DNA of 24,556 nt from a virus. Made by a program: the position numbers and the translations under genes. The notes beneath the pieces are model-generated. The model made no database searches, had not been told where the DNA came from, and was given only the letters and a program-made list of their open reading frames with translations. The DNA is taken from positions 1 through 24,556 of the IMG/VR virus record IMGVR_UViG_3300033145_000704. One strand, written 5' to 3'. Shown here one piece after another: positions 1 to 24,556 of this stretch (position 1 is its first letter; every line of letters starts with the position of its first letter).

Positions 1-88
1 GTGGGCTTGTTTTTTTCACTTTATATTGCCTTTGGGCCGGCGACAAGAAAGTGAGTTTTTGACAAAATAGAAAGGATTTTAATCGCGG

Positions 89-298
89 ATGCAGGATTTA
101 GGTTTATTATTGAAGCATTTAACTGAGAAGCAGCGGCGAAGGGTATGGATGCGGTATTTCGCCGACCCGCCTTTGAGTTATGCCGAGATTGCCAAACAAG
201 AAGGGATAAATCCCAAAACGGTTTGGCGGTCGATTAACCAAGCACATAAAAAATTAGAAAAATTAGGCAAAAAACTAACAAATATAGGCCAAAAATAG
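89..298 (+). CDS. Sigma70 region 4-like HTH protein
   Basis: A 69-residue protein whose residues about 11-60 match the helix-turn-helix of sigma70 region 4: a leading helix (LTEKQRRRVWMRYF), the YAEIAKQEGI helix, the turn, and a recognition helix (NPKTVWRSINQAHKKL). The start is the first ATG after an in-frame TAA at 80-82, with AAAGGA at 71-76. Small region 4-only proteins just before phage terminase genes often act as late-gene activators or occupy the small terminase position. Which applies here is inference. No other small terminase candidate is visible between it and the large terminase. It could also be the end of a regulatory module lying left of the window. Confidence 0.75.
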   Translation: MQDLGLLLKHLTEKQRRRVWMRYFADPPLSYAEIAKQEGINPKTVWRSINQAHKKLEKLGKKLTNIGQK

Positions 299-355
299 GC
301 CATAACTCGCTAATTATGGAAAGGAAGAAAAGGCTTACAAATAAAGGAAGTTTTT

Positions 356-589
356 ATGTCGTATTTAGGTAACTACCAGAGATCGAAGGATTCCGAGATT
401 GGCTATATAAGAGTCCAATCTGTTGATGTCAATAAAAAGATAAGCTGGGGGGAACCTGCCAAAATCGTGCAGGCCAAGATGGACAGGCGTTGCCCGCATT
501 GCGGGGCCGGCAAGAGTGATGGTTTCGATATTGGCATTGAAAACGGTAAAATTTTTGGCGCTCGCTGTGAGTGTGGCTTTTCGTTTTAA
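356..589 (+). CDS. Small zinc ribbon protein
   Basis: A 77-residue protein with two cysteine pairs in its second half: CPHCG (about residue 46) and CECG (about residue 72). This is the spacing of a single zinc ribbon. The N-terminal half is polar and not recognised. AAAGGAAG at 343-350 lies 5 bases before the ATG. It sits between the HTH protein and another Cys-motif protein. Such ribbons in phages may bind nucleic acid or partner proteins, but no function can be assigned from sequence alone. Confidence 0.65.
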   Translation: MSYLGNYQRSKDSEIGYIRVQSVDVNKKISWGEPAKIVQAKMDRRCPHCGAGKSDGFDIGIENGKIFGARCECGFSF

Positions 590-600
590 GGATATTAATA

Positions 601-798
601 ATGCGAGAAGGAATACCCCCGAAATATAAAACCCATTTTAAAAAAGCGGTTAAAAGCAGGAAAAGTGCTATTACTGCTATGTGTCTTGAATGTATGGGCT
701 ATGTCAAATCAGAAATTCCTGAATGTACTGATATTGCTTGCCCTTTGTATTCCCATCGCCCTTACGTTTCCCGTGAAGTGGCGAAAATCAAGGGTTAG
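601..798 (+). CDS. Conserved phage Cys-motif protein (CLECMG...CPLY type)
   Basis: A 65-residue basic protein with the pattern CLECMGY, then C-T-D-I-A-CPLYSHRPY. It resembles a widespread family of tiny phage proteins with four cysteines in the form CxxCMG-x(n)-C-x(4)-CPLY, seen here at residues about 28-52. The four cysteines probably bind one zinc. The ATG at 601 was chosen because AAGGA at 588-592 gives a spacing of 8 bases. An in-frame upstream ATG at 571 lies inside the preceding gene and lacks a ribosome site. Function is unknown. Its place just before the terminase suggests a packaging or late-control accessory role. Confidence 0.7.
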   Translation: MREGIPPKYKTHFKKAVKSRKSAITAMCLECMGYVKSEIPECTDIACPLYSHRPYVSREVAKIKG

Positions 799-969
799 CG
801 CGCGCCAAATGAACGAACTCTGGATGAGGCGTGTTATCCAGCCGAGCTGCTATTAAGAACGCTTATTTTTTAAGGAACCCTCGATAACTGAAGTATGCTG
901 CTGTTAATTATGATAGCCAGTTACAACCAAGTTAAATGATAGTTACAACTATTTGTGTGTATAAAATAA
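799..969 (+). other. Intergenic leader before terminase, with a direct repeat
   Basis: This 171-base gap holds no convincing gene. AGTTACAAC occurs at 919-927 and again at 941-949, each preceded within a few bases by TGATAG, with a 22-base period. TATAAA at 960-965 could be a -10 element but has no matching -35 and lies almost on the terminase start. No clear terminator is present. The repeat could be an operator or packaging-site element, which is speculative. Confidence 0.3.
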
Positions 970-2715
970 ATGGGTCGTAAAGCTCTTGATAAAGAAACTT
1001 TGCAAAAGCGGGGAAGTTGGAGGGCAAAGACAAAAGATGCCCCTAAACCGCAACCTGTCAATAAATACACCAAAACCCCTGATTTTAAATGTGATAATTG
1101 GCCCGAACTGCTCAAAAGCCTGCCCGGATATAATCCTTATCATCCCGATTATTATTTTGACGAAACTTGCGCCGCTAAGGCCATTGATTTTTTCCAGCAG
1201 GAATTAGTTCACGTCAAGGGCGAAAAGACAGGTCACTGGTTTGTTCTGGAAAGATGGGAACAGGCGATAATCGCCAATCTGTTTGGGTGGAAGGACAAAG
1301 AGACTCATTTTCGGCGATACAAAGAGGCGTTTATTGAGGTTGGCCGCAAGAACGGCAAGACCCCTTTGGCAGCGGGGATATTATTGTATTTGCTGTTTGA
1401 AGATGGCGAACCCGGAGCGGAGATATACGGTGCCGCCTCAGAGTACAAGCAGGCATCGTTGGTGTTTACTCATGCATGGGGGATGGTGCGGCGGAATCCG
1501 GCTCTTTATGACAGGGCAAAGATTTTTAAGGGGCAGGCAAAGAGTATTGAGGTTGGTCAGCCGGGTGATGATGACTATGGAATTTACAGGGTAATAAGTT
1601 CAGACTCGTTTGCGGCTCATGGGTTTAACACCCACGCGGCGGTAGTAGATGAATTACATACACAGCCGAACCGTGATCTTGTTGACGCCTTAAATACCTC
1701 AACCGGAGCAAGGCGACAGCCGTTAATTATATATATTACCACCAGCGATTTTGAGCGTGATTCGATTTGCAATGAGTACGAGAATTACGCAGTCAAGGTG
1801 CTTGAAGGGACCATAAAAGACGATACATTTTTGCCGGTGATTTATAAGGCGAGTATTGATGACGATTGGATAGACCCAGAAGTATGGAAAAAAGCTAACC
1901 CGAATCTGGGTGTAAGCGTTTCTGTGGAATATTTAACAAAAGCTTGTCAAAAGGCGAAGGAGTCGCCAAGTTACGAAAATACTTTTAAGAGACTTCACTT
2001 GAACATCCGCACTCAACAGGATGTTCGGTGGTTACAAATGGGGGCATGGGACGCCTGCGACGGCAGGTATCCTGAAGAAAATTTGCTGGGCAGGTCATGT
2101 TTCGGGGGGCTTGACCTGTCCACAAATACAGATATTACGGCTTGTGTTCTGGTTTTCCCCATAGATGATAAATATGTTGTCTTGCCGAGGTTCTGGATTC
2201 CTGCGGATAATGCAAAGAAGCGATCCGACGCCGATAGGGTGCCTTATGTTCAGTGGGCGAAAGATGGATTTTTGAAGATGACACCTGGTAACGTGGTGGA
2301 TTATGACACGGTCAAACATGATGTCTTTGAATTGTTTGAAAAGTACAATATTGAGATGGCCTTTGACCGATGGAATTTTGAGGCGCTAAGGCAAATGATG
2401 GTTTCGGAGGGGATACCTGAAGAAAAACTGATTTCCTTTGGGCAGGGCTATGTTTCAATGTCGGCTCCGACGAAAGAATTAGAGAAGATTGTCTTGTCGA
2501 AACAATTAATACATAACCAACATCCTGTACTAAGGTGGATGGCGAGCAATGTTACGGTGGAACAGGATGCGGCGGGTAACTTAAAACCATCAAAGGCAAA
2601 ATCTACCGAGAGAATTGACGGGATAGTTGCATTGATTATGGCATTGGGTAGAGCAATAACCGTTCCGCCCGAACAACCAAGTGTCTATTCGACGCGGGGG
2701 ATTCTTAGATTATGA
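970..2715 (+). CDS. terL: Terminase large subunit (HK97 type)
   Basis: The 581-residue packaging motor ATPase and nuclease of tailed phages. It cuts concatemeric DNA and pumps it into the prohead through the portal. The Walker A motif is VGRKNGKT at 124-131, the form typical of the HK97/Terminase_1 family. Walker B is VVDE at 225-228, and an ITTSD coupling motif follows. The RNase H-like nuclease has D382 (FGGLDLST), D466 (AFDRWNF) and D550 (RIDGIV). Length is normal for the family. The ATG directly follows an in-frame TAA, and no good ribosome site lies within 15 bases, which is unusual beside the strong sites of its neighbours. The stop overlaps the portal start by 4 bases (ATGA). Confidence 0.97.
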   Translation: MGRKALDKETLQKRGSWRAKTKDAPKPQPVNKYTKTPDFKCDNWPELLKSLPGYNPYHPDYYFDETCAAKAIDFFQQELVHVKGEKTGHWFVLERWEQAIIANLFGWKDKETHFRRYKEAFIEVGRKNGKTPLAAGILLYLLFEDGEPGAEIYGAASEYKQASLVFTHAWGMVRRNPALYDRAKIFKGQAKSIEVGQPGDDDYGIYRVISSDSFAAHGFNTHAAVVDELHTQPNRDLVDALNTSTGARRQPLIIYITTSDFERDSICNEYENYAVKVLEGTIKDDTFLPVIYKASIDDDWIDPEVWKKANPNLGVSVSVEYLTKACQKAKESPSYENTFKRLHLNIRTQQDVRWLQMGAWDACDGRYPEENLLGRSCFGGLDLSTNTDITACVLVFPIDDKYVVLPRFWIPADNAKKRSDADRVPYVQWAKDGFLKMTPGNVVDYDTVKHDVFELFEKYNIEMAFDRWNFEALRQMMVSEGIPEEKLISFGQGYVSMSAPTKELEKIVLSKQLIHNQHPVLRWMASNVTVEQDAAGNLKPSKAKSTERIDGIVALIMALGRAITVPPEQPSVYSTRGILRL

Positions 2716-4253
2716 AAATATTATCAACAGTATCCAACTGGATCAAGAAGTTTTCCGCTACCACAAGAGATAAGTCTGGTTGGTTTGTTAGATGGGCGAC
2801 CGGGGGCTTGACAAAATCCGGTGTGACTATAACAAATGATAATTCTTTGAAAATTTCAACGGTTTATGCGTGTATAAGAAACATATCCGAGGATATCGGC
2901 AAACTGCCTTTAAAGGTTTATCAAAAGGTCGGCAACGGCAAAGAGGAAAAACCAGATCACCCCGTATATAAAATATTGCACGATACACCCAATCCGGAGA
3001 TGGCCGCAATGAGCTTCCGGCAGACAATGACAGCGCATATATTGGGATGGGGTAATGCTTACGCCGAGATACAAAGGGATATTCACGGCAGGGTTGCGGG
3101 TTTGTGGCCTATAAGGCCTGATAGGGTTAGTCCTTTTAGAGATGGTAACAAGGATATATGGTACGAAATTTCCACCGACAATAACGAAAAAATCAACTTG
3201 CGATATGATAGAGTATTACATTTGCCAGGCTTTAGCTATGACGGCCTTATGGGTTATAACGTAATCGCTTATGCTAAGGAGTCTCTTGGCTTTGCAAAGG
3301 CGGCGGAGAAATTTGGGGCAACTTTTTTTGGCAACGGAGCGACGCCTTCAGGGGTTTTGGAACATCCCGGGTCATTAAGTAAGGAAGCGTTTGAGCGGTT
3401 GAAGGCCGAAAAAGAAGCTGGGTTTACAGGGGACAACGCCCACAAGATGATGATACTTGAGGAGGGGATGAAGTTTACTCAGATTTCTATTCCTCCTGAA
3501 GATGCACAGTTTTTAGAGACACGGCAATTTTCAATACCTGAAATATGCCGCTGGTTCCGTATGCCGCCCCACAAGGTGCACGATTTAACCAGGGCGACAT
3601 TCTCGAATATCGAACATCAGGCGATAGAGTATGTTACCGATACCCTGACTCCGTGGTTTATCCGGTGGGAGCAGGAGATTAACCGCAAACTGTTTTCCGA
3701 GAAAGAAAGACGGGATGGTTATTATGTCAAGCATATCGCCGAGGGGCTTTTGCGGGGTGATATTAAGTCGAGATACGATGCGTATGCCGTTGGGCGTAAC
3801 TGGGGGTGGCTGAGTGCCAATGATATTAGACAGTTTGAGGACATGGACCCGATAGATGAAGGTGAAGACTATCTTATTCCTGTCAATATGATGATTGCCG
3901 GCGAATCTGTAACAAATTACGACCCTATAGTTCAGGATGCCGCCGAGAGAATATCTAATGCGGAAATAAAGGGGCTTGGCCAGAGGATAGATAGGGCTAA
4001 AGACGACCCGGATAAATATGTGGGGTGGGCTGTAAACTTCTACCAGAAACACAGAGATTATGTAACAAAGACGTTAGAGCCATTGATAAAGGCATCGGGC
4101 GTCGATTTGTCATCAGTGATTGACGAACTGGCCGACAAGAAAGTGGAATTATTGGTAAAGGCCAGCCCGATTGAATTTTATGAAAAACTCAAATCAAACT
4201 CTTTAGAGTTGACTTATCAAACGATCCAGCGGGGGTTAAAAGATGGATTATAA
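2712..4253 (+). CDS. Portal protein (HK97 gp3-like)
   Basis: A 513-residue portal protein, the dodecameric ring at one capsid vertex that docks the terminase and later the tail. The segment with VYACIRNISEDIGKLPL near residue 50 is the hallmark of this family. A helical wing and stem follow, with IPEICRWFRMPPHKV and a WEQEINRKL helix. Length is slightly above the usual 400-450, because of a hydrophilic C-terminal extension. Translation is coupled to the terminase by the ATGA overlap. The end overlaps the protease start by 11 bases, a common arrangement in the terminase-portal-protease-capsid order. Confidence 0.96.
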   Translation: MKILSTVSNWIKKFSATTRDKSGWFVRWATGGLTKSGVTITNDNSLKISTVYACIRNISEDIGKLPLKVYQKVGNGKEEKPDHPVYKILHDTPNPEMAAMSFRQTMTAHILGWGNAYAEIQRDIHGRVAGLWPIRPDRVSPFRDGNKDIWYEISTDNNEKINLRYDRVLHLPGFSYDGLMGYNVIAYAKESLGFAKAAEKFGATFFGNGATPSGVLEHPGSLSKEAFERLKAEKEAGFTGDNAHKMMILEEGMKFTQISIPPEDAQFLETRQFSIPEICRWFRMPPHKVHDLTRATFSNIEHQAIEYVTDTLTPWFIRWEQEINRKLFSEKERRDGYYVKHIAEGLLRGDIKSRYDAYAVGRNWGWLSANDIRQFEDMDPIDEGEDYLIPVNMMIAGESVTNYDPIVQDAAERISNAEIKGLGQRIDRAKDDPDKYVGWAVNFYQKHRDYVTKTLEPLIKASGVDLSSVIDELADKKVELLVKASPIEFYEKLKSNSLELTYQTIQRGLKDGL

Positions 4254-5133
4254 GTACATTGTGAAGGCAATTAGTGACGTTTGGGCGATTATGCCTGAAA
4301 AACTTGAGGCCATTCTTGGCTTTTTGGCCCTTAGAATTGAAAACGGGGCTTTAAGTAAAGAGGAAATTGAGGCGAGAATAGGCGCAAAAAGAGCGACAAA
4401 GTTCAAGAATATCAAGGGAAACATTGCTGTTTTGCCTTTATATGGCACGATTGCACAAAAAATGAACCTGATGAGCGACTATTCCGGGGGTACTTCTACT
4501 GAATTATTTGGTAAATGGCTCGATGAAGCTGTTGGTGATAAGAGTATAGGCGCAATCGTTATTGATGTTGATTCTCCAGGTGGTTCTGTTTACGGAGTTC
4601 AGGAATTATCTGATAAGATTTACAGCGCAAGAGGGACAAAGCCTGTTATCGCAATGGTAAATTCTTTAAGCGCTTCAGCCGCTTACTGGATTTCCTCGGC
4701 AGCCGATGAAATTGTTGTCACTCCGGGCGGAGAGGTTGGTTCTATCGGCGTTGTTGCTGTCCATACCGATTATTCTGCTTATGAGGAGAAACAGGGGCTT
4801 AAAACAACCCTGATTCACGCAGGAAAGTACAAGGTCGAGGGTAATCCTTACGAATCTTTAGATGATGAGGCGAGAACGGAGATTCAGAAAAGAGTTGATG
4901 AATATTATTCGGAATTTGTTTCAAGTGTGGCAAGAAACAGGGGGGTAACCTCTACGGTTGTTAATAAAGATTTTGGTCAGGGCAGAGTTTTTGGCGCCAA
5001 AGAGTCTATAAAAGGGGGTCTTGCCGACCGGATAGGGACACTTGAAGAAGTTATACAGGATTTGGGGGCAAATCAAAACAAGAATTACAGGGCCAAATCG
5101 CAAAGACTTTTGGCTTTACACAAAGCGCGTTAA
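4243..5133 (+). CDS. Prohead protease, S49 (SppA-like) family
   Basis: A 296-residue serine protease of the SppA/S49 family placed between portal and capsid, where phages encode the enzyme that matures the prohead by cleaving scaffold segments. The catalytic serine is probably S145 in SLSASAAYW, and the catalytic lysine K197 in AGKYKVEG. Their 52-residue spacing matches Bacillus SppA (S147/K199). DVDSPGGSV earlier forms the family's glycine-rich oxyanion region. There is no signal peptide or membrane segment, which fits an intracellular phage enzyme. Residues 1-60 precede the protease core. The capsid protein has a matching N-terminal coiled-coil delta region, but no separate scaffold gene is visible. 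Confidence 0.93.
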   Translation: MDYKYIVKAISDVWAIMPEKLEAILGFLALRIENGALSKEEIEARIGAKRATKFKNIKGNIAVLPLYGTIAQKMNLMSDYSGGTSTELFGKWLDEAVGDKSIGAIVIDVDSPGGSVYGVQELSDKIYSARGTKPVIAMVNSLSASAAYWISSAADEIVVTPGGEVGSIGVVAVHTDYSAYEEKQGLKTTLIHAGKYKVEGNPYESLDDEARTEIQKRVDEYYSEFVSSVARNRGVTSTVVNKDFGQGRVFGAKESIKGGLADRIGTLEEVIQDLGANQNKNYRAKSQRLLALHKAR

Positions 5134-5162
5134 GCAGATTACGATTCACGCCACGGCGGTTT

Positions 5163-5185
5163 CGATTCTGATAAATCGTTTTTTT
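5163..5185 (+). terminator. Weak terminator-like hairpin before capsid gene
   Basis: CGATT (5163-5167) and AATCG (5174-5178) form a 5-bp stem with a 6-base loop, followed directly by seven T (5179-5185). It sits in the 74-base gap between protease and capsid. The stem is short and AT-rich, so it may act as a partial attenuator or an mRNA end that protects the capsid message, or it may do nothing. Confidence 0.3.
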
Positions 5186-5207
5186 AATAACAAATGGGGG
5201 TTTAATT

Positions 5208-6587
5208 ATGCTTACTTTAGAGCAACTTCGCGAGATGAAAGCAACTTCTATCACCGAGATGGAGGAACTTTTGGCAAGCGATGAGTTGACTGATGAGCAG
5301 CAGGCCCGATTTGATGAGTTGAATGCAGATGTCGAAAAACTTAATAAAAGAATTGAAGCGACAGAAACATTGCTCACCAAAAAGGCTGAGATGGAGGCCG
5401 ATGAGGTAAAACCCACACCGGCACCGGCTGCTAAAATTATTAGTCAGCTCGAAAAAGGCGAACCCAAGGCGGACAAAGAAACCAAGATAGTGGTACCTGC
5501 GACTGTTAAGACGTGGGGAAAACTAAATAGTTTCAAAACCGTTGAGGATGCCTATTCTGCTGGCCAATGGTATCTCGCCGTTGCGGGAAATAAGAGGTCG
5601 CAGGAATGGTGTGCCGAACACGGCATGCCGATTCAGTATTTCGGTGGAACGGGACATCAGGAAGGTGCCAATACTACGGGTGGTTATTTAGTGCCTGACC
5701 AGCTCGATAATTCGATTATCGATCTAAAGGTTGAGTACGGTGCGTTCAGGCGTAACGCCAATGTGGTGCAGATGACTTCAGATGTTATCCAGAGGCCGAG
5801 AAGGACTGGCGGATTGACTGCTTACTTTGTTGGCGAGTCCGCTGCTGGAACCGAGTCAACAAAGTCTTGGGATAAGGTTCAACTTATCGCTAAGAAACTA
5901 ATGGCACTTACTAAAATCTCAAGCGAATTGAGAGAAGATGCCATTATCAGTATTGCCGATGATCTTACCAGGGAAATCGCCTACGCGTTTGCATACAAAG
6001 AGGATTATTGCGGTTTTCTCGGCGATGGCACTTCGACTTATGGCGGTATCACAGGAATCAGCACCAAACTTAGTTCTTTAAATGGCGTTGATGAAGGTGG
6101 CGGTATGATTTTGGCCGCTGGCAACCTGTTTAGTGAGGTTACTGTTGGTGACTTAGGCCGCTGTGTTGGCAAATGTCCGACGTATGCAAGAGCCGGGGCT
6201 AAATGGTATTGCTCGCCGGTGGTACATGATGCGGTAATCCAAAGGCTTCTGTATGCCGGTGGCGGTAATACTGGTAAAGACCTTGAAGGCAAATGGCAGC
6301 CGAAGGCACTGGGCTATCCGGTTGAGCTGGTAGAGGTTATGCCGTCATCTGACTCCAATAGTCAGATTATGCTGCTGTTTGGAAACCTACAGCAAGCCGC
6401 AATGATGGGTGATAGACGACAGACTACTATTGCGTTCAGCGATACTGCTGTTGTTGATTCACAGAGTGTATTTGAACAGGATGAGATTGCTGTTCGCGGA
6501 ACTGAGCGTTTTGACATTAATGTTCACGACGTCGGTTCAGCTTCGGCAGCTGGTCCTGTTGTTTGTTTAATTAGTGCTTCGGCCTAA
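5208..6587 (+). CDS. Major capsid protein (HK97 gp5 fold)
   Basis: A 459-residue shell protein. Residues about 1-70 are a charged coiled coil (EQLREMKATSITEMEELL onward) like the HK97 delta domain, which acts as internal scaffold and is cleaved by the protease encoded just upstream. The mature part probably begins somewhere in residues 100-155. TTGGYLVP at 156-163 opens the conserved HK97-fold core, followed by the long spine region and the axial domain with FLGDGT and GGITG motifs. Translation starts at an ATG behind GGGGG with an A/T spacer. The 16-base start region is identical to that of the first tail tube gene, the other abundant virion protein. Confidence 0.96.
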   Translation: MLTLEQLREMKATSITEMEELLASDELTDEQQARFDELNADVEKLNKRIEATETLLTKKAEMEADEVKPTPAPAAKIISQLEKGEPKADKETKIVVPATVKTWGKLNSFKTVEDAYSAGQWYLAVAGNKRSQEWCAEHGMPIQYFGGTGHQEGANTTGGYLVPDQLDNSIIDLKVEYGAFRRNANVVQMTSDVIQRPRRTGGLTAYFVGESAAGTESTKSWDKVQLIAKKLMALTKISSELREDAIISIADDLTREIAYAFAYKEDYCGFLGDGTSTYGGITGISTKLSSLNGVDEGGGMILAAGNLFSEVTVGDLGRCVGKCPTYARAGAKWYCSPVVHDAVIQRLLYAGGGNTGKDLEGKWQPKALGYPVELVEVMPSSDSNSQIMLLFGNLQQAAMMGDRRQTTIAFSDTAVVDSQSVFEQDEIAVRGTERFDINVHDVGSASAAGPVVCLISASA

Positions 6588-6597
6588 GGGGGGCAAA

Positions 6598-7095
6598 ATG
6601 ATTAACATAAACGGTAATGCTTTATGCGTAATGCCGCCCAAAACTGTAGCTACAAACGCCACTAATTCAATGGTGTTTGACACAAAGGGTTTCGATTATG
6701 CCAATGTTTATGTTGGCATGGGAACCCATGCTACTAACAAGGCGGCACTTTCGACTTTGAAATTTACGGAGTCGGATAGTTCAACTGTAATCTCAAGCCA
6801 GTCGGCCATTGTCGCTTTGACTGGCGGAACCGCTACTTCTTCGAGTGTTGGTTTTGTAATTCCAACTGCTGTTAAGCACGGCCCCGGAGCTGTCAGCGAG
6901 TTCCAAATCGATTTGCGGAAACGCAAACGATACTTGGGACTCCAGGTAACACCTGGTGATACGACCGCGAATGAGACTTATGCGATTGCATCGTTGGGTC
7001 GTTCTGAATACAGCCGTGATACTGCTGTTGAGAAGTACGTTCAAAACGCTGCTGCAACAAGCTCGACTGCTTGTGCAATAGTTGTTACTGCTTAA
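6598..7095 (+). CDS. Putative virion protein (capsid decoration or head-associated)
   Basis: A 165-residue protein rich in Thr, Ser, Ala and Val, with alternating hydrophobic strands and no catalytic motif, as expected for a beta-rich structural protein. The start is ATG 6598 with AAGGGGGG at 6586-6593. A longer reading from GTG 6574 would overlap the capsid end and skip this ribosome site. Lying directly after the capsid gene, it may be a decoration protein or head fibre component. It is not recognised by family, so the role comes from position and composition only. Confidence 0.7.
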   Translation: MININGNALCVMPPKTVATNATNSMVFDTKGFDYANVYVGMGTHATNKAALSTLKFTESDSSTVISSQSAIVALTGGTATSSSVGFVIPTAVKHGPGAVSEFQIDLRKRKRYLGLQVTPGDTTANETYAIASLGRSEYSRDTAVEKYVQNAAATSSTACAIVVTA

Positions 7096-7098
7096 AAG

Positions 7099-7160
7099 CC
7101 TTTCACCTGATGGGGTCGGGCTTAGGTCCGGCCTTATCGGTGATGGGTTAAGGTGAAAGG
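7099..7160 (+). promoter_or_regulatory. Long hairpin covering the sulfotransferase ribosome site
   Basis: CCTTTCACCT (7099-7108) is perfectly complementary to AGGTGAAAGG (7151-7160), giving a 10-bp outer stem. The second arm is the ribosome binding site of the gene starting at 7167. Inside, GGTCGGGC (7114-7121) and GTCCGGCC (7126-7133) form an 8-bp hairpin with a TTAG loop and two G-U pairs. There is no T-run, so it does not look like an intrinsic terminator. The structure should block translation initiation of the accessory cassette unless it is opened. Confidence 0.65.
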
Positions 7161-7166
7161 GAAATT

Positions 7167-7811
7167 ATGATTCTATGGATTGCCGGTTGGCCGCATAACG
7201 GGTCAACATTGGTTAGGCAGATTTTAAAAGACAGTTTTGATTTACAGCCATATTCAAAGTATCAGGAACCGGGTTTGGTTGATGTATTCGGTGAGGATTC
7301 TTTGAAGTTCTCTAAAAAGTACACAGAGGATCAGTTCCGGGGTTATCTTTACTATCAAACCCGGAAAGAGACAACGATTGTCAAGACACATGAAATCCCT
7401 GTTGACGACAATCCGGCGATATTTGTTATCCGTGACGGTCGTGATGCGGTCACTGCGCTAAGTCATTTCTGGACGATACCGATTCGGGATGCCATTGCTG
7501 GTCAGGGTTGCGTGTTTGGTAATTGGTCAAGTCACTGGCACGCATGGAATCCTTTGAAAAGACCAAGGACATTGCTGGTGAGGTTCGAGGATATGATATT
7601 AAAACCCAATGACGTTTGTAAAGACTTAGAGAAGTTTTTAGGTGTCGAGCAGGAAAGACCTTATGTCGATGATTTTGAAGAAAAGCGGAAGATATGGCCC
7701 CAATTATTTAATGACCGGCTTGATTGCTGGCAAAAAGAAATGACCGAGTCCGATTTGGATCTGTTCTGGCGTTGCCATAAAGAAGTGATGGGGGAAGCGG
7801 GTTATGCGTAA
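7167..7811 (+). CDS. Sulfotransferase-like protein
   Basis: A 214-residue protein with both binding motifs of PAPS-dependent sulfotransferases. The 5'-phosphosulfate loop is GWPHNGSTLV at residues 7-16 (family form GxPRSGTT). The 3'-phosphate segment is FVIRDGRDAV at 86-95, with S99 a candidate partner serine. LVRFEDMILKPNDVCKDLEKFLGV is the usual segment that follows. The family moves sulfate from PAPS to carbohydrate, protein or small-molecule hydroxyls or amines. The acceptor is not readable here. It is short but complete for a bacterial or viral member. It begins a three-gene enzyme cassette within the head module and overlaps the next gene by 8 bases. Modification of a virion or cell-surface glycan is a reasonable inference because glycosyltransferases lie nearby. 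Confidence 0.85.
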   Translation: MILWIAGWPHNGSTLVRQILKDSFDLQPYSKYQEPGLVDVFGEDSLKFSKKYTEDQFRGYLYYQTRKETTIVKTHEIPVDDNPAIFVIRDGRDAVTALSHFWTIPIRDAIAGQGCVFGNWSSHWHAWNPLKRPRTLLVRFEDMILKPNDVCKDLEKFLGVEQERPYVDDFEEKRKIWPQLFNDRLDCWQKEMTESDLDLFWRCHKEVMGEAGYA

Positions 7812-8472
7812 ATACTCGCTTGTCATAGGCAGGTTTCAGCCATTGCATGATGGTCACAAGGCATTGATTAATAAACTTCTTGATAATGGCAAGGATGTTT
7901 GTGTCGCTTTGATGGACACCGAAATAAACTCGAATAATCCATATACTGTCGAACAGCGACAGGAAATGTTCAAAAGTGAATACAGGGACAAGGTAAAGTT
8001 TATTGTGATACCACCGATTTCTGAGGTCTGTTATGGGCGGAACGTGGGCTATGAGTTGAATCGAGTTCACCACGACAAAGAAGGGGTGAGCGCCTCGACA
8101 ATGAGGGGAAGTGACCCTGTCGGAAGGTTTGAATCCGAGGATTTCTGTAAACACTACAAAAAAATGGCCGAGAAAGTGCATCATTTATCCGCTTCGCAGG
8201 GATTCTGGCAGGAAGGCGAAAAGCGGGATATTTGTCGTCCTATTGCTCTGGCTCATTCGGAATTAAGCGAGGCTTTGGAGTGTTTCAGGTTTGATAATCC
8301 GCCCGATAAAAATATATCAGATATGACGGGCGGTGAAGTTCAGTTGTCTGATGTTCTTGGAATTTTAATGGATATGGAAGTCGGTTACGGGCTGGATATA
8401 TCAGGTGCTTTGGCGAAGAAAATGGAATTTAACAAGACCCGCGGCTGGATGCACGGGAACAAGAAGTTTTAA
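7804..8472 (+). CDS. Nucleotidyltransferase (NadM/NMNAT-like) fused to MazG-like pyrophosphohydrolase
   Basis: A 222-residue two-domain protein. Residues 1-about 115 carry the HxGH nucleotidyltransferase signature as GRFQPLHDGH (9-18), the form typical of NadM/NadR nicotinamide-nucleotide adenylyltransferases. SASTMR at 96-101 corresponds to the ISxTxxR motif. This domain is shorter than a free NadM (about 170 residues). Residues about 135-222 look like an all-alpha MazG-type NTP pyrophosphohydrolase, with E153xxE156 (HSELSEALE), D183 (SDVLGILMD) and the usual ending KKMEFNKTRGWMHGNKKF. The third metal ligand of the EXXE...EXXD signature is Q180 instead of Glu, so activity may be altered. The gene overlaps the sulfotransferase by 8 bases. 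It may serve NAD or nucleotide-sugar metabolism, which is inference. Confidence 0.82.
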   Translation: MRKYSLVIGRFQPLHDGHKALINKLLDNGKDVCVALMDTEINSNNPYTVEQRQEMFKSEYRDKVKFIVIPPISEVCYGRNVGYELNRVHHDKEGVSASTMRGSDPVGRFESEDFCKHYKKMAEKVHHLSASQGFWQEGEKRDICRPIALAHSELSEALECFRFDNPPDKNISDMTGGEVQLSDVLGILMDMEVGYGLDISGALAKKMEFNKTRGWMHGNKKF

Positions 8473-8480
8473 GGTGAAAG

Positions 8481-9662
8481 ATGAAACTAAATTTAGGATG
8501 TGGCGATTGTGAAATTGCCGGTTATGAGAATATAGACCGGAAAAAAGGGCAAGAGGTGTTTCCTTTGAATGTTCCTGACGGCTCGTGTGATGAGATACGT
8601 GCATCGCATATTTTAGAACATTTTCCCCATGCTCAGGTTTTGGAGGTTTTAAAACATTGGGTTCGGAAGTTAAAAATCGATGGAGTTTTAAAGATCGCTG
8701 TCCCGGATTTTGGGAAAATCGCGAGAGATTATGTCGCTGGTCGCAAGGTAAACACTACCGGTTATTTGATGGGCGGTCAGATAGACGAGAACGACTATCA
8801 CAAGAGTTTATTCGATGCCGCTTCTCTGGCGGCCCTTATGGACGCTGCCGGGGTTGGCGAGATAACTAAGTTCGATGGCGATGCAAACGATTGCTCAAAT
8901 TTGCCGGTAAGTTTGAATTTGAAGGGTATTAAGCGAGAAGAAAAAAGCGGGATTAAGATAAGTGCGGTAATGAGTATGCCGAGACTGGCCTTTACCGAGA
9001 ATTTCTTCAGCGCGTTCAGAGCTTTAGCTCCTTTGGGGATTCAGTTGTCTAAGGGAACCGGGGCCTACTGGGGGCAGTGTTTAACAAGGATGATGGAAAA
9101 ACATCTTGATGATGGAACTGATTTTATTTTGACAATTGATTATGATACCTGGTTTACGAAAGAACACGTCCACAGGTTGGCGCAGTTAATGGTCGAGAAT
9201 CCCGAAGTGTCGGCGATTGTCCCTTTGCAGACACAAAGGGAAGGTGATTTTCCATTACTGGGCCTGAAAGATGAGAGCGGTCACCCAATTAACAATATCG
9301 ATAATGAATTAATAGAAAAGAATCAGTTAATAAAACTTGCCACGGGGCATTTCGGCTTGACGATGTTCAGGGTTGCGGATTTTAAGAAACTCAAAAAACC
9401 GTGGTTCCTGCCAATCCCTGATCAGAATGGCAGCTGGCACGAAGGCCGGGTCGATGAGGATATTTACTTTTGGAGAAACCTTGAGGATTCGGGTTTAACG
9501 GCTTGTTTAGCTCCCCATTTAAATATAGGACATTTAGAGCTGATGGTAACTTATCCAGGCACAATTGTTGATGAATGGAAGCCGATACACATGCACGTTA
9601 ATGATGTGGAAGATAACGGGCCACCGGCTCATTGTATACCGCAAATAGAAATAAAGGAATAA
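8481..9662 (+). CDS. Methyltransferase-glycosyltransferase fusion
   Basis: A 393-residue protein in two parts. Residues 1-about 150 are a class I SAM methyltransferase: motif I LNLGCGD at 3-9, the acidic ENIDRKK strand, and HILEHFPHAQV, which is typical of Methyltransf_11. Residues about 158-390 look like a GT-A fold glycosyltransferase, with a DYD metal motif at 220-222 (LTIDYDTWFT), a GHFGLTMFR segment, and VDEDIYFWRNLEDSG as the likely acceptor and catalytic region. The ribosome site AAGGTGAAAG ends next to the ATG and repeats the one used by the sulfotransferase. The fusion suggests addition and methylation of a sugar on one target. The target could be a virion protein or host surface polymer and is unknown. 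Confidence 0.85.
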   Translation: MKLNLGCGDCEIAGYENIDRKKGQEVFPLNVPDGSCDEIRASHILEHFPHAQVLEVLKHWVRKLKIDGVLKIAVPDFGKIARDYVAGRKVNTTGYLMGGQIDENDYHKSLFDAASLAALMDAAGVGEITKFDGDANDCSNLPVSLNLKGIKREEKSGIKISAVMSMPRLAFTENFFSAFRALAPLGIQLSKGTGAYWGQCLTRMMEKHLDDGTDFILTIDYDTWFTKEHVHRLAQLMVENPEVSAIVPLQTQREGDFPLLGLKDESGHPINNIDNELIEKNQLIKLATGHFGLTMFRVADFKKLKKPWFLPIPDQNGSWHEGRVDEDIYFWRNLEDSGLTACLAPHLNIGHLELMVTYPGTIVDEWKPIHMHVNDVEDNGPPAHCIPQIEIKE

Positions 9663-9665
9663 ATT

Positions 9666-10166
9666 ATGGCAATAGTAAATCAAATTGATGGCGATATGCA
9701 CGTTCGCGGTGCTTTGACAGCAACAACATTAACGCCGTCGAGCGGAGCGGTGACTAATGGTCACGTTAACGCCTCTGCCGCAATCGCAGCAACCAAAATG
9801 CAACATCAATATGAAAAGGTTTATGCGCAGGAATCAGCAACGGCAGCAGCAGACGAGAGCAGGGTTATCCACGTTGTTTACGGTGCGACCGGAACCATAG
9901 TAACCTTTAAAGCTGGTTCGGTCGCAGCCAATGTTGGCGATAGCACGGTAACTGTTGATCTCGAGAAAAATGGCGTTTCGGTTTTGACGGCGGCAATCAC
10001 CCTTGATAACACCAATGCCGCATTTACGCCGGAAGCGGGGACGATAGATTCGGCAAGTGTTTCCGATGGCGACGTTTTAGAGGTTGTTATCGATGCAACT
10101 GTTGGTACGGGGACATTAGCCAAGGGTGTTTATGGCAGTCTTATAATCAGAGAGGATGCTGCATAA
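9666..10166 (+). CDS. Putative virion protein, head-fibre-like
   Basis: A 166-residue Ala/Thr/Val-rich protein. The segment ASAAIAATKMQHQYEKVYAQ, followed by a strand-rich region (VIHVVYGATGTIVTFKAG, DSTVTVDLEKNGVSVL, AITLDN), resembles a family of small structural proteins found beside capsid and connector genes in many environmental phages. The N-terminal 40 residues look like an attachment segment and the rest like a beta-sandwich exposed on the particle. It follows the enzyme cassette and precedes the connector, which it overlaps by one base. It might be the protein modified by the cassette enzymes, but that is only a guess from position. Confidence 0.7.
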   Translation: MAIVNQIDGDMHVRGALTATTLTPSSGAVTNGHVNASAAIAATKMQHQYEKVYAQESATAAADESRVIHVVYGATGTIVTFKAGSVAANVGDSTVTVDLEKNGVSVLTAAITLDNTNAAFTPEAGTIDSASVSDGDVLEVVIDATVGTGTLAKGVYGSLIIREDAA

Positions 10167-10948
10167 TGAATAGTGTGGTAACGGCTCCGGTTTGTGAGCC
10201 TTTACATTTAGACGAAGTAAAGAACCATTTAAGAGTTGACGGTACCGATGACGACACCCTGATAAGTTCTTTGATTAGAGCGGCGAGAATTTATTGTGAG
10301 AAGTTCCAGAACCGCTCTTATGTTACACAGACCCGCAAACTGACTCTCGATGGGTTTCCTAATGAATTTGAATTAGGTTATTGCCCGGTTGATTCGGTAA
10401 GTTCTATAACTTATATCGATTCGGCGGGTGATACTCAAACTTTGTCAAGTTCTTATTATGACACCGACGCCACTTCGGAGCCTGCAAGGATCGTCGAGGC
10501 TTATTCTTATTCGTGGCCCGGTATCAGAGGGGATATTAATTCCGTTGAGGTCACTTATATTGCCGGTTATGCCTCAAAGGTAACGGTTGTTGCCGATACA
10601 GATGTATTTACAATCTCAGGTAAGACACTATCTGATAATGATGTTATCAGATTTAGTAATTCCGGGGGTTCGCTACCAAAAGGGCTGTCAGCCGACACCG
10701 ATTATTATGTAATTAGTGCTTCGGGGTCAACTTTTAAAGTATCGATATCAGAGGGCGGGGAAGCGGTTGATATTACCGACACGGGTTCAGGTATTACCTT
10801 TGTGGGCGAAATACCAGCCTCTATTCGCTCTGCTATGTTACTTTTAACAGGTCATTTATACGAGAACCGGGAGAACACTTCGCCCTTGACTATAAACAGG
10901 GTTCCTTTTGCAGCTAAAGATTTACTTATTCAGGAGAGGGTGTTTTGA
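10166..10948 (+). CDS. Head-tail connector (gp6-like) with inserted domain
   Basis: A 260-residue connector of the phage gp6/phiE125 gp8 type. The helical start (EPLHLDEVKNHLRVDGTDDD, then LIRAARIYCEKFQNRS) and the end (IPASIRSAMLLLTGHLYENRE) are characteristic. It forms the ring that joins portal and neck. In usual members the VTYIAGY strand is followed after a few residues by the IPxxIRxA helix. Here residues about 137-214 are inserted between them. The insert has the pattern VFTISGKTLSDNDVIRF, LPKGLSADTDYYVIS, STFKVS and VDITDTGSGITF, which resembles a beta-rich module I associate with other phage proteins. Start and stop overlap both neighbours, indicating coupled translation. Confidence 0.88.
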   Translation: MNSVVTAPVCEPLHLDEVKNHLRVDGTDDDTLISSLIRAARIYCEKFQNRSYVTQTRKLTLDGFPNEFELGYCPVDSVSSITYIDSAGDTQTLSSSYYDTDATSEPARIVEAYSYSWPGIRGDINSVEVTYIAGYASKVTVVADTDVFTISGKTLSDNDVIRFSNSGGSLPKGLSADTDYYVISASGSTFKVSISEGGEAVDITDTGSGITFVGEIPASIRSAMLLLTGHLYENRENTSPLTINRVPFAAKDLLIQERVF

Positions 10949-11262
10949 GGGCTGGCCGATTAAGACATCGAGTTGAGTTGCAAAGCGTGACCCGAACACA
11001 GGATGGTTATGGCGAAGCCGATGAGAGCTGGTCCACTTATACCACTGTCTGGGCGGCTATTGAGCCGTTAAGAGGGCAGGAAAGATACCTTGCTCAGCAG
11101 GTAAACTCCGACACCGAAATTAAAGTTGTTGTCAGATATAATTCGTCGGTGGATTCCGAGGATCGTGTATTAATCGGGTCGAGGGTTCTTGAGGTTGTTG
11201 GTGTTATCAATCCGGGCGAGCGAGATGAATATTTAGAGTTGCTTTGCAGGGAGATAACATGA
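10945..11262 (+). CDS. Head-tail joining protein (gp16-like adaptor)
   Basis: A 105-residue protein of the phage head-tail joining family (SPP1 gp16 type). It shows the typical opening AGRLRHRVELQSVTRTQDGYGE, the WAAIEPLRGQERYLAQQ segment and the VGVINPGERDEYLELLCREI end. It closes the connector channel and provides the interface for the tail. The start is TTG at 10945 overlapping the previous stop (TTGA), with AGGAGAGGG at 10932-10940. No ATG is available in the right place. Confidence 0.9.
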   Translation: MRAGRLRHRVELQSVTRTQDGYGEADESWSTYTTVWAAIEPLRGQERYLAQQVNSDTEIKVVVRYNSSVDSEDRVLIGSRVLEVVGVINPGERDEYLELLCREIT

Positions 11263-11726
11263 TTTCCATACAATTAGAGAATGGCCCTGAATTACAAAGA
11301 CAGCTTGACAAACTTGAAAAGAAAGTTGCTAAAAAGATAATCCGCAAGGCTGTTAGGGCTGGACAAAAACCTGTATTAGCAAAGGCAAAAGAGAATGCCT
11401 GGAATATGGTCGGCGGGATGATGGGTCGGTTAATAGCCAAGAACACTGCCATAAGAATTCCGAAGAAGAAAAGAAGGGGTGGATATACTTTGTCGGTAAG
11501 ACAAAAGCCCGGCATACCTGAGTTTATACACAATACAAAGAACGGGGTTAGATATTATATACCTGCCGCTATTGAATTTGGACACGCGGCCCCGGGCGAC
11601 AAAGGCGGTGCCAAACATGTGGCGGCTGTGCCTTTTATGCGAGATGCGGCAAAACTTCAAAAGAGCCAATCAGAGATAATTGTTAAGCGAGAAATACTTC
11701 AGGGAATTAGGCGGGAGACAAGATGA
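11259..11726 (+). CDS. HK97 gp10-like neck/tail completion protein
   Basis: A 155-residue basic protein of the HK97 gp10 family. The helix PELQRQLDKLEKKVAKKIIRKAVRAG leads into the VLAKAKENA segment, and HAAPGDKGGAKHVAAVPFMRDA near the end is the conserved part. It is a neck component acting between connector and tail tube. ATG 11259 is preferred with AGGGAG at 11248-11253. An upstream TTG at 11244 in the same frame would put the ribosome site inside the gene. The gene overlaps both neighbours by a few bases. Confidence 0.88.
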   Translation: MISIQLENGPELQRQLDKLEKKVAKKIIRKAVRAGQKPVLAKAKENAWNMVGGMMGRLIAKNTAIRIPKKKRRGGYTLSVRQKPGIPEFIHNTKNGVRYYIPAAIEFGHAAPGDKGGAKHVAAVPFMRDAAKLQKSQSEIIVKREILQGIRRETR

Positions 11727-11989
11727 GTGAATCACCAGAGATATATGAGATATTCTGTAAAGACAGATTTGATAAGTTAGACAAGGGGTTGGAACAGATA
11801 TTTACCGCATTAAACGGCAACGGGAATAAGGGCATTAAGCAAGAGGTGCTGGAATGCAAACTCAAGGTGGCGATACTCGAAAAAGCGGAATCAGAAAGAA
11901 GAAAACAAAAGACCAGTTTCTACGCCGCACTGGTTCTTATTGTTATATCGACAGTCCTGAATCTCTCGCTGACGTTATTTTCGAGCTGA
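11723..11989 (+). CDS. Small coiled-coil membrane protein, XhlA-like
   Basis: An 88-residue protein with a charged helical N-terminal part (CKDRFDKLDKGLEQIFTALN, then GIKQEVLECKLKVAILEKAESE) and one C-terminal membrane helix (FYAALVLIVISTVLNLSLTLF, about residues 67-86). This arrangement resembles small phage tail-anchored proteins of the hemolysin XhlA type, some of which assist lysis. No holin or endolysin partner is obvious nearby. The start overlaps the gp10-like stop (ATGA). A lysis or membrane-docking role is inferred from shape only. Confidence 0.6.
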   Translation: MSESPEIYEIFCKDRFDKLDKGLEQIFTALNGNGNKGIKQEVLECKLKVAILEKAESERRKQKTSFYAALVLIVISTVLNLSLTLFSS

Positions 11990-12072
11990 ACAGGCTAATA
12001 CTATTAAAGTCGAGCCAGAAGGAAAAACACCTGAAATGGTTAAAGGAAATACAAAATGAAATATATAAATAA
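11854..12072 (+). CDS. Possible nested/overlapping small gene
   Basis: A 72-residue reading frame that starts inside the preceding membrane-protein gene in another frame and runs past its stop, filling the 66-base gap before the next gene. AGAGGTG at 11842-11848 lies 5 bases before ATG 11854. The second half (ADVIFELNRLILLKSSQKEKHLKWLKEIQNEIYK, shown only by its helix pattern) is a plausible amphipathic helix. The first half is very basic and may be a by-product of the overlapped gene. No family is recognised. It may be real, or only its last part may be a relic. Confidence 0.3.
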   Translation: MQTQGGDTRKSGIRKKKTKDQFLRRTGSYCYIDSPESLADVIFELNRLILLKSSQKEKHLKWLKEIQNEIYK

Positions 12073-12373
12073 AAAGGCCTGGCTATTGGTTCTTTGCCTG
12101 TTCTTTACGGTTATGCTGTATAACTGCCACGAACCGGCGGTTCAGTTATCGCCAGAGCCTGAAACAGAAAATCTTTGCAGTGGCCATATTGTGCCCGATT
12201 TAAGACATACGGGCATGCTTTACATTCCAAATGGATGCACCTTTGCTTGCGGCGAAAACTTCGTTGTGGTCAAAGAGGGTGGGGTGTTTTTCTCTTATTC
12301 GCTTTTGAATAAGATGGTTGAAGAAGAGCGACAAAAGAAAATGGCTAAGGGAAATATAATTAGGGGACAATAA
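12056..12373 (+). CDS. Small secreted or membrane-anchored protein
   Basis: A 105-residue protein with a basic N-terminus (MKYINKK) and a hydrophobic segment (AWLLVLCLFFTVMLYNC, about residues 8-24), which can be a signal peptide or anchor. LYNC at the end is a poor lipobox because Asn precedes the Cys, so a lipoprotein is possible but not convincing. The outer part has a proline- and acid-rich linker, three more cysteines and a charged C-terminal helix (KMVEEERQKKMAKG). AAAGGAA at 12042-12048 supports the start. It follows another small membrane protein, so the pair could be lysis or superinfection-exclusion accessories. No family is recognised. Confidence 0.6.
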   Translation: MKYINKKAWLLVLCLFFTVMLYNCHEPAVQLSPEPETENLCSGHIVPDLRHTGMLYIPNGCTFACGENFVVVKEGGVFFSYSLLNKMVEEERQKKMAKGNIIRGQ

Positions 12374-12639
12374 TGGCAATAAGCGATAAATTACAAACAC
12401 AGTTTAACGAGTTGACGCAAACTCAAAGAGCAGTACAGGTAAAAGCGAAACTCCAGAATATTCGGTCTGAGATTATCAGGACGAACTCTGAAATTCAGGA
12501 AATAGCCGATGCTGGAGCTTTAAACCTTCTGGATACCGAGATTAAGAAAACTCTTAATTCGGCTTGGAATATCTTAAAACAAGCCGAAGCTGCCTTTGAA
12601 GATGTCAACATAAAGGAACTTTTAGACTGGAGACCGTAA
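12373..12639 (+). CDS. Small helical protein of unknown function
   Basis: An 88-residue, almost wholly helical protein with heptad-like spacing (LQTQFNELTQTQRAVQVKAKLQNIRSEI pattern; described, not a known motif) and no cysteine, membrane segment or enzyme motif. The start ATG shares one base with the previous stop, and the fibre-like gene follows immediately after its TAA. This coupling suggests a helper of the fibre protein, such as a chaperone or adaptor, but that is inference from position. Confidence 0.55.
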   Translation: MAISDKLQTQFNELTQTQRAVQVKAKLQNIRSEIIRTNSEIQEIADAGALNLLDTEIKKTLNSAWNILKQAEAAFEDVNIKELLDWRP

Positions 12640-14238
12640 ATGGCTGTTCCAACACTCGCAACAAATGCCGCTGCCGATACTTTACGGATAACTGGTGGAA
12701 CTGAAGGCGACCCCGTAACGTGGAACGACGTTTGGGACTGGGACGACGGTGGTGGTTCATCCGGCGGGGACGGCGATGTTCCCAAAGATGGCGGTGGTAC
12801 TGCCAAAGTCAATACTTTTATGACCGAACACGTAGCAGATGGTATGTATCAGATTTTAAAGAATGTTGATTTTGGCGATACCTCTACGGCAACTTATTTC
12901 CAGTCTAAAAATGAGATGGTCTATTTTGAAGACGCCAAAGTATTTAATATCACAAATTCAGCCGTTTTAGAAATTGGCGACCTAACAGGAGATTGGGGTG
13001 TGTCTGCCTCTATGTGGCGATTAAAACCTACAGCTTTATGGAGCATTGCTGCAAGTAATCAAACAGGTGCAATACTCAGAACATATAATTCCATTCTTAG
13101 GTTAAGGTCTGATATAACGATAGATATATATTTAATTTGGACGGCTCGAAATTTTACGCTTAATCCCGAAGGCGGCAACCAAGATAAGATGTTTTTTCAT
13201 CCAACGGCAACAATAAGTTGGAAAAGATGTTTTGTAACCGACGCTCGCGGTTTATATTTTTATGCCAATCCGAGTGACTGGGAAAATGTTCATTGCCATA
13301 GTTTTCTTGCCGGACTGTATTTTTACGAGTCTGCAACTCTTGTAAATCCATATATAACAGGTATAGGCAGTTATGATATTTTAGTAATTGGAGCGACTAC
13401 GGGAATTGTTAAAGACCCTTTGTTTAGGATATCTAAACCGTATATTAGTGCTGCTGGCGGTATTCTTATCGAGCAATACACCTGCAACATCCACGTAACA
13501 GATTCAGATGGAAACGATTTGTCAGGTGTTACAGTTCTCTGTGAAGATAAAGACGGTGGTGAAGTGTTTAGCGTAGAAACGGACGCAGAGGGAGATATAG
13601 CCGAGCAAACAATTAATTATAAACAGTGGGCAGGGACAGAGGAAGCACTTACAGAGTACTCACCGCATAAATTTACATTTAGACACGATGATTATCCCGA
13701 TTATGTTATGGAAGATGTAACCGTCGATCATCCTATAGTTTGGAGAATAGAAATGGGAATTTCAACATCAGATTTAGAAACCTCAGTTGGAAATGCTTTA
13801 ACGACTTATGATCCACCGACAAAAACGGAACTCGATTCTGCGGTATCGCCGCTGGCAACTTCAGCGGCATTAGCAACGCACGACAGTAAACTTAATACGG
13901 TGGATTCTAATGTTGACGCGATTTTGATTGATACAGGAACTACACTGGACGGGAAGATTGACACTATAGATTCTAATGTCGATGCGGTTGTGGGTAAGCT
14001 GCCCACCAATTACGTTATGGGCTCTTCTGTTCAAACAGCTAAAGATGACGAGATTGACTTCATAAAGAATGTATTAGAAGGTGACGCAGAGATTGATACC
14101 GATGCAACGCCGTGGCAGTTGGTGGTCAAGATTAAAGGAACGGATACAGAATTAATCAGAAAAGACCTTAAAGATGCTTCAGGTGACAATGTCATTGAAG
14201 ATTCAACCATTGTTGGTCAACAAACGGAGCCTGCATAA
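12640..14238 (+). CDS. Fibre-like virion protein with beta-helix and repeat stalk
   Basis: A 532-residue modular protein. Residues 1-70 are Gly/Asp-rich (GGGSSGGDGD). Residues about 80-280 have the short repeated strands of a parallel beta-helix, with aromatic-rich turns. Residues about 282-372 (IHVTDSDGNDLSGVTVLCED) resemble a carboxypeptidase-regulatory/Ig-like domain. A stalk follows with DSNVDA at 422-427 and again at 444-449, a 22-residue repeat suggesting a trimeric coiled coil. The end (about 468-525; TPWQLVVKIKG, ELIRKDLKD) matches a tip segment frequent in environmental phage fibres. It may be a receptor-binding or neck-whisker fibre. Its position between connector and tail terminator, not at the tail tip, favours neck or capsid attachment. 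Confidence 0.7.
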   Translation: MAVPTLATNAAADTLRITGGTEGDPVTWNDVWDWDDGGGSSGGDGDVPKDGGGTAKVNTFMTEHVADGMYQILKNVDFGDTSTATYFQSKNEMVYFEDAKVFNITNSAVLEIGDLTGDWGVSASMWRLKPTALWSIAASNQTGAILRTYNSILRLRSDITIDIYLIWTARNFTLNPEGGNQDKMFFHPTATISWKRCFVTDARGLYFYANPSDWENVHCHSFLAGLYFYESATLVNPYITGIGSYDILVIGATTGIVKDPLFRISKPYISAAGGILIEQYTCNIHVTDSDGNDLSGVTVLCEDKDGGEVFSVETDAEGDIAEQTINYKQWAGTEEALTEYSPHKFTFRHDDYPDYVMEDVTVDHPIVWRIEMGISTSDLETSVGNALTTYDPPTKTELDSAVSPLATSAALATHDSKLNTVDSNVDAILIDTGTTLDGKIDTIDSNVDAVVGKLPTNYVMGSSVQTAKDDEIDFIKNVLEGDAEIDTDATPWQLVVKIKGTDTELIRKDLKDASGDNVIEDSTIVGQQTEPA

Positions 14239-14960
14239 TGAGAGTATTTCCGGCGGAAATCGGGGTGAGTTTTGGTTTTTTATCTGCGCCTGACGCGCCC
14301 ACTCTATCGGTAGTTGATGGTGGCGATGCCGATAGTGCTGTTGCGAGCGTAACCGGAACAGGGACTATACAACTTTATTACAGGTTAAAGACCGAGTCGG
14401 ACTGGACAACAGGGGAAACCAGAACGGGTGACGGCGATATTACTCAAACCGGATTAACCGCAAGCAAATGGTATGAGTTTTACGCAACGGCAACAGATGG
14501 GGGTACATCGGGGCCGAGTTCGGTCGAGACCGTTCATATTGCCGGTACTGATGATAATACCATCGAGACTTCGTTGTATTCAATTTTGAGCGGCGATGGC
14601 GATGTAACCGATAAAGTATCTACAAGAATATATCCGGTATTAATTCCGCAAAAAGCCGATATGCCCGCAATTGCCTTTCAGCAGATAAGCGCAGACAGAG
14701 AGTACACTATGGCCGGTGAAGTGGGAATGACATCTATAACTTATCAGGTAAGTTGCTTTGCGGATTCTTATTCAGAATCAAGAGAACTTGCCGATGTCGT
14801 CAGAATTGCTTTAAGCGATTATTCCGGGACGGTGAACGGACGGTATATTTACACGATATTCATTCAGGGAGAAGGTGACATTCCAAACATATCACCTGAA
14901 TTTAAAAGATACGGTAAAAGATTGGATTTTGAGGTTTGGTTCAAAGAACAATTAAGTTAA
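14238..14960 (+). CDS. FN3-like domain fused to tail terminator (DUF3168-like)
   Basis: A 240-residue protein. Residues about 15-102 look like a fibronectin type III/Ig fold: APDAPTLSVVDGG, YYRLKTESDW, ITQTGLTASKWYEFYATATDGG. Residues about 106-240 match the tail completion/terminator family (DUF3168, gp17-like), with ETSLYSILSGDGDVTDKV, RIYPVLIPQKADMPAIAFQQI and SYSESRELADVVRIAL. The terminator ring caps the tail tube on the head side. It lies just before the tube genes, as expected, and overlaps the fibre gene by one base. An Ig-type domain on the terminator is uncommon and would decorate the neck, perhaps for weak binding to cell-surface glycans. Confidence 0.82.
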   Translation: MRVFPAEIGVSFGFLSAPDAPTLSVVDGGDADSAVASVTGTGTIQLYYRLKTESDWTTGETRTGDGDITQTGLTASKWYEFYATATDGGTSGPSSVETVHIAGTDDNTIETSLYSILSGDGDVTDKVSTRIYPVLIPQKADMPAIAFQQISADREYTMAGEVGMTSITYQVSCFADSYSESRELADVVRIALSDYSGTVNGRYIYTIFIQGEGDIPNISPEFKRYGKRLDFEVWFKEQLS

Positions 14961-14973
14961 TGGGGGTTTAATT

Positions 14974-15378
14974 ATGAGTGACGGTTCACACGGACACGGT
15001 ACATCCCTATCGATTGGCGGGACGACAGTTGGAAACATAGTCTCCATAAGCGGCCCCGACCAGTCAAGGGATAACATTGACATATCGACAATGGATTCTT
15101 CCAGTAAGTGGCGAGAATACATTCCGGGTATGATTGATGCGGGAGAATTGACGGTGGAGGTTAATTACGATGGGACTGCTTCGGGGGATGCTAATTTCCT
15201 GAGCCAGCAGATAACGGCAACTGCGCAGACCTGTCTTATTACTTTCCCCGATACATCAAGTTTTTCCTGCTCAGGGTTCATTACGGGATTAGGTTACGCA
15301 ATCCCGTTTGATGACAAGGTATCTCAAAGCGTAACATTAAAACTTACTGGTACGCCGACTTATACTGATGTGGCGTAA
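14974..15378 (+). CDS. Major tail tube protein, copy 1
   Basis: A 134-residue tail tube protein. SISGPDQSRDNIDISTMDSS, SKWREYIPGM, ELTVEVNYDG and FITGLGYAIPFDDKVSQSVTLKLTG follow the strand order of the siphophage tube family. It polymerises into hexameric rings around the tape measure. The start region (TGGGGG, A/T spacer, ATG; 14961-14976) is identical over 16 bases to that of the capsid gene. The next gene, 9 bases downstream, is a close paralogue (about 70 percent identity by eye). Confidence 0.92.
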   Translation: MSDGSHGHGTSLSIGGTTVGNIVSISGPDQSRDNIDISTMDSSSKWREYIPGMIDAGELTVEVNYDGTASGDANFLSQQITATAQTCLITFPDTSSFSCSGFITGLGYAIPFDDKVSQSVTLKLTGTPTYTDVA

Positions 15379-15387
15379 GGGGGAATT

Positions 15388-15831
15388 ATGAGTGACGGTA
15401 TGCACGGTCACGGAGTGACTTTAAAAGTTAATGACGGGACCAGTACAACGACTATCGGTAATATTACTTCCATTTCCGGGCCTGATATGTCGAGAGATTC
15501 CATTGATAAATCGTCAATGGACTCGACAAGCAAATGGCGGGAGTTCATTCCTGGTATGCTGGATTCAGGAGAGGTGACAGTCGAGGTTAATTACGATGGG
15601 GCGGATTCGGGCACTGCCAACGATTTAGATGTCAAGAAAACGGCAACGGCTTTGACTTGGATTATAAATTTTGGTGACTCAACAACTACAAGCGAGACTA
15701 ATAGTTCTAACTTCTCGGCGAGCGGATTCATTACTGGTTTGGGGTATGCGATACCTTTTGACGACAAAATATCCCAGAGCGTAACACTGAAGTTTACTGG
15801 TTCGCCGACTTATACCGATATAACAAGTTAA
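15388..15831 (+). CDS. Major tail tube protein, copy 2 (tandem paralogue)
   Basis: A 147-residue paralogue of the preceding tube protein. The blocks SISGPD, SKWRE, IPGM, TVEVNYDG and the GFITGLGYAIPFDDK segment are shared, and about 70 percent of aligned residues match by eye. It is longer by about 13 residues in two places: a Thr-rich loop near residue 20 and an insertion near residue 100. Both lie in loops that could be exposed. GGGGGA and a short spacer precede the ATG. No stop or frameshift is present, so both copies should be made. The second copy may form mixed rings or a special ring at one tail end. Confidence 0.9.
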   Translation: MSDGMHGHGVTLKVNDGTSTTTIGNITSISGPDMSRDSIDKSSMDSTSKWREFIPGMLDSGEVTVEVNYDGADSGTANDLDVKKTATALTWIINFGDSTTTSETNSSNFSASGFITGLGYAIPFDDKISQSVTLKFTGSPTYTDITS

Positions 15832-15850
15832 TTTTTGAAAGGTGAAGGGT

Positions 15851-16228
15851 ATGTTAAAACGTGATGATATTCTAAAAGCAAAGGACATCGACATCCAAAC
15901 CATTCGAGTTCCAGAGTGGGGCGGTGACGTTGGGGTAAAGGGCCTTACTGGAACCGAGAGGGATAAATTCGAGCAGTCTATTTTAGATGGCAAGAAAGTT
16001 AATCTTAATTCCGTAAGGGCTAAACTTTGTGCTGCCGTTATCTGCGATGAAAAAGGCAAAAGACTGTTCACTGATGCCGATGTTTTAGAGCTTGGGAAAA
16101 AGTCCGCAAAGGCTCTGAATCGAATCTTTGAGAAGGCGCAGGAAATGAACGGTCTTGGCCCTGATGATGTTGAGGATTTGGCAAAAAACTCAGGCGTCGG
16201 CCAGAGCGACGATTCTATTTCCGATTAG
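15851..16228 (+). CDS. Tail assembly chaperone G-like
   Basis: A 125-residue acidic protein in the place of lambda gpG, between tube and tape measure. It has an N-terminal beta part (VPEWGGDVGVKGLTGTERDKF) and a helical C-terminal half (DADVLELGKKSAKALNRIFEKAQEM). It acts with the T extension to guide tube protein onto the tape measure. ATG 15851 is preferred with AAAGGTGA at 15838-15845; GTG 15842 lies inside that site. Codon 113 (AAC) is the last base triplet of a slippery heptamer at 16183-16189, giving a 213-residue G-T fusion in a fraction of translations. Confidence 0.87.
   Translation: MLKRDDILKAKDIDIQTIRVPEWGGDVGVKGLTGTERDKFEQSILDGKKVNLNSVRAKLCAAVICDEKGKRLFTDADVLELGKKSAKALNRIFEKAQEMNGLGPDDVEDLAKNSGVGQSDDSISD
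16183..16211 (+). promoter_or_regulatory. Programmed -1 frameshift site (A AAA AAC) with hairpin
   Basis: The heptamer AAAAAAC at 16183-16189 lies in the correct phase of the G-like gene (GCA AAA AAC) for simultaneous slippage to AAA AAA. The -1 frame is open from 16174, just after a TGA at 16171-16173, to 16491. Five bases downstream, CGTCG (16195-16199) and CGACG (16207-16211) form a stem around a 7-base loop, a suitable stimulator. Lambda-like phages make gpG-T by this mechanism. Confidence 0.88.
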
Positions 16229-16491
16229 CGGCACATTTGGGAAAAACGGTTTCGCAATTACTGGCCGAGATTTCATCGAAAGAATTAACTGAGTGGATGG
16301 CGTTTTATTCGGTTGAACCGTTTGGCGAAGAAAGGTCGGATATAAGAGCGGCGATTATAGCTTGTACCTGCGCACAGATATGGAGCAAGAAGAAACTAAA
16401 AGTAAATGACTTTATGCCCAAATTCGGACCAAAGCCGGAGCAGTCACCAGACCAAATGAAATCAATATTAAAAGCATTAGTGAGTAAATAA
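16186..16491 (+). CDS. Tail assembly chaperone T-like extension (-1 frame)
   Basis: About 101 residues added to the G-like protein after frameshifting. The frame begins with a basic linker and FRLAAHLGKTVSQLLAEISS, then KELTEWMAFYSVEPFGEERSD, RAAIIACTCAQIW and DFMPKFGP, which is the conserved pattern of the minor tail T family. A TTG at 16237 could be read as an independent start, but it has no ribosome site and would cut off the conserved FRLAAH segment, so the fusion is more likely. The T domain is thought to contact the tape measure. The stop shares one base with the tape measure start. Confidence 0.88.
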   Translation, partial: KLRRRPERRFYFRLAAHLGKTVSQLLAEISSKELTEWMAFYSVEPFGEERSDIRAAIIACTCAQIWSKKKLKVNDFMPKFGPKPEQSPDQMKSILKALVSK

Positions 16492-18335
16492 TGGCACTGT
16501 CAAGCCTGATAATCAATTTAAGAGCTAATACATCTCAATTTGATAGAGGTATGCGCAAGAGCAGGGGTAAGATTAGTTCATTCCAGTATCAGGTTCAAAA
16601 GACCGCTCGCAGCCTACGCAACATGTTCGCCGGTGTTTCCGTGGTTTACGGATTTACCAAGATCGTACGCGCAACCGCTGATTTCGAGAAACAGATGGCA
16701 ATGGTAAGCACAATGCTCGATGAGCAGACTATGAATTATATGCCTGCCTATACAAGGGCTTTGCGGAGTATGTCTATTGAGTTTGGTGAATCAACCGCAA
16801 CACTTTCAAAAGGTTTGTATGACATTCTTTCGGCGTCTGTTGCCCCGGCTGAGGCTATTCAGGTATTAAGTGCTTCTGTTAAAGCTGCCAAGGCTGGCTT
16901 TACTGATACAGCGGTTGCCGCCGATGTTATTACAACAATCCTGAACGCATACAGTATGCCAGCAAGCAAAGCCACGGAAGTAAGCGATAAGCTATTTGCA
17001 ATCGTGAAAAAGGGTAAAACAACCTTTGCCGAGCTTGGCGCAAGTATGGGCAAAGTGGTTTCAATCGCAAGCGTGGCCGGTTTATCTCTTGATGAAGTTG
17101 GTGCAGTTCTTGCTAAAATGACAAGGGCGGGTTTGCAGACCGAGATTGCAACTACCAGTTTAAGGTCGGTTTTGAACGCCTTTTTAAAGCCTACTGACGC
17201 CGCCAAAAAAGCCGCCGCCGAGTTTGGTCTTGAGTTAAATATCAACACACTACAAGCCATAGGGCTTACCGGGGCATTAAAGAAACTCACACAGGCAAAC
17301 GCCGAACAACTTGCCCAGATCATTCCTAACACAAGAGGGCTAGCTGGCTTTGCATCCGCCCTGAAACAAGTCGGCGGGGAAACTAACGACCTTGAGTATA
17401 TAACCAATTCCGCCGGTCGGACGCAAGAGGCTTACGATAAATCCACCGGGACGCTGGCGCATAGTTTGAGCCAATTAAAACAAAGCTTTGTCGATGCTGG
17501 CGTTTCTATTGGCGAGCAATTAATACCCGCACTGCAATCACTGTCTGAACAACTTATACAAATAGCCGAGAACGCTGATAAAGTTGGTAACTTTTTTAGT
17601 GGAATTGGGAGTTATATTAAAACTTGGACTACGGCGGAAATAAAAGGTATGTCATGGCTCGGTTCCAAGATGATAGACTTTACAAATTGGGCGCAGAAGT
17701 TTTCGTTAATTAAACGCCCCAAATGGTTACAAAGCCTTGTAGACACAGTCGAGACCTATGTTGATGCTATACACAAAGTGTCCTCAGAGGCAAACCGGTC
17801 GGCATTGAAAAAGCTTACGGAAATTGCTTTTGGTATAAAACCAAGCAAACCCAAAATACCCGCTATTCCCGAAAGCAAAACAACAACCCCAAAAACAGCA
17901 GAAACGATCTCCAAGGCCGCTGAGACAATGAGCCAGTTTGAGCTTGACAGGCAACAAAGGATAATAGAGGCAGGGATCAGAAGGACATCAAAGCTTGTGG
18001 ATGTTGCCAACACTTTAAAACAAACCCTAAAATCCCCGCTCGACCTATTAAAAGACTTCAAGGAATTATTAGACGAGCTGGAGCATCACGATTTACTTGA
18101 GCCGGGGCAATGGGGAGAATTGTTCAGGAGAAAGTATGAAGAATTAAGGGGTGTGTCGGCAAACACATATCAGCCCGAAGCAACTTCCGAGGCCATAAGA
18201 ACCAAATATATCGATGTCGCTGGTTTGAATATGGGCAAAGATAAGCAGTTGTCAAAAATGGATCTCCAGTTGAGTGAGGCCAAAAAACAATCGGGTTATC
18301 TTGAGAAAATCGCAAATAAGGAGTCACTTGGATGA
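16491..18335 (+). CDS. Tail tape measure protein
   Basis: A 614-residue protein that sets tail length and is ejected during infection. The N-terminus (SSLIINLRANTSQFDRGMRK) and residues about 60-300 carry the PhageMin_Tail domain: FEKQMAMVSTMLDE, LYDILSASVAPAEAI, ATTSLRSVLNAFLKPT, GALKKLTQANAEQLAQIIPN. The remainder is helical with hydrophobic stretches and a Pro/Lys/Thr-rich linker near 460. At about 0.15 nm per residue it predicts a tail near 90 nm, short for a siphovirus. It overlaps the T frame by one base and the next gene by four. Confidence 0.95.
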   Translation: MALSSLIINLRANTSQFDRGMRKSRGKISSFQYQVQKTARSLRNMFAGVSVVYGFTKIVRATADFEKQMAMVSTMLDEQTMNYMPAYTRALRSMSIEFGESTATLSKGLYDILSASVAPAEAIQVLSASVKAAKAGFTDTAVAADVITTILNAYSMPASKATEVSDKLFAIVKKGKTTFAELGASMGKVVSIASVAGLSLDEVGAVLAKMTRAGLQTEIATTSLRSVLNAFLKPTDAAKKAAAEFGLELNINTLQAIGLTGALKKLTQANAEQLAQIIPNTRGLAGFASALKQVGGETNDLEYITNSAGRTQEAYDKSTGTLAHSLSQLKQSFVDAGVSIGEQLIPALQSLSEQLIQIAENADKVGNFFSGIGSYIKTWTTAEIKGMSWLGSKMIDFTNWAQKFSLIKRPKWLQSLVDTVETYVDAIHKVSSEANRSALKKLTEIAFGIKPSKPKIPAIPESKTTTPKTAETISKAAETMSQFELDRQQRIIEAGIRRTSKLVDVANTLKQTLKSPLDLLKDFKELLDELEHHDLLEPGQWGELFRRKYEELRGVSANTYQPEATSEAIRTKYIDVAGLNMGKDKQLSKMDLQLSEAKKQSGYLEKIANKESLG

Positions 18336-19123
18336 GCCTAACGATTGATATAAAAGATGGTGCGGGCGGAAAAAAGACCGAGAGCAAAGGGTGGGAACTT
18401 ACACGGATTGCAACTGTTACAGGCTTAACGGGTTCGGCTCACGCGATGATAATAGATGCGGTTGAGAACACCGAGGGAATGCCGAGTATTGGCGATGCAC
18501 ACCCTGCGCGAGATTATGCCAAACTAAGAACAATCGAAGTGGAATCGGTAAGTAATGATGCCGTTACCCTAAGGCTTATATACCGTGACTCTGACATTGG
18601 GGTTTTCCCGACGACACCCAACGCCGAAGCTGTAATTGAGGTGGGAGCATCGGTTAGTCAATTAGAGACAAACAAAGACTATACGGGCGCTTTGATGTCA
18701 ACCACTTATACGTATCCGGCGTCATACAAACACAACGCGGAAATGCGAAGCCAGACCGTCAACCAGGGCGCTATGGTTTCAAGGTTGATACCCCAAAGAG
18801 TTTATCGGGCAAGCAAAAGAGAGACAACAACGGCTTACGCCATTGAATCTTTAAATGATTTATATCAGGGCAAGGTAAATTCGGGCGTTTGGCGGGGATA
18901 TTCGGCAAGAACGTGGTTATGTATGGGTATATCAGGTTCTTCCGATGACGGCGGAACAACATATAATGTAACTTATGATTTTCAGTATCGCCCCGATACT
19001 TGGGACGAGAGCGTGTTTTTTATCGACCCTTATGACGGCAAGCCCCCACAGGACATATCGGGTGATGCCCAAAAAACGTATCAAATCTATTCTACAGCTA
19101 ACTTTAATAATCTGGATATTTAA
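18332..19123 (+). CDS. Tail protein after tape measure, unassigned
   Basis: A 263-residue protein in the position of distal tail proteins, directly behind the tape measure and overlapping it (ATGA). It has strand-rich composition with TYTYPASYKHNAEMRSQTVN, TWLCMGISGSSDDGGTTYNV and DESVFFIDPYDGKPP. No catalytic motif is visible. Length and position fit a distal tail or hub component, but I do not recognise a family with confidence. The stop shares one base with the next ATG, so it belongs to the same tightly coupled tail-tip operon. Confidence 0.72.
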   Translation: MSLTIDIKDGAGGKKTESKGWELTRIATVTGLTGSAHAMIIDAVENTEGMPSIGDAHPARDYAKLRTIEVESVSNDAVTLRLIYRDSDIGVFPTTPNAEAVIEVGASVSQLETNKDYTGALMSTTYTYPASYKHNAEMRSQTVNQGAMVSRLIPQRVYRASKRETTTAYAIESLNDLYQGKVNSGVWRGYSARTWLCMGISGSSDDGGTTYNVTYDFQYRPDTWDESVFFIDPYDGKPPQDISGDAQKTYQIYSTANFNNLDI

Positions 19124-19548
19124 TGCAACGGCTTCAAAACTTTACCACCGGCTCACCCGATGCAATCTCCAAGCTGAATAATCTCATTAGGGCGGTACGG
19201 GAATTGCAGAATTTTAGCGGCGACGGCATTATAACCGCCAAAAAAACACCCACGGGCTATGTGATAGGAATAAACTTCAACCAGCTAATTACTCGTATGC
19301 CGGATAGCCGGAAGGTGGTCCGCAAAGCCTACTGTAAAACCGATGCGGGGGCGGGCACTACATTGGCTTGTTATCTTGACTCAGACGATTCCAACGATGA
19401 GGTTACGGTAAACTTTAATACCACAAATGGGACGGCATTAAACGCTTGTCTCCCCCCACTGTCTGATGGCGATATGATTCTTGTAATAAATATTGACGGC
19501 GATTGGTGGTGCACCGGCAATTTCTTTAAAATGGATTTTTGTTCGTAA
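19123..19548 (+). CDS. Tail-tip associated protein, unassigned
   Basis: A 141-residue protein. The first 30 residues are a helix-forming segment (AISKLNNLIRAVRELQN), which resembles the assembly helices found at the start of tail-fibre and tip proteins. The rest is beta-rich and carries four cysteines (AYCKT, LACYLD, ALNACLPP, MDFCS) plus one in WWCTGN. The start and stop each share one base with the neighbours. It may be a fibre tip or adaptor for the Cys-rich protein that follows. No known family is recognised. Confidence 0.65.
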   Translation: MQRLQNFTTGSPDAISKLNNLIRAVRELQNFSGDGIITAKKTPTGYVIGINFNQLITRMPDSRKVVRKAYCKTDAGAGTTLACYLDSDDSNDEVTVNFNTTNGTALNACLPPLSDGDMILVINIDGDWWCTGNFFKMDFCS

Positions 19549-20273
19549 TGGCAAACAAAACAATACACGGCTGTTATGAAGACTCTGGCGACAGAAAAAT
19601 TCTATTTGAGGGTGAGGCTTGTGATGGTGGCGATTATGAAGGTTGTTATGATGACGACGCCTCCGCCGGGCAGGTTATACCCGTGGTAATTCAAGAAGCT
19701 AATTGTGACGACACCTATTATGCTTGTTATAATAAAATATCCGGACAGTATGATTTAGAGATTCCTGATAATTGTTGCTCTACCACAACTACTACACCAG
19801 AACCAGGCGCTCCCTGCGAAGATTGTGGCGATTCGCAACCCAAATATTTTACTTGCCGAGTACAAGGACTTGCTACTACTTCGTGTCATGGTACCAATCC
19901 GCCAATAAAACATCAAAGTTGCAGCAATTATATAAACGGCGTTACGTACATTCTTCAACAAGACCCAATAGAACCTTGCGAATGGACAAGGGTAGATAGC
20001 GGCGTTGGTGGAGGATGGAGAGAATATATAGAACAAGATTGTACTGGTGACTCTGAATATCACGATCATACTGAATTGCGGTTTCGGCTGTGGCGTGATC
20101 TTCCGGGGGGATTTTCTCTGGATATTAATTGGACATATGGTGAGGGTTATGTTTTTGCGGCAAGTGAAGAAGTAGAAACTTGTATGGAAGCACACACTTT
20201 TACGAATATACGTAGTGATACGGGTGGTTGCTGTTGTTACGGCGGCACTGCTTACGTATCGCCGGGAAATTGA
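19548..20273 (+). CDS. Cysteine-rich virion-associated protein
   Basis: A 241-residue protein with 18 cysteines, including NCCS, PCEDCG and GCCCYGG. A Thr/Pro-rich linker (STTTTTPEPGAP, about residues 80-91) separates an acidic N-terminal part (DGGDYEGCYDDDASAG) from a C-terminal part. No signal peptide is present. The cysteines are scattered and not in CxxC pairs, apart from PCEDC, so disulfide-bonded exported structure is as likely as metal binding. ATG 19548 overlaps the previous stop by one base. Tail-tip position suggests an adhesin or fibre. The family is not recognised, and the Thr linker would be a plausible O-glycosylation target for the next gene's enzyme. Confidence 0.65.
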   Translation: MANKTIHGCYEDSGDRKILFEGEACDGGDYEGCYDDDASAGQVIPVVIQEANCDDTYYACYNKISGQYDLEIPDNCCSTTTTTPEPGAPCEDCGDSQPKYFTCRVQGLATTSCHGTNPPIKHQSCSNYINGVTYILQQDPIEPCEWTRVDSGVGGGWREYIEQDCTGDSEYHDHTELRFRLWRDLPGGFSLDINWTYGEGYVFAASEEVETCMEAHTFTNIRSDTGGCCCYGGTAYVSPGN

Positions 20274-20276
20274 TTA

Positions 20277-21488
20277 ATGGATAATTACTGCAAAAAATTT
20301 GAAGGTGGTTATTGTAAAAAAGTTAAAATGAATGTACCGCGCGACTGGTGTTTTGATGTTTGTGGTGGGCATTGGGATGGGAAGAGAATTAATCCTCCAG
20401 AAACATTGCCATTTAAAGAACTGTCCTTCTCTGACATGATTATTCACGCAAGTAAAGCATTAAAAAGAGCGGCTCAGGCAAATTTTAAAACTGTTTCTAA
20501 AGAGACAGCAATAGAGCGACAAGTGTGTTGCACTACTTGCGGAGGAAGTGGTAGACGCTGTAAATACTGTGGTTGTTGGCTGGATTTTAAAAAACTGCTT
20601 TCATCCGAAAAAAAGTGTCCCGACAAAGAAACTTATCCCAGAATGAAAGTTGAACCACCTCGGAATTATTGGGCAGTGTGTAACGAGATGACTTCTGTTA
20701 TTATTCCTGCCAGGAATGAATCACAAGAATATTTACAAAATACAATTAATTCTATCTTTGATAATTTTACTGGTCAATTTGAAATTATAATCGCTCTTGA
20801 TGGCTATGATATACCACTTGATAAAAGATGCAAGAGTATTAAATTCACTAAACCAGTTGGCAGGCGTGAGGCAATAAATTTTGCGGTTAAGCAATCAAAA
20901 GGAAAATATCTTCTTCATCTCGATGGCCATTGTTCCGTTTCTAAGGGCTATGATACCAAACTAAAATGTGCTTGTGAGGATAATGTTATTGCTGTGCCGA
21001 CAATTTCACCTATGGGCGAAACCTGGCAAACTCGCGAAGTAAGATATACTTTTGTTCGCTTGAATCAAAACTTAGAAGCAATATGGTGGGACGGACATAA
21101 ACCATTAAGTCACTGTGAACCTATTGAAAACACAATGTGTATGACGGGTTGCGGGTGGATGATTCAGAGAGACTGGTTTGATAAGTTGGGTGGCTTTGAT
21201 CCCCGGCTCGGCGAATATGGCAAGACTGGGCCGGAATGGGCAATTAAATGCTGGGCCAATGGCGGAAGGCTGGTTTTAAGAACCGATGTGGTCTGTGGTC
21301 ATATTTTTGGAACAAACCTAAAGACCAAGAGATACTCGGCAAGGGCTGTTGTCCCGGGTCCTTTTAAAAGGGTTATGCTCGAAAAATATAGTGATCAAAT
21401 CGAGGCCCTACGAAAGCGATTTGGCGGGATCGAGCGAGACTGGGACAAATACGATACCGAGCTCGGCGTATTCGACGAACCGTCTTAA
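20277..21488 (+). CDS. Cys-cluster protein fused to GalNAc-transferase-like glycosyltransferase
   Basis: A 403-residue protein. Residues about 84-115 form a Cys cluster (VCCTTCGGSGRRCKYCGCWL, then KKCP) like a small zinc domain seen in environmental phages. From about 138 a GT2/GT27-type GT-A domain follows: SVIIPARNESQEYLQNTINS, HLDGHC with a DGH metal motif at 216-218, then GCGWMIQRDWFDKLGGFDPR and GPEWAIKCWANGGRL. These last parts mirror the gate and acceptor region of polypeptide GalNAc transferases. Probable role: sugar transfer to a protein or surface polymer. The ATG lies three bases after the previous stop. Composition changes sharply within the gene: sampled 60-base blocks are about 27-30 percent GC before 21060 and 50-58 percent after 21180. 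Confidence 0.85.
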   Translation: MDNYCKKFEGGYCKKVKMNVPRDWCFDVCGGHWDGKRINPPETLPFKELSFSDMIIHASKALKRAAQANFKTVSKETAIERQVCCTTCGGSGRRCKYCGCWLDFKKLLSSEKKCPDKETYPRMKVEPPRNYWAVCNEMTSVIIPARNESQEYLQNTINSIFDNFTGQFEIIIALDGYDIPLDKRCKSIKFTKPVGRREAINFAVKQSKGKYLLHLDGHCSVSKGYDTKLKCACEDNVIAVPTISPMGETWQTREVRYTFVRLNQNLEAIWWDGHKPLSHCEPIENTMCMTGCGWMIQRDWFDKLGGFDPRLGEYGKTGPEWAIKCWANGGRLVLRTDVVCGHIFGTNLKTKRYSARAVVPGPFKRVMLEKYSDQIEALRKRFGGIERDWDKYDTELGVFDEPS

Positions 21489-21685
21489 AACTGTTTCGGT
21501 TTTTTAGCTCTTATCTCCAGCAGAGCGTTAAGTTTTTTCAATTCTTTATAGCATCGTACGGTGTACTTTTGGGTTACATATACACAAACCGGTATTAACA
21601 ACAGCAACAAGAACCACAGAAGTCCCAACGAAAACCATACAAAAAATATCCACTCCCCGCCAGTTTCTTCAACCGCTAAAATCAT
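21485..21685 (-). CDS. Small membrane protein, leftward
   Basis: A 66-residue protein with one or two membrane segments: a long hydrophobic stretch (WIFFVWFSLGLLWFLLLLLIP and on) at about residues 12-38, followed by a basic tail (KELKKLNALLEIRAKKPK) that should face the cytoplasm. The start is the ATG at 21685 with AAAGGTGG at 21699-21692 on the minus strand. A longer reading from 21718 begins before the expected transcription start of the perfect promoter just upstream, so it is rejected. It is the only leftward gene seen and overlaps the glycosyltransferase end by four bases. Role unknown. An independently expressed membrane protein suggests superinfection exclusion, a toxin or host-takeover. 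Confidence 0.8.
   Translation of the reverse strand: MILAVEETGGEWIFFVWFSLGLLWFLLLLLIPVCVYVTQKYTVRCYKELKKLNALLEIRAKKPKQF
21488..21505 (+). terminator. Possible weak bidirectional terminator
   Basis: AAACTG (21488-21493) and CGGTTT (21497-21502) can form a 6-bp stem with a TTT loop, followed by three more T. On the other strand the stem is followed by TTTTAAG. It lies exactly where the rightward late operon and the leftward membrane gene converge, overlapping the coding end of the latter. The stem is AT-rich, so strength is doubtful. Confidence 0.3.
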
Positions 21686-21720
21686 ATTTTCCACCTTTCT
21701 ACCAACTGAACCATACAACT

Positions 21721-21749
21721 ATTATACCACAATTACTATCACTTGTCAA
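21721..21749 (-). promoter_or_regulatory. Consensus sigma70 promoter, leftward
   Basis: On the minus strand TTGACA (21749-21744) and TATAAT (21726-21721) are both perfect and separated by exactly 17 bases. The -35 lies within an 11-base palindrome (ACTTG-T-CAAGT, 21741-21751), a possible operator. Transcription should begin near 21714, upstream of the ribosome site of the membrane-protein gene. Confidence 0.88.
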
Positions 21750-21861
21750 GTCACTGTATGCCTTTTGGCCGATATATGCTATCTTTTTTGCAACAATTAT
21801 CCGCGTTATTGACTTAATAACAAGGATTTTCATTTTTTCTGTGTTTTTTGCTATTTTTTAC

Positions 21862-21889
21862 TTGATGGATGACCGATATATATTATACT
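21862..21889 (+). promoter_or_regulatory. Sigma70-like promoter, rightward
   Basis: TTGATG (21862-21867) and TATACT (21884-21889) with a 16-base spacer, about 40 bases before the gene at 21930. A TGATAA tandem repeat at 21896-21907 lies at the expected start of transcription and may bind a regulator. This promoter and the leftward one form a divergent control region. Confidence 0.6.
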
Positions 21890-21929
21890 TGTAATTGATA
21901 ATGATAACTTAACTTTAGGAGGTTTAAAA

Positions 21930-22163
21930 ATGAAATACCCAAAAGGAAAAAAACACTGGCGATACTATCGCGAGGGCTATAACAATCCAACGTTTTTTTC
22001 GACGGACTCGCTACTCAAAAGCAACGATGAAATATCAGAAGCTATTATTTCTGGTATTTGTCAGCGAAAAGCCGATGATCAGGCCGGCACAACACAATTC
22101 AAGCGGATACTCTTTTGGGAGATTTTAAATGGACACAGAACAAATAAAACAGTTAGCCAATGA
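21930..22163 (+). CDS. Hypothetical protein, first gene of rightward accessory operon
   Basis: A 77-residue protein with a basic, aromatic start (KYPKGKKHWRYYREGYNNP) and a helical second half (NDEISEAIISGICQRK). No domain is recognised. The perfect ribosome site AGGAGGT at 21917-21923 and the promoter just upstream indicate strong independent expression. Its end overlaps the next gene by 35 bases in a different frame, so the two are probably coupled. Confidence 0.65.
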   Translation: MKYPKGKKHWRYYREGYNNPTFFSTDSLLKSNDEISEAIISGICQRKADDQAGTTQFKRILFWEILNGHRTNKTVSQ

Positions 22164-22335
22164 CGTAAATAATGTGGCGATGGTAGCGTTTCAGTCTGGC
22201 AAAGAACGCGCAGAAAGCTCATTACTGGCTGAAATCAAAGAACTACAAGGGCAAATAGACCTTTTGGAGATTATCATATCTTCGCAAAAAGCACAGATTA
22301 AGCAACTAACCTCAGCCAACTTAAACCCAGCGTAG
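22129..22335 (+). CDS. Small coiled-coil protein
   Basis: A 68-residue helical protein with a coiled coil at about residues 28-60 (LLAEIKELQGQIDLLEIIISS). GGGAG at 22117-22121 lies 7 bases before ATG 22129. The gene overlaps the preceding one by 35 bases. The final codons lie in the first copy of a 22-base direct repeat that continues downstream. No family is recognised. Small coiled-coil proteins of this type are common in phage early regions. Confidence 0.6.
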   Translation: MDTEQIKQLANDVNNVAMVAFQSGKERAESSLLAEIKELQGQIDLLEIIISSQKAQIKQLTSANLNPA

Positions 22336-22381
22336 AAACTCAAGGTTGTTTCTTGCCTGCCAGCGTCGAAAGTCAAGGTTG
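22327..22381 (+). repeat. Two 22-base iterons, 33-base period
   Basis: The sequence starting CCAGCGT and ending TCAAGGTTG occurs at 22327-22348 and 22360-22381 with two mismatches (positions 8 and 13 of the repeat). The 33-base period is three helical turns, so a protein could bind both copies on one DNA face. The second copy touches a TTGACA at 22379-22384 that lacks a good -10. This is a candidate operator for the next promoter, about 100 bases downstream. Confidence 0.6.
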
Positions 22382-22479
22382 ACAAAATGAGTACAAAAAC
22401 ACAACCAATTTGTTATAAAAAGAGAACCAAGTAGTAATACGTAATTTACAAAAAAAAGCAAAAAAACAGTAAAAAGTAT

Positions 22480-22508
22480 TTGACACGATGGACGATATAA
22501 CACATAAT
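22480..22508 (+). promoter_or_regulatory. Sigma70-like promoter before YopX gene
   Basis: TTGACA at 22480-22485 and CATAAT at 22503-22508 with a 17-base spacer, preceded by an A-rich stretch (22440-22475) that could act as an UP element. It lies 32 bases before the ATG of the YopX-family gene, which has AGAGGG at 22529-22534. It probably also drives the structured RNA region downstream, since no terminator is seen between them. Confidence 0.72.
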
Positions 22509-22540
22509 GCGAATAGAAAGACAAGCAAGAGGGTAGTATA

Positions 22541-22918
22541 ATGAGAAAAATAAAATTCAGAGGCAAAGACATAAAGACCGGAGAGTGGGCGTACGGCGGC
22601 ATATATCAGCCGTTCCCAGGTGTTTGCTATATTATGCAAAGGGGCCAGCGCGGCGGAACAAAACAAGTAGAAGTCGCCCCTGAAACAGTAGGTGAATGCA
22701 CCAGCCTCAAAGCCAACGGCGTTGAAATATATGAGGGGGATATAATACAAGGTACGTGGCAGGTCGACCATAAAAGCGTCCGCAAAGGCGTGGTTAATTA
22801 TTGGGAAAAGTTCGGGCTATATGGCTTAAACAAAGATGGCGCGCTTATTTCTGTAATATGGACTGGTTGTGAAATTATCGGCAACACAACCGACAATCCC
22901 GAATTGCTCGAAGAATAA
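22541..22918 (+). CDS. YopX family protein
   Basis: A 125-residue protein of the phage YopX family, recognised by its opening (MRKIKFRGKDIKTGEW), the central CTSLKANGVEIYEGDII (family form YTGLKDKNGKEIYEGDIV) and the end CEIIGNTTDNPELLEE (family form VIGNIYENPELL). Length is usual for the family. The biochemical role is not known. YopX proteins are typical of phage early or accessory regions. It has its own promoter and lies directly upstream of the structured RNA array. Confidence 0.9.
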   Translation: MRKIKFRGKDIKTGEWAYGGIYQPFPGVCYIMQRGQRGGTKQVEVAPETVGECTSLKANGVEIYEGDIIQGTWQVDHKSVRKGVVNYWEKFGLYGLNKDGALISVIWTGCEIIGNTTDNPELLEE

Positions 22919-22944
22919 TATAACGCTCTTTTAAAATTACATAG

Positions 22945-23022
22945 ACCTCCTCCTAAATGGCAGGGGCGCCCTCCGAACTCTTCAAGCCCCTGCCCGGAAT
23001 TATACATCATCAGAAAGGAGGT
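22945..23022 (+). ncRNA. Nested hairpin that buries a strong Shine-Dalgarno sequence
   Basis: The inner stem GGCAGGGGC (22959-22967) pairs perfectly with GCCCCTGCC (22986-22994) around an 18-base loop. An outer ACCTCC (22945-22950) can pair with GGAGGT (23017-23022). The latter is part of AAAGGAGG, a full ribosome site that has no credible ATG, GTG or TTG gene behind it. The element follows the YopX gene and may be a mimic or regulator of ribosome binding, or the 5' part of the structured RNA region. Confidence 0.45.
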
Positions 23023-23049
23023 GTTGATACCCAATTTTATCATTATTAA

Positions 23050-23190
23050 TTCGGGGCCTCCAGACTCCAACAGGCTCCGAACGCACATCAACGGTGGGCT
23101 TTTGGTGCGATTAGGTTTTTACTTAGAAGTACAAAACTATATTAATCGCCCATCGATAGTCGAGCCAGTGCATACGCCATTCGCTGGCTC
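23050..23190 (+). ncRNA. Cluster of strong hairpins preceding the RNA array
   Basis: Three clear stems stand in line. The first is TTCGGGGCCT (23050-23059) with AGGCTCCGAA (23072-23081), ten pairs including one G-U. The second is GATTA (23109-23113) with TAATC (23143-23147), enclosing GTTTT-TACT / AGTA-C-AAAAC around a TAGA loop. The third is GAGCCAG (23162-23168) with CTGGCTC (23184-23190). A 73-codon open frame crosses all of them but looks fortuitous. These hairpins suggest that the region acts as RNA. Confidence 0.45.
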
Positions 23191-23203
23191 AATAAAAGTA
23201 ACG

Positions 23204-23269
23204 GGCGGGCTAACCGCGGAAGCGAAAATAATTAATCCTTAAAATCAAAACTAATTATTAACGCCCGCC
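23204..23269 (+). ncRNA. Structured RNA unit A (66 bases)
   Basis: Closed by GGCGGGC (23204-23210) with GCCCGCC (23263-23269), seven GC-rich pairs followed by five T. Inside are CGC-GGAA-GCG, a GNRA-type tetraloop hairpin, and AATAATTA (23227-23234) with TAATTATT (23252-23259), so a three-way junction is predicted. The closing stem plus T-run could be read as an intrinsic terminator, but the stem is separated by 52 bases of internal structure. It is followed by the first copy of the 17-base repeat. Confidence 0.45.
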
Positions 23270-23287
23270 TTTTTGAAAACTGAATAT

Positions 23288-23378
23288 CAGGTACTCGAAC
23301 CCTGATCTGACGAGCGGGCTGCACCGCTGTAATAGTGTGGATTTGCCTACGTATGCGAGTCTTGTGTAGCCCCCCGTC
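23288..23378 (+). ncRNA. Structured RNA unit B (91 bases)
   Basis: It begins with a hairpin (TCAGG at 23287-23291, CCTGA at 23301-23305, overlapping the repeat end by one base). The main stem is GACG (23309-23312) with CGTC (23375-23378), continued after a small internal loop by GGGCT (23316-23320) with AGCCC (23368-23372). A CTAC/GTAG stem lies inside. GTGTGGATTTGCCTA (23335-23349) weakly resembles the 19-base motif shared by units C and D. Four T and the repeat follow. Confidence 0.4.
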
Positions 23379-23394
23379 TTTTGAAAACTGAATA

Positions 23395-23512
23395 TGCGGC
23401 GGTGGCTTACAAGCCAGCCGAGGCAGGGGCGCGGGATTCGGTTAAATCCGATACGCCCGTTAAATCGGGAAATTGTCTATATCCACAAGGTGAATGAACC
23501 GCCCGCCGCACC
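23395..23512 (+). ncRNA. Structured RNA unit C (about 118 bases), tRNA-like ends
   Basis: GCGGCGG (23396-23402) pairs perfectly with CCGCCGC (23503-23509), seven pairs like an acceptor stem. The second arm is followed by A-C-C, close to a discriminator plus partial CCA. Next to the 5' arm are T-G and a GCT/AGC stem in D-arm position. Inside, GGGCG (23427-23431) pairs with CGCCC (23454-23458), enclosing GGATT/AATCC. The motif GGGGCGCGGGATTCGGTTA (23426-23444) is shared with unit D. T-loop and anticodon features are not convincing. Confidence 0.45.
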
Positions 23513-23531
23513 TTTTTGAAAACTGAATAAT

Positions 23532-23709
23532 GGCACGGTGGCGGAATAAGGTAGACGCAACGTTATGTTTAAAAATGGCCGTCGGGGGCACGGGATTTGG
23601 GTAGAAGCGGTATGGCAGGCCCAAAGGCGGCTCAGTCAACTTGCTCTTGACTTTAATCAGGGCGGCATAATGAAGGCTTTATGCAGTGGTGCAAATCCCT
23701 GCCCGTGCC
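23532..23709 (+). ncRNA. Structured RNA unit D: leucine tRNA-like RNA with large insertion (178 bases)
   Basis: The acceptor-like stem is GGCACGG (23532-23538) with CCGTGCC (23703-23709). The TG linker and D-arm GCG...CGC, with GG at 23550-23551 and loop G-AATAAGGTAGA, copy the tRNA-Leu type closely. The anticodon-like arm (23560-23582) has an 8-base loop GTTTAAAA presenting TAA. The T-arm is GCAG-T-GG / CC-CTGC with loop TGCAAAT, which keeps T54, C56 and A58. Between the arms lie about 100 extra bases with stems AGTCAA/TTGACT, GCATAA/TTATGC and TTTGGG/CCCAAA, and the 19-base motif at 23585-23603. No CCA follows, only seven T. It is too small for a group I intron-containing tRNA gene. Confidence 0.55.
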
Positions 23710-23730
23710 TTTTTTTGAAAGGAATATAAA

Positions 23731-23892
23731 ATGGAAACAGCGGATTTTTATGAAGGGTACGTGGCGAATGTCAGGTGTCCTTATTGTCAAGCGGAATTTG
23801 AACTGGATTGTGCACCGTCTCGATACGTATCGGGCGAAAAAGTTTTTTGTCCTGATTGTGGAAAAGTATTTGAACTTGGCGAATCTATTTGA
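23731..23892 (+). CDS. Small zinc ribbon protein (53 residues)
   Basis: A short gene with two CxxC pairs: CPYC at residues 16-19 and CPDC at 42-45, followed by GKVFELGESI. This is a complete small zinc ribbon, similar to the amino-terminal fold of many phage and MJ0042-type ribbons. AAAGGA at 23718-23723 gives a 7-base spacing to the ATG. It starts 21 bases after RNA unit D, whose T-run forms part of its leader. Function unknown. Confidence 0.75.
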   Translation: METADFYEGYVANVRCPYCQAEFELDCAPSRYVSGEKVFCPDCGKVFELGESI

Positions 23893-23905
23893 AAGGAATA
23901 GAAAA

Positions 23906-24250
23906 ATGAACAAGGAAAAACTTAACAAAATCTTAAAAGAACACAAACAATGGATTGGTAACGTAGGTGGAAAGCGTGCGAATTTGCAGGATGCGAACTT
24001 GCGGAATGCGGACTTGCGGAATGCGGACTTGCAGGATGCGGACTTGCGGAATGCGAACTTGGATTTTAGTTGTTGGCCTTTGTGGTGTGGCTCTTTAGGT
24101 GTCAAACTTGATATAAAACAGAAACGACAATTACTATATCACGTATTAGCAGTAGCCCCTGAATTTAGAACGCCCAAACTATTAAAAGAAGCCAATAAAT
24201 TCCATCGCATACCTGACGTACCAAAACTTTTAAAACTAAATAGGAAATAG
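23906..24250 (+). CDS. Pentapeptide-repeat protein
   Basis: A 114-residue protein with six tandem A(D/N)LxX pentapeptides at about residues 25-54 (ANLQD, ANLRN, ADLRN, ADLQD, ADLRN, ANLDF), which build a short right-handed beta-helix. A conserved C-terminal part (CWPLWCGSLGVKLD, then KRQLLYHVLAV) matches a phage and bacterial family of such proteins. ATG 23906 has AAAGGA at 23892-23897; upstream in-frame starts fall in the RNA array and are rejected. The repeat DNA is nearly identical in units of 15 bases, so unit number may vary among relatives. Larger members can mimic DNA, but this one is probably too short. Confidence 0.85.
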   Translation: MNKEKLNKILKEHKQWIGNVGGKRANLQDANLRNADLRNADLQDADLRNANLDFSCWPLWCGSLGVKLDIKQKRQLLYHVLAVAPEFRTPKLLKEANKFHRIPDVPKLLKLNRK

Positions 24251-24254
24251 AAAA

Positions 24255-24332
24255 ATGATAACCAACATAATTATAGCACTAATACCAAGCGTTTTAGTTT
24301 TCGCCTGGCTGGTAAGACAGGGGAATAATTAG
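24255..24332 (+). CDS. 25-residue membrane peptide
   Basis: A very short gene encoding a peptide with a single hydrophobic span (IIIALIPSVLVFAWLV, about residues 5-20) and a short polar end (RQGNN). AGGAAA at 24242-24247 lies 7 bases before the ATG, and the next gene's ribosome site begins at its stop. The regular spacing with its neighbours supports a real gene. Its function, perhaps membrane modulation, is unknown. Confidence 0.45.
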   Translation: MITNIIIALIPSVLVFAWLVRQGNN

Positions 24333-24344
24333 AAAGGGGTTAAA

Positions 24345-24556
24345 ATGATTTACGGAATAAAAGAACCCGAGGCTGTAATCTGCCCGAACTGCGGCATGGA
24401 AAACCCAACGCCGTGCATAACATATTACAATGAAGGCGCCTGCGCGAGTTGTACTGTAGAATTTATGGGCCATAGATTTTTCGAGAAGGACTTTAAGGAA
24501 TGGATATGTACTGAATTAGAGCTTGCCGGCCAGCCTGGTATCGAATGTAAGCGGGC
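24345..24556 (+). CDS. Zinc-ribbon protein, truncated by window end
   Basis: The first 70 residues of a protein that continues beyond the window. CPNCG near residue 13 and CASC near 34 form a zinc ribbon, and an amphipathic segment (FFEKDFKEWICTELELAG) follows. GAAAGGGG at 24332-24339 precedes the ATG. It is the third zinc-ribbon protein in this window and the last gene of the visible accessory operon. Confidence 0.7.
   Translation, partial: MIYGIKEPEAVICPNCGMENPTPCITYYNEGACASCTVEFMGHRFFEKDFKEWICTELELAGQPGIECKR

Follow-up and report, generated by a model that had tools for sequence, protein, structure and literature searches.

The window analysed here, a 24,556-base phage contig from IMG/VR, contains about 0.8 kb between a yopX-like gene and the next gene in which no convincing gene is found. 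The first-pass annotation described folded RNA units in this stretch, spaced by a 17-base element and crossed by no convincing protein frame. The questions raised by this locus are what these RNAs are, what the spacer is, and how such an untranslated stretch would be transcribed. The contig encodes a terminase, a portal protein, an S49 protease and an HK97-type capsid protein. Because its closest portal proteins belong to phages of Streptococcus and Clostridia (about 45-49% identity), the host of the phage is likely a member of Bacillota. The array and its upstream region comprise the following features.

22480..22508, + strand: TTGACA-17-CATAAT, a promoter-like site preceding the yopX-like gene (11/12 of the consensus, pattern match only), a candidate promoter of the array
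22541..22918, + strand: yopX-like gene, 5' of the array (Pfam YopX, E 1.4e-10)
23092..23155, + strand: unit 0, with an 8-bp closing stem CGGTGGGC/GCCCATCG (fold z -3.05; similarity to unit 1)
23162..23191, + strand: hairpin GAGCCAGTG...CTGGCTC in the interval between units 0 and 1 (fold z -4.4 for segment 23159-23199)
23203..23270, + strand: unit 1, a three-way junction with an 8-bp closing stem (fold z -3.1)
23270..23286, + strand: boxA copy 1, before unit 2 (exact match; rRNA context of the motif)
23287..23378, + strand: unit 2, a small hairpin (23287-23305) and a three-way junction (23309-23378) (fold z -3.4)
23378..23394, + strand: boxA copy 2, before unit 3 (1 mismatch)
23395..23510, + strand: unit 3, with an 8-bp closing stem TGCGGCGG/CCGCCGCA, a possible diverged tRNA-like RNA (model R1; block in common with unit 4)
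23513..23529, + strand: boxA copy 3, before unit 4 (exact match; like adjacency in four other phages)
23532..23709, + strand: unit 4, assigned as a divergent tRNA-Leu-like RNA (R1 half matches; both ends match family member L099)
23532-23538/23703-23709, 23541-23558 and 23683-23702, + strand: acceptor, D-arm and T-arm of unit 4, with the core between the arms
23708-23726, + strand: degenerate spacer copy, consisting of a T-run and the ribosome-binding site of the gene starting at 23731 (from the sequence)

The array itself is real, and its reading as non-coding RNAs spaced by a common element was supported. The 17-mer copies lie between folded units, four matches were obtained in none of 100 shuffles, and 0.23 matches with up to three mismatches are expected by chance in the whole window. 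Of the four copies first described, two are exact and one carries a single mismatch, whereas the degenerate fourth is not a spacer; TTTGAAAGGAATA is identical there and ahead of the following gene. Closing stems were found in all four units originally recognised, including a 9-bp inner helix plus GACG/CGTC in unit 2 and a 7-bp stem in unit 4, but folding relative to shuffled sequences is clear for units 1 and 2 only, weak for unit 3 (z -1.8) and weak to absent for unit 4 (z -0.6). The separate T-run reported after each stem disappears on inspection, as the Ts belong to the 17-mer itself, and a terminator scan that allowed short loops only found no intrinsic terminator in the array; RNA 3' ends at T-runs thus appear doubtful. 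The array also extends beyond the four units, starting one unit earlier at about 23092. This unit 0 and unit 1 are homologues (local score 27 against 12.6 +/- 1.9, 0 of 200 shuffles), ACGNGCGGGCT at the start of unit 2 also occurs in unit 1, and units 3 and 4 have in common a 28-nt interior block that is 75% identical. The units are not one family. Apart from the homologous pair of units 0 and 1, there is an unclassified unit 2, while unit 3 is a weak candidate for, and unit 4 a divergent member of, the tRNA-like family described below, to which units 0-2 showed no membership by any test run. Covariation was found for the family containing unit 4; the four units are too dissimilar for a common covariance model, and searches gave no homologues of units 0-3. 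The view that no described RNA family has this layout holds for Rfam 15, which gave no window match at gathering score and chance-level matches only at E up to 10. ARAGORN detected no intact tRNA in the window, and searches with the glycosyltransferase, the portal protein, or the exact 17-mer plus unit start found no near relative carrying the same array.

The nature of the spacer became apparent from its context in bacterial genomes. Leaders and spacers upstream of 16S or 23S rRNA are the usual place of boxA in rRNA operons. TTTGAAAACTGAATA was sought with at most one mismatch in six Bacillota genomes with prophages bearing the tRNA-like family, and the context of the matches was read and scanned with Rfam. 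The motif, within one base, was found before 16S or 23S rRNA in Paenibacillus, Listeria and Leuconostoc, with TTGAAAACTGAATA/ACA lying 106-184 nt upstream of 16S in the first two genera and in the tRNA-23S spacer in the third. Specifically, CTTTGAAAACTGAACA precedes 16S rRNA by 106 and 172 nt in Paenibacillus and by 184 nt in Listeria, and ATTGAAAACTGAATA is located between a tRNA and 23S rRNA in Leuconostoc. By this genomic context, the 17-mer is the boxA element of Bacillota rRNA operons. Antitermination, one of the functions left open in the first-pass annotation, therefore fits the array, since the spacer is an rRNA-type boxA. When a boxA precedes a long untranslated leader in E. coli, Rho-dependent termination is blocked in a NusB-dependent manner, although the main role of boxA on rRNA itself was argued by the same authors to be different (PMC4807359). 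The window elements have in common with the rRNA-operon boxA of Bacillota and the boxA of phage nut sites the core sequence and a position directly before structured untranslated RNA. They differ from both in that three copies occur in about 260 bases between phage RNA units, with neither a boxB nor a phage N-like partner identified.

The placement of boxA directly before an RNA is not confined to the window. It abuts the acceptor of a tRNA-like RNA (-1 to +2 nt) in Ln-9, L056, L058 and MT837596 as well, amounting to three independent cases because Ln-9 and L056 are close relatives. Such exact adjacency across different phages would not be expected by chance, and boxA accompanies only about 2-3% of the members of the tRNA-like family. 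Searched alone in viral contigs, the 17-mer gave 48 single matches, about the chance expectation in AT-rich DNA; 17-mer pairs 60-121 nt apart gave two matches, both in coding DNA and taken as chance; and the boxA variant ACTGAACA ahead of a D-arm gave one match, likewise in coding DNA and taken as chance.

What follows the third boxA was recognised by comparison with other phages. In a relaxed blastn of the region, unit 4 weakly matched Leuconostoc phage Ln-9, SPP1 and a faecal phage. The matched places are unannotated RNAs of one plan, in which U8, a D-arm GGCGGAAU(A)GGUAGACGC and a T-arm GGUGCAAAUCC are all enclosed by a 7-bp acceptor; in the variant carried by the faecal phage, MT837596, the T-loop has a normal UUC and the T-stem 5 bp. 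Searching with a pattern of the D-arm and T-arm, this plan was found in 85 genome contigs, mostly from Bacillota, and in at least 120 viral contigs. SPP1, phi3T and phages of Listeria, Enterococcus and Lactobacillus also carry it. Phages SPG24, phi3T, Sha1, LP-101, VEsP-1, Lenus, Ben, KLEB27-1 and others were added by blast, which also gave D-arm matches in some plasmids. One DNA pattern match, L231 from Methylobacillus, was set aside because it was not confirmed by the covariance model. With strict filters, a family RNA was present in only 1 of 148 further genomes taken from the phylum to which the Listeria genome belongs, a rarity as expected for prophage cargo. The family members tested were recognised neither by Rfam 15, tRNA included, nor by ARAGORN, and a search of the open-access literature found no tRNA-like phage RNA of this kind described. 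We know of no RNA class that combines a tRNA frame with an exchangeable core. The tRNA-shaped phage RNAs form a family that is widespread and apparently undescribed. The novelty rests on this family, of which the window holds one divergent member and one weak candidate beside three unclassified units.

The structure of the family is strongly constrained. The search pattern included neither the acceptor nor the four outer T-stem pairs, and the acceptor is fully paired in 150 of the 189 extracted elements (122 distinct 5' strands over the whole set), with a 6-bp T-stem in 173 of the 189. In a 48-member alignment, which is biased upward on the acceptor helix because its members were chosen for paired acceptors, the covariation score was 0.703, versus 0.170 for shuffled and at most 0.146 for slid controls. 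An AU directly 5' of the T-stem is nearly invariant. Across 154 non-redundant cores, a helix is found whose end falls exactly 2 nt short of the T-stem (z about 15), with the signal falling at other offsets. A second helix crossing the first is enriched (z 3.5 in the 66 strongest), so at least some members contain a genuine H-type pseudoknot. Four related members carry compensatory changes in both core helices (GGGC/GCCC, GCCC/GGGC and CCTC/GAGG in one; GATACGG/CCGTATC, GATGTGG/CCACATC and GACATGG/CCATGTC in the other). In some members (L077 5282-5409, L118 11362-11509 and L133 10849-10972), a second, ordinary-looking tRNA T-arm, e.g. GGAGTTCGAATCTCC, is nested inside the core.

These features bear on whether the RNAs are working tRNAs with long inserts or introns that are used in translation. 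The D-arm and T-arm do follow tRNA-Leu closely, and the family has in common with tRNA-Leu U8, a D-arm with G18G19, T-loop positions 56-58 and the 7-bp acceptor. However, it differs from tRNA-Leu in having no anticodon arm or anticodon, a 6-bp T-stem, a 13-bp acceptor-T stack, an exchangeable core, a discriminator that is not fixed (A in 51%, U in 31%) with no encoded CCA, and G55, which was fixed by the search pattern but is also present in 11 of 11 members found via the D-arm alone. Neither ARAGORN nor the Rfam tRNA model recognises the members, and no cloverleaf with an anticodon was found. In E. coli, leucine identity depends on A73 and on contact between G18 and U55, but not on the anticodon or variable arm (PMC9976931); as A73 and U55 are not kept in the family, charging appears unlikely for many members. 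Given the missing anticodon arm, the long acceptor-T stack, G55 and the variable discriminator, the family RNA is probably not an adaptor in translation, and a working tRNA is an extremely improbable explanation.

The assignment of unit 4 to the family was examined with the R1 model. Run without filters across all 24.5 kb of the window, the model placed its two highest-ranking matches on either half of unit 4 (23.5 bits, E 4e-4, and 23.3 bits, E 5e-4), one starting at the 5' end of the acceptor and the other ending one base beyond its 3' end. By blastn, member L099 matches the unit at both ends and in the correct order (E 5e-5 for each). The acceptor is paired at 7 of 7 positions (GGCACGG/CCGTGCC), U8 and the D-arm GGCGGAA..GGUAGACGC are present at 23539-23558, and the T-arm has a UGCAAAU loop and six stem pairs with one bulged U. 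The AU before the T-stem is also present, with no clear helix identified there. No single full-length R1 match was obtained for unit 4, versus 48-51 bits in one match for other long members. Its tRNA-like fold lies 5.8 kcal/mol above the minimum, compared with a family median of 0.3, because GGGCACGGGATTTG can form 13 pairs with the T-arm strand CAAATCCCTGCCC, thereby displacing the T-arm; this pairing may reflect either decay or a conformational switch. From the half matches, the lack of a full-length match and the strained fold, unit 4 is best described as a divergent long member of the tRNA-Leu-like family, possibly in partial decay. Unit 3 scored 10.1 bits with the R1 model (E 0.017 in 610 bases) at exact boundaries, suggesting a possible, weak candidate member.

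The distortion of unit 4 by its T-stem bulge and competing helix, the barely recognisable unit 3 and the lack of an intact tRNA by ARAGORN would all suit a decayed tRNA cluster, in which the units are the drifting, functionless remains of a tRNA array with boxA spacers. Drift would not, however, keep the closing stems of all units intact and the spacers almost identical, and elsewhere the family is under strong structural constraint rather than being a decayed tRNA. Decay of the whole array is thus a minor possibility.

Comparison of related elements revealed that the core is exchanged as a piece. In 29 element pairs the flank is common but the core different. For example, the flanks of Ln-9 and L056 are 95% and 94% identical, whereas their cores of 73 and 44 nt are no more alike than random pairs. 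Conversely, 13 pairs have cores 92-100% identical and unrelated flanks. By blastn, the common piece can be little more than the RNA (115 nt for Ln-9/L183 and 135 nt for L088/L131), and siphophage VEsP-1 and herellevirus Ben have in common 209 nt at 98.6% identity (RNA plus 60 nt compared). Cores are swapped between near-identical flanks and move between unrelated phages, and such exchange within an unchanging frame suggests that a specificity resides in the core. Homologous exchange would be promoted by spacers that are identical while the units they separate differ, so the 17-mers might be recombination points for the gain and loss of RNA cassettes, having no role in transcription. Yet the genomic context of the motif is that of rRNA boxA, four other phages have it exactly next to the RNA, and the common piece in the best-resolved core exchange ends within the RNA and not at boxA; this explanation is accordingly very unlikely. 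A single phage can also carry two or three tRNA-like RNAs in tandem, their cores differing (L118 11362-11737 and L122 7602-7812).

The genomic neighbourhood of the family was informative about its possible mode of action. In many other phages, the RNA lies between a RinA/ArpU late regulator and HNH/terminase genes, and beyond these no constant protein partner was found beside it. Together with boxA being an antitermination element, this position would accord with a cis-acting leader, that is, a nut- or put-like antiterminator or a processing leader for downstream genes, the RNAs having no role of their own. But family RNAs also occur among tRNA genes, beside a tmRNA, or inside the SPP1 head operon, so that a purely cis role in a late-operon leader fails to cover all cases. 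In addition, most members lack boxA, and a pure leader would not readily account for cores being exchanged while the flanks stay identical. We therefore consider a purely cis-acting function unlikely. Several neighbours are of interest in themselves. Directly after the tRNA-like RNA of SPP1 lies a second, mini tRNA-like element (L054 721-765), ACGGAC...GCGGGTTCAATTCCCG..GTCCGT, followed by a T-run and conserved in other Bacillus siphophages, e.g. 049ML001 and 000TH010. In Enterococcus phage Ben (L297 2145-2699), the tRNA-like RNA starts 2-3 nt past the end of a tmRNA gene. In L128 (2437-2630), an intact tRNA-Leu(TAA) gene directly adjoins the tRNA-like RNA, which may be a clue to the origin of the family.

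Among known RNAs, tmRNA likewise joins a tRNA-like domain to pseudoknots, but the phage family has no reading frame or tag, carries a Leu-type D-arm with a stem, is about 80-205 nt long and gave no Rfam tmRNA match. GOLLD and ROOL are big phage RNAs frequently found near tRNA genes (cf. PMC12286853). The window has no Rfam match, and its RNAs differ from GOLLD and ROOL in size and plan. In Staphylococcus, a non-translational tRNA-Gly serves peptidoglycan, and changes in its elbow and T-stem would bar it from translation (PMC4052509). It resembles the phage family as a tRNA-derived RNA with such changes, but it retains the anticodon arm and is charged, whereas the family has no anticodon arm and its charging is doubtful.

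Taken together, we lean towards the explanation that a boxA-protected untranslated transcript releases trans-acting, tRNA-scaffolded RNAs. The array region is untranslated and is probably transcribed together with the yopX-like gene that precedes it, perhaps from the site at 22480. The host-type rRNA boxA copies directly before units 2, 3 and 4 would load NusB-S10 onto RNA polymerase, which would then cross about 0.8 kb of folded untranslated RNA and reach the genes behind. RNase P would cut unit 4 just after boxA, setting its 5' end there and removing boxA from the mature RNA. In the family of unit 4, the tRNA-Leu scaffold of acceptor, D-arm, T-arm and tRNA elbow would provide stability and processing, while the core, swapped as a cassette, would confer specificity on RNAs acting in trans, for instance as a bait or decoy for a factor of the host or of a rival phage; this is the preferred role, with modest confidence. 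A broader and more tentative proposal is that tRNA-scaffolded RNAs make up a large class in phages of Bacillota and beyond. In place of the anticodon arm, these RNAs would have an exchangeable specificity core, often a pseudoknotted one, that serves in conflict between phage and host or between phages, and the window phage would string several such or similar RNAs behind rRNA boxA. If true, a novel type of phage RNA would have gone unnoticed in model phages, SPP1 and phi3T among them, as well as in phages of Listeria and Lactobacillus. The presence of rRNA boxA between the units suggests a way in which phages get long untranslated RNA arrays transcribed, and a tRNA-like RNA with a variable core is readily testable in existing laboratory phage systems.

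Two further regions of the window are unusual. Between the capsid and tail genes, 7167-9662 encodes sulfotransferase, nucleotidyltransferase-like and methyltransferase/glycosyltransferase-like proteins, an unusual cargo for a structural module. Downstream of the array, at 23977-24061, a small gene contains 5.7 copies of a 15-base tandem repeat encoding a pentapeptide-like A[ND]L[RQ][ND] motif.
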